A stretch of DNA of 54,952 nt from Fibrobacter sp. GTDB lineage: Bacteria > Fibrobacterota > Fibrobacteria > Fibrobacterales > Fibrobacteraceae. Under the pieces are notes generated by a model. That model saw nothing but the letters and a program-made list of their open reading frames with translations, was not told the DNA's origin and ran no database searches. The translations under genes were made by a program, and so were the position numbers. Positions within the stretch are counted from its first letter, which is position 1; every line of letters begins with the position of its first letter. Shown piece by piece: positions 1 through 54,952 of the stretch. The DNA lies in the NCBI GenBank assembly GCA_024399065.1, contig JAKSIB010000024.1, positions 1-54,952 of the forward strand. The letters run 5' to 3'.

Positions 1-57
1 AAGTTCCTGGGTGGGTTCAAAGAGCATGCCCTTATTCGGGAGAGCTACCTTAATCAT
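1..57 (-). CDS. hisG: ATP phosphoribosyltransferase HisG, N-terminal fragment
   Basis: Only the first 19 codons are in the window; the gene runs off the left edge. The peptide MIKVALPNKGMLFEPTQEL matches the start of HisG, which condenses ATP with PRPP in the first step of histidine synthesis; the early Leu-Pro-Asn-Lys-Gly stretch is typical. Its ATG overlaps the TGA of hisE as ATGA, so the two are probably translationally coupled. The function of the upstream gene, the second step-pair of the same pathway, supports the call. Whether it is the short (HisZ-dependent) or long form cannot be seen. Confidence 0.8.
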   Translation of the reverse strand, partial: MIKVALPNKGMLFEPTQEL

Positions 58-314
58 AGTTTAGCGTACACTTCTTCGAGGGTGAGACCTTTTTCTGCCA
101 TCATGCAGGCAACATAGTAGAGCACCTGGGACAGTTCCAGAGCCTGGTCGTCGCGAGTTTCGTAACGAGCGGCCATCCAGCTTTCGCCGGCTTCTTCAAC
201 CAGCTTCTTGCCGATGCCGTGTGCACCCTTCTTGAAAAGTTCAGTGGTGCTCTTGCCTTCGGGCATGGTTCTCTTGCGTTCGCAAACCAGCGCGTAGATT
301 TCTTCAAATGTCAT
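54..314 (-). CDS. hisE: Phosphoribosyl-ATP pyrophosphatase HisE
   Basis: An 86-residue protein, the usual size for stand-alone HisE, which hydrolyses phosphoribosyl-ATP to phosphoribosyl-AMP in histidine synthesis. The MazG-like all-alpha signature is visible: a Lys-Lys-Leu-Val-Glu-Glu-Ala-Gly-Glu stretch near residues 36-44, with acidic metal-binding residues, and a later Asp/Glu-rich helix (ETRDDQALELSQVLYY). The start is preceded by GAGG at a spacing of about six bases. It overlaps hisG by four bases, so the pair is an operon in the order hisE-hisG. It is not fused to HisI here. Confidence 0.88.
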   Translation of the reverse strand: MTFEEIYALVCERKRTMPEGKSTTELFKKGAHGIGKKLVEEAGESWMAARYETRDDQALELSQVLYYVACMMAEKGLTLEEVYAKL

Positions 315-386
315 AATTGACCTCGTTTAGATTTTTATACGAGGTACAAGATAGAAAAATGGTGGCGACGGCAATGTGGCCCTGCT

Positions 387-1277
387 TTAGAATAGCATGG
401 ATATTGCGGCGCCTTTGTATTCGTCATAAAATAAGGGTGCAATGACGAATTGAAGGCTACTTGAAGAACTGCCGTGGGCGCCTTTTCTTGAGGATTTTTC
501 CTTGTAGAAACTGTTGCCGATGTACCAGCCGATGGATGCTCCCATAAGAACCCCTGCCACGGCGTCGGAGAACCAGTGTGCTTCTCCCTTGGCGCCGAGA
601 ACCATGCTTGTTGCGACGTAGCCTGCGAAAAGGCTGCAACCTGCAATAACCCAGGGATTGTCCTGATGATAGCTGGCAATGCTCATGGCGAGGGCGGCAT
701 TTGTCATGGAGTGTCCTGAGGGCCAGCCGTAAAAAACACCTCGCCTGAAAAATCCCCACTTAAAATCTTGTGAAAGAGCCTTGGAATTTTCCTCGGCGTT
801 GGGATGGGCTCTGCCTGAAATCGCTTTCAAAATATTGTTGTAAAGGAAGGCGACTGCGGTAGCCTGGGCCGCTACTGCTCCGGTGTTGTTCAATGTTTTA
901 TTTTTGCTGAAGAAGTACATGTATCCAGGAACGAGAATGGGGAAAAATGTCCCCATCATCATGCCCGGGGTAAACGCTATGTTAAAAGCAAGCCCAGATT
1001 GCCTTGCTGCAAATTTTGCAACACTCAAGTCTATGTCATTTGTTGACAGTAAATAGGTAGCGCCACCACCAACAGCGTGAAACGCCAAAGGCCAGCCGAA
1101 TGCACTCCACAACATATTATGTCCAAGATGGTCGAAAGGTGAAAGTTCTTTTTCGGTGCTGGATATTGTTGCAACAGAGTTTTTGGTTGTACTATCTAAG
1201 ACGGCAGTGGAATCCTCTTGCCCGTTTGCAAAAGTCGCTAAAGCTAAAATGATGAGTGCGGGGAGGATGTGTCGCAT
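387..1277 (-). CDS. PAP2-family membrane phosphatase, exported
   Basis: A 296-residue protein with an N-terminal signal peptide (about residues 1-19) and several hydrophobic segments. It carries the three phosphatidic-acid-phosphatase type 2 motifs: Lys151 with GRAHP at 155-159, PSGH at 186-189, and GEAHWFSD with His234 and Asp238. Members dephosphorylate lipid phosphates such as undecaprenyl pyrophosphate or phosphatidylglycerophosphate at the periplasmic face. Motif 1 normally reads K-x6-R-P; here the Arg position is His158. The C-terminal 40 residues are Ser-rich and then hydrophobic. The substrate cannot be told from sequence. It is transcribed away from the 1322 gene and probably monocistronic. 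Confidence 0.75.
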   Translation of the reverse strand: MRHILPALIILALATFANGQEDSTAVLDSTTKNSVATISSTEKELSPFDHLGHNMLWSAFGWPLAFHAVGGGATYLLSTNDIDLSVAKFAARQSGLAFNIAFTPGMMMGTFFPILVPGYMYFFSKNKTLNNTGAVAAQATAVAFLYNNILKAISGRAHPNAEENSKALSQDFKWGFFRRGVFYGWPSGHSMTNAALAMSIASYHQDNPWVIAGCSLFAGYVATSMVLGAKGEAHWFSDAVAGVLMGASIGWYIGNSFYKEKSSRKGAHGSSSSSLQFVIAPLFYDEYKGAAISMLF

Positions 1278-1308
1278 TTATTTGTCCGTATTCTAATGGT
1301 AAAAGTAA

Positions 1309-1314
1309 TATATT
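1309..1314 (+). promoter_or_regulatory. Candidate -10 box (TATATT) just before the 1322 start
   Basis: TATATT lies seven bases before ATG 1322 with no Shine-Dalgarno sequence between. A start of transcription at the usual distance would fall on or next to the ATG, giving a leaderless mRNA. No convincing -35 box was found 17 bases upstream. The same layout recurs at four other genes in the window. Confidence 0.4.
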
Positions 1315-1321
1315 TGTTTCT

Positions 1322-2407
1322 ATGAAGTTGATTGCGAAAATTGCTGCTGTTGTTATTTGCCTTTGCGTGGCTGCTTTTATTTTGTTGCGAGGATTTCAGG
1401 AACCCGTTTCCGAGCCGTCCTCTGCGAAAAGAAGTTTGAATTTGTTCGAAACTGCCGATAGTGCGGATTTCATGATTGTCTACGCCGTGGGCCTTGGTGA
1501 AGTAAAACGTATGAGAACCATTGACGGCCGCCTCTATCGAAACTTTGTGCAATTACTCCGCACTAACCGTATGCAAGAAAATCTTCAGGATACTTTTGCA
1601 ACAGAATGTAAGACTGGTGTTCGCATCGATTTTTATAAGGATTCCACTCTTATTGAAGAATTTCGCTTTGCGGATCGCATTGGTCGTGAAAATGTTCCGG
1701 GTGTTTGGATTCCGCGAAAACTTGCAAAGATTAACAAGTTCTTGAAGGATAATGGAGCTCAATTCGTTGCTTGCAAATCTGTTGTTGAAAATAATGGTGT
1801 TGACGTGCTTGATCAAGCGCTTGCTGAAGGCAAAAGACCAGTGCTTACTATGCCGAAGTTTGGTGCAAATCGTAAGTCTAGAAAAAATGCGGAACGTGAT
1901 TCCTCTAGGGATAGCGTGGCTCGTGTTGCCGTAGGCCTCTCCAGGCTAGACTCTTCCGTGGAGGGAACGACGCAGGCTGCCTTGTCCCTTCTGGATGAAA
2001 TGATTACGCCTCGGGATACTGCGGTGGGTGTGCCCTTGAAGGTCTTGATCGAAAAAGTGGACGGCGCCGAGATTTACGCCAGCTTGGATTCTTTGGGAAA
2101 TAGTCTGGATGTTGTGACGTTGACGAAGGATCAGCTGGATGAATTGAAGTCCATCCTTGGTTGCGAAAGACTGGAAACCTTTGAATCCGGTGGCCGCGTG
2201 ATACTTCCTCAAAAGTTGAAAATTGTCCTGCAGGCTGGCGGGGAAACTGTGCTGGAACTACTGAGTCCCAGTTTGAAATTCAACTACTTTGCCAAGAAGA
2301 CTCGGGATGAAAAGGGCAATCTTGACTTTGAAGGAGTGTGGCTTCCGCAAAATCCCGAAACCCTAAAATCCCTCTTTTTCTATATTTGTGCCGGAATTAC
2401 AAGGTGA
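1322..2407 (+). CDS. Membrane-anchored protein of unknown function with an internal duplication
   Basis: A 361-residue protein not recognised as a named family. Residues 4-23 form a hydrophobic signal anchor; the remainder is hydrophilic and likely periplasmic. Two halves look related: each has a beta-rich stretch ending in Gly-Val-Trp-(Ile/Leu)-Pro, near residues 126 and 337, preceded by a similarly placed strand-rich segment, which suggests an ancient duplication. This layout faintly recalls DUF4340-type domains, but I cannot confirm that. ATG 1322 is preferred to upstream in-frame starts because those would overlap the divergent PAP2 gene and extend past the signal anchor. It lies four bases upstream of the next gene, so they form an operon. 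Confidence 0.6.
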   Translation: MKLIAKIAAVVICLCVAAFILLRGFQEPVSEPSSAKRSLNLFETADSADFMIVYAVGLGEVKRMRTIDGRLYRNFVQLLRTNRMQENLQDTFATECKTGVRIDFYKDSTLIEEFRFADRIGRENVPGVWIPRKLAKINKFLKDNGAQFVACKSVVENNGVDVLDQALAEGKRPVLTMPKFGANRKSRKNAERDSSRDSVARVAVGLSRLDSSVEGTTQAALSLLDEMITPRDTAVGVPLKVLIEKVDGAEIYASLDSLGNSLDVVTLTKDQLDELKSILGCERLETFESGGRVILPQKLKIVLQAGGETVLELLSPSLKFNYFAKKTRDEKGNLDFEGVWLPQNPETLKSLFFYICAGITR

Positions 2408-2411
2408 ATAA

Positions 2412-3653
2412 ATGATGAATAAGTTTATGAAGACCGCTCTCGTCTCTGCCGCAGTGGTGGCTGCCGGCTCTGCCCTGGTTGCCTGCGCCACGCAGAATTT
2501 GGTTGTGAAAAACCTGGAAAATTTCCAGAATAAAACGGGCGTTATTGGCGTGTTCCGTCAGCCGGCCTTCTATTGTGAAGACAATATTGCCCATTATGTC
2601 AAACTTGGTGATTCAACCATTGTGGTAAAGCCTGGCTTTAGCAAGGAACAGGACAACTTGTTCTATAGCCCGATGCAGCCTGGTACTGCAATGCTTTATT
2701 CTTATGAATACACATGTGCTGGCGAAGAAACCAAGCTGACTCTTGATACTTCTGACAATGGCAAGCGTGCTTTCCCCGTTGCAGTCAAGATTCCTGAACA
2801 GGGCTTCTGCAAAATTGTGATTTCCTTCCTGGAAAATGATAAGCTGTTTTACCATGATGAAGATCTTCTGGTTGACCACTTTGAAAGAAATCAGGTTGCA
2901 ATTTCAGCCAATAGCATTCCGTACTGCGATGTGATCGATACCAAGGGCAATACAGTTTCCTTTGTGAACAAGGATTCCCTGAATATGGCAAAGTATGAAG
3001 CCGCTGTGAAGGCCGCTGCAAACTTGACCAGCGACGATATTGAACCGCTGGTTTCTATCGGTCCTCATGCGGATTACGCTGCCATGAGTGGTGACAACAC
3101 CCAGGTGATTCTGGTGGCTTGGCACAATGACCCGGATAAGTTCAAGGATGGTGAAATGGTGACCTTGAAGGATGAAGTCCTCTGGGCCTATACCGATAAG
3201 GAATTCGTGAAGTGGTATAACGAGAATTTCGATAAGGTGAAAAACTGGAATCTGCGCTTGAAGCAACTCTTGGGTAAGTCTCCGGAATTTCCGGCAACAC
3301 ACTTCACGGTGTTCTGGGCCGAAGTCAAGGATCTGTACCGTCCGGCAAATATTCCCGATGTGGCAAGCAGCATGATGAGTGCTGAATTCACTGAAAACTT
3401 TGAAAGTGATGATGCAGAAAAGGCTAAGTGGTTCAAGAATTGGTTCGACGAAACCAAGGCCAAGGCCTATGCTGGCGAAGGTGGCTTCCCTTGGACTCGT
3501 CTGGGCTACACCTATGACTGGGGCCGCACCGATGGTGGAAAGTATGGTCTTTCCGAGTTCATCGTTCGCGAAGGCGCTCAGATCGATGTGAAGTTTACTC
3601 GTGGTACCAAGGCCTTTATCAACTGGCTGAACGACCGCAGCAACAATCGATAG
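2412..3653 (+). CDS. Putative lipoprotein of unknown function
   Basis: A 413-residue protein with a lipoprotein signal: positively charged start, hydrophobic core and lipobox Leu-Val-Ala-Cys with Cys25. The mature part is acidic, rich in Trp, Tyr and Lys, and not recognised. The start is supported by AAGGTG six bases before ATG 2412, lying inside the end of the previous gene, so it is co-transcribed and probably coupled. A box resembling other promoters in this window (TATATTTGTGCC at 2381-2392) lies within the upstream gene and could give extra transcripts. Function is unknown; a cell-envelope role is inferred only from the signal. Confidence 0.65.
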   Translation: MMNKFMKTALVSAAVVAAGSALVACATQNLVVKNLENFQNKTGVIGVFRQPAFYCEDNIAHYVKLGDSTIVVKPGFSKEQDNLFYSPMQPGTAMLYSYEYTCAGEETKLTLDTSDNGKRAFPVAVKIPEQGFCKIVISFLENDKLFYHDEDLLVDHFERNQVAISANSIPYCDVIDTKGNTVSFVNKDSLNMAKYEAAVKAAANLTSDDIEPLVSIGPHADYAAMSGDNTQVILVAWHNDPDKFKDGEMVTLKDEVLWAYTDKEFVKWYNENFDKVKNWNLRLKQLLGKSPEFPATHFTVFWAEVKDLYRPANIPDVASSMMSAEFTENFESDDAEKAKWFKNWFDETKAKAYAGEGGFPWTRLGYTYDWGRTDGGKYGLSEFIVREGAQIDVKFTRGTKAFINWLNDRSNNR

Positions 3654-3665
3654 AAACCTGCGAAA

Positions 3666-3690
3666 ATCGCCCGCGATTCATTGGGCGTTC
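3666..3690 (-). terminator. Weak hairpin between convergent genes
   Basis: CGCCC at 3668-3672 pairs with GGGCG at 3683-3687 around a ten-base loop. Read on the minus strand the stem is followed by a short T run, so it could end the methyltransferase transcript; on the plus strand it is followed by TTCTAAAAAA and is less convincing. Confidence 0.4.
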
Positions 3691-3697
3691 TAAAAAA

Positions 3698-4528
3698 TTA
3701 TTGCTTTACGAGGACCCGCCACAGCTGCTGGCGGGCTTCTTTGTACTTACGTTCAAAGGCCGTTTCGGGAGTTGCGGGGTCGAAGGCTTCGCAAACGATA
3801 TCGGCGATGTTGTAAGCAAGTGTGTCGCCGTGTGACGTTTCTCCGCAAACGATGCGGGCGGCCGCTGCAAATTCCCTGGCGTAGATTTCCCAGTTGGTTC
3901 TAAGTTCTGTTACTGGGCTTAGAGCCATGAGGGTAGGGAAGATGGGGTGAAGGTGAAAACGTCTGCCGGCTTCGCTTTCCTTCGGCCACGGGTTCGGGTA
4001 AAAGACTGCGTGATGAACGACGTTCCAACGGCCGGCCTGGACTTCTTCCAAAGCGAGCCTCCAAAAATCCAGAAGCTCTGCGCGGACCCAGAAGGCGTTC
4101 TGGGGAACGGCCAGGTCAACGGAAGGTTCGGAAGTTGTTCCAGGGAGTTGCTCCAACTGATGAATATTGCCCGCCTTATTTAAACGCATGGCGGATTTGT
4201 CGATACCGATGACAGGAATGCCTGGGAAACGTTTTGCCAGATGCAGGGTGCTTTCTCCAGCACCGCAGCCTGAGTCTAGCACAAGGGTCAGCGGTTGGTT
4301 GGCTGTGTTGCCAGCTTCGCCGCCGAATTCCTTGTAATGGCACTGTGCGACGAACTGCTTTGCTTGTTCAAAAGCTTCTCGTGTATGGTCAGCGATAGGG
4401 CGCAAAAAACGGGTCGCAATGTACTTGCGAACCGTTTCATCTAAATGCTTGTAGAGATCGTCTTGGTTAGACGTTACCGCATGGACTGCGTTGGAGTTTT
4501 TGGTATTGGCCGCCTGTTTGTCGGCCAT
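3698..4528 (-). CDS. TrmB-like SAM-dependent methyltransferase
   Basis: A 276-residue class I methyltransferase resembling tRNA (guanine-N7) methyltransferase TrmB. Seen: SAM-binding loop DSGCGAGES near residue 85, PNPWPK near 178 followed by Arg-Arg (TrmB has PDPWPK with RR), TNWEIYA near 211 (TrmB has TD...Y), and a C-terminal FERKY segment like the TrmB TxFE motif. The Asp of the TD motif is Asn here and the N-terminus is about 60 residues longer than in typical TrmB, so the substrate may differ. Start 4528 is chosen because its ATG overlaps the upstream stop as TAATG and has GGAAAAAG before it; an upstream ATG at 4555 is less likely. It is third in a minus-strand operon. Confidence 0.7.
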   Translation of the reverse strand: MADKQAANTKNSNAVHAVTSNQDDLYKHLDETVRKYIATRFLRPIADHTREAFEQAKQFVAQCHYKEFGGEAGNTANQPLTLVLDSGCGAGESTLHLAKRFPGIPVIGIDKSAMRLNKAGNIHQLEQLPGTTSEPSVDLAVPQNAFWVRAELLDFWRLALEEVQAGRWNVVHHAVFYPNPWPKESEAGRRFHLHPIFPTLMALSPVTELRTNWEIYAREFAAAARIVCGETSHGDTLAYNIADIVCEAFDPATPETAFERKYKEARQQLWRVLVKQ

Positions 4529-5823
4529 TACTTTTTCCAAGGCTCGGTCTGCCAAATGCTGTTGCGATCGGCGTCAATCAGTTCTACGTCGTCAATCCAG
4601 AGGTCTGTATTGCCTACAATTTCCCAGGAGAGAAGGGTGACGCATTTCAGGCTGCCGGCTCTTTCGTCCACAATCTCACTCAAATCGATGGTCTGGGTAG
4701 TCCATTCTTCCTTGAGGGTAAGGTTGCTTGTTGCAAACTTACCGTCAAAGTCCTTTGTCTTGTGGGTTTCATCGACAAGGATGAAGTTCAAGTTGCCAGA
4801 ACCCTTGGCCTTGAACCGAACTGCGCTTGCAGAGCTCAAGTCATAACAAATGGACTTGTCATTGCTTCCAATGGCGAAGCCTGTGTTGGCCCACTGCCAT
4901 CCTGTTCTTTCACCTTTTTCGTCAAAGTCCATGGCTTTGAGGGAGTCGTAGTCGAAAACCAGATGGAGTGCGGTGTTTCCGTCTTCGTCCTTTGTCATGC
5001 TGGGGACTTCTTCTTTGCCAGAGGCACCCTTGATCATCTGGGAACCCTCGGTAACAACTACGGACTTGCTGTGAGAAACGTACCACCAACCGCCTTCGCT
5101 TGGTCCGAAGTACATAGGTGCGAAACGATGCTGGTTGTCACCGTCTTCAAAGTCGTCTAGCAGCAGGGACTTGCTTTCGTTTGCGAAGGTGCCTGCGGTT
5201 GCCTTATGGCCGGCCTCTACCAGCACATAGCTGCTGGCAGTGTCTGTGTCTGCAGACTTAGGAATGAACACCAAGTCCAAGTGACCTGCGGGCAGGGAAT
5301 CTAACTGGAACTTGCCGTTCTTGACAGGTGCGGAGTGGTTTAAACCACGGACCTTGATGGTGCCTTCACCCTTCACATCGCCGCTAACGGAAACGGTTTT
5401 TGCGAGGTTGTTCTTGCCAAGATCGAGTTTTTCGCTGTCCTTGGAAACATTCATTTGCAGGGCGTTGCCATCCAGGGCAGCTTCAAGGATATATTCTCCC
5501 TTTGCCACATCATTGAAGGAAACCTTGCCGTCCTTGTCGGTTTCGGCAGTGTAGGAACCTTCGTTGTCCAGTTCCTGGCGTGGGGTGAGACGAACCTTGG
5601 CAAGAGCCGCGGGTTGTGCGTCTGCAGTCAAAATCTGTGCGGTAATAGCGTTGCCGGCTTCGGTACCGGAGGGGCCGCCGCCTGCTACGTTAGTGTCAGA
5701 ACATGCTGAAAGACCAAGACCGAAGGCCATGGCTGTCAAGGAGAACCCTGTTGCAAGGGCTGATGTCCTGATTGACTTGAGCATGCTTGAAAGATATAAA
5801 TTTTCTTTTGAAAAATTCATCAT
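4528..5823 (-). CDS. Lipoprotein with regulatory-like beta domain and C-terminal jelly-roll domain
   Basis: A 431-residue lipoprotein: signal with lipobox Leu-Ser-Ala-Cys (Cys41 from the first ATG), then a Gly-rich spacer, a beta-sandwich resembling the carboxypeptidase regulatory-like fold (about residues 55-185), and a C-terminal domain starting LLLDDFEDGDN near 218 that resembles CBM11/CIA30-type galactose-binding jelly rolls. A carbohydrate-binding role at the cell surface is inferred, not shown. The start overlaps the TGA of the regulator gene as ATGA; a second ATG three bases later and another at 5784 are alternatives, the last giving a more typical signal length but lacking a ribosome-binding site. 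GGGGGA lies just upstream of the first two. Confidence 0.65.
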   Translation of the reverse strand: MMNFSKENLYLSSMLKSIRTSALATGFSLTAMAFGLGLSACSDTNVAGGGPSGTEAGNAITAQILTADAQPAALAKVRLTPRQELDNEGSYTAETDKDGKVSFNDVAKGEYILEAALDGNALQMNVSKDSEKLDLGKNNLAKTVSVSGDVKGEGTIKVRGLNHSAPVKNGKFQLDSLPAGHLDLVFIPKSADTDTASSYVLVEAGHKATAGTFANESKSLLLDDFEDGDNQHRFAPMYFGPSEGGWWYVSHSKSVVVTEGSQMIKGASGKEEVPSMTKDEDGNTALHLVFDYDSLKAMDFDEKGERTGWQWANTGFAIGSNDKSICYDLSSASAVRFKAKGSGNLNFILVDETHKTKDFDGKFATSNLTLKEEWTTQTIDLSEIVDERAGSLKCVTLLSWEIVGNTDLWIDDVELIDADRNSIWQTEPWKK

Positions 5824-6677
5824 TCCCCCTTTTTAGGCGGTTCAGAACCTGTACAGGGGTCATCCACCTTGTTGGAGAGGGGGAACATGGCGATATTTAG
5901 CGCGTAGACGCGGTCGGCGCGTTCGCTCTTGCGGGCAAATTGCAGCAAACCACGACGAAATTCTTCGATACGGTGGCGAATTTCCGGCAAGTCGGATTCG
6001 TCGGCGGTAAACACCACGCTGGAAATGTCACGATCCTCGGGCTTGTGGCGGTCCAAGGATTCCAAAGCCAGTTCCATGGTATGCCTATGGAAATCGCGGA
6101 CGGCAGAGCTCTTGACTTCGCCGCCGGTGCTGATGATCTGGTCGGTGATGTTCCAACCGCCGTTGCCGTCGGGAACCACAAGGCCCAGCTGCTTCATGAC
6201 GCCAAGGGCGTTGCGGGCCTCATCCTGGGAGATGGCGGGAGTCAGGTTGGAACCCAGCTTGCTAATGTCGCTGGTGTCCTTGGTAATGCCGATGAGGGCG
6301 CGAAGGGCTGCGCAGGCCCAGCTTCCGAAGTAGGAAAGTTCCGGTGTAGAAAGCACGCGGGTTTCCAGGGAGCGCAGTTCCATAAGGCGGTAGTACAGCT
6401 CGGAAAGAGCCTGCTTTGCCTTGGTCTTGTTAAAACGGTAAAGGGTCTTGAAGTATTCGGCGCGACGGTCGTCCAAGCCGCAAAGGCGAATGAACACCGG
6501 CAGGGTGCTTTCGTTCAGATGGCCTTCCTTCTGGAATACGCGGACCAGCCAGGCGGGGTCAACGCCGGTTTTTTGTCCAAGGTAACGGTATGAGGTAAAA
6601 GGGTTGTCCTTCTTTGTTTCGACAAACCAATCCCTCAAAAATTCGCGGTATTCTAGGTATTCTAATACTTCAGGCAT
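5820..6677 (-). CDS. TIGR02147-family (DUF4423) regulator
   Basis: A 285-residue protein of the Fibrobacter paralogous family TIGR02147. Family hallmarks seen: a start with YLEYREFLRDWF, a helix-turn-helix-like segment (TSYRYLGQKTGVDPAWLVRVF, about residues 28-50), a conserved middle with ELSYFGSWACAALRAL, and a C-terminus with VYALNIAMFPLS. Members are thought to be DNA-binding regulators, but few if any have been studied. It overlaps the downstream lipoprotein gene by four bases, which suggests that regulator and lipoprotein act together. A second such pair is at 21623. The promoter region holds the inverted-repeat array at 6814-7019. Confidence 0.82.
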   Translation of the reverse strand: MPEVLEYLEYREFLRDWFVETKKDNPFTSYRYLGQKTGVDPAWLVRVFQKEGHLNESTLPVFIRLCGLDDRRAEYFKTLYRFNKTKAKQALSELYYRLMELRSLETRVLSTPELSYFGSWACAALRALIGITKDTSDISKLGSNLTPAISQDEARNALGVMKQLGLVVPDGNGGWNITDQIISTGGEVKSSAVRDFHRHTMELALESLDRHKPEDRDISSVVFTADESDLPEIRHRIEEFRRGLLQFARKSERADRVYALNIAMFPLSNKVDDPCTGSEPPKKGE

Positions 6678-6813
6678 ATCTATAATTTATATACCTAAAG
6701 ATAAAAAAATGTTACAAAGCGTTGTGGGCGTTGAAGTTCCGTTGCCTAATTTACAACAGTAAATCTCAACGCCCCTTTTTCGGAGCGTATTTTGAGGGAT
6801 TTCTGCGAAAACA

Positions 6814-7019
6814 GGTTACTAAAATCCCTTCAAGGCTGTGCTTAGTAACCCTTTTATTAGTTTATTCGCTCTGTTTGCAGAGAAAAAGGTTACTAAAGTA
6901 GGGTGGAAAATCGGTTTAGTAACCTAGTTGACTAGCTTTTCCTATGAATTAGTGAAAATTTTACTGAAATATTCAAAAATGGGGTTACTAAATCAGTGTG
7001 AAATTACCGTTTAGCATCC
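6814..7019. repeat. Three inverted-repeat pairs of GGTTACTAAA / TTTAGTAACC
   Basis: This 430-base gap (6678-7107) has no gene. It contains GGTTACTAAA at 6814-6823, 6888-6897 and 6983-6992. Each is followed after 17-18 bases by its inverse: TTAGTAACC 6842-6850, TTTAGTAACC 6915-6924, and a degenerate TTTAGCATCC 7010-7019. Arm centres within each pair are about 27-28 bases apart. They could be binding sites of a dimeric regulator upstream of the TIGR02147 gene, or stem-loops in the RNA downstream of recD. Confidence 0.7.
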
Positions 7020-7107
7020 CATTTTCGTGTTTTTGGTGAAATCAATGACTGCAAATACGGGATTTTGCGGTAAAAGAATCTCTGCGGGGGTGATTGACGT
7101 CATGCAT

Positions 7108-9231
7108 TTATAGCTCTATACCTGTTTCGCGCTCGGTGACAGTACAGCAGGCAGCCTTGAAAGTCTCGGGAGAGGCTATGATTGTTACCGATTCCTTTGC
7201 ACGGGTGACTCCGGTATAAAGGATTTGATTGGTGAGCAAGGGGTGACCCTTTTGCTTGGGCAAAAACATGGTCACGTGCTTATACTCGGAACCCTGGGAC
7301 TTGTGAATGGTAATGGCAAAGGCGCTTTCGATGGCGTCCTCCGGTAAAACAGCCAGAGGATAGAACACATAGTTGTCTCGGACAATATTGCTGTCTTGTG
7401 GGGGAGCCTTTTTTAGCATCAAGTAGGGAGTGTGTTCGTCGAAGACCACAATGCCTGTGTCGCCGTTGTACAGCTTGTACATTTCCTGATTTTGGGTAAT
7501 AATCAGGAACTGACCCGGGAAATAACCGGAATCTTGAATTGCTTGGGTGGTGAGTGTCCCTGCAGATTGAGAATCATTTTCTTGGTGGGATTTTTTCCAA
7601 AGGCTGTGGAGTTTACTGCATGCCTTCTTGTTCAGGTTTTCTACACCACGGGCGCCTCGGCGTTCCGCAGAAAGCATTCTCTGGGTAAGACTCAACTCCC
7701 AAAGCTCATCGCGAATTTCCGTTTCACCCGTTGTTACATTGGGGTGTATTTTTTCAGCCAGTTCGGACAGCCTTTTAAAATTCTGAACCCAATCGTTGAC
7801 GATTTTTTCCACACGCTTTTCTTCAAGTTTCTTTGGAGTCTTGATTTCGCTTTCCGGTTCCAGTCGGTAATACGATACGAGATCCTTTGTTTTTACGTTG
7901 GATGTCGATGCGTATGACATGGTGTCGCCTTCGGTGCTGAGGGACGGGTGCAACAGAAAGTTGTGTGGCCTGAACTTGAGCTCGTCTTTCGTTTCTGCTA
8001 CAGTCTTGATTTCGTGAGCTAGGCGTCCGATGAGGGAATCGTCTGTAAAGCGGTTGGAAATTTCCAACTTTACGGTAAAATTGCGGGTACTGTTTTTTGC
8101 CTTGAGAATTTCTCCAAGGACTGCGCCGGAATCTACGGACGGCAATTGGTACGGATCACCCAGAATGAAAATACGGGCGCCTTCGGGAATTGCCTGCAGA
8201 AGGGCTGCAAACATTTCGATGTCGATCATGCTGGCTTCATCAATAACAAAGATGGAGTTTTTGGAGAATTGTTCATCTTTATTATAATGGAAGTCTCCTT
8301 TTTCTCGGGAGAATTTCAGTAGGCGATGAATGGTGCTGCTTTCAAGGTCTTTCAATTTTTTGAAAATGCGTGCGCCGCTTTCACTTTCCTTGAAGGAATC
8401 TTCAATGGCTGAAAGTCCATCGGAAAGACTTTCTCGCATGCGGTCTGCGGCCTTGCCGCTGGGAGCCGCCAAGTAAATTGTCCAGTCCAGCATTTCGCTG
8501 TTAGATTGCAGCAGCTTCCAAAGGATGTACAGCACAACGGTGGTTTTGCCAGTGCCTGGTCCACCTGTAATAATCAAGTTTTCTGTAAGGCCGCGAAGGA
8601 TGGCGGTTGCTTGCTGGTTGTTGATTAGGAATGGTTTTCCCTTAATAGGCTTGCGAATTTTGGAAATTTCTTGGATGCATTCCTGAATGGATTCGTCGCT
8701 GGGGGTGGATCCATTTTTGAACAGCTGGGCTGCCGCCTTTTCGATGTAGCATTTTGCATTGAAATGCTTGGCGAAATACAGGTAGGAAATTTCTCCTGTA
8801 GTAATGATGAACGGCTTGGAATATTCATCAGTATCCAAGGGCTCATTGCAGGATCGGTTTTCCGTAATTTCAGGAAAGTCCATGTTCAGAAGTTGCGTGG
8901 CGCCTGCTGTAACGATGTTTCCGAAATCTTCTGCTTTCGGAAAATCAGATTCGCTGACTTCTGTTTCTGACGTACTGATGTTCAGCTGGACAAGACCTTG
9001 CCATTTTCGGATCCACATCTCATTAAACAGATTTTCATCAAGAGGCAGACGTGTGTTGCCATCTCCGAGCAGAGAAAAACACAGCGCCAGAAATTTCTGG
9101 GTCGGCAAATCCATATCTGGCTGAATTTCAAACAATAAGTTTAGCAGGTGCTTGTCAATGGAGTTGATACCACGCAGGTCTTTCAATGCGTCGTAGAATT
9201 CGTTGAAGTTTTCGCTTTCGATAAAGTTCAT
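7108..9231 (-). CDS. recD: Exodeoxyribonuclease V alpha subunit RecD
   Basis: A 707-residue superfamily 1B helicase, the 5'-3' motor of RecBCD. Seen: Walker A ITGGPGTGKTTV near residue 222, Walker B FVIDEASMID, a GDPYQLPSVDSG motif III, and C-terminal AITIHKSQGSEY motif V/VI region. It is somewhat longer than E. coli RecD (608). ATG 9231 is preceded by a GGAGA box. It is last in the recC-recB-recD order, eleven bases after recB, so the whole enzyme for double-strand-break repair and degradation of linear DNA is encoded in one operon. Confidence 0.93.
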   Translation of the reverse strand: MNFIESENFNEFYDALKDLRGINSIDKHLLNLLFEIQPDMDLPTQKFLALCFSLLGDGNTRLPLDENLFNEMWIRKWQGLVQLNISTSETEVSESDFPKAEDFGNIVTAGATQLLNMDFPEITENRSCNEPLDTDEYSKPFIITTGEISYLYFAKHFNAKCYIEKAAAQLFKNGSTPSDESIQECIQEISKIRKPIKGKPFLINNQQATAILRGLTENLIITGGPGTGKTTVVLYILWKLLQSNSEMLDWTIYLAAPSGKAADRMRESLSDGLSAIEDSFKESESGARIFKKLKDLESSTIHRLLKFSREKGDFHYNKDEQFSKNSIFVIDEASMIDIEMFAALLQAIPEGARIFILGDPYQLPSVDSGAVLGEILKAKNSTRNFTVKLEISNRFTDDSLIGRLAHEIKTVAETKDELKFRPHNFLLHPSLSTEGDTMSYASTSNVKTKDLVSYYRLEPESEIKTPKKLEEKRVEKIVNDWVQNFKRLSELAEKIHPNVTTGETEIRDELWELSLTQRMLSAERRGARGVENLNKKACSKLHSLWKKSHQENDSQSAGTLTTQAIQDSGYFPGQFLIITQNQEMYKLYNGDTGIVVFDEHTPYLMLKKAPPQDSNIVRDNYVFYPLAVLPEDAIESAFAITIHKSQGSEYKHVTMFLPKQKGHPLLTNQILYTGVTRAKESVTIIASPETFKAACCTVTERETGIEL

Positions 9232-9242
9232 CGTATAGTCTC

Positions 9243-12200
9243 CTACTTGCTCATCAGCTTCTTGATTTCGCCGTAGGCGTTTTTAAGATCGTCGTAGCTA
9301 TTCCAGGTCTGGGCGTAGATGCCTCTGCCGCTACCGCCTAAGGTTCCGCGTACAAAGGCGTAATAGATGCCGCCGAAATGCTTTTGGAAGATTTCTTCTT
9401 CTGTCAGATTTTCCTGGGAGCCTTCGCCATAGAACTGCTTTAGCCATTGAATCAGGCAGTAGCTGTAAAGAACTCGCTGGATGGAATAATCGGCGTCCAC
9501 ACGTTCCTTTAATGCTGCAGGCGTGTAGCGGTTTTCCTCAAGTACGTCAGACTTCCAGTCCAAAATGCTGTAGCGCTTGTTGCCTTCTGCATCTTCACGT
9601 ACGAACATCAAGTCAATGAAACCCTTGCAGAACTTGTGAAGATTTGCCGTAGGTTCATTGGTACCGTTGGATGCATCGCCACTTTGGATTTCGTTTGCAT
9701 TCAAGTTGAACTGCATTTCTGCCTTGTGATCTGTCAGAGGAATTTCCGTGAGGGAGAAGGTGGCGCCTGTGGCTGCGTTTCCTTCAATGACGGGAAGTTT
9801 TGCGTTCAGCGTATTCCAAACGTAGCTGATGGCAATTTCAGTCCACGCATCCTTATGATTCCAGATGGGGAGGGATTCGTTCTTGAATTCTTCCTCAATG
9901 ATGTTCTGACTCTTGGCGTCGTTTAGGGCACTTTCCAGAGTGGGCAAGGACTGCCCAATTTCGAAGAACCTTGCACGTTCAAAGACGTGATGGATGGCGT
10001 TACCCAGCTTGCTTCCGCGGGGGAACTTCTTTACGTTTTCTTCATAATGGCTCTGGTAATCTTGATTATCCTCGTAGGGCATGGAACAGTCCACGGCGTT
10101 TACGTCAATGCTCTTGATGGAAACTTTGTTCCTGCTTACGATTTCTGCATTGTCGTCGCGGTCATCGCCGTTCTGGTCCAGCGGTGAATCGTCTTCGTTA
10201 CTGATGCCGTTGTCAGCCTTTCCCGAAAGAGAGGAATAGGAATACTGCATAATGCAGGCATGAGGAACTTGCTTTTGCAGAGATTCCATGGCAATCTTCT
10301 GTTCCTGAATTTTGATTTCTACATCTTGGATGGATTCTTGCTGGTTGTCATTTTCACTAAGAGGCAACAAGATGTTATTCTTGACCTGTTCCTTCTTTTC
10401 GCTGATACTCCATGCACTATCTGTTTCCAGAACGGTGAAGCATGGATAGCTCAGATTGTGACCGCCTTCATTGTCAACAATTTCGGCATTGTCGTAAAAC
10501 TCATTGTGGGAATCGTACAGGAACTTGAATTCCTCCTTGACTCCAGTGACAACGCCAGTCTTTTTGTCCTTCTTTGTCCAGTTTTCATAACGGGGCAAAA
10601 TCAAGATAGAAGAAGCGCGGGTAAAGTCAACGTAGAAAAGGCGCTTCCATTCTTCAAGTTCTTCTGCCTTGCGGGCATTTTTTGCATTTGGACCAAGACC
10701 CAGATGAATTCCATCATCGCCATGATATAGGAAAGGACCCTTGGAGGAGTTGTTGATGCCCTTGAATCCGGCTACGGAAATGACCACTGGGAATTCCAGA
10801 CCCTTGGAGGCATGAATGGTCATAATTTGCACGGCGTCATAATCGGTACCTTTTTCCACCAGGCTTCCATCTTCATCGTCGGCGTCTTCACGGAATGCAG
10901 CAAGACCGTCAAGATGACGAACCAAATCTTCCAGAGAACAGTTGTGGCTATAAAGGAACTCAATAGCATAGTTTCCAATTTGACGCAACTTTGCAAGATT
11001 TTGCAGCTTGGAAATGTCCATAAGGCGCTGCTCAATTTGCGTGTCGCTGTAGATGCGTTCCAGCATTTCCGCGTAGCGGTGCTTAAGGGCCAAATCTCGC
11101 CATGCATTTAGGAGCTTGCGTTCGTGATTATTGGGATCGTCAAAGGTCTTGCTATCCACATAATGGAGCTCGTCCATGCTGTGGTCTTCAGAAGAATCTG
11201 CATCATTTTTCGTGAAAACGGTTTTGAAGAAATCCGTAATCAGAACTTCGCTTAAAAGCCTACGGTTCCATGCGGAAAAATCCGGTGCGTTGAGGGCGCG
11301 GAACAATGCAATCCATTCGGCGCATTCGCGACTATTGAAAAGGTTGCTGTCCTTGTAACGGCTGAAAGGTACACCGGCGTATCGAAGAGAATCTTCAATC
11401 TCTTCCATTTCGCTACGGGTACGTGCTAGAACAGCGAAGTCCTTGAAGGAAACATCACGATATTTGCGGCAATTCTTTTTGTCAAATACTTGCAGGCGAG
11501 TTTTGCCGTTTTCAAAGGAACACCAGTCTACAATTTTTGAAACGACGGTCCGGGCGAATTCCAGGCTGGAAATTTCATTTTTGCTCAACCAAATGGGGGC
11601 AATTTCCTTTCCGTTTACAGTTGGTGGAACTTTTTGCTGGCTTTGATTTGCAGGAGAACCCGAAGGCGTAAAGTCAACGAGCTTCTCTACTCCTTCTGCA
11701 GGGGTAAAGAAGGATCCTTTGAACAGTTCGTTACAACCTTCAATGATGCCTGTGGTAGAACGGAAGTTGTTGTTTAGGGATGTTCCGGACTTGATTTCCT
11801 GAACGGCAGCTTTATAGACGTTGACATCTGCGCCCTGGAAACTGTAGATGGACTGCTTAGGGTCGCCAACGACAAAGATCGAATGATCGGGAACGTTCAA
11901 AAATACCGTACGGAAAATATCCCATTGCAGTTTGTTGGTGTCCTGGAATTCGTCAATGATGGCGTAATTAAACTGCTGACGAAGTTTGTCCTTAAGGTTG
12001 TTGCTTTCGGTAATTGCCTTGTGGACAGAAAGAATCATGTCGTTAAAGGATTGACGCTTGTCATCCTTCTTTTGCTTCTGCCAATGGTCAAAAAGGATGG
12101 GGATTTGCTTGCAAAGGAAATCTTCGTAACGTGCGAAACTAAGAATGTCGTCTACGTTGCCTAAGAAGTCCTTGATATCCTTCAGAACATTAAAGTGGCT

Positions 12201-13055
12201 TTTCAGTCCTTCGCTAAAATAGCGTTCCTGGAATGATCTTCCGTTGAAAAGAGGCTTCTGGTTCCTTATCCAGGTTTTGATATCCTGTACAAAGTCTGCG
12301 GCTCTTGTTTCAGAACTAGCGGCGTCTTCGAAATATTTTAGCTCTTCCTCAAAGCCAGGGATGACTTTAAGATCTTCGAAGGTTTCTGCGCATGCGATTT
12401 TTTCAAGGGCTTCCAGGCTGATTTTGTAGCCATTGATTTCAGGAAGCGTGACTCCATCCAAAGGGATGATTTCGCCAGTCTTGCTGCTGCCTTTATAGCT
12501 GTTGATGGCGCCGACAAGAGTTCCTGCCAATTTATTTGCCAAGGATTCTGTCTTTTCATTTTTCAGAAGCTGTTGGAATTTTTCATCGTGAGCCCAAACG
12601 TCACGAATGTACTGTTCTACCAGAGTTGTGACGTTGGCATCATCAATCATGGCCATATCGAAAGGTCGGCCTGCATCATAAGCATATTCCTTCAATGATT
12701 TTTGGCAGAAGGAATGAATGGTAAAGATGGCTGCGTTATCTACGTCCTGGTTAGCTTTTGCGAAAAGGGATAGAATGTCCTTGGAAAGCTCCTGCTCGTT
12801 TTCGTCATCTTTATTAATCTTTTTGAATTCAAGAACTTCATTGATTTTCTTGCGGATACGATCCTTCAATTCTCCTGCGGCCTTTTCGGTGTAGGTCACG
12901 ATGAGAATTTTCTTGAGGGGAGTTCCCTGGCTAATCAGCTTGGAAACCATGAGCTGAATGGTATAGGTCTTGCCTGTTCCGGCGGATGCTTCAATAAAGT
13001 GGCTGTGCCTCGGATCAAAATTTTTAAGATCAAAACTTTTTAATACTTCGCTCAT
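9243..13055 (-). CDS. recB: Exodeoxyribonuclease V beta subunit RecB
   Basis: A 1270-residue UvrD-type (SF1A) helicase with C-terminal nuclease. Seen: Walker A EASAGTGKTYTI near residue 23, IIDEFQDTNKLQW, GDPKQSIYSFQGAD, TIHASKGLEFPVV, and near residue 1165 the nuclease motif ILDWKSD, with an upstream GFIDLMF segment supplying metal ligands. This indicates an active nuclease. An acidic low-complexity insert lies near residues 900-990. Its ATG comes one base after the recC stop, with AAGGAGG inside the recC end, so translation is probably coupled. Confidence 0.94.
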   Translation of the reverse strand: MSEVLKSFDLKNFDPRHSHFIEASAGTGKTYTIQLMVSKLISQGTPLKKILIVTYTEKAAGELKDRIRKKINEVLEFKKINKDDENEQELSKDILSLFAKANQDVDNAAIFTIHSFCQKSLKEYAYDAGRPFDMAMIDDANVTTLVEQYIRDVWAHDEKFQQLLKNEKTESLANKLAGTLVGAINSYKGSSKTGEIIPLDGVTLPEINGYKISLEALEKIACAETFEDLKVIPGFEEELKYFEDAASSETRAADFVQDIKTWIRNQKPLFNGRSFQERYFSEGLKSHFNVLKDIKDFLGNVDDILSFARYEDFLCKQIPILFDHWQKQKKDDKRQSFNDMILSVHKAITESNNLKDKLRQQFNYAIIDEFQDTNKLQWDIFRTVFLNVPDHSIFVVGDPKQSIYSFQGADVNVYKAAVQEIKSGTSLNNNFRSTTGIIEGCNELFKGSFFTPAEGVEKLVDFTPSGSPANQSQQKVPPTVNGKEIAPIWLSKNEISSLEFARTVVSKIVDWCSFENGKTRLQVFDKKNCRKYRDVSFKDFAVLARTRSEMEEIEDSLRYAGVPFSRYKDSNLFNSRECAEWIALFRALNAPDFSAWNRRLLSEVLITDFFKTVFTKNDADSSEDHSMDELHYVDSKTFDDPNNHERKLLNAWRDLALKHRYAEMLERIYSDTQIEQRLMDISKLQNLAKLRQIGNYAIEFLYSHNCSLEDLVRHLDGLAAFREDADDEDGSLVEKGTDYDAVQIMTIHASKGLEFPVVISVAGFKGINNSSKGPFLYHGDDGIHLGLGPNAKNARKAEELEEWKRLFYVDFTRASSILILPRYENWTKKDKKTGVVTGVKEEFKFLYDSHNEFYDNAEIVDNEGGHNLSYPCFTVLETDSAWSISEKKEQVKNNILLPLSENDNQQESIQDVEIKIQEQKIAMESLQKQVPHACIMQYSYSSLSGKADNGISNEDDSPLDQNGDDRDDNAEIVSRNKVSIKSIDVNAVDCSMPYEDNQDYQSHYEENVKKFPRGSKLGNAIHHVFERARFFEIGQSLPTLESALNDAKSQNIIEEEFKNESLPIWNHKDAWTEIAISYVWNTLNAKLPVIEGNAATGATFSLTEIPLTDHKAEMQFNLNANEIQSGDASNGTNEPTANLHKFCKGFIDLMFVREDAEGNKRYSILDWKSDVLEENRYTPAALKERVDADYSIQRVLYSYCLIQWLKQFYGEGSQENLTEEEIFQKHFGGIYYAFVRGTLGGSGRGIYAQTWNSYDDLKNAYGEIKKLMSK

Positions 13056-13056
13056 T

Positions 13057-16000
13057 TTAGGCCTCCTTCTTCTTGGTAGCCTTTGCGGGCTTTTCGTAGG
13101 CCTTGATTTTCATCAGGGATTTCATCTTTGCAGTTGCGGCTGCCCACTGTTCCTGGAAATTGTCTCCATCAAATCCCACATCCTTGGCGGGGTCAAAAAG
13201 GGCTTTCTTTCCGAAGTATGCCCAGGGACCATCCAGCAGTTTGCTTCTGTAACTATAGATATCGTCAGATTCGTCGATTTCGTTTAGAAGGTCTGCAGGA
13301 GCAGCCTTGCTGTAAGGCATTTTCTGGGACGCTTCGCACCCGAAAGCTTCACTATAAATCGTTTCCAGCATTGCTTTCGCGTTAGAGGGCGTCATGGTCA
13401 CGGATGTTGTGGCGGGACCGCCCATCATGGGGTCGCAAGAGTAAATGGAAATTCCGATGGTCTGTTCGGCATCTGCTTTTTCGGGATGTTTTTCGCATTT
13501 CAATGCGAGTAGTGCCAAAGCCTTGACGTAGGGACTAGTGTACTTGCTGAACTTGATTTTTGGGGCAGACTGTTCAGAAGTTGTAACGGAAATGATTTCC
13601 GTCACTTCACCTAAATCCTTGTTGTTGCACCAATCCATGGTTCCGGACAAATTCCACTTGGTTCCGTCTCCGCGAAGAAGTTGCAAATCTTGCAGGCGAT
13701 CCTTGTATGTCCAACTGTCTTTTAATTCCTGGATTTTGGCCGTTCCCATCTGGTTTAGGATGAGATTCTTTTTGACACTCAAATCATTCCAGATTTTATT
13801 GCTGAAAATCTGGTCCGGCATCTTTCCCTTGAATTCGGAATCCTTCATGAACTTTTTCAATTCGTCTTCCTTGTTGGAAAGTTCTGCCGCCAGCATCATC
13901 TTGAGAAGATTGCTTTCTTCCAACTTGTCAAAATAGATTGGTTCAAACAGTTCCTTTTCGGGGTCGTCATCATCCTGTTCCATCATCATAAGGCTGATGC
14001 GAAATTCAAAGGGGTCTTCTAGGAATTTGCGAAGTTGGAAAAGGGATACCCGTTCCGGAATTTTGACGGTAATGTTCTTGATGTCCGTGGATTCGTCGCC
14101 ACGGGTTTTGCGATTGACTCGAGCCTTTGCGTTGCCATTGTGAATCATGTCCACATAGGCTTTCTTGTTGCGAAGGCTTTTGGGAGTGAACAGTTCGGAG
14201 GTGCTGCGAGTTTCATCCAAGGAAACCTTATCACGATTCCATGTGATGCCATTCTTGTTCAGGAATTTCTGGATGTCGTTTACCACGGAAGTGGGGTAAA
14301 GTTCTGCGTCCTTTTTGATGTCTTGATCCACAAAGCTGATGTGGAAACCTTCGCTTACGCTCATGAGTTGGCAAAGGAATGCGTAACGGCGTTTTGCAAT
14401 AGGTGAATCGTCGCCTGGCCAAGGACGGCTAGACTTGCGTAAGTCCAAGGTGTTCTGCTGTTTTGCTCCAGGGAAATTGATAGAGTCGCCTCCAATGAAG
14501 AACAGGTGCTTTACGGGGATGATACGGTTGGGGATAAATTTCATGAAAGTTATGCCGTTCACGAAGAGGTTGCCGCAACTATATGCAGAACCCTGAGCCG
14601 CGGTAATCAAACTCTGTTCAATAATCTTCCAGGAGATGGCGTCGATGCCGGTGTCCAGCTGGTAGCGGAGATTTTCCACAGATTCGACCACTCGCTTGAA
14701 AATGATGGTTTCACCGGCGAAGCCGTCGGATGCGCCGGTCATGGCAAGCCATGCATTGATATGGTCATTTAGCAAATCAAGGTTGTCTAATTTCCCAAGA
14801 GAACCGAATTTGATCCAGTCCTTAAGATCGTTAATGGCTTCCACAAAGTGACAAAGACTTGTATTGTTGCTGGTGGCCATGTCGGAATAGGGCTTGAGAG
14901 TCGCACCTTCGTCACCGAATTTCACAAGGTTCTTTGTCATTTTGGATAGAAGCAGGCGACGGACTCCATCTGCCCAGTCCTGTTTTTTAGAACTGCGGTC
15001 ACGATAGACGTTGGTTTCCTCAATCCAGGTTTCCCAATCGTTGACTTCGTCCTCCTTGATTCCGCGGGTGTATTGTACGACGGGATTGCGCATGAGACTG
15101 AAAAATTGAGGCCTTCCGATGGTATTACTTTCCAAAATGGTGAACAAGTCCCTCAAGGCATTTTCTGTCAAGGAACTGTGTGCAGGAGAGTCTACGATGG
15201 AGAAAGGGATATGGAGGTAGCCTTCTGTATTTGTTTCCGCAGTCTTCTTATCAGGAGTCTGGTCAAAGACTGTTTTAATTGCGGTACGATAGCTATCCAG
15301 ATCCGGAGAAACCACCAGAATATCGCTTACTCTGGCACCATTCTGCAACAGCTTGCAAATTTCTGAATGAAGCGACTCCATCTCACGAATTTTCGTGGGG
15401 GCTGCAGTAAGGGTAAGGCTGCGGTCGGTGTTTTCGCTGGAATCTTCTTCGTTTTTGTTTACCTCATTGGAACGATTTGTAATTGCGTATTGTAGCCTGT
15501 GCAGCAATGTGTCCTGAGGAAGGTCTTTTGCTGCGGCAATATTCCCATTACTTTCGTCAAAATCAAAGTCATAGTTGGCTGCCTGACACCAAAGTTTGAT
15601 GTTGTCTCGACCGGAGCGCCCCCAGGTGCAAAGAAGGCTATTCTCTGCTTCCTCTTCTGCGAGGTTCTTGTATTCAGAAATGTCATCCGGGTCGGTTGCA
15701 TTGGTGGCTTCGTCTGCAGAACCTGTTGCTCCAAGGTTCACTCCCATTCGTTCTTTGACAGAGTCCAACTTGTTGCCTGCGGAGTCATTCCACACGCCGT
15801 TTGTCGCTTTCCACTGGCGGACCATTTTGTCGCTGGCGATATCTTCCCAAAATTCCATGCAGGGATTTTGGATGTAGGCATAAACTTCGTGTTCCTCTGC
15901 GAACTTTTGAAGAATTACACGGTAGAACTGGCCCATGCCTGAAAGGCCGAAGATAAATAGGGGCTGGTCCTGGATTTTATCCAAGTGAAAGTTTGCCTTG

Positions 16001-16734
16001 CCGCTTTCATCAAGGCAACTGTAATAAAGGAAAGGGATAGTAAGGTATGTGACCTGGCTATCGTTTTTGCGTTCGGCTTCTTTTTGGAAGACTTTAGTTA
16101 AAAGAGAAGGCTCGTTGCTGTGTTGATGGAAAATGGCGGAATACAACATTTGTTGCCATTTTTCACGAACTGCAACATCTCCGTTTCTGCTAGAGGCGAA
16201 GAAGGGCTGAAGGTTGCCTTGCTTCCATTTGTCCAAAATGCCTTCTGCAGATTTTCCGTCGCTATTTTTTACGAACTCTCTTGGGCGGCTGGTTTCGTAT
16301 TCCAAAAAGAGCATGGCAATTTTTTGGGCGAAGTCGAAAAGATGGGTTTCATCTAGCTTGGCGTTGCCTTCCTTGTCTTCGACAATCAGGTAACGTCGAA
16401 CTTCGTCCCCCAATTTTTCGTAATTGTATATTCCACCATTTTCTGTTTTCAGGTAGGCGAGAATTACGTTGCAGAGCATGTCTGCGCTAAGTTTCTTTTT
16501 GCTGGTGTCGTCGCCTACGAGAATTTCCATAAGGAAACGGTCAATCATCATTGTGCTAAGACCGGCCAGTGCACCTTTTTTCTGAATCCATCGAAGCCTG
16601 AACCATTGCTCCAGTTTCGGATCGGGAAACACGACAAAGGGACTTACAAAGGGGTTCTTCCAACTGGCGGAAATGGCTTCAATCATTTCATCGGCCAAAT
16701 TTTCAAGATTCAAGGCGAACTTCAGGTGCAGCAT
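13057..16734 (-). CDS. recC: Exodeoxyribonuclease V gamma subunit RecC
   Basis: A 1225-residue protein matching RecC by its start (FALNLENLADEM, then FVVFPDPKLEQWFRLRW), the inactive helicase-like fold, and its place before recB and recD. RecC holds the complex together and scans for Chi in E. coli; the Chi sequence of this organism cannot be deduced here. It is first in the operon. Upstream, TATATT lies six bases before the ATG and there is no Shine-Dalgarno sequence, so the message may be leaderless, while recB and recD have clear ribosome-binding sites. Confidence 0.88.
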   Translation of the reverse strand: MLHLKFALNLENLADEMIEAISASWKNPFVSPFVVFPDPKLEQWFRLRWIQKKGALAGLSTMMIDRFLMEILVGDDTSKKKLSADMLCNVILAYLKTENGGIYNYEKLGDEVRRYLIVEDKEGNAKLDETHLFDFAQKIAMLFLEYETSRPREFVKNSDGKSAEGILDKWKQGNLQPFFASSRNGDVAVREKWQQMLYSAIFHQHSNEPSLLTKVFQKEAERKNDSQVTYLTIPFLYYSCLDESGKANFHLDKIQDQPLFIFGLSGMGQFYRVILQKFAEEHEVYAYIQNPCMEFWEDIASDKMVRQWKATNGVWNDSAGNKLDSVKERMGVNLGATGSADEATNATDPDDISEYKNLAEEEAENSLLCTWGRSGRDNIKLWCQAANYDFDFDESNGNIAAAKDLPQDTLLHRLQYAITNRSNEVNKNEEDSSENTDRSLTLTAAPTKIREMESLHSEICKLLQNGARVSDILVVSPDLDSYRTAIKTVFDQTPDKKTAETNTEGYLHIPFSIVDSPAHSSLTENALRDLFTILESNTIGRPQFFSLMRNPVVQYTRGIKEDEVNDWETWIEETNVYRDRSSKKQDWADGVRRLLLSKMTKNLVKFGDEGATLKPYSDMATSNNTSLCHFVEAINDLKDWIKFGSLGKLDNLDLLNDHINAWLAMTGASDGFAGETIIFKRVVESVENLRYQLDTGIDAISWKIIEQSLITAAQGSAYSCGNLFVNGITFMKFIPNRIIPVKHLFFIGGDSINFPGAKQQNTLDLRKSSRPWPGDDSPIAKRRYAFLCQLMSVSEGFHISFVDQDIKKDAELYPTSVVNDIQKFLNKNGITWNRDKVSLDETRSTSELFTPKSLRNKKAYVDMIHNGNAKARVNRKTRGDESTDIKNITVKIPERVSLFQLRKFLEDPFEFRISLMMMEQDDDDPEKELFEPIYFDKLEESNLLKMMLAAELSNKEDELKKFMKDSEFKGKMPDQIFSNKIWNDLSVKKNLILNQMGTAKIQELKDSWTYKDRLQDLQLLRGDGTKWNLSGTMDWCNNKDLGEVTEIISVTTSEQSAPKIKFSKYTSPYVKALALLALKCEKHPEKADAEQTIGISIYSCDPMMGGPATTSVTMTPSNAKAMLETIYSEAFGCEASQKMPYSKAAPADLLNEIDESDDIYSYRSKLLDGPWAYFGKKALFDPAKDVGFDGDNFQEQWAAATAKMKSLMKIKAYEKPAKATKKKEA

Positions 16735-16740
16735 AGTGGT

Positions 16741-16746
16741 AATATA
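16741..16746 (-). promoter_or_regulatory. Candidate -10 box before recC
   Basis: On the minus strand TATATT ends six bases before the recC ATG (16734). There is no Shine-Dalgarno sequence in between or upstream. This is one of five genes with the same arrangement. No good -35 box was found at 17 bases. Confidence 0.4.
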
Positions 16747-16839
16747 CGATAAATTTTTGACAGTTTAGTGACAGGGCTAGAAGAGAACCTATCTTAAGGT
16801 ATATCGTTTGGCTTGTGGAAATTTGTCATTTTTTTTTGA

Positions 16840-17109
16840 CTAGTTGTTTTTAGATTTTTCCTTCTCCTTCAGCAGCTGTACCAGGTAGAATACGTTCCAG
16901 GGGACGCTTTGGAATGCTTCGGGGACGTGTGTCTCGGGGAGCTCGTAGGGTAGGTTGTATTTGATGGAGCCGAATTCTCCCTGGGTGCTTTTGTGGTGTG
17001 AGCCGCATTGGATGCAGATTCCTGCGTTGGACCTAATAGTTGAGCAGTTCGCCCAGGCAAATGTGGGCTCCCTTGTACCAGCAAAAACTGTAGCCGATGC
17101 ATTGAAGCT
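16840..17109 (-). pseudogene. Decayed coding remnant, unknown
   Basis: The 596-base gap between recC and glucokinase holds no intact gene. On the minus strand one frame is open from 17109 to a TAG at 16842-16840 and reads like real protein toward its end: CIQCGSHHKS, then NLPYELPETHVPEAF and WNVFYLVQLLKEKEK. It has no ATG, GTG or TTG start in frame. Just upstream another frame reads LQCIGYSFCWYKGAHICLG before a stop. Two protein-like stretches in different frames suggest the frameshifted 3' end of a Cys-containing protein. The family was not recognised. Confidence 0.35.
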
Positions 17110-17330
17110 TCAGTTCCGCAAGTTAAGGGTAAATCGGCGGTGTTATGATAAAAATAGCAAATTGCTTGTGCCAAATATTGTCGACGTTGATTTTCTTCTT
17201 TTTTACACCTCAGGAAAAAAGGAAAGTTGTCAAAAAAGAAGTACTTATATGGGGGTGTTTGACCTGTGAGAACTGCCCCCGCGTAGGTCCTTTAGTATAT
17301 TTTGTTAGTCTAAAATAATGGAGTTTTATT

Positions 17331-18398
17331 ATGGAAATCAAATGGAAGAATCCCGACGCAAAGTTTGACCGTCTTGTTTTGGCTGGCGACATCGGTGGTA
17401 CCAACACCAACCTGGGTCTCGTAGGCTACAAGGATGGCAAGTTCACCCTGATTTTGGAAACTGTCTGCCCCTCCAAGGACATCGACGGTCTGGACACTCC
17501 CATCCGCGAAACCTTGAAGATTGCTGCCGAATCTCGCGCAGACTTGAAGCCTTCCCACATTTGCATCAGCGCTGCTGGTCCCGTGGCTAACAACAAGTGC
17601 GTCATGACCAACCTCCCGTGGTCTGTGGATGGCGACGCCCTCTCTGCTGCTACTGGCATCCCCACACTCGTCATTAACGACTTCATGGCTATCAGCTACG
17701 GCATCCCCACTCTGGATGTTGACGATCCGGAACAGATCCACAAGTTGATCCACACCGACGGTTCTTCTCCCAAGCCTCAGGCTGCTACCAAGGCTGTGAT
17801 TGGCCCGGGTACTGGCATGGGCGTTGGCTTCCTGGCATTTGATGGCCAGAAGTACATTCCCGCTTCCTCCGAAGGCGGCCACTCTACTTTCGCTCCCTTC
17901 GACAAGGACTCTCAGGAATTCCACGATTACATGCAGCAGAAACTTGGCATGGTTCCTGGCGTAGAACCGCTGGTCTCCGGCATGGGCCTTCGTAATATGT
18001 ACGAATGGTGGAAGGAAACTCGCGGCGTCCCGAACAACGAATACTTCCAGAAGATTGAAGAAACTGAACCCAATGATCGCCCGAAGTACATTAGCCGCGC
18101 AAGCGATAACGATCCGGTTGCTGCAGAAATGATGCGCCTCTTCGTGAAGATGCTGGCTCGCTTCGCTAGCGATGCCGCTACCTTGTTCCTGCCCCTCGGC
18201 GGTTTCTACCTGGCTGGCGGTACCGTGCAGAAGGACCTTCGCTGGTTGGAACGCGATAATTTGTTCATGCAGTATTTCGAAAAGAACTACAATCCGAACA
18301 TCCGCCCGCTCTTGAACAAGATTCCGGTGTACATCATCAAGGATTACAGCATCAGCCTTTATGGTGCTGCAAACGCAAGCTTGAATCTGCAGAAGTAA
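17331..18398 (+). CDS. glk: Glucokinase (Glk, PF02685 type)
   Basis: A 355-residue sugar kinase that phosphorylates glucose with ATP at entry to glycolysis. Seen: phosphate-binding GDIGGTNTNLG near residues 19-29, NDFMA near 120 with the catalytic Asp, GPGTGMGVG near 158-166, and EGGH with Glu181 and His184 for sugar binding. The length and motif order fit bacterial group A glucokinases rather than ROK kinases, although the C-terminal half contains extra segments. ATG 17331 has GGAG seven bases upstream, and a TATATTTTG box lies at 17296. It is single, closed by a strong terminator, and suits a cellulose degrader that lives on glucose and cellobiose. Confidence 0.85.
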   Translation: MEIKWKNPDAKFDRLVLAGDIGGTNTNLGLVGYKDGKFTLILETVCPSKDIDGLDTPIRETLKIAAESRADLKPSHICISAAGPVANNKCVMTNLPWSVDGDALSAATGIPTLVINDFMAISYGIPTLDVDDPEQIHKLIHTDGSSPKPQAATKAVIGPGTGMGVGFLAFDGQKYIPASSEGGHSTFAPFDKDSQEFHDYMQQKLGMVPGVEPLVSGMGLRNMYEWWKETRGVPNNEYFQKIEETEPNDRPKYISRASDNDPVAAEMMRLFVKMLARFASDAATLFLPLGGFYLAGGTVQKDLRWLERDNLFMQYFEKNYNPNIRPLLNKIPVYIIKDYSISLYGAANASLNLQK

Positions 18399-18436
18399 TT
18401 GCAAGTAACTGCAAATTGCTCGCAGAACATGTGCGA

Positions 18437-18465
18437 AAAAGCCCTCCAGTCAATGGAGGGCTTTT
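18437..18465 (+). terminator. Rho-independent terminator after glk
   Basis: A twelve-base stem, AAAAGCCCTCCA (18437-18448) and TGGAGGGCTTTT (18454-18465), closes a five-base loop and is followed by a T-rich tail. It ends the glk transcript 38 bases after the stop codon. Confidence 0.88.
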
Positions 18466-18497
18466 CCTTTACCCTTTAAATGGGTGGTTTAATTTTC

Positions 18498-18508
18498 TAA
18501 TTTGCGCC
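18498..18508 (+). promoter_or_regulatory. Candidate promoter box TAATTTGCGCC
   Basis: TAATTT at 18498-18503 is seven bases before ATG 18511 and no Shine-Dalgarno sequence is present. The longer form, T-rich run then T(A/T)(A/T)TTTG(T/C)GCC, also occurs before glnN (44312), the 47945 gene (47908) and the 2412 gene (2381). Confidence 0.4.
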
Positions 18509-18510
18509 TT

Positions 18511-20163
18511 ATGACTTTTGAAGAACTTCCGTTAGCTCAACCGCTCCAGCGTGCAGTCCGCACTGTTGGTTATGAACAGCCTACTCCCATTCAGGAACAG
18601 TCCATCCCCAGCTTGCTGGAAGGTAAGGACTTGTTGGGTATCGCCCAGACGGGAACGGGTAAGACCGCCGCATTTGCGTTGCCTATTTTGCAGCGCCTGC
18701 TGGATTCCGGAAAGTTCCGTCAGCCGAAAACTTGCCGCGCTTTGATTTTGCTGCCCACCCGCGAATTGGCGATCCAGGTGGAAGAATGCTTCAAGATGTA
18801 CGCCCAGTACACCGCCATTTCTACCGCTTGCATTTTCGGCGGCGTCAGCGATGTGAAGCAGAAGAATGTTCTGGTTCGTGGCGTTGATGTTCTGGTGGCT
18901 ACTCCGGGCCGTTTACTGGATTTGATCGGCCAGCACGCCGTGACCTTGAAGAACGTGGAATTCTTTGTGCTGGATGAAGCGGACCGTATGCTTGATATGG
19001 GCTTCATTCATGACATCCGTAAGGTGGTGGGAATGTTGCCGGGCAAGCGTCAGAACTTGTTCTTCAGCGCCACCATGCCCAAGGAAATTTCTGACCTGGC
19101 TGCAACTATCTTGAATGCAGATCCGGTCCGCGTTGAGGTGGCTCCCCAGAGCACTCCCATTGAACGCATCCGTCAGGAACTGTATCGCATCGATAAGCGC
19201 CGTAAGGGTGCCTTGTTGAAGGAACTCTTGGCAGAACATGAAGAGATGACCAAGGTGCTGGTCTTTACTCGCACAAAGCATGGGGCCGACAAGATTGTCC
19301 GCGTGTTGGAAAAGGCTGGCATCAAGTGTGCCGCCATTCACGGCAACAAGAGCCAGAATCGCCGCCAGGAAGCTCTCGGCAATTTCAAGGGCGAAAAGAT
19401 TCGTGTGCTGGTGGCCACCGATATCGCAGCCCGCGGTATTGATGTGGATGATGTGACCCACGTATTCAATTACGATTTGCCTAACGAGCCGGAAACTTTC
19501 GTGCATCGCATTGGACGTACCGCTCGCGCCGGCAAAGAAGGCGTTGCCATTTCCTTCTGCGCACCGGACGAAGAATCTGACTTGCGTGCCATTGAAAAGT
19601 TGACCCGCGTGAAGGTTCCTGAAGGTGACAAGGCTATTTACGAGAAGTTGCCTGAACAGCAGAAGGAAACTCCCGAAAGCGAACTGCGCAATGCCCGCGG
19701 TCGTTTGCCCCACGGAAAGAATGGTCAGAAGGGCGGTCGCGACAACCGTCAGAATGCTGGTCAGGAACGTGGGGCCGGTGAAGGCGCGCAGCCCGCAAAG
19801 TTTGATTGGCGCAAGCATCAGGCTGACAAGCGCAATGCTCGTGCTGCGGAAATGGCTCGTGAAAATATGCAGCTGGGAGAAGGCCGCGGAGAAAACCGCC
19901 CGCAGTCTCGTGAAGAACGTCGTGGCAATCGTGCAGAAAAGTTCGGCCGTCGTCCCGACCGCCGTAACGATAACCGTCAGCAGAATCCGCAGCAGAATCA
20001 AAACGGCAATCGCTCGCAGAACCAGAACGGTGCCACAGAAGGTGATAATCTGAACCGCCGCACCATTGGCAAGAACCGTCCCGGTTCCCGCGCACGCAAA
20101 CGCATGCGCGAACAGGCCGCCGCCAGCGCCGCCGCACAGGCACTCCTAAGTAAAGTGAAGTAA
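18511..20163 (+). CDS. DEAD-box RNA helicase, RhlE-like
   Basis: A 550-residue ATP-dependent RNA helicase. Seen: Q motif ending PTPIQEQSIP, motif I QTGTGKTA near residue 46, PTRELA, TPGRLLD, DEAD near 155 within DEADRMLDMGF, SATMP, and HRIGRTARAG near 332. After about residue 380 comes a long Arg/Asn/Gln-rich tail ending in a basic segment (NRPGSRARKRMREQAA) and an Ala-rich end, typical of RhlE or RhlB-like RNA-binding tails. A TTG at 18502 is in frame, but ATG 18511 fits the family N-terminus. Likely roles are ribosome assembly and RNA turnover. It ends three bases from the convergent ATPase gene. Confidence 0.88.
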   Translation: MTFEELPLAQPLQRAVRTVGYEQPTPIQEQSIPSLLEGKDLLGIAQTGTGKTAAFALPILQRLLDSGKFRQPKTCRALILLPTRELAIQVEECFKMYAQYTAISTACIFGGVSDVKQKNVLVRGVDVLVATPGRLLDLIGQHAVTLKNVEFFVLDEADRMLDMGFIHDIRKVVGMLPGKRQNLFFSATMPKEISDLAATILNADPVRVEVAPQSTPIERIRQELYRIDKRRKGALLKELLAEHEEMTKVLVFTRTKHGADKIVRVLEKAGIKCAAIHGNKSQNRRQEALGNFKGEKIRVLVATDIAARGIDVDDVTHVFNYDLPNEPETFVHRIGRTARAGKEGVAISFCAPDEESDLRAIEKLTRVKVPEGDKAIYEKLPEQQKETPESELRNARGRLPHGKNGQKGGRDNRQNAGQERGAGEGAQPAKFDWRKHQADKRNARAAEMARENMQLGEGRGENRPQSREERRGNRAEKFGRRPDRRNDNRQQNPQQNQNGNRSQNQNGATEGDNLNRRTIGKNRPGSRARKRMREQAAASAAAQALLSKVK

Positions 20164-20166
20164 TCC

Positions 20167-21294
20167 TTAATTAAGCCGTTCTAGCCATCGACTCAAAAAG
20201 ACGTTGTAAACGCTGTAGTGTTTGCCGTCAAGAGTCGTGGTTTCTAGAAGAAGTTCCTTGTCCAAAAGAGCTTGCAAAATTCGTCGAGAATTTGCGGGTT
20301 GACCGATATTATACTTTACGAGAAATTTTGCAGCTGTGGGCTTGGATACGGATTCTTCCTTTGCGACTGCGGTCAAAAAATTCCATTGGGCGGGCGTGAC
20401 TAGGCTTCGTCTATCCATAAAGTCGGCCGCGCCTTCTCGTAAAATTTTTAAGGCGCCTTCGTAAACTTCTTCAATACCTATTTTGCGAAAGTTCATACTG
20501 AACAGAACATTGCAAAGCACTTGGGTGTAGTGGGTATGAACACGGGTCCAGTCTAGGATAAACTCAAGTGCTTCGTCAGTAAGAATGCGTTTGTCTTTTC
20601 CAAAAAGTTTTCTAATGAACTCTCCGTAAATACCGCGGTCAATTTTTTCAAGATGGATGCATCGCGTACTTTCATAAAAAGGCGATTTTTCGTAAGTAAA
20701 CATTTCACTCATGATATGCTTCTGACTTCCTGAGAATATGAATCTAATGTTCGGAAGCATTTGGATATGACTCCGGAGTATGGCTTCCATATTTGGCTCA
20801 GGAAAATTGCGGATTTGTTGAAATTCGTCTATTGCGATAACAATTGGCTTTTTGAGTGAACTGAGATAATCAAATATGGACTTGAGGGTTTCCTGCTTTT
20901 CAGTCTGAGCCAGATAGGTGATGGAAATTTCAGGCGCCCCACTTAGTGCGTCAAATCTCATTATGGGACGAACACCCTTGATGGCATTGATGAATTTTTG
21001 GGTGAAACTTTCCTTTGGCGCAGAATTTATGATGGCGGTGGATAGCTTGGCAATAAAATCGTCAAGGTTGTTGCATGAATATATGTCCACGTAAAAAGAA
21101 ATAATTCCGGGATGGGATTGATTCAATTCATCCAAAACTCTATAGATTAGTCCTGTTTTTCCGTACCTGCGAGGCGAAATCAATGTGACGTTGGATCCAT
21201 TGAGCAGATAGTCAACAATGGTTCTGCATTCCTGTTCTCGATCACAGAACAGATCCTTTCCGCCATAAGGTTTGAGTATGAATGGATTATCCAT
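20167..21294 (-). CDS. AAA ATPase of the archaeal-ATPase (PF01637-like) family
   Basis: A 375-residue ATPase. It starts with NPFILKPYGGKDLFCDRE, typical of this family, followed by Walker A SPRRYGKTG (residues 40-48), Walker B VIAIDEFQQ (Asp156, Glu157), a sensor-like FIFSGSQKH, and a C-terminal winged-helix region. These STAND-like ATPases are scattered in archaea and bacteria, often as lone genes of unknown role. Here it stands alone, with GGAGA before the ATG and a set of ATAGTC repeats upstream. A mobile or defence-related origin is possible but not shown. Confidence 0.78.
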   Translation of the reverse strand: MDNPFILKPYGGKDLFCDREQECRTIVDYLLNGSNVTLISPRRYGKTGLIYRVLDELNQSHPGIISFYVDIYSCNNLDDFIAKLSTAIINSAPKESFTQKFINAIKGVRPIMRFDALSGAPEISITYLAQTEKQETLKSIFDYLSSLKKPIVIAIDEFQQIRNFPEPNMEAILRSHIQMLPNIRFIFSGSQKHIMSEMFTYEKSPFYESTRCIHLEKIDRGIYGEFIRKLFGKDKRILTDEALEFILDWTRVHTHYTQVLCNVLFSMNFRKIGIEEVYEGALKILREGAADFMDRRSLVTPAQWNFLTAVAKEESVSKPTAAKFLVKYNIGQPANSRRILQALLDKELLLETTTLDGKHYSVYNVFLSRWLERLN

Positions 21295-21318
21295 AAAATC
21301 TCTCCAATTATATAGAAT

Positions 21319-21368
21319 AGACTATCTATTTTGTATAGTCTAATATAGATAGTCTTATTTGTATAGTC
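21319..21368. promoter_or_regulatory. ATAGTC iterons and inverted repeat upstream of the ATPase
   Basis: ATAGTC occurs at 21335, 21349 and 21363, exactly 14 bases apart, and its inverse GACTAT lies at 21320. AGACTATCTAT (21319-21329) and ATAGATAGTCT (21345-21355) form a perfect 11-base inverted repeat. They sit 25-75 bases before the ATPase start, where an operator would be expected. The rest of the 21295-21622 gap holds a terminator and no gene. Confidence 0.55.
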
Positions 21369-21496
21369 AAGAGTTTTGTTACGAAGTTATCTATACCCTG
21401 TAAGAAGAATCATATTCAGGTTTGCCTCCGTAATATGAATTGCATTAAGGGATTTTTCTTACCCCGTAGCTAAACTTGAAACTATTTTTTTGCTAG

Positions 21497-21526
21497 AAAA
21501 CCGTGGTGAAAATCACCACGGTTTTT
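21497..21526. terminator. Orphan terminator between divergent genes
   Basis: AAAACCGTGGTG (21497-21508) and CACCACGGTTTT (21514-21525) form a twelve-base stem with a five-base loop and a following T run. It lies between two genes that point away from each other, so it ends neither. It may close a short unannotated RNA. Confidence 0.75.
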
Positions 21527-21607
21527 ATTATACATTTTATGATACAAACGCGTTTGAAAGCTCAGATTTTGTATGGAAAATTGATTCTTTAGAGAGAAGT
21601 TCATGAG

Positions 21608-21613
21608 TATATT
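21608..21613 (+). promoter_or_regulatory. Candidate -10 box before the second TIGR02147 gene
   Basis: TATATT ends nine bases before ATG 21623, with no Shine-Dalgarno sequence close to the start. Any 5' leader would be at most a few bases. Confidence 0.35.
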
Positions 21614-21622
21614 TGTTTTGAA

Positions 21623-22438
21623 ATGAAATCTATATTTGAATATGATGATTATCGTTCCTATATGAACGATTACTACTTGTGGAAAAAGCGAACTTCTGCT
21701 TTTTCATGGCGAGAATTCGCGAAAAATAGTGGATTTACATCGCCTAACTATCTGAAGGTCGTTTGTGATGGAAAGAGCGGCTTGTCTGAGCCTGGAATTG
21801 AACACGTTGCGGAGGCGATGGACCTTATAGGAGCGGAACGTGAATATTTTCGTAAGCTTGTTAGGTTTGGCCAAGCGAAGAAGGAAAATGTTAGAAATTC
21901 TGCTTATGCAGAAATGATGGAAATCGCTAAGACCCAAAAAGTTCGCATTCTAGAAGGTGAATCCATATCTTTCTATCAATCTTGGAAATATCCGATGCTT
22001 CGTGAGTTGGCTCCCATGATGCCTGGTGCGAAACCTAGCGATATGGCTAAGGTTTGTGGGGGTTCTTTTTCTGCCGAAGAAGTTCGTGATGCACTAGCCT
22101 TTTTGACGAGGGCTAAATTTTTAAAGAAGTTGGCGAAGGATGTGTATGAGCAAGAAGATCGATCTCTCCAGGTATCTGTGACCGCCTTACCCATGCTAGT
22201 TCGTTCAATGCATAAAGAAATGGCGAACTTCGCAAAAGAAGCTATTGAAAAATATCCCGTAAACGAAAGAAATTTTTCTGGCGTTACCATCGGAATCGAT
22301 GAAGAAGATTACGCTAAAATTATTGAAGAGCTTGACGCCTGCCGAAAGAGAATTATTTCCATAGCGACAGCAAAGAAGGGTGGCAATCGCGTCTATCGAC
22401 TGAATTTACAACTGTTTCCCTTAACTGAAAAAGTTTGA
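21623..22438 (+). CDS. TIGR02147-family (DUF4423) regulator
   Basis: A 271-residue paralogue of the 5820-6677 protein. It begins IFEYDDYRSYMNDYY, has an HTH-like stretch (WREFAKNSGFTSPNYLKVV, about residues 29-47), a central FYQSWKYPMLRELAPM, and the C-terminal signature VYRLNLQLFPLT shared with the other copy. It is followed after 32 bases by a lipoprotein gene, repeating the regulator-then-lipoprotein order. AT-rich codon choice distinguishes it and the next two genes from neighbours such as glk. DNA binding is inferred from the family, not demonstrated here. Confidence 0.82.
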   Translation: MKSIFEYDDYRSYMNDYYLWKKRTSAFSWREFAKNSGFTSPNYLKVVCDGKSGLSEPGIEHVAEAMDLIGAEREYFRKLVRFGQAKKENVRNSAYAEMMEIAKTQKVRILEGESISFYQSWKYPMLRELAPMMPGAKPSDMAKVCGGSFSAEEVRDALAFLTRAKFLKKLAKDVYEQEDRSLQVSVTALPMLVRSMHKEMANFAKEAIEKYPVNERNFSGVTIGIDEEDYAKIIEELDACRKRIISIATAKKGGNRVYRLNLQLFPLTEKV

Positions 22439-22470
22439 AAATAGAAACGCTCTAAAAAAGGAGTCATAAC

Positions 22471-23211
22471 ATGAAAAAGAAATTTCTACTCATAGTCGCT
22501 ATGATTTTCGCTTTTGAGGCTTGTTCCGACAGTAATTCAGTCGAGGCATCTGCGGAAGCAAAAGATTCTTCTGAAAAATTGTCTGATGCAGACGTTAGTT
22601 TTATGAAAACAATGCTTGGTGAATCTGGATATAGCCAAGTTGTTTCTGATGGCGTGAATTTGGATGATGCGGTCCCGACGGAAGGAGGATCTCTTTCTGC
22701 TTCTCCTGCCGCTGTAAATTCTTTCAAGACCGAACCGGAATCAGCTTTTAGTGAATTGAGGTCAACAGGTAGCTGTTGGGTGAATGTTTATAAAGAAGAA
22801 AATGGAATATATTATTCCAAGTCTGTAAAAGGAGATAACCCTGGGGAAGATAGCGATGATGCTTTAGTTTATCTTCGTGAAAATGAGGATTCCCTTTATA
22901 AGTTTGAAAGTCATTTCAAGCTGTATTCTGAAAATGCGGTTGAACGCTGTGAAGCAGATAGTATTGCCTTTGTTAAAACGTGCATTGAAAATGGTGGTCT
23001 TTATAAAATGTACAATAGGGGTTGTTCCGCAGGATCCTTTGAAGCAGCTTGCGTGACAAAGGTCTCTGCTAACACTAAGTTAGAAACCATAGCGGATAGT
23101 CTGAAAAGTGAATGTGAAACATTTGTCGCGGAACTTCCTGATGAAAATGTAATGCCTGGTGAACAGTGTGTTGGTGATACAAGACATGGATTAGTTTGTG
23201 ATAAAATATAA
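22471..23211 (+). CDS. Lipoprotein with Cys-containing domain, unknown function
   Basis: A 246-residue protein with a short signal and probable lipid-modified Cys18 (Phe-Glu-Ala-Cys, a weak lipobox). A clear AAGGAG precedes the ATG. The region of about residues 165-235 has the pattern F-x3-C-x-E-N-G, then GCSAGSFEAAC, then a late Cys. The next protein has the same pattern, so the two share a paralogous domain. No named family was recognised. Its place after a TIGR02147 regulator suggests that it is the regulated output or sensory partner. Confidence 0.65.
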   Translation: MKKKFLLIVAMIFAFEACSDSNSVEASAEAKDSSEKLSDADVSFMKTMLGESGYSQVVSDGVNLDDAVPTEGGSLSASPAAVNSFKTEPESAFSELRSTGSCWVNVYKEENGIYYSKSVKGDNPGEDSDDALVYLRENEDSLYKFESHFKLYSENAVERCEADSIAFVKTCIENGGLYKMYNRGCSAGSFEAACVTKVSANTKLETIADSLKSECETFVAELPDENVMPGEQCVGDTRHGLVCDKI

Positions 23212-23244
23212 TGCTTTTGGAATGACCTTTAAGGTTTGCTAATA

Positions 23245-24474
23245 ATGAAGAAAAATCTATTCCTGTTTTTGCAAGGATTTCTTGCTCTGTTTTTCGTTTC
23301 TTGTTCAGATACGGATGGAGTTGCTGATGGTGGCTCTATTGAAGATCAAAATGCAATTTCCGTTGATCAACTTAATGAGTGGTATAAGTACGGAACGGGA
23401 TTACATGAAGCAGCCTATGCAAAAATAGATGGGGGCAGGATAGCGGTTTTGAATGACGGCACTGGTGCGCGAGCAGAATGTATCGCGGATAGTTCAACTC
23501 TTGCAATGACTATCCAAATTTCCGGATTCTTTGCGATTTCCACATTGCAGGGAACTGAAATTGCCGCATCTTGTGATTCATCTTACTCGGTCTTTAAGGC
23601 TGGCTGCTTAGAAAAGCCGAATAGTCAATTCTTTAGTATTAGCGATGGGTGTAAAAATGGAAACTTTGACGCAGCTTGTCGAATGAGCCAGGTCGAATCG
23701 GACTCTATTTCAATGTTGATTTCTTACTTTAGTAATGTCGCAGCCGATCGTTGCGCAGAAATGGCAAAGGATGCGCAGTCATCAACAGGAAAGTTTGAAT
23801 CGCCTTCATCTTCATCAAAACGGGATGATATTTCAAGTTCATCAAGTTCAATTGACGCACCGGAAATCTGTGAAAATTGCGGTATAACAAACAATCAGGA
23901 AATTTCCATTGATAGTAGCCGTACTCTTGAAAACTACATTCTGCAATATGTGTCAAATGCAGAGCAGCTGTCCTTTGATGACCGAGTTATAGCCTACAAC
24001 GGAACAGCCTCCATGGCTTGCATGGATTATGCCTACGCAAAAACAGGAGTCTCTCCCACGGACGTGGTGCAAAAACCTCCACTGTTCCAGATAAATCAAG
24101 ATGACATTTCCGTCTGTTTTCCGATGACAGCCAAAATCATGAAGGAACATCCCGCAGAAAATAAGGAAGGTTGTCGGTACTTTATGACCATGGTCGATGA
24201 TGGTGGCCAGCCAATGGGACATGTGTTGACTAGCATATCTGACGGCTTCCTGGAATTTACCAGCGTTTCCCCCGGCGGAAAATGCATGCGTAACAACAAC
24301 TTTTTCTCGGTATATTTTCTTGTTGAAGACTGTGACGGCAGCATAGGGGCTACCGATCCGGAGAGTATTCGCAAGCCCTTATCAAGCGAAATTTGGAAAT
24401 GTGAAGATGGTAATTACAGTCCGAGCACAAATGCTATTTCTTACGGAGAATGGTTTAAGTCTTCTCTGCTGTAA
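23245..24474 (+). CDS. Lipoprotein with Ser-rich linker, paralogous to upstream gene
   Basis: A 409-residue protein with lipobox Phe-Val-Ser-Cys (Cys20). Residues about 60-180 include the Cys pattern shared with the previous protein (FKAGCLEKP, then GCKNGNFDAAC). A Ser-rich linker follows near 185-210, then a C-terminal domain of about 190 residues with several Cys that I do not recognise. ATG 23245 is chosen over an in-frame TTG at 23236 because it gives a normal signal peptide; AAGG lies upstream at a rather long spacing. It is in the same operon as the regulator and the first lipoprotein. Confidence 0.62.
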   Translation: MKKNLFLFLQGFLALFFVSCSDTDGVADGGSIEDQNAISVDQLNEWYKYGTGLHEAAYAKIDGGRIAVLNDGTGARAECIADSSTLAMTIQISGFFAISTLQGTEIAASCDSSYSVFKAGCLEKPNSQFFSISDGCKNGNFDAACRMSQVESDSISMLISYFSNVAADRCAEMAKDAQSSTGKFESPSSSSKRDDISSSSSSIDAPEICENCGITNNQEISIDSSRTLENYILQYVSNAEQLSFDDRVIAYNGTASMACMDYAYAKTGVSPTDVVQKPPLFQINQDDISVCFPMTAKIMKEHPAENKEGCRYFMTMVDDGGQPMGHVLTSISDGFLEFTSVSPGGKCMRNNNFFSVYFLVEDCDGSIGATDPESIRKPLSSEIWKCEDGNYSPSTNAISYGEWFKSSLL

Positions 24475-24492
24475 AAACTAAACGATAACATT

Positions 24493-24912
24493 ATGGTTGA
24501 AATAAAAGGAGTGCTAGCGCAACTAGCACGTTACTTGCTAGTGGGTGGATTTGCCTTTCTAGTGGATTTTGGGCTATTCGCTTTTTGCCTGTATGTTCTA
24601 GGGTGGCATTATCTGCTTGCGAATTTCATCGGGTTGGTTGCGGGTCTGGTACTCAACTATGCCCTTAGCGTCAGGTGGGTTTTCTCGGATTGCAAACGCA
24701 GGCTTGAAATGCGTAAGTCTGCAGAGTTTGCCGTATTCGCCGTGATTGGTTTTGCAGGTGTTGCGCTTAACGAACTGTTGATGGTTTTCCTGGTGGACTC
24801 GCTCCATGGGCAGGAAATGATTTCCAAGATGATTGCCGCGGCAGTTGTTTTGATGTGGAACTTCGGAGCGCGAAAGCTGACCTTGTTCCGAGAAAAAAAA
24901 GGATTGACATGA
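24493..24912 (+). CDS. GtrA-family membrane protein
   Basis: A 139-residue protein with four predicted membrane segments. It shows the GtrA pattern: [17 protein letters not shown] at the start, [21 protein letters not shown] in the middle, and a C-terminal [12 protein letters not shown]. GtrA proteins are thought to help move polyprenyl-linked sugars across the inner membrane. Its stop overlaps the next ATG as ATGA. Together with the oxidoreductase and the GT-C protein it forms a glycolipid or surface-glycan cassette. No clear Shine-Dalgarno lies before ATG 24493, and it begins 18 bases after the lipoprotein gene, so it may be read from that operon. Confidence 0.85.
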
Positions 24913-26450
24913 CCACTGAAAATGAATCCCCAAAAATTGCTGTCATCGCAGGTGCCGGGCCAGCAGGCTTGACGGCCGCATTGGAATTACTTCGCACCAC
25001 AAATGTAAAGCCTGTAATCTTCGAAGCAGAAAATGCAATTGGCGGAATCTCCCGGACGGCTTGCTACAAAGGCAACAGGATGGATATTGGAGGCCATCGA
25101 TTCTTCAGCAAGAGCGATGCTGTTATGAACTGGTGGCTGAACATTCTTCCCCTGGAATCCAAGGACGGACCCCATCCAGAAAAAGACGATTTGGTCATGC
25201 TTTGCCGTAGCCGGCTGAGTCGCATATTGTTCCTGCGGAAACTCTTTGACTATCCCGTAACCTTGAACGGAAATACCATTCGCAGCCTTGGATTTTGGCG
25301 AATGGTGAAAATAGGCCTGAGCTATCTTAAAGTGCAGTTGCTTCCTGCTCGTTCCGAAAAGAGTCTTGAAGATTTTATGATCAACCGTTTTGGCGTTGAA
25401 CTTTATAGAACATTTTTCAGGGACTACACCGAAAAACTCTGGGGCGTTCCCTGTAATAAAATCAGCCCGGAATGGGGCGGCCAGCGCATTAAAGGGCTTT
25501 CCATTACAAAGACTGTGGTTCATGCGGTAAAGCAAATTTTCAAAAATAATAGACACGCCATTGATAGGGATAGCGCCGATGAATTCCGTCAGAAAAATAC
25601 CGAAACAAGTTTAATCGGTCAGTTTCTGTATCCAAAACTTGGTCCGGGCCAGCTTTGGGAATCTGTCGCCCAGAAGATTCTTGACATGGGCGGTGAAATT
25701 GTGATGAACGCAAAGGTTGTGGGCGTAAATCGGATTGAGAACCGCGTGGTTAGTGTCGCCGTTGACAACGGTCAAGGCGTCAAGACAATTCCATGCGACT
25801 ATTTTCTAAGCTCCATGCCCGTGAAGGAACTGGTAACCGCCATGGATCAGCCTGAGACTTCAGTTCCTGCTGAAGTAAAGCGGGTTGCGGAAGGACTCGT
25901 CTATCGCGATTTTATGACAGTGGGCTTGCTGCTGGATAAACTTGAAATAGGAAATGTAAAGGACAACTGGATTTACGTTCAGGAATGCGATGTAAAGCTG
26001 GGCCGCATTCAGGTGTTCAACAACTGGAGTCCTTATCTGGTTAGCGATCCGTCCAAGGTCTGGATTGGCCTGGAATACTTCGTTAACGAAGGCGATGAAA
26101 TGTGGACCATGCCCGATGCCGATTTCATCCAGTTTGCCATTGCAGAACTGGACAGGATTCATGTGGCAAAGCCGGAGTCTGTTCGCGACTCCGTTGTATT
26201 CCGCGTCAAGAAAGCTTATCCGGCCTACTTCGGAACTTACGGCGAATTCCATAAGATTCGCGAATATCTGGACAACATCGAAAACCTGTTCCTGATGGGC
26301 CGTAACGGCATGCACAAATACAACAACATGGATCACAGTATGCTGACTGCCATGGAAACCGTAAAGTGTATTCGCGAAGGCTCCGTTGACAAATCGGATC
26401 TTTGGAATGTCAATACCGAAGAAGAATATCACGAAGGCAAAAAGAAATGA
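24909..26450 (+). CDS. FAD-dependent oxidoreductase, UDP-galactopyranose-mutase/amine-oxidase-like
   Basis: A 513-residue flavoprotein. The N-terminus has the dinucleotide-binding GAGPAGLTA (residues 15-23), an acidic FEAEN ending the second strand, and the [21 protein letters not shown] segment typical of protoporphyrinogen-oxidase and UDP-galactopyranose-mutase relatives. The C-terminus has [20 protein letters not shown], the FAD-proximal part in this group. Such proteins are often next to GtrA and lipid-linked glycosyltransferases, so a role in modifying a nucleotide sugar or lipid-linked sugar is inferred. ATG 24909 (overlap with GtrA) is preferred to an upstream in-frame start that would lie inside GtrA. 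Confidence 0.75.
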
Positions 26451-28210
26451 AAAAAGTGTTTAAGAAAATTCTAGGAAATTTTGAATTTCGTTGCATCGTC
26501 GGCGTTATTGCGTGTTTCGCTTTTTTGCAATACGGGCAAATTCGTGTAGAGAATGTGATTCTTCACCAAGGAGAAAATGACGAAAAAACATCGTTGCCGA
26601 TTTCCAGAAAAATGAATCAGGGCGAAAATTTTCGCGTTAGCTTCGTCATCTCAAATCCGCTAAATCTTCACTATGACCTGAACATCATCCCCGATGATTG
26701 CGCAGAATCGCTAACGATTAACGGCGCAGACATTTTCCTGTCGGATTATTCTGGCAGATGTAATTACAGCAAGGGATTTGTGCTGGCAGATTCTGTTACC
26801 GCGCCCCACCGCGTTGGCCCTAGAACGACTTATGAACTTACCCTGAAAAATGGCGGCGGGCCCGGCGGAATCAATGTTTTCCCAAAGGGAATTGGATTTG
26901 TGGACGCCCTGGAAATCGTAATTGCGATTCTTGCGGGATTGACGCTTGCATCCTTATGCAGGCGTCGCAAGTGGCACTCATTTTTACTTCTTTGCGTCGT
27001 GTTCGGAGTGTTTCTGCGGTTCGCCATGTTCAGTGCCTTGCCCTACACACAATTTGCAAATGACGTGGAAGGCCATTTGGCGTACATTCAGTATATTGCG
27101 GATAACCTTGCAATTCCTGCAGCGGATGAATGCTGGACCTGTTACCATCCACCTGTTTATTACACGGTGGCAGCACCGTCGCTTGTCGTGAGTAGCCTGC
27201 TAGGATTTGCATCAAGTGCAGGTGTTCAGCTATTTAGTTTGGCGCTTTCAATTCTCATGTTGATTTGCGGTCTTGCGTTTTTAAAGAGTCTTGTGGATGG
27301 CAAATGTTTGACTATTGCCGCCGCCCTTTGGACGGTGTGGCCGACCTTACTTTTAGTCGCTCCAAGAATCGGGAACGACCAGATGTTCTTTGCACTGCAT
27401 GTTCTTTGTCTGTTTGCTGGCTTCAATTACATTAGGCGAGGGAAAGGCTCGTCCCTTGTTTTCGCCGTGGTTTGCGCGGCTCTTGCAATCTGGACAAAAT
27501 CAACAGGCTTTATCTCTTTGGCACTTGTAATACTGATGGCCGTTGTAGGCTACTTCAAAAATTGTTCGCCAGAAAAAATTACTCCAACCAAACCAGAAAT
27601 CACAAGCTGGATTTTATTATTGCTAATCTTTGTTGGATTGGCCTTCGAAAAAATAATGGGCGATGGAGGCCTAGTTTCCAACGCAAACAGCCTGCATTCG
27701 GGTTTGAAAGTCGGGAACGAAGCCGGAAACTATCTTTATTTCGATTTGAAGTCTTTCCTAACGGAGCCTTATACCAGCGCATGGGCCAACGGTCTGGGCA
27801 GAGAATACTTTCTCAATTATGCCTTCAAATCTTCCCTGTTTGGCGAATTCAAACTTGTGGAAACCGCATTGGGTAAGGCCTTGGCATCCTTGATTAGCGT
27901 GTCATTCCTGGGCTTGATCGTATTTGCGATTCGCGGCTGGTGGAAAACAAAATTGGATGTTTGCCATTGGATTCTTTTTGTTCAGGGAATCCTGTTCTTT
28001 GCAGCATTGGGTTTCCTGCGTAACAAATATCCCTATGCCTGCAGCAACGATTTCCGCTACATCATGCCTGCATTGCTGAGTTTTGTTCCCTATGTTGGAT
28101 TGGGCGTGTACCAAAAAGAATTTTCCCTCAAGTGGAAAATTCTTGGCATCGCAACAGTACTTGTTTTTGTGGTATGTTCTGTGCTGCTGATGGGCTGCGT
28201 GTTTGGATAA
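26447..28210 (+). CDS. GT-C fold membrane glycosyltransferase, GT39-like
   Basis: A 587-residue membrane protein with one N-terminal segment, a roughly 110-residue extracytoplasmic part, and then about ten membrane segments. [15 protein letters not shown], with acidic residues in the first large loop, and CYHPPVYY resemble the catalytic-loop motifs of PMT/ArnT-type transferases that use polyprenyl-phosphate sugars. The start overlaps the previous stop as ATGA. The acceptor is unknown. An in-frame start further upstream lies within the oxidoreductase and is rejected. It is closed by the terminator at 28229, shared with the facing acyl-CoA dehydrogenase fragment. Confidence 0.7.
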
Positions 28211-28230
28211 TCAAACGCGAATATTTTGAA

Positions 28231-28264
28231 AAAAGACCCCGACTCTTGCAAGTCGAGGTCTTTT
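28231..28264. terminator. Bidirectional terminator after the GT-C gene
   Basis: AAAAGACC...CGACT pairs with AGTCG...GGTCTTTT, followed by TTTTTTT after a short gap. It lies 20 bases after the GT-C stop and also faces the truncated dehydrogenase. A near-identical copy is at 34937-34970; here one stem pair is lost by a G to A change. Confidence 0.8.
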
Positions 28265-28278
28265 AAGTTTTTTTGGAG

Positions 28279-28300
28279 ATCCCGGGTCTGTGCCCGGGAT
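28279..28300. repeat. REP-like palindrome, copy 1
   Basis: ATCCCGGG and CCCGGGAT are separated by six bases, followed by GACA. A second copy is at 34985-35006 inside the duplicated block, and a related form (ATCCCGG, CCGGGAT) is at 44082-44103 in the other orientation. Next to copies 1 and 2 is a further GC-rich stem, CGCGG and CCGCG. Confidence 0.65.
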
Positions 28301-28338
28301 GACACGCACGCGGTTGCCCGCGCGGTTCCATTCAGCGA

Positions 28339-28873
28339 TTAAGCCTTATAGTCAGCGATCTGTTCTGCAGTCAGGTTCATGATGAAGTTGGAGTGCTTCA
28401 TCACTTCTGCTTCGGCGAGGTTCAGGTAGACCTTGGCGCTCTTGCCGAACAGTTCTGCGTTAGCAGAAGCGTCGCGGATAAGGAGCTGAGCCATGACGCA
28501 GTTACCGGCCATTTCGTACAGGCGGCGGCTGCAGAGGTCCAGGAACTCGTTGTTTTCAGCGGCCTTGACGTAGTCGATGGCTGCCTTGAACTTGTCGTCC
28601 ATAGCCTTTGCGCGGGCCTTGAGTGCTTCAAATTCCGGTGCAACAGCGGCTGCTTCCAGTTCGTCGAGCATGGAAGTGTAGGTGCCGGTGGTGATGTGCG
28701 GAAGGGCAGCAACAACCTGGAGCTGGGTAGTACCTTCGTAGATGGAGGTAATACGAGCGTCGCGGTAGAGGCGCTGGCAAGCGTATTCCAGCATGTAGCC
28801 GGAACCGCCGTGAACCTGGATGCTGTCGTAGCTGTTGATGTTGGAGTATTCGGCGTTCATGCCCTTGGTGAGC
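28339..28873 (-). pseudogene. Truncated acyl-CoA dehydrogenase (3' fragment)
   Basis: This is the last 178 or so codons of the acyl-CoA dehydrogenase gene at 35045-36754, including the stop. The translated part from the internal Met at 28860 is identical to the last 173 residues of the full protein. The homology stops abruptly at 28873. The fragment keeps the catalytic-Glu region (YEGTTQLQ) but lacks the substrate and FAD-binding N-terminal and middle domains, so it cannot make an active enzyme. A start at 28860 without a promoter or ribosome-binding site makes expression unlikely. Confidence 0.92.
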
Positions 28874-29020
28874 TTATGATGGTGGGGGAAGTCTCCCCCT
28901 CGCTACAGCCCCGGCCCCGCCCTTACAATCATTCCCTTCGGGAATAAAGTTCCGAAACCCACCCGGCCGGGTCTTCCGCTACCCCCTCTGCGGGGCTCAA
29001 ACGCCGCCCCGCAACGCCCT
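28874..29020. other. GC-rich multi-hairpin segment at the duplication junction
   Basis: Immediately after the duplicated block comes about 145 bases much richer in G and C than the surroundings and full of short stems: GGGGGA/TCCCCC, ATTCCC-TTC-GGGAAT (a C-UUCG-G type tetraloop), the palindrome ACCCGGCCGGGT, CCCC/GGGG, and CGGGGC/GCCCCG. No gene is seen. After it, 29021-29224 is AT-rich and serves as the upstream region of the lipase gene. Confidence 0.6.
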
Positions 29021-29224
29021 GGCTTGCGGAATGTTATTTTTATCTTAAATTCCCCTTGCGGAAATGTCCTTTTTTTTTTATGATTGGCTTCGTTCTTTTT
29101 TGAACAGACATTTTGGGGGTTGTTTTAGAACGCTTGGCTATTTAGCGTTAATTGCTATTTGTCTGCGATTGTTCTTTAGTGTCCTCTGAAAAATGGTGAA
29201 ATTAGACCTGAATAGGAGGAAAGA

Positions 29225-32200
29225 TTGAAAAATCTATTAAAGTTTGTTTTTTCAGCGTTATTAACTCTTGTTGGTACGAGTAGCGCTCTAAATGCTTGGG
29301 ATAAGTCTGTAGCCGAAGTATTGCCGGGTTCTGGCGATGTTGATAATCCTGCTTGGATTGCCCAAGTTGAAAGACCTGGCGCCCTTGCTACTGGAAATTT
29401 AATTGCTTCGTACGATGAAAATGATTACATCCCATATGGCTATTGTAATGATGTTGTTGATGAGTCAGGTGAAAATTTTAAAGAAGGTGTTTACCAGGTC
29501 AAGTCGCTAACCGGAATTCTTAAGAAAGAAACTGACTACGATGGTCTTGACACCTGGCATTGGATGGCGTATTACACCATGGGTTATACTATAACCTGTG
29601 GAAATAAGATTACATACAAGGGCCTTTTTAAGTGGCGTAAACATTTGTGGAAATGCAGATCTAATATGGATAACTGGGACTGGGACGATGCTGGCTGCAG
29701 TAATAAACATGATATGAGTCTTCATGATTTGGATATTAATACCTACGATTATGCTACGAACACCTTTGTTTCTTTTCGTGATAACGCAAACGAGAATGGA
29801 AACAATGTTGTTCCTATAAAGGACCTGATTAAGGCATGGAATGGCAGACCGGTTGAATTTCCTGCGTGGACTTATACGGGTGAACCTGGAAAGACCCTTG
29901 CTCATCCGGTTTTGTTTGTTCATGGCTTGAATAGTGACTATGAAATATGGGGGGTAAAGTCCAATGCACCTAAGGCATGCGCCGATTGTGAGAAAAAGGC
30001 TCAATCGGAATTTATGAAGGCTCTTGTAAAATCCTATGAAAATGGCTCTGCTCCGGATATTCTTGCTAGAACGTACAATGTTCCTAACACAGGAGACGAT
30101 ATTAATAAAAATGGTATATACTTCTATCAAACTCCAGGTAGTTATGTTGATGGAAAATGGGTAGAAGCAAGACCGTTCTGGGATGCAATTCCATCCCAGT
30201 CTAAGAGATTGTATGAAAGAATTGTTGAGGTGATGGATGACTTTTATGGGTCTAAGGGAATAGATTGGAGGACTAATGAAAAGGCTGATATTGACTTGGT
30301 TGGACACAGCCAAGGTGGTCTAACTATTAGAGAAATGTTCCGTGGTTTAAGGGCCGACGCTAGTGAATATCCTGCGGGTACGGCCAATGCGGCAAACCAT
30401 GTCCGCAAAGTTATTACTGTAGATACTCCTCACTTCGGTTCTGAATTGGCTACCGTTGATCCTAATCAAATTTCGGATGAATTTTCTGGTTTAAAGAAAA
30501 TTGTTAAAGATTTAGATGATTCTAAAACGGATAATCCTCCAGAGCATGAACTTGTAAAAGCAGAACTGGATTTGGACTGGTTGGATTATGCCTCCGCTGT
30601 TAAGGATGGCGTAAAAGAAGACAATACGTTGTATTGTGATGTTATTAGTGCGTGCAATATTCTTGGCTGGGTCGTAGGAACAATCTCGTATCCTTTTGAT
30701 AAAGTTTATTTAAGCGTTAAGGGACCTTATCTTGGCACATACGTGGCAGACGTATCTCTTGATGGTATGATTGACAAGAAAGGGGTTAAAAACATAGTAA
30801 TTGATAAACTTGAACCCATTGCTAAGGATGCTTACGATTCTCGTCATAATGGACTTCATTTGGATCCCAAAGGTGGTTTTATAGTTAATTTAAATACAGT
30901 GATGAATGGAAAGGCTCCTTATCCGGAAAAGCCAAATGGGAAACAGGTTAATATGTTGCCCCTGTATTCCCCTAAGTCCTCTCAGGTACTCTCTTCGTTG
31001 CTGGGTTCTCTTTCTTCGACTGCAGATAAATTGTGTGAGGATTATGACGATGATGAAACAGGGTGCTTTGTCATTGGCAAATTCTTTGATAATGTTGTCG
31101 TTAATATGAGTAAGAAAGAAGGATTTGACATTAACAGTGCGTCTTTAAAAACTGTTAATTCTGAACTTTGGAAATCTCTGGTGGATATTCAAGATAGCTG
31201 GTTTGGTAAAGGTGACGCTCTTGTGACGGAATTTAGCCAGAAGTTTGTGGATCGTAGTAAGGGTCTTTCTCCTGAAAATATTCCTAACTTTATTGATCCG
31301 AGACGGTTTGTTTTTCATGATGCTTTGGCTCCGTGGGAAGATCTTCTTCATGGTTCCGTTGACAGTGATGAATTTGGCATCCATATTAAGGGCGCCACTG
31401 ATCAGGGTTTGGACATTGTGTGTGCTTTGGATCAACGCTGCGATGAAATTGCTCATAATGATGCTTCAAATATTCTTTATCTTGATATGGGAACGGTGGA
31501 TTTTGTTGGGGATTTCAGTGCGGCTCCGATTTTCATGAATCAGGGAACCCACGAAATCAAGGTTAGCGACGCAACTTATTCTCTTAGTGCCAGCTATATT
31601 CCGGGTATAGGTTCTGTTGTTCGTTATACAGATGAAAACAGTGTTGAACATCAGGAAATTCTGTTTGATGGTTCTGTTGCTACCAGTCCTTCTATTAAGC
31701 GTAATGGACAGGTTCTTCATGTTTCCTTCACGAACCAGTCGGGCAAAACTTTTGAAAAGGATTACTTGCTTTCCAATCTGTCCGCAGTAACGAATTTTGC
31801 GGTTGTGGTGGGTGCGGGGGATGTTGCTCCCAGCGTAATGATTGCTACGGGTACTGCAGCGAATCCTTCTACGCAAACTCTTCCTGTTTCTCCCAGTGAA
31901 AAGGTTACTAAATATAGCCCTATGACTGTGTACCATCGCGAAGCTCGAGGTTCATACGAGAAAAATACCTCTCGTCCTAGAATCCTTGTAACAAATACTA
32001 GTGGCAGGGATATTGCTGGCTTCAAGGTGGCCTATTACTTCACCGCTGATCCAGCACATAAGCCTGTTGTTGAAGTTGACTATCCTAAGATTCCTGTGAC
32101 TTTGGAAAATTTGGGAGGCGATCAGTGGAGATTTATCCTTGATGCTAGTGACCAAGTCCTTGCTGCAGGTAGTGTTCTTCCCAATGTCGATGGCTGGCAG

Positions 32201-32830
32201 ATTCGTGTCCATTACGAAGACTGGACTGACTATAAGTTTATCAATGACTGGTCCGCAGACCATAACATTGGTACTCCTGCCCAAAATACCAAGATTGTTG
32301 TTTATGATTTGAACGATAATATCATCTGGGGTATCGAACCTAGTGCATACAAGAGTGTTGATGAAGGTTTGGTTCCTCAGCCTGCCGCGACCTTGGCCTG
32401 GCATGATTCTGCGCCCCATGAAAGTAATTACTTGAAGCCGAGAGTGACTGTTAAGAATACGGGTTCTGTGTCTCTCCAGAACTATAAGGCTAAGCTTTGG
32501 TTCCGTGTACCGGAAGGCAAGGAACTTCATGTTCCCACGGATGACTGGTATACGCCGACTTCTGTTCCCTCGCTTGCAAATGTAGGTGAAAATGTTTGGG
32601 AACTGGTCATGAACTTCAATAAGTATATCTTGTATCCGGGTGAATCTGTCAACGAAGGTGATATTGGCGTTCACCTGAAGGATTGGAGTTCATTTGACAA
32701 GACTGTCTGCGGTATCGCTTTGCTCGATGCTGATGATAATGTTATTTTCGGCAGTGTGCCTACAGTTGAACGTTGCAAGTCGTTCGATGAACCGAACTTG
32801 ATGACTCCGCAATATACTTGGAATTTCTAA
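29225..32830 (+). CDS. Secreted lipase/esterase-like alpha/beta hydrolase with carbohydrate-binding-like repeats
   Basis: A 1201-residue exported protein (signal about residues 1-22). The hydrolase part has HPVLFVHGLNSDYEIWG, the nucleophile elbow GHSQGG with Ser362, TVDTPHFGSELA, and later FGKGDALV with Asp664 and LLHGSV with His709 as likely remaining triad members, as in triacylglycerol lipases and PGAP1-like enzymes. After a beta-rich spacer come two related beta-sandwich domains (about 898-1040 and 1056-1190, each with an (I/V)xVTNTSG- or VKNTGS-like strand), resembling CBM3-type modules. The start is TTG with a strong AGGAGG five bases upstream; no ATG is close. Substrate unknown: lipid or plant-wall ester are both possible. 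Confidence 0.75.
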   Translation: MKNLLKFVFSALLTLVGTSSALNAWDKSVAEVLPGSGDVDNPAWIAQVERPGALATGNLIASYDENDYIPYGYCNDVVDESGENFKEGVYQVKSLTGILKKETDYDGLDTWHWMAYYTMGYTITCGNKITYKGLFKWRKHLWKCRSNMDNWDWDDAGCSNKHDMSLHDLDINTYDYATNTFVSFRDNANENGNNVVPIKDLIKAWNGRPVEFPAWTYTGEPGKTLAHPVLFVHGLNSDYEIWGVKSNAPKACADCEKKAQSEFMKALVKSYENGSAPDILARTYNVPNTGDDINKNGIYFYQTPGSYVDGKWVEARPFWDAIPSQSKRLYERIVEVMDDFYGSKGIDWRTNEKADIDLVGHSQGGLTIREMFRGLRADASEYPAGTANAANHVRKVITVDTPHFGSELATVDPNQISDEFSGLKKIVKDLDDSKTDNPPEHELVKAELDLDWLDYASAVKDGVKEDNTLYCDVISACNILGWVVGTISYPFDKVYLSVKGPYLGTYVADVSLDGMIDKKGVKNIVIDKLEPIAKDAYDSRHNGLHLDPKGGFIVNLNTVMNGKAPYPEKPNGKQVNMLPLYSPKSSQVLSSLLGSLSSTADKLCEDYDDDETGCFVIGKFFDNVVVNMSKKEGFDINSASLKTVNSELWKSLVDIQDSWFGKGDALVTEFSQKFVDRSKGLSPENIPNFIDPRRFVFHDALAPWEDLLHGSVDSDEFGIHIKGATDQGLDIVCALDQRCDEIAHNDASNILYLDMGTVDFVGDFSAAPIFMNQGTHEIKVSDATYSLSASYIPGIGSVVRYTDENSVEHQEILFDGSVATSPSIKRNGQVLHVSFTNQSGKTFEKDYLLSNLSAVTNFAVVVGAGDVAPSVMIATGTAANPSTQTLPVSPSEKVTKYSPMTVYHREARGSYEKNTSRPRILVTNTSGRDIAGFKVAYYFTADPAHKPVVEVDYPKIPVTLENLGGDQWRFILDASDQVLAAGSVLPNVDGWQIRVHYEDWTDYKFINDWSADHNIGTPAQNTKIVVYDLNDNIIWGIEPSAYKSVDEGLVPQPAATLAWHDSAPHESNYLKPRVTVKNTGSVSLQNYKAKLWFRVPEGKELHVPTDDWYTPTSVPSLANVGENVWELVMNFNKYILYPGESVNEGDIGVHLKDWSSFDKTVCGIALLDADDNVIFGSVPTVERCKSFDEPNLMTPQYTWNF

Positions 32831-32831
32831 T

Positions 32832-34061
32832 ATGAAAAATCTTTTTCAACTAGTAATCATTTCCGTTATTTTTGTTGCCTGTGCGAAAGATCCCGAGGCA
32901 TCTTCGGAACCTCCAGAATCAATGCAGGATAGCTGGGTGAAAGTTTTTACTCCGGATATGGATTCCCTCAATACAAGAGGGAGTGGCCTGCAACGGGTGT
33001 TGCATTCGGGTTCGTGGATTATGATTGAGGATGCCTGGAGTGTTCCTGCAGAAGGAAACCCCGGTTATCTTGTTCATGCTCCCCGTCTTTTTGTCTCGAC
33101 TGTGGGTGAAAATCACTGGGATACTCTTTCTATTCCGTCAAAAGGTTACGTACATACTCTGTATACTGATTCCACTGCGTTCTATGTGGGTACAACTACG
33201 GGCGATGTTTTGAAATACTTGCCGGATAGCAAAAAGTGGGAAAAGATAAATGTTCTTGATTCTTCTGACGGTATTGAATATGGTGTCTATGGAATTGCCA
33301 AGTTTGAAAACAACCTGATTGTTTGCTTGGCGGGTTTCAAGGATACCGTTTCAAAGGAAGTGAAGTCTGTTATCCGATTGCAGAATGGCGGTTCTTGGAT
33401 CGATTTGGATACGCCTCCCACTCATTATGATACCTATGGAACGAAAATGATCCCTTTGCAGTTTCATAAGGGTGTTGAATGGAATGGAAAATTCTATGCT
33501 GCGACTTTGGATGGCGTTTTTGAACTCTCGCCAGGAGCTACGCAGTGGAATCTGTTGCCTTATCCTCCAAAGGTCCAATATACTAAGAGGTATGTTGCCA
33601 ATCCGATTCAGGACATCCTTGTTCATAAAAACAGTTTGATCATCGTAGATGAATGGGGAAAGTTGGTATATGAATGGAATGCATCAGAAAATGATTGGGC
33701 TCCCATGGACAGCTTGTTCCTTAATTACTATGGTGAGGATTCCTTAGGTTATGTGATTAATATTAATTCGATAGAAGGGATAAATGCGCTTGTATCCGAT
33801 GGAGAACATCTGTTTTCTTTCGGTGATCGATCCTATCCTAAGGTTTACATGGGTGATTATGGTGAACCCTATGGTAATATTCCTAAAGGATGGAGAGAAA
33901 TTGAGGGCGAAGGTGTCAAGGGACGCCCGCTCCCGACCACGAGAATCTATGGTGGCGATGTAATCGGAGGAATGCTTTATGCCGCTTCATACGAAGGCTT
34001 GTTCAAAATCCCGTTGAAGAATTTGGATAGTATTATCGCTGACGAAAAAGATTTTTTCTAA
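32832..34061 (+). CDS. Beta-propeller-like lipoprotein
   Basis: A 409-residue lipoprotein (lipobox Phe-Val-Ala-Cys, Cys17) that begins one base after the lipase stop, so it is certainly in the same operon. The mature part shows repeated short strands of the type seen in Kelch or ligand-sensing propellers: FYVGTTTGDVLKY, FYAATLDGVFELS, LYAASYEGLFKIP, each followed by a Trp-containing turn. A surface-bound binding or adaptor role beside the lipase is inferred. No catalytic motif was seen. Confidence 0.65.
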   Translation: MKNLFQLVIISVIFVACAKDPEASSEPPESMQDSWVKVFTPDMDSLNTRGSGLQRVLHSGSWIMIEDAWSVPAEGNPGYLVHAPRLFVSTVGENHWDTLSIPSKGYVHTLYTDSTAFYVGTTTGDVLKYLPDSKKWEKINVLDSSDGIEYGVYGIAKFENNLIVCLAGFKDTVSKEVKSVIRLQNGGSWIDLDTPPTHYDTYGTKMIPLQFHKGVEWNGKFYAATLDGVFELSPGATQWNLLPYPPKVQYTKRYVANPIQDILVHKNSLIIVDEWGKLVYEWNASENDWAPMDSLFLNYYGEDSLGYVININSIEGINALVSDGEHLFSFGDRSYPKVYMGDYGEPYGNIPKGWREIEGEGVKGRPLPTTRIYGGDVIGGMLYAASYEGLFKIPLKNLDSIIADEKDFF

Positions 34062-34099
34062 CGGATTAAACAATCAAATGATTGAAAAAGGAATTAATA

Positions 34100-34879
34100 A
34101 TGAAATGTAGTTTTCTTAAAATAGCATCAATTGTGGCTGTTGTTGCTACTTCTGCTATTGCTGATGAAACCTTTAATGGCATTGGAATTGCTATTACTCC
34201 GGCAGAAAAAGGTGCCGAGGTTGTGAGTGTTATTCCGGGGACTCCTGCTGCTGATTCAAAATTACAAAAGGGTGATGTGATTATTTCTGTGGATGGAAAT
34301 AGTACATACTGCAAGAGAATGACCGATGTTCAGAATTTGCTGCGTGGCGAAAACAATAAGCCGGTGGATATTGTTTTTATTAACAATGGAGATACCCTTG
34401 AAACGACGATTCGTCGTGCGGAGTTGACTGTAAAGAACCTGGATAGCGAGGAGTTCAGTGGTGCAGAACTGGAATCTTACGCAAGCTCAGTCCGTTCTGA
34501 CAAAAAACTTGTTGCAATTATGAATCAAGGTGGTGTTGTTGACGACGCCAATGCTGATGTAAAGAATGTAGACTGCATTTATGTTGATAAGGATGTGATT
34601 AAGGAGTCCGCTCCGATTACCCAGGGGAAGAAAGCCGAAAAGATCAAAGTGAAAGGTGTAGACCGTAACACTATCAGCTTTGAACTTGAATCCGCTGGTG
34701 AAGCTCTTGTGTCTGTGACTAATTCCAGTGGTGTCGTTGTATCGAGTATTCGAATTCCTCATGCAATGAAAGGAATTAATAGAATATCCTGGGATTCCAG
34801 TAATGCTCCCGCCGATCGCTACGTTGTTAGTGTTGAACATCATGGATTCACTAATGGAAAAAGCGTTCTTTTGAAATAA
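34100..34879 (+). CDS. Exported PDZ-domain protein with possible C-terminal sorting domain
   Basis: A 259-residue protein with a signal peptide cleaved after Ala-Ile-Ala (about residue 21). A PDZ domain follows (about 24-105) with GIGIAITPAEKGAEV, a carboxylate-loop-like start, and LQKGDVIISVDG. No protease domain is present. The last 65 residues resemble T9SS type A sorting domains (Ig-like, with DRYVVSVEHHG and an ending in SVLLK), but this is tentative. ATG 34100 has AAAGGAA at a good spacing; an upstream in-frame TTG at 34082 is less likely. It is third in the lipase operon. Confidence 0.68.
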   Translation: MKCSFLKIASIVAVVATSAIADETFNGIGIAITPAEKGAEVVSVIPGTPAADSKLQKGDVIISVDGNSTYCKRMTDVQNLLRGENNKPVDIVFINNGDTLETTIRRAELTVKNLDSEEFSGAELESYASSVRSDKKLVAIMNQGGVVDDANADVKNVDCIYVDKDVIKESAPITQGKKAEKIKVKGVDRNTISFELESAGEALVSVTNSSGVVVSSIRIPHAMKGINRISWDSSNAPADRYVVSVEHHGFTNGKSVLLK

Positions 34880-34901
34880 CATAAACGCATAATAGCCAAG
34901 A

Positions 34902-34970
34902 CCTCGACTCATTGCGAGTCGGGAAAGAATATCAAAAAAAGACCCCGACTCTTGCGAGTCGAGGTCTTTT
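34902..34970 (+). terminator. Double hairpin terminator ending the lipase operon
   Basis: A first hairpin, CGACTC (34905-34910) with GAGTCG (34916-34921), is followed by a complete terminator: AAAAGACC and CGACTC pair with GAGTCG and GGTCTTTT (34937-34970). The second belongs to the duplicated block. The first looks like a partial copy of it, which marks the right edge of the inserted segment. Confidence 0.78.
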
Positions 34971-35579
34971 AAGTTTTTTTGGAGATCCCGGGTCGGTGCC
35001 CGGGATGACACGCACGCGGTTGCCCGCGCGGTTCCATTCAGCAATTAAGCCTTGTAATCTGCGATCTGTTCTGCAGTCAGGTTCATGATGAAGTTGGAGT
35101 GCTTCATCACTTCTGCTTCGGCGAGGTTCAGGTAGACCTTGGCGCTCTTGCCGAACAGTTCTGCGTTAGCAGAAGCGTCGCGGATAAGGAGCTGAGCCAT
35201 GACGCAGTTACCGGCCATTTCGTACAGGCGGCGGCTGCAGAGGTCCAGGAACTCGTTGTTTTCAGCGGCCTTGACGTAGTCGATGGCTGCCTTGAACTTG
35301 TCGTCCATAGCCTTTGCGCGGGCCTTGAGTGCTTCAAATTCCGGTGCAACAGCGGCTGCTTCCAGTTCGTCGAGCATGGAAGTGTAGGTGCCGGTGGTGA
35401 TGTGCGGAAGGGCAGCAACAACCTGGAGCTGGGTAGTACCTTCGTAGATGGAGGTAATACGAGCGTCGCGGTAGAGGCGCTGGCAAGCGTATTCCAGCAT
35501 GTAGCCGGAACCGCCGTGAACCTGGATGCTGTCGTAGCTGTTGATGTTGGAGTATTCGGCGTTCATGCCCTTGGTGAGC
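34935..35579. repeat. Right copy of the 645-bp direct duplication
   Basis: Partner of 28229-28873, in the same orientation. This copy continues into the intact dehydrogenase gene beyond 35579, so it is the original and the left one is the derived fragment. It includes the REP-like palindrome at 34985-35006. Confidence 0.95.
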
Positions 35580-36754
35580 GGAGTGCCGGCGGATGCCAAC
35601 TTGTTGTACAGCTTCAGTTCAGCCTTTTCTTCATCGGTGAGCTTGCGGGTGCGTTCGATATCTTCAAGAGACTTGTAGATGTCGACGTAGCGAGCTGTCT
35701 GGTAAAGGAGGGCGCGGCCAGCGTCCAGGCGAGCCTTCATGTTGGAAAGCATTTCATAGACGCCGGGGAAGTTGATGATAGCCTGGTTGAACTGCTTACG
35801 GTCCTTGGCGTAGGCGAGAGCTTCGTCGTAGGATGCCTGGCTGATACCCACTGCCTGTGCAGCGATACCGAGACGAGCGCCGTTCATGAGGGCCATCACG
35901 TACTTGATAAGACCGAACTTGCGACGGCCGCAGAGTTCTGCCTTAGCGTTCTTGTAAACCAGTTCGCAGGTCGGAGAACCGTGGATACCCATCTTGTTTT
36001 CGATACGACGAACGTCGACGCCACCGTCGCGCTTGTCGTAGATGAACATGGAAAGACCGCGGCCATCCTTGGTGCCTTCTTCAGAACGGGCAAGAACCAG
36101 GTGAATGTCGGAGTCACCGTTGGTGATGAAGCGCTTCACGCCGTTCAGGTACCAGCACTTGTCTGCTTCGCTGTAGGTTGCCTTCAGCATAACGCGCTGC
36201 AGGTCGGAACCGGCATCGGGTTCGGTCAAGTCCATGGACATGGTTTCGCCGGCGCAGATACGCGGGACGAAACGGGAACGCTGATCTTCATCGCCGAATT
36301 CGTACAAAGTTTCGATACAGTCCTGAAGGGACCAAATGTTTTCGAAACCTGCGTCGCCGGCAGCGATCATTTCGTTAATGGCGGTGTAAGCAGTTACGGG
36401 GAAGTTCAGGCCACCGAAACGACGGGGCATGGTAACGCCGCAAAGGCCAGCCTTCACGGTAGCTTCCAGGTTTTCGTAAGTCTTGCTTGCGTAGCGGACG
36501 CGGCCGTTTTCGCAATGAGGACCTTCTGCATCAACTGCTTCTGCGTTGGGAGCGATCACGTTGGAAACGATGTCGCCAGCCAGTTCGCAAACCTTGTTGT
36601 AGTTGTCGATTGCGTCGGCGTAGTCGGCCGGAGCGTAATCGGACTTTTCTTCATTAGCAAAGCCATTTTCCCTGAGTTCCACAATGCGGTTCATCAAGGG
36701 GCTGCTTTCGAGATTGAACTTAATCTCTGGATGATCTGTATAGAAATTTGCCAT
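35045..36754 (-). CDS. Acyl-CoA dehydrogenase
   Basis: A 569-residue flavoprotein that oxidises acyl-CoA to enoyl-CoA, or runs in reverse, passing electrons to ETF. Seen: EPDAGSDLQ in the FAD/substrate region near residue 188, KRFITNGD, then the C-terminal helical domain with [16 protein letters not shown] and IYEGTTQLQ, where Glu is the likely catalytic base. It is longer than the usual 380-residue enzyme; the extra 100 or so C-terminal residues fit the long subgroup (ACAD9/AidB/DUF-extended). It is last in etfB-etfA-acd with a five-base gap. The physiological acyl group is unknown. Confidence 0.87.
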   Translation of the reverse strand: MANFYTDHPEIKFNLESSPLMNRIVELRENGFANEEKSDYAPADYADAIDNYNKVCELAGDIVSNVIAPNAEAVDAEGPHCENGRVRYASKTYENLEATVKAGLCGVTMPRRFGGLNFPVTAYTAINEMIAAGDAGFENIWSLQDCIETLYEFGDEDQRSRFVPRICAGETMSMDLTEPDAGSDLQRVMLKATYSEADKCWYLNGVKRFITNGDSDIHLVLARSEEGTKDGRGLSMFIYDKRDGGVDVRRIENKMGIHGSPTCELVYKNAKAELCGRRKFGLIKYVMALMNGARLGIAAQAVGISQASYDEALAYAKDRKQFNQAIINFPGVYEMLSNMKARLDAGRALLYQTARYVDIYKSLEDIERTRKLTDEEKAELKLYNKLASAGTPLTKGMNAEYSNINSYDSIQVHGGSGYMLEYACQRLYRDARITSIYEGTTQLQVVAALPHITTGTYTSMLDELEAAAVAPEFEALKARAKAMDDKFKAAIDYVKAAENNEFLDLCSRRLYEMAGNCVMAQLLIRDASANAELFGKSAKVYLNLAEAEVMKHSNFIMNLTAEQIADYKA

Positions 36755-36759
36755 AGCGC

Positions 36760-37788
36760 TTACTTGTTGTTTGCCTTGTAGTACTTGATTAACTTGGGAA
36801 CCACTTCTTCAACGTTGCCGTTGATGACGTAGTCTGCAATTGCATTGATCGGAGCATCCGGGTCATTGTTCACGGAAATGATAATGCCGGAATCCTGCAT
36901 GCCAGCGATGTGCTGGATCTGGCCGGAAATACCGCAAGCAATGTAAACCTTGGGGCGAACGGTGAGACCGGTCTGACCGATCTGACGGTCATGGTCGGCT
37001 ACGAAGCCTGCGTCGATTGCAGCGCGGCTTGCACCAACTTCGCCGTGGAGTTCCTTGGCCAGTTCGAACAGCATGTCGAAGTTTTCCTTGGAGCCCATGC
37101 CGTAACCACCGGCAACCACAATGGGAGCGCTCTTCAGGTTGTTCTTTGCTGCTTCGACGTGGCGTTCGAGAACCTTGACCACGTATTCAGCTTCCGGAAC
37201 GTACTTGGCAACGTCGTGCTTGATGACTTCGCCCTTGTAGTTTACGTCCTTGATTTCCTTCTTCATCACGCCTTCGCGGACGGTAGCCATCTGCGGGCGG
37301 TGTTCCGGGTTCACGATGGTAGCAACGATGTTACCGCCGAAAGCCGGGCGAATCTGGCAAAGCTGATTTTCGTAGAACTTCTTTTCGCCACCGATGCTCA
37401 TTTCGAAGCTGTCGATTTCGAGTTCGGTACAGTCTGCGGTCAGACCACTGTGGGTGGCGGCAGAAATGCGGGGGCCAAGGTCACGACCAATCACGGTTGC
37501 ACCCATGAGGCAGATCTGGGGCTGTTCTTCCTTGAACAGGTTGATCACGAGAGATGCATGGGGATTGGTGGTGTAGGGGAACAGGCCTTCAGCGTCGAAC
37601 ACATGAACCTTATCGACACCGTAGGGGAAAACCTGCTTTTCGATGCCGTCGATACCGGAGGCGGCGCAAATGCATTCCAACTGGACACCCAGGGTGTCGG
37701 CCAGCTTACGGCCCTTGGAGAGCAGTTCGAGGGAAACGTCCTTAACGGTAGTCCCTTCAATTTCGCAATATACAAATACGTTATTCAT
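36760..37788 (-). CDS. etfA: Electron transfer flavoprotein alpha subunit EtfA
   Basis: A 342-residue ETF alpha subunit. The C-terminal FAD-binding region is clear: GGYGMGSKENFDML, then GASRAAIDAGF, RQIGQTGLTVRPKVYIACGISGQIQHIAGM and ISVNNDPDAPI. The N-terminal half pairs with EtfB. It starts three bases after the etfB stop and ends five bases before the dehydrogenase, so the three proteins are made together and probably form one electron-transfer unit. Whether this ETF bifurcates electrons cannot be decided by eye. Confidence 0.93.
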   Translation of the reverse strand: MNNVFVYCEIEGTTVKDVSLELLSKGRKLADTLGVQLECICAASGIDGIEKQVFPYGVDKVHVFDAEGLFPYTTNPHASLVINLFKEEQPQICLMGATVIGRDLGPRISAATHSGLTADCTELEIDSFEMSIGGEKKFYENQLCQIRPAFGGNIVATIVNPEHRPQMATVREGVMKKEIKDVNYKGEVIKHDVAKYVPEAEYVVKVLERHVEAAKNNLKSAPIVVAGGYGMGSKENFDMLFELAKELHGEVGASRAAIDAGFVADHDRQIGQTGLTVRPKVYIACGISGQIQHIAGMQDSGIIISVNNDPDAPINAIADYVINGNVEEVVPKLIKYYKANNK

Positions 37789-37791
37789 AGG

Positions 37792-38673
37792 TTAACCGAT
37801 AATCTTTCCTTCTAAGAGTTCCTTGATCAGGCCTTCCACATCTTCGTCGCTAGCGGTGAGGGTGCGGCTTTCCTTGGCCTTGAACACAATGTTCTTCACA
37901 GCCTTCACGTTGGTCGGAGAACCGGCCTTACCGATCTGGGCAGGATCTGCCTCGATGTCGGCTGCACCCCACTGGGCGATGTCCAGGTAGGGCTTTTCTG
38001 CGATAAGGGCTGCATACTTTTCTGCGGCTTCGGGAGCACGTTCGGCAACTGCGGTTGCGTTCTTGTACTTCATGACGCGCTTTGCGTTGCGGGGGCGGCA
38101 AGGAGCTGCGGAACCGTTAACGGTCACGACCAGCGGGAGCGGTGCTTCCACGGTTTCAACGCCACCGTCGATCAAGCGACGGATAACGACCTTGCGAGCG
38201 CTTTCGTCGAGAGAAAGAATTTCTTCGGCGTAGGTCACCTGGGTAAGGCCCAGCTTCTGGGCGATCTGGGGACCGACCTGTGCGGTATCGCCATCGATAG
38301 CCTGACGGCCGCAGAGGATAATGTCGTAGTTGCCAACCTTCTTGATGGCCTGTGCCAGGGTGTAGCTGGTAGCCAGGGTGTCTGCACCGCCGAGGGTACG
38401 GTCGGTAACGACAAAGCCTTCGTCTGCGCCGCGATAGAGAGATTCGCGAACGACTTCTGCAGACTTGGGAAGACCCATGGTCACAACGGAAATGGTGGAG
38501 CCGGGGAACTGGTCCTTCAGACGGAGGGCCTGTTCCAATGCATTCAGGTCTTCAGGATTGAAGACTGCAGGCAAGGCAGCACGATTGATGGTGCCCTGTT
38601 CCGTCATGGCGTCAGGACCAACATTTCGTGTGTCAGGAACTTGCTTAGCAAGTACAACGATTTTAAGACTCAT
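37792..38673 (-). CDS. etfB: Electron transfer flavoprotein beta subunit EtfB
   Basis: A 293-residue ETF beta subunit, somewhat longer than the common 250-265. Seen: IVVLAKQVPDTRNV at the start, NPEDLNALEQALRLKD, and IILCGRQAIDGDTAQVGPQIA, the AMP/FAD-binding signature of the family. It is the first gene of the etfB-etfA-acd operon. Upstream 38674-38870 is AT-rich and carries a possible regulator site but no gene. Confidence 0.92.
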   Translation of the reverse strand: MSLKIVVLAKQVPDTRNVGPDAMTEQGTINRAALPAVFNPEDLNALEQALRLKDQFPGSTISVVTMGLPKSAEVVRESLYRGADEGFVVTDRTLGGADTLATSYTLAQAIKKVGNYDIILCGRQAIDGDTAQVGPQIAQKLGLTQVTYAEEILSLDESARKVVIRRLIDGGVETVEAPLPLVVTVNGSAAPCRPRNAKRVMKYKNATAVAERAPEAAEKYAALIAEKPYLDIAQWGAADIEADPAQIGKAGSPTNVKAVKNIVFKAKESRTLTASDEDVEGLIKELLEGKIIG

Positions 38674-38791
38674 AATGTTATTTCTTTAGCGGGTTTAAAT
38701 CGCCAAGTATGTTAGTTTAATGTTAGATGGTACAAATGTACAAAAAAATGGGTGCCCTTCTTGAATCTATTCATTGTCACAAGTGAATTTT

Positions 38792-38807
38792 TGTAAAAAT
38801 TATTACA
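38792..38807. promoter_or_regulatory. TGTAA-N6-TTACA palindrome upstream of etfB
   Basis: A 16-base palindrome, TGTAA and TTACA separated by six bases, about 120 bases before etfB, in a stretch with two further GTAA/TTAC half-sites. It could bind a dimeric regulator. The region is AT-rich, so chance is not excluded. Confidence 0.3.
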
Positions 38808-38871
38808 GTATTATTACGAAAAACTTACAGTGAATAAAGCGAGATTTTTCCCAGGACTCTATGCACTACTG

Positions 38872-38903
38872 AAAAAGTCCCCCGATTTCTCGGAGGACTT
38901 TTT
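38872..38903 (-). terminator. Terminator after the B12 operon
   Basis: AAAAAGTCC and AGGACTTTTT flank an inner CCG/CGG stem. It is placed 30 bases after the stop of the minus-strand propeller lipoprotein and ends in a T run in that direction. Confidence 0.85.
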
Positions 38904-38935
38904 GCGTTTCCTAACCCGCAAATTTTATTGCTGAA

Positions 38936-40441
38936 TTAATCTTCGGCGGTGGCGTCAACTTTAACGGCGCAGAATTCCTTGGTGTTGATCAACTTTTCAG
39001 TGGAGAGAGTGGAGGTGTTGATCAATTCCAGGATGGGGGAGCCGTAGTAGGCGACCCATGCGGTGGTGGCGCTGGCGGCAACCATGTCGTAGGGGTTCTT
39101 GCCGATAGCAATGGACTGCTGGACTTCGCCGGAGGTTGTGTTGACCTTGGAGATGGATGCGGCGTCGCCGCGGGACATGACGTACAGTTCGCCGTTGACT
39201 ACAGCCAGCTTGGAATCCTGATCGAATTCAAGGCCCTTGTCTTCCAAATCAGCGTAGTTGAGGTAAAGCGCTCCATTGGTGTAGTCAGAAACGAATACGT
39301 AGGGAATACCCTTGATGACCTTGATGCTATAAGGCTGACGAGTTTCGTATTCGTCCTCTTCTTCATCAGGATTGGAAAGTGCGGTGAGGCTTGTCCCGTC
39401 GTAGATATAGGTTCTGATGGCCATGAAGTTCATTCCGTCGCGGTCACCGATGTAGAGAAGTCCGTTTTCTTCATCTAATTCCAGGGAACCGGAAGCATCG
39501 GAAATACCGCTAATCTTTGTTACGGAACCTGTGGAAAGATTGATTTCTGAAACACCGACGCTACCATATCCGTAGTAGACGGATACGAAACCCTTGTTGT
39601 TTTTCTTGTCTACAACGAAGTCGGTTAAACCGCCGCCCAGCTTGGAACCTGCGATGAATAGGCTGGATTTCTTATTCTTCAAATCAACCTTTTCGATGCC
39701 GCGAGTGTTGTCTGCGGGCAAGTTCCAATATGCGTCGTATTCGCCTGCGGTTGCAACGTAAACGTTACCACCAGCGACCTTTACGGCGGAGGGATTTTTG
39801 GTGGCCAACTGGATGGTGTCCAAAAGATCGCCTGTAGCTACGTTGTACAAGGCCAGCAAACCGTTGTGATGGAATTCGGTATTGTAGCCGACAGTTGTGG
39901 AGCGCTGGAAAATAGCGAACAAAGTGTCGCCGGAAACTTCCAGGTCGGCCAGGTTTGGGGTAGTGCTTTCGTATTCAACAGGCTTTGCGGGTTCTTCGCT
40001 GGAGCTGCTTTCTACCGGCTCTTCGGAACTGGAAGAGTCAACGATTTCTTCGGAAGAGCTGGAAGAATCAATAGCTTCTTCAGAAGAACTGGAGGAATCT
40101 GCAGTTTCTTCTGCACTGGAGGAAGATTCGTCCTTGCTATCAGAAGATTTGTCGTCCTTTGCTTCGGAGGAACTGGATTTGTCATCATCCTTATCTTCCT
40201 TTGCGCTGCTGGAAGATTTGTCCTTGTCTTCCTTTACACTGGAAGAGGACTTGTTGTCTTTCTTGCTGCTGGAGGATGATTTGACGCTGGAAGAGCTTTC
40301 GTCTTCATCGTCGAGGCAGTCTTCGGTATCATCGCAGGTGACTTCCGGGCCTACGCCGTTCTTTTTATCGTCGCCACCGCAAGCGCTCATGAACAAGGCG
40401 AAACTTGCGACGGTAAGGAGTGATAGGATTTTGCGATTCAT
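38936..40441 (-). CDS. Beta-propeller surface lipoprotein, candidate BtuG-like B12-binding partner
   Basis: A 501-residue lipoprotein (Met-Ser-Ala-Cys lipobox, Cys21) with a Ser/Asp/Glu/Lys-rich linker (about residues 30-155) and then a YncE/SMP-30-like beta-propeller (about 160-500) with repeats such as LFAIFQRST, VYVATAGEYD, LLYIGDRDG, PYVFVSDYTNG and LYVMSRGD. It lies 57 bases downstream of a BtuB-like receptor gene under a cobalamin riboswitch. In Bacteroides, BtuG is a propeller lipoprotein that captures B12 for BtuB; the same context suggests an analogous role here, as inference. ATG 40441 has GGAAAC upstream and gives the signal peptide; an ORF extension overlapping btuB is rejected. 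Confidence 0.75.
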   Translation of the reverse strand: MNRKILSLLTVASFALFMSACGGDDKKNGVGPEVTCDDTEDCLDDEDESSSSVKSSSSSKKDNKSSSSVKEDKDKSSSSAKEDKDDDKSSSSEAKDDKSSDSKDESSSSAEETADSSSSSEEAIDSSSSSEEIVDSSSSEEPVESSSSEEPAKPVEYESTTPNLADLEVSGDTLFAIFQRSTTVGYNTEFHHNGLLALYNVATGDLLDTIQLATKNPSAVKVAGGNVYVATAGEYDAYWNLPADNTRGIEKVDLKNKKSSLFIAGSKLGGGLTDFVVDKKNNKGFVSVYYGYGSVGVSEINLSTGSVTKISGISDASGSLELDEENGLLYIGDRDGMNFMAIRTYIYDGTSLTALSNPDEEEDEYETRQPYSIKVIKGIPYVFVSDYTNGALYLNYADLEDKGLEFDQDSKLAVVNGELYVMSRGDAASISKVNTTSGEVQQSIAIGKNPYDMVAASATTAWVAYYGSPILELINTSTLSTEKLINTKEFCAVKVDATAED

Positions 40442-40497
40442 GTCGTTTCCTTTTTTTTGGTTTGACATTCCCGGTTTGAACGGGAAATGTGTTGTGG

Positions 40498-42546
40498 TTA
40501 GAAGTTTTGTAAAATCGTGAAGTGCCATTCCCTGCCCGGTGTGGGGTTGGGAGAGTAAATGTTCGTGTAGGTTTCGTCTGAAATGTTCGTGAGGCTAAAA
40601 ATCAAACGGGTGGATTCCCAGGGGTTGTATCCGAGAGCGGCTTTGTATCTTGCCACGTCGGGCTGGCGAATCTTGTTTCCGCGATCCGTGTAAATATGGG
40701 TGCGGTAATTAACGTCAAAAGACAAATCAAAATGGAGGGGGAGGTAGAACTTTCCTTCTACGTAATAGCTGTGAACCGGCTCGCCCGGCAATCGCTTACC
40801 TGTGTATAAACGAATCTTGCTTTCGTCACGGGGATCCTGGATGGTGCCGCGCATTGTAGTTTCAAAGAAGTCGGCAGGTTTGCTGTTTAATTCCAGCTCG
40901 ACACCCTGAATGTTTGCTGCGTCCACGTTGAAAGCCTTCATGGCGTTTGTGCTGACAATCCAATAAATTCCATTTTCCAAACGAGTGTCAAAGTAGGTGG
41001 CCCGCAAGGTGCTTTTTTTGGAAGGGCTTTGCACAAATCCGCCAACTTCAAAACGAACGGCGGTTTCGTCTTTCAACTTGGGGTTGGAAAGAACGCCTTG
41101 GTAGACTCCGTAAAGTTCCATGAGCTGAGGCTGTCTGTAGAAACGGCCAATACTGATGTTGCCACCGAACCAACTGTCTTTCTTGCCTAGCTTTGCCTGG
41201 ACCATTCCGGCGTAACTCAAGTCGCGGGTTTCGGCGTCGCTGATGATTGCTGTGCCTGTGGGCATTAAGAATTTTCCACCGTCAATTTCATCGTTAGTCT
41301 TAAGGATATTTCCTTCTGCAAAGAGGCTTAGCCATTTCGTAAAGGCGAACTCGCCGTTGGCAGCAATAGATGCTGTGTATCGAGAAACGCCAAAGTCGCG
41401 AATGGTGCCGCGGGCGCCCCAGGTTTCGGCGCTAGCCGCTGCACGGATTGTTGCTTCAAGGCGGTCTAGAATCAAGGTTCCGATAAGCTCGGGCACCAAA
41501 CGGTATCCGGCAAGACCGTAATGAATAAAGTCGGGGTAGCTATAGCCGATGTAATCCAGCGGATAGTAGGATCCAGAAACATTCTTCTCGAATTTGCCTG
41601 CCACGCCTGCTTCTAGCAACAGGCATTGCAAAAGCACCGGGGTTTCCAAATGGTATGAAACTTGGGCGTTGTCACCCACGAATTCCGCTACCTTGGTCTG
41701 AGAACTTTCATGGCCTGGGTTGCCTGCTTCCGTGTGAGTGATGCTTGCGGAAACGGTGGAAAAATAACCGCCCTTATGAAGAACGCGGTACTGCAGATTT
41801 CCAGAGTATTCTGTGAACTCAGCATTTTCTCGCTTGTCCATAAAGTCGTCGTCTTTGTTATAGGCGGTTCCGTTGCGATTTAAAAATTCGTAGTCGTTGT
41901 CGCTATGGCGGGCAGAAATTGTTGCAGAGAATTGTACGCTGTCCTTAGGACTTGCAGAAATCTGGGCGGAACCTTCGAAGGAATTGTGGGAACCGATGGT
42001 TGCCAGAATGCGCCCGCCCTTGTTCAAGGAATTCTTTGTGATGAAGTTGATGGCTCCGCCAAGACCTGCGCCTCCGAACTTGGCGGGTACGCGATCCTTG
42101 TAGACTTCAATGCGTTCTATGTTATTTAAGTCAATGGCGCCCAGGTCGGCTGCTCCACCACCTGCGTCGTTTACGGGAACTCCGTCAATGCAAATCAAAA
42201 TGTTGCGGGCGGCCACGCCGCGAATGCTTACGGTCTGGAAACTGCCCATGCCGCCTTGCTTGTAGCTTTGAATGCCCGGCAATGCGGAAAGAACTTCTGC
42301 TGCGGAAAGACCGCGGCCTTCCCAGGCTTCGGGCTTGATTTCTTCGTAACTGGGAGCTACGTCGGCAGGGGAGGGAGGAGGCTCTACGATTTCGGAGGAA
42401 CCTAAATCTTGAACGAATTCTTGTGAGGAAACAACGATGCCTTCGTTAGCATCATTTGCGTGGGCTGCGGTTGCCGGGGCAACTCCGAAAGTTGCCATAC
42501 CCAAAAACACCGCCAGGGCGGTTATGGACCTAGATGTCTCTCGCAT
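40498..42546 (-). CDS. btuB: TonB-dependent outer-membrane receptor, BtuB-like
   Basis: A 682-residue outer-membrane receptor: signal peptide (about 1-28), an N-terminal segment with IVVSS that may serve as TonB box, a plug domain (about 75-195) with GLSAAEVLSALPGI, VSIRGVAARN, IDGVPVND and IERIEVYKDRVPAKFGG, then a 22-strand-type barrel ending in Phe. Control by a cobalamin riboswitch directly upstream identifies the likely ligand as vitamin B12 or another corrinoid. GAGG precedes ATG 42546. The propeller lipoprotein follows in the same transcript. Confidence 0.88.
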   Translation of the reverse strand: MRETSRSITALAVFLGMATFGVAPATAAHANDANEGIVVSSQEFVQDLGSSEIVEPPPSPADVAPSYEEIKPEAWEGRGLSAAEVLSALPGIQSYKQGGMGSFQTVSIRGVAARNILICIDGVPVNDAGGGAADLGAIDLNNIERIEVYKDRVPAKFGGAGLGGAINFITKNSLNKGGRILATIGSHNSFEGSAQISASPKDSVQFSATISARHSDNDYEFLNRNGTAYNKDDDFMDKRENAEFTEYSGNLQYRVLHKGGYFSTVSASITHTEAGNPGHESSQTKVAEFVGDNAQVSYHLETPVLLQCLLLEAGVAGKFEKNVSGSYYPLDYIGYSYPDFIHYGLAGYRLVPELIGTLILDRLEATIRAAASAETWGARGTIRDFGVSRYTASIAANGEFAFTKWLSLFAEGNILKTNDEIDGGKFLMPTGTAIISDAETRDLSYAGMVQAKLGKKDSWFGGNISIGRFYRQPQLMELYGVYQGVLSNPKLKDETAVRFEVGGFVQSPSKKSTLRATYFDTRLENGIYWIVSTNAMKAFNVDAANIQGVELELNSKPADFFETTMRGTIQDPRDESKIRLYTGKRLPGEPVHSYYVEGKFYLPLHFDLSFDVNYRTHIYTDRGNKIRQPDVARYKAALGYNPWESTRLIFSLTNISDETYTNIYSPNPTPGREWHFTILQNF

Positions 42547-42610
42547 CGTTCCTCAACTTTTGCGCAATTCGCGGTGTATCGGAAAGCGGGTGGACCGTGA
42601 TTCGCGCGAC

Positions 42611-42824
42611 CTGTGTTTTTGCAGTTCTTCTGGCTTGGGGATCATCCTACTTCCGGCTCCTTCGCATGAGGGTTGGCTACCTCACACTGGTTTTGAATTT
42701 TACCGGTTTCGTACTCCCATACAGCGGCGGGACCGTCCCGGATTCACACCGGGTTCTCTCCTTTATTTTCTTGCAGGGTACCTGCGACGAAAACAAAGAG
42801 CTTTTCAGGGCACAAAAACTTTTG
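42611..42824 (-). ncRNA. Cobalamin (AdoCbl) riboswitch
   Basis: On the minus strand, 42750-42721 reads GGTGTGAATCCGGGACGGTC and then CCGCCGCTGT, the hallmark core of cobalamin riboswitches. Downstream, 42636-42621 reads AAGCCAGAAGAACTGC, the B12 box with minor changes. The spacing and the long leader (about 280 bases to the btuB ATG) fit the class. Boundaries are approximate. After the B12 box, sequence up to the GAGG at the btuB start could form the switching stem that hides the ribosome-binding site; no terminator with a T run was seen, so control of translation is more likely. Confidence 0.92.
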
Positions 42825-42830
42825 CGTCCA

Positions 42831-42859
42831 AATTTAGATAAATGATAAAAGGGTGTAAA
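42831..42859 (-). promoter_or_regulatory. Promoter of the B12 operon
   Basis: On the minus strand, TTTACA (42859-42854) and TAAATT (42836-42831) are 17 bases apart, a good sigma-70-type spacing. Transcription would start near 42824, just before the riboswitch aptamer. Confidence 0.6.
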
Positions 42860-42897
42860 GTTATATAAAACTTCTATTACGAGTGTGAGCGGCTGTT

Positions 42898-44064
42898 TTA
42901 GCTCTTATTCACTTCGATTCCTAAGCGATTGACCTTGTAGTGCATTACTCTGGGGCTTAAATCAAGATCGCGACCGGCGGCGCTCATATTGCCTTTGTGA
43001 CGGCGCAGTGCTTCACTGATAATTTCTCGTTCGTAACTGTCGATAAGGGTGGACAGGGGGGAGGTTCCTTCGGGGAGAAGGGCTGTTCCGGAGGTGACAT
43101 CTGTTTGCAATGTTGGCGGCAAATCGTAGGCGTTGATGGCAACGTCTGTGGTCACGAGGCAGGCGTGCTCAATACAGTTTTCCAATTCACGGACGTTGCC
43201 TGGCCAGTGGTAGCTCAGAAGCATGTCGATGGCGGGGGAACTGAGGCGCAAGATTTTCTTGCCGTACTTCAGGTTCATCTTGGCGATGAAATAGTCGGCG
43301 AGTAACAAGATATCGGTCTTTCGCTGGGACAAGTCTGTCAGATGGATTTGAAATATGTTTAGACGGTAGTAAAGGTCTTCGCGGAAAAGACCCTGCTGCA
43401 TCATTTGTTCTAGGTTTCGGGCAGAACTTGCGATGAGGCGGACGTCTGCATTTTGCACGATGTTACTGCCTTGACGGCTGAATTTTCCGTCTTGGATAAA
43501 TTGCAGGAGCTTGAATTGTGCCGAGGGCGAAAGGTTTGCCACTTCGTCAAGGAACAAAGTTCCTCCGGCGGCTTGTTCTGCTTTGCCGAGGCGTCGGCTG
43601 GTGGCGCCTGTGAAGGCTCCGCGTTCGTATCCGAACAATTCACTTTCGAAAGTGTTGGCGCTGTTGATTACTGCACTGCCATTGCTGTCGCTTAAGGTGC
43701 TGCAGTTTAGCATCACGAAGGGCTTTTCCTTGCGGTCGGAAAGCTGATGGATGCTTCGGGCCACGTACTCCTTGCCAGTGCCTGCGTTGCCTCGTACAAG
43801 AACCAAGGCGATGGATGTGGCGATGTGTCGCACCTGGTCGCGAACCGCTCGCATTTCGCTGGTGTTGCCGATGAGTTCGCCGGGCTTGCCTTTCACCAGG
43901 TCGCGAATTTTGTCGCATTCCTCTTGGTGTGCGGAGCTTGCTTCTTGAAATTTTTCTGAAAGAATGGAATGGATTTTGTCTAGTTGGTGCTCACGCTTGC
44001 GTACCGAGCGCAATGTCTCGGCAATTTGTGCAAACGTGGAGCTTTCTAGTACGTCAAAATCCAT
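42898..44064 (-). CDS. Sigma-54 enhancer-binding protein with Fis-type HTH
   Basis: A 388-residue activator. Residues 1-65 form a short, probably coiled-coil N-terminus without receiver or GAF domain. The AAA+ domain has Walker A RGNAGTGKE near 91-99, ESELFGYERGAFTGA with the sigma-54 contact loop at 149-154, Walker B GGTLFLDE near 168, and WPGNVRELENCIEHA. An insert of about 11 residues (SDSNGSAVINSANTF) precedes ESELFGY. The C-terminus has a Fis-like helix-turn-helix (NMSAAGRDLDLSPRVMHYKV). AAGGA precedes the ATG. It is divergent from glnN, which hints at nitrogen control, but no sigma-54 promoter was found there. Confidence 0.87.
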   Translation of the reverse strand: MDFDVLESSTFAQIAETLRSVRKREHQLDKIHSILSEKFQEASSAHQEECDKIRDLVKGKPGELIGNTSEMRAVRDQVRHIATSIALVLVRGNAGTGKEYVARSIHQLSDRKEKPFVMLNCSTLSDSNGSAVINSANTFESELFGYERGAFTGATSRRLGKAEQAAGGTLFLDEVANLSPSAQFKLLQFIQDGKFSRQGSNIVQNADVRLIASSARNLEQMMQQGLFREDLYYRLNIFQIHLTDLSQRKTDILLLADYFIAKMNLKYGKKILRLSSPAIDMLLSYHWPGNVRELENCIEHACLVTTDVAINAYDLPPTLQTDVTSGTALLPEGTSPLSTLIDSYEREIISEALRRHKGNMSAAGRDLDLSPRVMHYKVNRLGIEVNKS

Positions 44065-44081
44065 TGTTCCTTGCTTGTGTC

Positions 44082-44103
44082 ATCCCGGCCACCGAGCCGG
44101 GAT
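44082..44103. repeat. REP-like palindrome, related copy
   Basis: ATCCCGG and CCGGGAT around eight bases, preceded by GTC and followed by CCCC. It is similar to the elements at 28279 and 34985 and placed just upstream of the enhancer-binding protein start. Confidence 0.55.
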
Positions 44104-44117
44104 CCCCTAAAAATATT

Positions 44118-44162
44118 GCTGCGCCGGGGCTAAATGTCTAGGAGTACTCACCCCGACGCAGC
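44118..44162. other. Long hairpin in the glnN upstream region
   Basis: GCTGCGCCGGGG (44118-44129) pairs with CCCCGACGCAGC (44151-44162) with a single mismatch, around a 21-base loop. No T run follows, so it is not a simple terminator. CTAGGAG occurs in the loop and again just after the stem. Confidence 0.5.
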
Positions 44163-44214
44163 CTGTTCTAGGAGAGAAATGTGTCCTAAATATACAAAAA
44201 ATTTTTAAAATGTT

Positions 44215-44261
44215 TTACTTTTTTGTAATAAAAACATCGTTCTTTACATTTTTGTAAAGAA
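44215..44261. promoter_or_regulatory. Two TTAC-N6-GTAA palindromes upstream of glnN
   Basis: TTAC-N6-GTAA occurs at 44215-44228 and 44244-44257, 29 bases apart. The second is the core of a longer inverted repeat, TTCTTTACA and TGTAAAGAA with a four-base centre (44240-44261). They lie 55-100 bases before the candidate glnN promoter box at 44312, as expected for binding sites of a regulator. Confidence 0.5.
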
Positions 44262-44311
44262 ATGCTGCGAAAAAAGCCTTTTTTTTTACTGACTTAGCCT
44301 CTTTTTCTTCC

Positions 44312-44322
44312 TAATTTGTGCC
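44312..44322 (+). promoter_or_regulatory. Candidate glnN promoter box TAATTTGTGCC
   Basis: This has the same consensus as the boxes at 2381, 18498 and 47908. It lies 30 bases before the glnN ATG, leaving room for the AAGGA ribosome-binding site. No sigma-54 -24/-12 element was seen. Confidence 0.4.
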
Positions 44323-44341
44323 TTACACAAGGAAAAATTTT

Positions 44342-46459
44342 ATGAGTTCTTATAGAAAGGATACCATCGCTGAGATTGCCAAGGCCCCTACCGCCCCGGC
44401 AATGCCTGCCGCTCCCGTTAACGTGGACTATTACGGCGAAGACGTGTTTAACGCCAATGCCATGAAGGTTTATCTGCCCAAGGATATTTGCAAGAAGTTA
44501 CTGGCCACCATCGAACAGGGCGCTCCCCTGGATCCGAACATCGCCGGCGAAGTGGCACACGCCATGAAGAAGTGGGCCATGGACCGTGGCGCCACTCATT
44601 TTACCCACTGGTTCCAGCCCCTCACTGGATCCACTGCTGAAAAGCACGACTCCTTCTTGGAACCGGAAGGCTGCAACGCCATCATGGTGTTTAGCGGCAA
44701 GAATTTGATCGTTGGTGAACCGGACGCATCCTCTTTCCCCAACGGCGGTATCCGTTCTACTTTTGAAGCCCGTGGCTATACTGCCTGGGATCCCACTAGC
44801 CCCGCTTTCATCAAGCGTCATGGTAATGGTGCGACCCTTTGCATTCCTACTGCATTTGCAAGCTACACCGGCGAAGCTCTAGACAAGAAGACTCCGCTGT
44901 TGCGTTCCCTGCAGGCTCTTTCCAAGTCTACCGAACGCTTGATGGCTTGCTTCAAGGCTGGCAAGAAAAAGACTACCGTTACTCTCGGCGCTGAACAGGA
45001 ATACTTCCTTATTGATAAGCGTTTCTACCTGCAGCGTCCGGATTTGTACCAAGCTGGTCGCACACTCTTCGGTGCAACTCCTGCAAAGCATCAGCAGATG
45101 GATGACCACTACTTCGGTTCCATTCCGTCCCGCATTCTGAACTTCATGAACGAAGTGGAAATGGAACTGTGGAAGCTTGGTATTCCCGCCAAGACTCGTC
45201 ACAACGAAGTGGCTCCTGCACAGTTTGAACTCGCACCCATGTTCGAAGAAGTGAACTTGGCTTGCGACCATAACATGCAGGTCATGGAAGTACTTCGCAA
45301 TGTTGCCGACAAGAATGGCTTGGTTTGCCTTCTCCACGAAAAGCCTTTCGCCGGCGTGAACGGTTCCGGTAAGCATAACAACTGGAGTGTTTCCTACGGC
45401 AATGCAAACTTGCTGAATCCGGGTACCAATCCTCACGAAAACGCAGTGTTCCTCACTACTCTCTGTGCAGTGATTTATGCTGTGGATTCTCATGCTGATT
45501 TGCTCCGCATGACTACTGCTGGCGCAGGCAACGATCATCGTCTGGGCGCAAACGAAGCTCCTCCGGCAATCGTTTCCATGTACCTGGGCGACCAGCTCAT
45601 GGATGTGATTGAACAGCTTGAACAGGGCGCTCCCAAGTCCAGCAAGCAGGCCGGTGCCATGAAGCTTGGCTCCGATAGTTTGCCGCCGCTGCCCCGCGAT
45701 GCGACGGACCGTAACCGCACCAGTACCTTCGCCTTTACTGGCAACAAGTTTGAATTCCGCGCACCGGGTTCCAGCCAGTCCTGCTCTGAACCTAACGTGG
45801 TTCTGAACACCATCGTGGCCGAAGCTTTCGACATGATTGCAGAACAACTGGAAAAACTTGACGACAAAAATTTCCATTCCGGTCTCCAGAAGGTTCTCCA
45901 GAAGATCGTGAAGGATCACAAGCGGGTCATTTTCAATGGCAACGGCTATACCGACGAATGGATCGCCGAAGCAGAACGCCGCGGCCTTCCCAACATCCGC
46001 ACTTCCCTGGAAGCACTGAAGGCTTTGAAGAACGAAGCCAACATCGCTCTCTTCGAAAAGTACGGCGTCATGAACCGCGTGGAAATGGAATCCCGTTACG
46101 AAGTGAATGTGGAAGACTACCACAAGCGCGTTCGCATCGAAGGTGAAATCTGCCGCGACATGGCCAAGAACATTATCTTGCCCAAGGTGGTGGAGGCTTA
46201 CTCCTGCGCCCTCAAGACAAATGAAATGGCTTTGAACCAGGGGTTCCCTGGTGTGGATGTCTATGTGAAGTCTCTGGGCGAAGGCTGCCGCGACTTGACC
46301 GCTGCTGTCTCTAAGATGGAAACTGCATTGGCCGGCGAACATCAGGACATTCTCGCTGCCATGGCAGAAACCCGCAAGATTGTAGACTCCCTCGAAAAGG
46401 TTGTTCCCGACGAAATGTGGCCTCTGCCCAAGTATAGAGAGATGATGTTCATTTATTAA
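44342..46459 (+). CDS. glnN: Glutamine synthetase type III, GlnN
   Basis: A 705-residue enzyme that makes glutamine from glutamate and ammonia with ATP. The size and motifs fit the type III family: FTHWFQPLTGSTAEKHDSF, GGIRSTFEARGYTAWDP, the active-site EQEYFLID near residue 218, EVAPAQFELAPMFEE, and KPFAGVNGSGKHNNWS. AAGGA precedes ATG 44342; an in-frame GTG at 44318 is rejected for that reason. GlnN is common in Bacteroidetes and Fibrobacter. The stop codon sits inside a palindrome. Codon use is strongly biased, as expected for a highly expressed gene. Confidence 0.95.
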   Translation: MSSYRKDTIAEIAKAPTAPAMPAAPVNVDYYGEDVFNANAMKVYLPKDICKKLLATIEQGAPLDPNIAGEVAHAMKKWAMDRGATHFTHWFQPLTGSTAEKHDSFLEPEGCNAIMVFSGKNLIVGEPDASSFPNGGIRSTFEARGYTAWDPTSPAFIKRHGNGATLCIPTAFASYTGEALDKKTPLLRSLQALSKSTERLMACFKAGKKKTTVTLGAEQEYFLIDKRFYLQRPDLYQAGRTLFGATPAKHQQMDDHYFGSIPSRILNFMNEVEMELWKLGIPAKTRHNEVAPAQFELAPMFEEVNLACDHNMQVMEVLRNVADKNGLVCLLHEKPFAGVNGSGKHNNWSVSYGNANLLNPGTNPHENAVFLTTLCAVIYAVDSHADLLRMTTAGAGNDHRLGANEAPPAIVSMYLGDQLMDVIEQLEQGAPKSSKQAGAMKLGSDSLPPLPRDATDRNRTSTFAFTGNKFEFRAPGSSQSCSEPNVVLNTIVAEAFDMIAEQLEKLDDKNFHSGLQKVLQKIVKDHKRVIFNGNGYTDEWIAEAERRGLPNIRTSLEALKALKNEANIALFEKYGVMNRVEMESRYEVNVEDYHKRVRIEGEICRDMAKNIILPKVVEAYSCALKTNEMALNQGFPGVDVYVKSLGEGCRDLTAAVSKMETALAGEHQDILAAMAETRKIVDSLEKVVPDEMWPLPKYREMMFIY

Positions 46460-46520
46460 TGAACATCATGGCCGCCCGTCGAAGGTGGGCGGCAAATGTC
46501 TCGTTCATTTATTAATGAAC
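46442..46520. repeat. Repeated palindrome spanning the glnN stop, with an intervening hairpin
   Basis: ATGATGTTCATT (46442-46453) and AATGAACATCAT (46458-46469) form a perfect twelve-base stem over the last codons and the stop codon of glnN. The core GTTCATT-TATT-AATGAAC is repeated exactly at 46503-46520. Between them GCCGCCC (46471-46477) and GGGCGGC (46487-46493) form another stem. The group looks like a composite RNA structure at the 3' end of the message. Confidence 0.75.
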
Positions 46521-46577
46521 ATTGTGACTCGTTGCGCATGTCGTTGCGAACCCCGAAAGGGTGATATAGAATTAAAG

Positions 46578-46614
46578 AATCCCCGACACTTACAACGAGT
46601 GCCGGGGATTTCTT
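46578..46614. terminator. Terminator between convergent glnN and sufS
   Basis: AATCCCCG-A-CACT pairs with AGTG-C-CGGGGATT around a seven-base loop, then TCTTTG. It serves glnN; being nearly symmetrical, it may also stop sufS transcripts. Confidence 0.78.
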
Positions 46615-46632
46615 TGTTAATGCCGTTGAACT

Positions 46633-47859
46633 TTATGCGAACAACCTTACGACGCGCTTGATGCCTGCGATGAAGCGATCGACATCACGTTCAAGAGTGT
46701 ACACGCCGAAGGAGAGGCGCAGGGTGGCGTCCACGCCGAACCTGTCCATGACAGGTTGAGCGCAGTGGTGGCCACTGCGCACAGCGACATTTTCTTCGTC
46801 AAGAATCATGGCGGCGTCGCTGACGGCGATTCCATCAAGCGTTACGCTGATGAGTGCTCCGCGATTCTTGGGGTTGCCGAGAACCTTAATCTGCGGGATG
46901 GTTGCCAGCTGCTCCAACGCATACGCGACAATCTTCTCTTCGTGTTCGCGGATGTTGTCCAGGCCAATTTCCTGCAACCATTCTACAGCCTTGCCCAGTC
47001 CAATAACTTCGGCAATGGCGGGGGTGCCGGCCTCGAAACGTTCGGGAACGTCAGCGTAAGTTGTTTTTTCAAAGGTGACGTTCTTGATCATTTCGCCACC
47101 GCCGTGCCAAGGAGGCATGGAATCCAGAACATCGTACTTTCCGTAAAGTACGCCGATACCGGTGGGGCCATACATCTTGTGGCCGCTGAATGCGATAAAG
47201 TCGCAGTCCAGCTTTTGCACGTCGATCTTCAAGTGTGAAGAACTCTGGGCGCAGTCAATGAGGACTTTTGCCTGAGGGGCCAGGCGGCGCACGGTCTTAA
47301 TAATGTCTTCGATGGGGTTAACGGTGCCTACGGCGTTGCTTACGTGGGTCACGGCCAACATCTTTACTTTTTCAGTGAGCAGCTCCGGCAACTTTTCCAA
47401 ATCCAAATCGCCGCTGTCCAAAACGGGAATGACCTTGATTTTTGCGCCCTTCATTTCGGCGACAATTTGCCAGCTTACGATGTTGGCGTGGTGTTCCAAT
47501 CCGCTAATCAGGACTTCGTCGCCCTCGTTGAAGAACTTGCGCCCGTAACTCCAGGCTACCAGATTGATGCTTTCGGTGGTGCCTCGGGTAAAGACGATTT
47601 CGCTTTCGGATTTTGCGTTGATGAACTTGGCCACGTTCTTGCGGGTTGCTTCGTATGCTTCGGTTGTTCGGGCGCTCAAACGGTACACGCCGCGCTTTAC
47701 GGAACTGTAATGTTCGCGGTAGAAGTCATCCATTACGTCAATGACGCAAGCGGGCTTCTGGGTGGTGGCCGTGCTGTCCAAAAAGGCGAGGGGCTTTGCC
47801 TCCTTGTCTCCGTTAACAAGCATGGGAAATTCGCTACGAATGTTTTCTGCATCAATCAT
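46633..47859 (-). CDS. sufS: Cysteine desulfurase SufS (group II)
   Basis: A 408-residue PLP enzyme that takes sulfur from cysteine for iron-sulfur clusters. Seen: EHHANIVSW, the PLP lysine in SGHKMYGPTGIGVLYG near residue 225, the RFEAGTPAI segment, and the persulfide cysteine in RSGHHCAQP near 362. The usual DNAATSQKP start motif reads DSTATTQKP. The length fits SufS (about 406). No other suf gene lies next to it in this window, so SufU or SufBCD must be elsewhere. Confidence 0.92.
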   Translation of the reverse strand: MIDAENIRSEFPMLVNGDKEAKPLAFLDSTATTQKPACVIDVMDDFYREHYSSVKRGVYRLSARTTEAYEATRKNVAKFINAKSESEIVFTRGTTESINLVAWSYGRKFFNEGDEVLISGLEHHANIVSWQIVAEMKGAKIKVIPVLDSGDLDLEKLPELLTEKVKMLAVTHVSNAVGTVNPIEDIIKTVRRLAPQAKVLIDCAQSSSHLKIDVQKLDCDFIAFSGHKMYGPTGIGVLYGKYDVLDSMPPWHGGGEMIKNVTFEKTTYADVPERFEAGTPAIAEVIGLGKAVEWLQEIGLDNIREHEEKIVAYALEQLATIPQIKVLGNPKNRGALISVTLDGIAVSDAAMILDEENVAVRSGHHCAQPVMDRFGVDATLRLSFGVYTLERDVDRFIAGIKRVVRLFA

Positions 47860-47907
47860 GGGTGCAAATGTAGGAAAATTTTACAGGTCTCGTCCGTCTC
47901 ATTTTTC

Positions 47908-47920
47908 TATATTTGGTGCC
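47908..47920 (+). promoter_or_regulatory. Candidate promoter box TATATTTGGTGCC
   Basis: TATATT followed by TGGTGCC, 37 bases before ATG 47945, in a T-rich context like the boxes at 2381, 18498 and 44312. Confidence 0.4.
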
Positions 47921-47944
47921 GAAAAAATTGGATAGGAAACAAAA

Positions 47945-49369
47945 ATGAAAAACTTTGCATACATTTCCGTACTGGTGGGATCTTTGGTGATGTCTGCGTT
48001 TGCCCAGGACGCTCTTCATGAAGCAATCGATGGTGGTGACATCGCTACAGCTCAGAAGATGGTCAAGAAGGGCGAAATCGAAGAAATATACTGCGGCAAG
48101 CTTTCCGCTAACGATGCAGTAAAGGTCTACGATAAAATTTTCAAGTCCATGCCCGATGAAAGTTTCGCCGCGTGTCCGAACCAGTTCTCCTACGGCTATG
48201 GCGAAAAGGTTTGCGGAAACGCAAAGGCAATGAACGCCTGTACCGAAGTTCTCTCCTACCTCTTGATGGAAGGTTCCGCAGGGAACGTCAATGCCATTGA
48301 CGCCTTGGATAAGGTGACGAAGGTTGCCTTGAAAACCAAGGCTTTTGCAAAGTCGGTTAAAGAACAAGTCGATACTACGACATGGGTTGCTTGCCCCAAG
48401 AAGGGTAAGGATCGTGCCGCCTGCATTGAGGAATGCAAGTCTCAGTCCGATTCCTTGGGTGATGAAGCCCATAGACTGACTTGCGATTCCAAGCCCGAAC
48501 ATTTTGTGGAAACAACAATTTCCGTTTCCAAGCCCTCTCCCCTTTACGAAAAGCTCCGCATAGGTCTTGCCGAAGGTTTCTGGAAGTCTCCCATGTCTGT
48601 TGCGGCAAAGTTTGCAACTCTGGCGGGCTCCTATGCAAAGGCGCTTGCCATCGAAGACTCTGCGATTGTGAACAACGATTACATCACCCGCTGGGCTGAT
48701 ACTCACAAGGCTGCTGGCACCGCCTTGCCTGGTGGCGTTCTGTTCCGCTTCTGCTCTGCATGGCAGCCTGCAGTAGATTCTATCCTGAAAGAAAAAGAAT
48801 TTGAAACCCGTTGCCCGGTCTTTGAATCCTTCGTTGATCCCCGCGATAACCAGAAGTACAAGGTCAAGGATATCAATGGCACCAAGTGGTTTGTCCAGAA
48901 CCTGAATTTTGCTATTGAAGAAAAGTCTCAGTGCTATGACCGTGAAGACGAAAACTGCAAACTTTATGGTCGTCTTTACAATCACGAAGCGGCTCTGGTT
49001 GCATGCCCCGAAGGTTCCCATATTTCCACCGACGAAGAATGGAAGGATTTGGAATCCTATGCTGGTGGTGCAAGCGAAGCTGCAGAAAAACTTCGTAGCA
49101 ACGGCAGTGATGACTATGCCTTTACGGTCTTGTTTGGCGGCTATGTCAACAAGAATGGAATTCCTGTGATTCTCGGTGAAGGTGCTTACTTCTGGACAGA
49201 AAGGGAAACCGCCGATGGCCGCGCCATTGCTCGTTCCATGTTCAGTACCGATCGTGATGTTTCCTCCATGCCGGTGGAAAAATCCTTCTCCATGTCTGTT
49301 CGCTGTGTTGTTGATGCTGTGGCCGGCGCTTCCGCCGAGGCCGCAGCAGAAACTCCTGCAGAAGAATAG
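47945..49369 (+). CDS. Exported FISUMP-domain (TIGR02145) protein
   Basis: A 474-residue exported protein (signal cleaved after Ala-Phe-Ala, about residue 21). The N-terminal part DALHEAIDGGDIATAQKMVKKG looks like an ankyrin-type repeat. The C-terminal 180 residues are a Fibrobacter succinogenes major paralogous domain: VDPRDNQKYKVKDINGTKWF, then VQNLNFA, CYDREDENCKLYGRLYNHEAA, CPEGSHISTDEEWKDLE and a closing FSMSVRCV. The domain's function is unknown; it is widespread on Fibrobacter surface proteins. AGGAAAC precedes the ATG. The final residues are Ala/Glu-rich. Confidence 0.82.
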   Translation: MKNFAYISVLVGSLVMSAFAQDALHEAIDGGDIATAQKMVKKGEIEEIYCGKLSANDAVKVYDKIFKSMPDESFAACPNQFSYGYGEKVCGNAKAMNACTEVLSYLLMEGSAGNVNAIDALDKVTKVALKTKAFAKSVKEQVDTTTWVACPKKGKDRAACIEECKSQSDSLGDEAHRLTCDSKPEHFVETTISVSKPSPLYEKLRIGLAEGFWKSPMSVAAKFATLAGSYAKALAIEDSAIVNNDYITRWADTHKAAGTALPGGVLFRFCSAWQPAVDSILKEKEFETRCPVFESFVDPRDNQKYKVKDINGTKWFVQNLNFAIEEKSQCYDREDENCKLYGRLYNHEAALVACPEGSHISTDEEWKDLESYAGGASEAAEKLRSNGSDDYAFTVLFGGYVNKNGIPVILGEGAYFWTERETADGRAIARSMFSTDRDVSSMPVEKSFSMSVRCVVDAVAGASAEAAAETPAEE

Positions 49370-49419
49370 TCTGTAGAATTTGTTTTGGGTTAGGTTAGGA
49401 CTGTTTTTGGGAAAACAAA

Positions 49420-50391
49420 ATGGAAGAGAACAAGAAAAATTATGCGCCGACTTGCAGTCGCGAAACTTGGATTGCAAGACAGGCTTTGATGAACAAGGTT
49501 CGTCAGTTTTTCGTTTCCAGAAATGTTCTGGAAGTGGAAACGCCGACCCTTTCCAATGCCGGTGGAACAGACCCGCAGCTGGACTACTTTGAAGTTGCTG
49601 GAGAAACTCCGCGATTCATGATGACCAGTCCGGAATTCCACATGAAGAGACTTCTGTCTGCTGGCTTTGGGGATATTTTTCAGATAGCCAAGTCCTTCCG
49701 TAAGGACGAATTCGGTAGCCATCATAATAATGAATTTAGCATGGTGGAATGGTACCGCGTTGGCATGCCGCAGGAACAGCTGATGGATGAGGTGGAAGCC
49801 TTGGTCAGCGAAATTCTTGGTAAGCCTATTAACGCTCGCAGGACCCGTTGGATTGACGCGTTCAAGAAGTACGCCAAGGTAAATCCTTTCTGCCATGACC
49901 TTACCAACTTTGTTGTAGCTTGCCAGGTTCACAATGTGCCTGTCCCGGAATCTCCGGAAATGATGAGTCGAGAGGACTGGTGGGACTACTTGATGGTCTT
50001 CATTATTGAGCCGGCCTTGGCAAGCAATGGTCCGGAATTCATTATGGATTACCCGCCTTCTCAGGCGGCTCTCGCACAAACATACAAGGATGATGAGGGC
50101 TACACTTGGGCTCGTCGCTTTGAATTGTTTGTGGATCAAGTTGAACTGTGTAACGGCTATACCGAATTGACGGATGCAGTGGAACAGCGTCGTCGTTTCG
50201 AGGCGGATCTGGAAATTCGTCGCAAGATGGGCAAGCCTCTGCCTCCTGTTGATGAAAATTTCCTTGAAGCCTTGGATGCTGGAATGCCCGCTTGTTCCGG
50301 TGTTGCTCTTGGCTTGGACCGTCTCTTTATGCTGGCTTTGGAAAAGCCGGAAATTGCAGACGTGATTCTGTTCCCTAGCCCCATAGCCTAG
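49420..50391 (+). CDS. epmA: EF-P beta-lysine ligase EpmA (PoxA/GenX, LysRS-like)
   Basis: A 323-residue class II lysyl-tRNA-synthetase-like protein without the anticodon domain, almost the same size as E. coli EpmA (325). Seen: motif 1 EVETPTLSNAGGTDPQLD, motif 2 FQIAKSFRKDEFGSHHNNEFSMVEWY, and motif 3 ACSGVALGLDRLFML. In E. coli it attaches beta-lysine to elongation factor P to relieve ribosome stalling at prolines. EpmB and EF-P are not in this window. It follows the FISUMP gene after 50 bases and is closed by a terminator. Confidence 0.92.
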   Translation: MEENKKNYAPTCSRETWIARQALMNKVRQFFVSRNVLEVETPTLSNAGGTDPQLDYFEVAGETPRFMMTSPEFHMKRLLSAGFGDIFQIAKSFRKDEFGSHHNNEFSMVEWYRVGMPQEQLMDEVEALVSEILGKPINARRTRWIDAFKKYAKVNPFCHDLTNFVVACQVHNVPVPESPEMMSREDWWDYLMVFIIEPALASNGPEFIMDYPPSQAALAQTYKDDEGYTWARRFELFVDQVELCNGYTELTDAVEQRRRFEADLEIRRKMGKPLPPVDENFLEALDAGMPACSGVALGLDRLFMLALEKPEIADVILFPSPIA

Positions 50392-50411
50392 TGGTCTAGT
50401 ACAAATAAATT

Positions 50412-50447
50412 AAAAAAGGCCGTTGCGACAGAGCAACGGTCTTTTTT
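50412..50447. terminator. Bidirectional terminator between epmA and the thioredoxin gene
   Basis: AAAAAAGGCCGTTGC and GCAACGGTCTTTTTT form a long stem with a short loop. It is flanked by A and T runs and so works in both directions; it overlaps the stop codon of the facing thioredoxin-like gene. Confidence 0.88.
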
Positions 50448-50961
50448 ATTTAAGCAATTTCTTGATGGAACCTCTCATGTCATCTTCTTCAAAGATGCCT
50501 GAGTGGATTTGAACTATGCTGTCTTGATCGTTTACTAAATAGGTTACGGGAAGAACGCCGGGGTTTCCAAGAATATTCATCAAATCGTAGTTCCAGTGAA
50601 CCACGGTCCATTGAAGTTTTTGCTTCTTTTTGAACTTGGCTGCGATTTTCACATTGTCGTCTTCACTGACCATAAGGACCTTGAAACCTTGACCGCTGAA
50701 TTCGTCGTGTAGTTTTTTCAACATGGGAATTTCTGCCATGCAGGCCGGACACCAGCTGGCACTCAAGGTAATGAGGGTAGCCTTCCCCTTTTCATCCTGG
50801 TAGGTGGTTTTCCCGCCGTCCACATTAATTGCGGTGAAGTTTTCTATATGGCCGGGCAGGACCGTGAAATGGCTGTCGGCAATCTTGCGATTCAGGTACA
50901 AATAGCCAAAAACGCCGATCAGGGCGGCAAGTACCAGAATTTTTATACGTGAAGAGGCCAT
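50446..50961 (-). CDS. TlpA/ResA-like membrane-anchored thioredoxin
   Basis: A 171-residue protein with an N-terminal membrane anchor (about residues 7-24) and a thioredoxin fold outside the membrane. The active-site pair is in SASWCPACMAEIPML (CPAC), and the cis-proline region is PGVLPVTYLV. Such proteins reduce or exchange disulfides in the envelope, for instance in cytochrome c maturation. It is divergent from pilT with 53 bases between start codons. The partner cannot be told from context. Confidence 0.83.
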   Translation of the reverse strand: MASSRIKILVLAALIGVFGYLYLNRKIADSHFTVLPGHIENFTAINVDGGKTTYQDEKGKATLITLSASWCPACMAEIPMLKKLHDEFSGQGFKVLMVSEDDNVKIAAKFKKKQKLQWTVVHWNYDLMNILGNPGVLPVTYLVNDQDSIVQIHSGIFEEDDMRGSIKKLLK

Positions 50962-51001
50962 ATCTAAGTTGAATTTATGAAATTTTCGCCCGTTTTAATG
51001 T

Positions 51002-51007
51002 TATATT
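51002..51007 (+). promoter_or_regulatory. Candidate -10 box before pilT
   Basis: TATATT ends seven bases before ATG 51015 and no Shine-Dalgarno sequence is present. The distance would place the first transcribed base at or next to the ATG. Confidence 0.4.
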
Positions 51008-51014
51008 CTTGGAT

Positions 51015-52082
51015 ATGGCATATAATATTCAAGATCTTCTTTCTGAAATGGTTAAAAGAGGCGCTTCCGACTTGCATATCACTGCAGGCGCACCTCCTCT
51101 TATTCGTCTTCACGGTAACTTGACTCCCATTGGCGAGAACAAGCTGAAGCCGGACGAAACCATGCGAATGACTTACAGTTTGATGAACGAAATGCAGAAG
51201 AAGTCCTTCGAACAGAACAAGGAATGTGACTTCTCTTTCGGTATTGCAAATTTGGCCCGTTTCCGTGCTAACGCCTATTTGCAGCGTGGTTGCGTTGCCT
51301 TGGCCCTTCGTATCATTCCGCTGGACATCAAGACCTTTAAGGAACTTGGCTTGCCGAAGATCATGGCTGAGTTTACCACTCGTCCTTCTGGCCTGGTTCT
51401 TGTGACAGGTGCTACCGGTTCCGGTAAGTCTACTACCTTGGCTGCAATGATCGACAAGATCAACAAGGAACGTCACGACCATATTCTTACTGTTGAAGAT
51501 CCTATTGAATTTTTGCACAAGCATCAGGGCTGTATGATCAACCAGCGTGAAGTGGGTAGCGATACCAATAGCTTCTCCGATGCTCTTAAGATGGCTCTTC
51601 GTCAGGACCCGGACGTGGTTCTCATCGGCGAAATGCGTGACCTGGAAACCATCCGTGCTGCTTTGACCATTGCCGAAACGGGTCACTTGGCTTTTGCAAC
51701 CTTGCATACCAACTCCTGTGTTCAGACCATTAACCGTGTGGTGGATGCTTTCCCCAAGGGTGAGCAGCAGACCGTTCGTACCCAGCTTTCCTTTGTGCTC
51801 CAGGGCGTTATATGCCAGACCTTGGTGCCGAAGATTGGTGGTGGCCGCGTGATGGCTTACGAAGTTATGAACGTGACCCCGGGTATTCGCGCCCTAATCC
51901 GTGATGACAAGGTTCACCAGATTGAATCCATGATTGAAATCGGTCAGAAGTTCGGTATGAACACCATGAATATGTGTCTCTGCGAACTTGTCAAGAACCA
52001 CAAGGTCGACCGTTTCGAAGCTCTTTCCCGTTCTCCCAGTCCGGACCAGCTGGAACAGCTGTTCGTGAAGGAAGGTGTGTAA
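51015..52082 (+). CDS. pilT: Type IV pilus retraction ATPase PilT
   Basis: A 355-residue secretion-superfamily ATPase. Seen: N-terminal RGASDLHITAGAPPLIRLHG, Walker A GATGSGKSTT near residue 133, Asp box around TVEDPIEF, Walker B VVLIGEMRDLETIRAAL, and His box GHLAFATLHTNS. The size and the MRDLET pattern fit PilT rather than PilB. It powers pilus retraction and twitching. ATG 51015 is preferred to a TTG six bases upstream. pilC follows after three bases. In Fibrobacter, type IV pili have been linked to adhesion to cellulose; this is context, not evidence from the sequence. Confidence 0.92.
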   Translation: MAYNIQDLLSEMVKRGASDLHITAGAPPLIRLHGNLTPIGENKLKPDETMRMTYSLMNEMQKKSFEQNKECDFSFGIANLARFRANAYLQRGCVALALRIIPLDIKTFKELGLPKIMAEFTTRPSGLVLVTGATGSGKSTTLAAMIDKINKERHDHILTVEDPIEFLHKHQGCMINQREVGSDTNSFSDALKMALRQDPDVVLIGEMRDLETIRAALTIAETGHLAFATLHTNSCVQTINRVVDAFPKGEQQTVRTQLSFVLQGVICQTLVPKIGGGRVMAYEVMNVTPGIRALIRDDKVHQIESMIEIGQKFGMNTMNMCLCELVKNHKVDRFEALSRSPSPDQLEQLFVKEGV

Positions 52083-52085
52083 TAA

Positions 52086-53288
52086 ATGGCTGAATTTTTG
52101 TACAAGGCTACCAACACTGCCGGTAATAAGTTCGAAGGCACTCTCGAGGCAAAGGACAAGGCTGAAGCTGAAGCCCTGTTGATGCGTCGTCGCTTGATTA
52201 TTGAAAGCCTTAAGAAGAAACCTACGGAAATTAAGCTCCCGTTTGGTGGCGGCATCAAGGCTGCCGACATTTCCCGTTTTACCCGAATGTTCTCTTCCAT
52301 GAGCTCTGCAGGTCTTCCCATGTTGCAGTGCTTGAACATTCTGGAGGAACAGTGCGAAAACCCCGATTTGAAGGCTGTGGTCCACAAGGTGACCATGTCC
52401 ATTAACGGCGGTTCTTCCTTGGCTGACGCCTTGTCTCAGCATCCGAAGGTGTTCTCATCCCTGTACACCAACATGGTGGCTGCTGGTGAAGCTGGTGGTA
52501 TCTTGGATGGCATTCTTGCTCGTCTGGCAGACACCTTGGAAAACAGTGAACGTTTGAAGCGTAAGGTGAAGAAGGCTTTGACCTATCCGGTCATGTTGAT
52601 TGTTGTGGGTATCGTTGTGGTGATCGCCTTGATGACCTTCGTGGTGCCGACCTTCGCAGAACAGTTTGCTGCCTTGGATGCAGAACTCCCTGCTCCGACC
52701 CAGGTGGTGATGAATATTTCTGACTTCCTCCGCGATAACGGTTTGTTCCTGTTTATTGCTGTGGTTATAGTTGCGGTTGCATACAAGATGGCTATGAAGG
52801 TCCCTGCGGTAAAATTTGCGTGGGACGGAATGATGCTTAAGGTTCCTAAACTAGGAGACCTTCAGATTAAATCCGCTACTGCAAGTTTCGCCCGTACGTT
52901 GGGTACTTTGCTCAACGCCGGTGTGTCCGTGATGGACTCCTTGAAGGTTGTGGCTTCTACTGTTTCGAATAAAGTTGTGGAAAAGGCCATCAACAAGATT
53001 TCCATCGGTATCGCCGGTGGTAAATCCATTGCAGAACCTATGACTGAAGTCGGTATTTTCCCGCCCATGGTGATTCAGATGACTGGCGTGGGTGAAAAGA
53101 CCGGTAACCTTGGCGGCATGCTTTTGAAGCTGGCTGACTTCTATGATGAAGAAGTGGATGCTGCTGTGGATGGCGTCGTGGGCATGATGGAACCCTTGAT
53201 CATCGTGTTCCTCGGTGGTGCTGTGGGTGGCTTGCTCATCGCAATGTATATGCCGATGTTCTCCATGGGCGACGCTGTTAAGGGCTAA
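52086..53288 (+). CDS. pilC: Type IV pilus inner-membrane platform protein PilC
   Basis: A 400-residue PilC/GspF protein. It starts MAEFLYKATNTAGNKFEGTL, the typical beginning. Two homologous T2SSF domains follow (about 65-190 and 270-395), each with FTRMFSSMSSAGLPMLQ- or FARTLGTLLNAGVSVMD-type signatures, and three membrane segments near 165-190, 215-235 and 370-395. It anchors the pilus motor ATPases. It is three bases after pilT and in the same operon. The transcript then enters the tandem-repeat region and probably ends at the 53609 hairpin. Confidence 0.92.
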   Translation: MAEFLYKATNTAGNKFEGTLEAKDKAEAEALLMRRRLIIESLKKKPTEIKLPFGGGIKAADISRFTRMFSSMSSAGLPMLQCLNILEEQCENPDLKAVVHKVTMSINGGSSLADALSQHPKVFSSLYTNMVAAGEAGGILDGILARLADTLENSERLKRKVKKALTYPVMLIVVGIVVVIALMTFVVPTFAEQFAALDAELPAPTQVVMNISDFLRDNGLFLFIAVVIVAVAYKMAMKVPAVKFAWDGMMLKVPKLGDLQIKSATASFARTLGTLLNAGVSVMDSLKVVASTVSNKVVEKAINKISIGIAGGKSIAEPMTEVGIFPPMVIQMTGVGEKTGNLGGMLLKLADFYDEEVDAAVDGVVGMMEPLIIVFLGGAVGGLLIAMYMPMFSMGDAVKG

Positions 53289-53293
53289 AAAAC

Positions 53294-53514
53294 TTCGCGA
53301 TACTTCGTCATGGTTTGGCTCACGTACGTTTAAGTACGCTACGCCAAACCATTCCTTGTCTCACTCGTTTTTGCAAAGCATCGCGATACTTCGTCATGGT
53401 TTAGCTCACGTACGTTTAAGTACGCTACGCCAAACCATTCCTTGTCTCACTCGTTTTTGCAAAGCATCGCAATAGTTCGTCACGGCTCCGCTCACGTACG
53501 TTTAAGTACGCTTG
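53294..53514. repeat. Three tandem copies of an 86-bp unit
   Basis: Units start near 53296, 53382 and 53468, exactly 86 bases apart; the first two are nearly identical and the third is partial and diverged. Each contains CACGTACGTTTAAGTACGCT. In units 1 and 2 this core is framed by GGTTTGGC (or GGTTTAGC) and GCCAAACC, giving a long hairpin. No gene is seen in 53289-53665. The repeats lie directly after pilC. Confidence 0.88.
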
Positions 53515-53608
53515 TTTTACCAGGAACTTGTTAGATTGGTTCGGTGGTTGTGATTAAAAACAAATGAAAAATCGCTACACTTGATACAGTTTGCATAACC
53601 TAGATATT

Positions 53609-53635
53609 GGGACGCTTGCGTCCCTTTATTTTTTT
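53609..53635 (+). terminator. Terminator after pilT-pilC
   Basis: GGGACG (53609-53614) and CGTCCC (53619-53624) around CTTG, followed by TTTATTTTTTT. It is placed 30 bases before the GH16 gene, so it closes the pil transcript. Confidence 0.85.
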
Positions 53636-53665
53636 GAATAATTTATGGAAAAACGAGGTAAGACT

Positions 53666-54754
53666 ATGAATAAGAAACTCCTTCTCCCCTTGGCTTTCGG
53701 CCTTTGCGCAGGCTTCTTCACTGCTTGCGGTGACGACAATGGCAACAATCCTGATAATGGACAGATTTCTGATTTGTCTAGTTCTTCAGCTATTCTTCCT
53801 GTGGATCCTTTTAGCTCCTCCTCTGAGGTTCTTGGCTCTAGCGCATCCATGCTTCCGGGCTCTAGCACTTCCTTGATTCCAGGCTCTAGCGCATCTGACA
53901 TTGTTCCCCCGGTTCCGTCTGAAGGAGCTCCGGCTGTACCTACCATCGGTGCAGATGGCTTTGCCTCACATTGGGTTCGTTCTGATGAAGGTCTTGTCAC
54001 TTTCCCGGAAAACGTTTCCGTTCCTGTAGACAACTTTGCTGATTTCACCTACTACGGTGCAGAGCTTACCGGCTTAGACCAGTTCCACTATGGTCGTTTC
54101 GAAGCCCGCATGAAGATGGTTTCTATTCCGGGCTCTGTTAGCTCCATGTTCCTCTACTATGATGATTCCTGGAAGAAAGGTGATTATGTTTGGAATGAAA
54201 TTGATATCGAAATTCTTGGTAAGAATCCGGGCGTGTGGCAGTCGAACCTGATTACCCGTCATTCTGACGAAGAAACCGGTAAGAAGACCAGTAATACGAC
54301 TTCCGAAGCCAAGCACCAGTATGGCTTTGATGCAACGGCAGATTTCCATCTGTATGCGATGATCTGGACTCCGGAATATATCTCCTGGGAAATCGACAGT
54401 GTTGAAGTTCGTCGTGACTACGTTGGTGAAAAGAAGGGCCAGGTGGAATTCATGACTGAAGAACAGTCCCTCCGTTTCAACCTCTGGGCTGCAAAGAGCA
54501 CTGCCTGGGTTGGCAAGTTCACAGGCGCTGAATTGGCTGATGGTCCCAAGGCCCAGTGGATTGATTACGTTCGCGTGTACAAGTATGATGAAGCAACAAA
54601 GACCTTTGCCCTTGATTGGCAGGATGACTTTGACGGAACAGACCTTTCCGATCATTGGGCTACGGGTAACTGGGAAATGGAACATGTCATGCTTTCTCCC
54701 AGCAATGTGGTCGTGGAAGATGGCTATTGCAAGTTGTTGATGTCTCGCGAATAG
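53666..54754 (+). CDS. Circularly permuted GH16 glucanase-like lipoprotein
   Basis: A 362-residue lipoprotein (Phe-Thr-Ala-Cys lipobox, Cys21) with a Ser-rich linker (about 35-95) and a GH16 catalytic domain. The active-site EIDIE (Glu178, Asp180, Glu182) is present. The domain order is permuted: it begins with the GAELTGLDQFHYGRFEARMKM strand region and ends with FALDWQDDFDGTDLSDHW and SPSNVVVEDGYCKLL, which in ordinary GH16 enzymes is the N-terminus. This is the arrangement of the F. succinogenes 1,3-1,4-beta-glucanase, so lichenase-type activity is likely. Start 53666 has GAGG upstream and gives the signal; an ATG at 53645 is also possible. Confidence 0.88.
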   Translation: MNKKLLLPLAFGLCAGFFTACGDDNGNNPDNGQISDLSSSSAILPVDPFSSSSEVLGSSASMLPGSSTSLIPGSSASDIVPPVPSEGAPAVPTIGADGFASHWVRSDEGLVTFPENVSVPVDNFADFTYYGAELTGLDQFHYGRFEARMKMVSIPGSVSSMFLYYDDSWKKGDYVWNEIDIEILGKNPGVWQSNLITRHSDEETGKKTSNTTSEAKHQYGFDATADFHLYAMIWTPEYISWEIDSVEVRRDYVGEKKGQVEFMTEEQSLRFNLWAAKSTAWVGKFTGAELADGPKAQWIDYVRVYKYDEATKTFALDWQDDFDGTDLSDHWATGNWEMEHVMLSPSNVVVEDGYCKLLMSRE

Positions 54755-54780
54755 TTTACAAGAGTCTCTCCTAACTATCG

Positions 54781-54810
54781 AAGGTCCCGGTGTTAAATCG
54801 GGGCCTTTTT
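54781..54810 (+). terminator. Terminator after the GH16 gene
   Basis: AAGG-T-CCCG pairs with CGGG-G-CC followed by TTTTT, 26 bases after the stop codon. Confidence 0.82.
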
Positions 54811-54893
54811 GCATGTTAACCCTGCATCGGGGGCTGCGAATATGACTTTAAAAATTCTATCTTTTCCGCTGTAAAATTATAAAGGGACACAAT

Positions 54894-54952
54894 ATGCCTA
54901 CTATGACTTCTGCGCAAGTGCGCGAATCCTTTATCAAGTTCTTTGAATCCAA
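54894..54952 (+). CDS. alaS: Alanyl-tRNA synthetase AlaS, N-terminal fragment
   Basis: Only the first 19 codons are present: MPTMTSAQVRESFIKFFES. The stretch from the second Met is the classic AlaS start, in which Thr, then Arg-x2-Phe and Phe-Phe-Glu-Ser precede KGH. AAGGGA lies seven bases before the ATG. The gene continues beyond the right edge. Confidence 0.88.
   Translation, partial: MPTMTSAQVRESFIKFFES

Follow-up and report, generated by a model that had tools for sequence, protein, structure and literature searches.

The window analysed here, a 54,952-nucleotide stretch of a Fibrobacter sp. contig, encodes on its minus strand a cobalamin riboswitch, a BtuB-like TonB-dependent receptor, a propeller lipoprotein and a strong terminator, in that order, and the propeller is a natural circular permutant of its relatives in Fibrobacterota. 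Most likely, the propeller represents a B12 lid of BtuG type in a phylum other than Bacteroidota, with corrinoids as its expected ligands, and its presence in Fibrobacterota probably reflects common descent with BtuG of Bacteroides. We are fairly confident in the explanation as a whole, namely that the locus forms a BtuB-BtuG-type uptake unit under corrinoid control, whose propeller was re-cut in the clade to which the window belongs. The lidded design of B12 uptake has been thought exclusive to Bacteroidetes; it is very probably present in a second phylum, and there also in a rearranged form. The features of the locus are:

42603..42807, minus strand: cobalamin riboswitch aptamer (RF00174)
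42554-42551, minus strand: GAGG ribosome-binding site of the receptor gene
40498..42546, minus strand: BtuB-like TonB-dependent receptor gene, 682 aa (ORF and family/PDB matches)
38936..40441, minus strand: BtuG-like propeller lipoprotein gene, 501 aa (ORF and predicted fold)
40379..40441, minus strand: signal peptide and lipobox, MNRKILSLLTVASFALFMSA-C21 (from the sequence)
39986..40378, minus strand: 131-residue Ser/acidic flexible linker (from the sequence)
39308..39985, minus strand: first part of the propeller, which in unpermuted relatives makes up the C-terminal two thirds (blades 4-7 plus closing strand)
38939..39307, minus strand: second part of the propeller, which in unpermuted relatives forms the N-terminus (remainder of blade 1, then blades 2-3)
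38872..38903, minus strand: intrinsic terminator 3' of the lipoprotein gene, a 14-bp stem with a T-run (dG -22 kcal/mol, z -6)

The riboswitch called in the original prediction is confirmed by a full-length match to RF00174 (model 1-189), which scores 82.1 bits (E 9.4e-19) against a gathering score of 31.5, and it is the single cobalamin riboswitch found in the whole 99%-complete host genome. The promoter placed just upstream of it did not hold up and was dropped, because the promoter-like hexamers at 42869-42842 and 42859-42831 are no commoner than in shuffled sequence. The receptor contains a Plug domain (E 5.7e-19), and its top curated family is TIGR01779 (TonB-B12; E 1.3e-29); its 103 bits lie far under the TIGR01779 cut-off of 599.7, the BtuB equivalog threshold, and it is therefore filed as BtuB-like and not as an equivalog. 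Its top PDB sequence match is E. coli BtuB, in the plug and N-terminal region.

The second gene had been described as a lipoprotein with a long Ser/acidic linker and a propeller, and each of these elements is recovered. The lipobox reads FMSA-C21, and the lipobox Cys is also present in the relatives; the Cys is followed by acidic residues (CGGDD, CGDD, CSDS), a stretch reminiscent of the Bacteroidota export signal. The phyla of the FCB group, which includes Fibrobacterota, mostly share a Bacteroidota-like BAM (PMC12611786). The linker of 131 residues contains 46 Ser and has a net charge of about -26. For the propeller domain, AlphaFold2 gives a model (pLDDT 87.9, pTM 0.88) with 28 main strands, in which a complete ring of seven four-stranded blades is predicted, the blade count being read from the strand list. 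The propeller had no match in Pfam or in a single-sequence PDB search, and an NCBIfam search of the lipoprotein returned matches in the linker alone and none in the propeller. Relatives also carry a second Ser-linked propeller close to FeoB; this potential confounder was set aside, as it has no match in the host genome.

Comparison with the relatives showed how the two parts of the propeller are arranged. Both parts match in swapped order in 22 of the 26 other relatives, and rotating the window propeller raises its score against every one of the unpermuted relatives (26/26). Thus, two segments of one homologue have exchanged places and the old N- and C-termini have been joined, as defines a natural circular permutant; the junction at which the old ends are fused reads PYSIKVI-KG-IPYVFVSDY. 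The first reading of this DNA had not noticed the permutation. As the window protein is permuted, its direct comparison with BtuG fails, and its tether exits the disc elsewhere; it also offers an example of how permutation hides a propeller from sequence libraries.

The relationship to BtuG was accordingly approached through the unpermuted relatives. In Bacteroides, the BtuB-BtuG systems (BtuG1/2/3) are encoded in cobalamin riboswitch operons, with a BtuB-type receptor beside a seven-bladed propeller lipoprotein (PMC6143338, PMC10404256). The unpermuted family has a BtuG-like fold: Foldseek with the predicted model of an unpermuted relative (pLDDT 96.5) placed BtuG structures at all of ranks 1-10 (E to 1e-12, TM 0.70-0.75), and VIA Z against these structures is 28-30 over 295-297 residues. 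A profile of the unpermuted family likewise retrieved BtuGs at the top of a PDB search, and its alignment to a BtuG profile with hhalign has 97% probability over 208 columns in the same blade register. The termini of the two coincide (1..331 vs 48..366), and a GxY insertion occurs in the same blade of both. The structure-based comparison proposed in the original prediction thus succeeds by way of the unpermuted relatives and fails when the permuted protein is used directly: a profile of the permuted family alone had no match to BtuG, and a sequential fold search with the permuted model returned YncE and WD40-type chains, with no BtuG among the matches listed. When the BtuG profile was run over the phylum, it picked up the propeller family in distant lineages, whereas its matches within the genus fell on a different propeller; the host genome gave none.

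These data have to be weighed against the proposal of independent recruitment, in which a propeller lipoprotein of the general YVTN/YncE type came to stand beside BtuB in Fibrobacterota and performs BtuG-like work from a different ancestor. Identity to BtuG is low, at 12-15%, and the archaeal YVTN propeller 1l0q ties with BtuG on Z, so that the fold alone is not decisive for BtuG. Pairwise rotation scores against a BtuG sequence are too low to fix the register, shifted matches occurring among them, and are ambiguous on this point. The four named BtuG2 pocket residues, compared through sequence alignments read by hand, are partly lost: the position of Trp194 is aromatic in 25 of 26 unpermuted relatives, and the other three are not identical. 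Such convergence is nevertheless unlikely, if by no means negligible, given that BtuGs head both the structure and the profile searches, that the hhalign match keeps the blade register, and that the termini and the GxY insertion correspond. Since BtuG is nearest in the PDB and is the top profile match, common descent is favoured. Taken with the receptor linkage described below, the nearest structures and the profiles support the original proposal that a counterpart of BtuG accompanies BtuB beyond the Bacteroidota.

The unit of riboswitch, receptor and propeller is conserved across the phylum. A same-strand cobalamin riboswitch lies 2.4-3.4 kb upstream at 101 of the 122 listed propeller loci, and 39 of the 40 loci that were inspected have the receptor beside it; closest relatives located away from BtuB-type genes, named at the outset as evidence against the prediction, were therefore not what was seen. 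The operon design resembling BtuB-BtuG is hence widespread in Fibrobacterota. The same linkage bears on whether the propeller could be co-regulated with BtuB without binding corrinoids, in which case its role may be receptor stabilisation or the binding of a different ligand. Its pocket chemistry is not identical to that of BtuG, and the related XusB lids bind siderophores (PMC13142918); the phylum-wide association with cobalamin riboswitches and a BtuB-like receptor, together with the finding that in most genomes of the genus the only cobalamin riboswitch found is the one at the propeller locus, makes a role of this kind improbable.

Permuted propellers are encoded in 23 genomes from three genera, several of them with the locus in long contigs. 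The permuted propellers form one clade in the propeller tree (support 100/100), and their partner receptors one clade in the receptor tree (100/99); by these trees the permutation arose once, and its partner receptors share that origin. That it might be an artefact of assembly, many genomes being fragmented, or of matching repeated blades, which do give shifted matches, as against BtuG, is scarcely credible: the matches are specific, extend over both parts and show one junction, the permuted form recurs in 23 genomes as one supported clade, rotation improves the score for each of the 26 relatives, and the permuted protein is modelled as a complete seven-bladed ring.

In the permuted clade the lipid tether has most likely shifted about 2.5 blades round the disc. 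The median linker is 120 residues in permuted proteins vs 16 in unpermuted ones, and long linkers are found in all 16 of 16 permuted proteins (74-159 residues); they are also found in 6 of 26 unpermuted proteins, so that linker length is not specific to permutation, and as the permutation arose only once, its association with long linkers is not taken as statistical proof.

The host genome contained no match for CobS and encodes a B12-binding protein of 1209 aa, which suggests that the host is a B12 scavenger; it probably has to obtain the vitamin in this way. One BtuC-like permease and its ATPase are also encoded. Matches to two further families mark the organism as Fibrobacter-like: Fib_succ_major has 78 matches in this genome, and Fsuc_second has 27, with 0 in 14 control genomes.

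We envisage that with plentiful B12 the riboswitch would switch both genes off, whereas under scarcity the BtuB-like barrel and the lipid-anchored propeller would be made. The propeller, at the cell surface, would capture corrinoids and pass them to the barrel, which would import them with TonB energy; the single BtuC-like permease and its ATPase would then move them over the inner membrane, supplying MetH among other enzymes. One past event in the window's clade joined the old propeller ends and created new ones between blades 3 and 4. The tether exit would thereby lie some 2.5 blades away from its ancestral position, and the long linker, of about 120 residues, may compensate by keeping the receptor within reach of the lid, which could then cap it as before. 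More tentatively, and with somewhat less than even confidence, we suggest that, with the tether re-sited, a held hinge has given way to a long flexible leash, so that the lid can come off the barrel, search for corrinoids at a distance and then dock again, in contrast to the hinged "pedal bin" described for Bacteroides, and that lidded B12 uptake is ancient within the FCB group and not an invention of Bacteroidota. The permutant amounts to a natural experiment: were a hinge in the N-terminal linker essential, shifting it should disrupt the mechanism, yet the whole clade has kept the rearrangement, and the hinge question can be tested directly on closely related proteins that differ in being permuted or unpermuted.

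Among known systems, BtuG, which binds corrinoids with femtomolar affinity and forms a stable complex with BtuB, shares termini, blade order and the best structural match with the unpermuted relatives. The Fibrobacterota family differs in belonging to another phylum, in its low identity and in its partly different named pocket residues, and the window form further differs in its circular permutation and long Ser/acidic linker. E. coli BtuB is the closest PDB relative of the receptor by sequence, but the Fibrobacter protein is well under the equivalog cut-off; E. coli is not known to have a lipoprotein lid. The YncE/YVTN propellers (3vgz, 1l0q) have the same superfamily fold, and YncE tops the sequential fold search of the permuted model, but they have no link to B12 uptake and rank behind BtuG for the unpermuted family in both fold and profile. 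XusB, the propeller lipoprotein lid of Bacteroides siderophore receptors (PMC13142918), is the second best structural family and is, like the Fibrobacter family, a propeller lipoprotein partner of a TonB-dependent receptor; it differs in being a DUF4374 protein, a Pfam family with no match in the window protein or its 26 relatives, in its siderophore ligand, and in lacking the cobalamin riboswitch that accompanies the Fibrobacter unit.

Comparisons of sequences and predicted structures support the view that the lipoprotein of this unit is a naturally permuted BtuG-like lid, a feature lying beyond the sight of the original prediction. The unit comprises the following elements:

42807-42603, minus strand: cobalamin riboswitch, full length (RF00174, 82.1 bits)
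42546-40498, minus strand: BtuB-like TonB-dependent receptor of 682 residues, its gene downstream of the riboswitch
40441-38936, minus strand: lipoprotein of 501 residues, starting 56 bases past the receptor gene
38903-38872, minus strand: strong intrinsic terminator (dG -22 kcal/mol, z -6), 3' of the lipoprotein gene

The riboswitch, and the pairing of a BtuB-like receptor with a propeller lipoprotein bearing a long Ser/acidic linker, had both been recognized from the sequence alone and are borne out here; the promoter placed just upstream of the riboswitch is no better than chance matches. A sigma-54 activator gene (42898-44064, minus strand), also just upstream, encodes AAA and Fis-type helix-turn-helix domains, with no recognized Pfam sensor or receiver domain; this regulator and the downstream ETF genes are outside the unit. 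The lipobox cysteine of the lipoprotein is residue 21, and a linker of 131 residues of Ser, Asp, Glu and Lys precedes a C-terminal domain that no Pfam or NCBIfam family recognizes. An AlphaFold2 model of this domain, built with 16 sequences (pLDDT 87.9, 28 main strands), predicts seven four-stranded blades.

The window protein aligns end to end with its close clade (15 fetched relatives plus itself, from three genera), whereas against 26 other relatives the order of matches is swapped: its C-terminal third corresponds to their N-terminus and the remainder to their C-terminus. Both pieces were recovered in swapped order in 22 of these 26 unpermuted proteins, the other four giving one piece only or a blade-shifted second piece. 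With the domain rotated at residue 226, every one of the 26 aligned with a higher score, and the best cut for the nearest relatives fell at or beside this residue. The unrotated comparison of permuted and unpermuted profiles (206 columns, E 1e-64) ends at the old C-terminus. At the permutant junction, PYSIKVI-KG-IPYVFVSDY, about 2 residues link what was the final strand (PPYSIA..) with what was the first (.VYVFGSDY). Going by strand order in the two models, the unpermuted ring would close in blade 1, where a single C-terminal strand meets three from the N-terminus; blade 1 of the permutant would be continuous, with the ends between blades 3 and 4. The moved part (window 38939-39307) has diverged more from the unpermuted relatives than the rest (39308-39985), with ~28-34% against 45-50% identity to the closest of them, and no longer carries the LERxGADN motif found in the unpermuted family.

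Propeller relatives are present in 135 of 167 genomes of the phylum. Their location away from BtuB-type genes had been named as evidence that would tell against a BtuG analogue; instead, the receptor adjoins the propeller in 39 of 40 fetched loci (once with a ~1 kb gap), and 37 of the 40 have a cobalamin-class riboswitch (RF00174 in 36, AdoCbl-II in one). The exception is the btuB-propeller unit of genome G150, where AdoCbl-II (RF01689; L035:5683-5761) replaces RF00174. By match coordinates, a same-strand riboswitch lies 2.4-3.4 kb upstream, the length of the receptor gene, in 101 of 122 listed propeller loci; as riboswitches number one to a few per multi-megabase genome, this linkage cannot be chance.

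In a propeller tree built after rotation, all permuted forms constitute one clade (support 100/100) nested within unpermuted forms, and the partner-receptor tree recovers the same clade (100/99), which points to a single origin of the permutation. The unpermuted form is taken as ancestral because it is phylum-wide and has BtuG-like termini. Genera are intermixed in the permuted clade, suggesting joint transfer of both genes or sorting of old copies. Tandem duplication and fusion is the usual route to a circular permutant. At one locus (L071:3182-7950; estimated genome contamination 8%), a tandem pair of unpermuted propeller genes lies downstream of a single receptor gene, and the second copy has a Ser linker of 110 residues; a permutant could arise from such a duplication. 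The propeller at L065:7679-8806 (minus strand), unlike its sister L062, places the blade-2 stretch DAVLRSYGGYLYVLERRGADNILKLDP ahead of the blade-1 stretch LFVMQSDFQSGQVRS, which points either to a further rearrangement on a smaller scale or to an error of assembly.

The host genome, 99% complete, is Fibrobacter-like (27 matches to Fsuc_second, 78 to Fib_succ_major), and the riboswitch of the unit is the only cobalamin riboswitch found in it. One of its frames, matching MetH in size at 1209 residues, includes a B12-binding domain; the genome also encodes a B12-binding radical SAM protein and a single BtuC-like permease with its ATPase. CobS, a late step in cobalamin synthesis, had no match there. 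The MetH-sized frame and the lack of a CobS match make corrinoid scavenging most likely. The BAM complex of Bacteroidota, a speculated exporter of surface lipoproteins, contains BamG and BamH, and these two are conserved in 6 of 7 other FCB phyla (PMC12611786), which makes display of the lipoprotein at the surface plausible.

In other Fibrobacter-type genomes, a FeoB-like gene and ABC exporters lie close to a second pair, in which a siderophore-type TonB receptor accompanies a Ser-linked propeller-like lipoprotein (L169:4914-8659 in G063; L168, around 8192-11781, in G105). This pair is reminiscent of XusAB, and has no match in the window's genome.

The reading of the window pair as a BtuG analogue with its BtuB outside Bacteroidota gains support from the unpermuted relatives, with which BtuGs lead both fold and profile searches. 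With one such relative modeled at pLDDT 96.5, BtuG structures filled Foldseek ranks 1-10 against the PDB (E to 1e-12, TM 0.70-0.75), XusB coming next; VIA-align gave BtuGs Z 28-30 over 295-297 residues, tied by 1l0q (Z 29.1). The unpermuted family profile likewise retrieved BtuGs first from the PDB (E 1e-6 to 1e-4), and hhalign against 20 Bacteroidota BtuGs gave a probability of 97% across 208 columns, with no shift of register. A GxY insertion occupies the same blade in both families (TDGGYEGSPYG versus SQGDYNDAWG). These data argue moderately for common descent; identity is just 12-15%. For the four BtuG2 pocket residues named in PMC10404256, a hand-read alignment shows an aromatic residue in place of Trp194 or retaining it in 25 of the 26 unpermuted proteins, and the other three are not identical; hence the design appears common to both, and the ligand chemistry of the Fibrobacter propeller is putative. 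Our literature search, mostly confined to papers outside subscription, found none on BtuG-like lids in Fibrobacter or on a permuted lid.

Linkers span 74-159 residues (median 120) in all 16 permuted proteins; in the 26 unpermuted ones the median is 16, with 67-184 residues in six. The permutation being a single event, this association is suggestive only. Two unpermuted lipoproteins (L064:4862-6493 and L068:7636-9264) separate the propeller from its lipid anchor by ~180 residues that resemble Ig-type repeats, another means of tether lengthening. BtuG forms a lid over BtuB in Bacteroides, where receptor loops hold the N-terminal BtuG linker, which may serve as a hinge (PMC10404256). Compared with Bacteroides BtuG, the tether of the window's clade joins the propeller ~2.5 blades away; on the simplest reading, the long leash would let the re-cut lid dock on its receptor in the old orientation.
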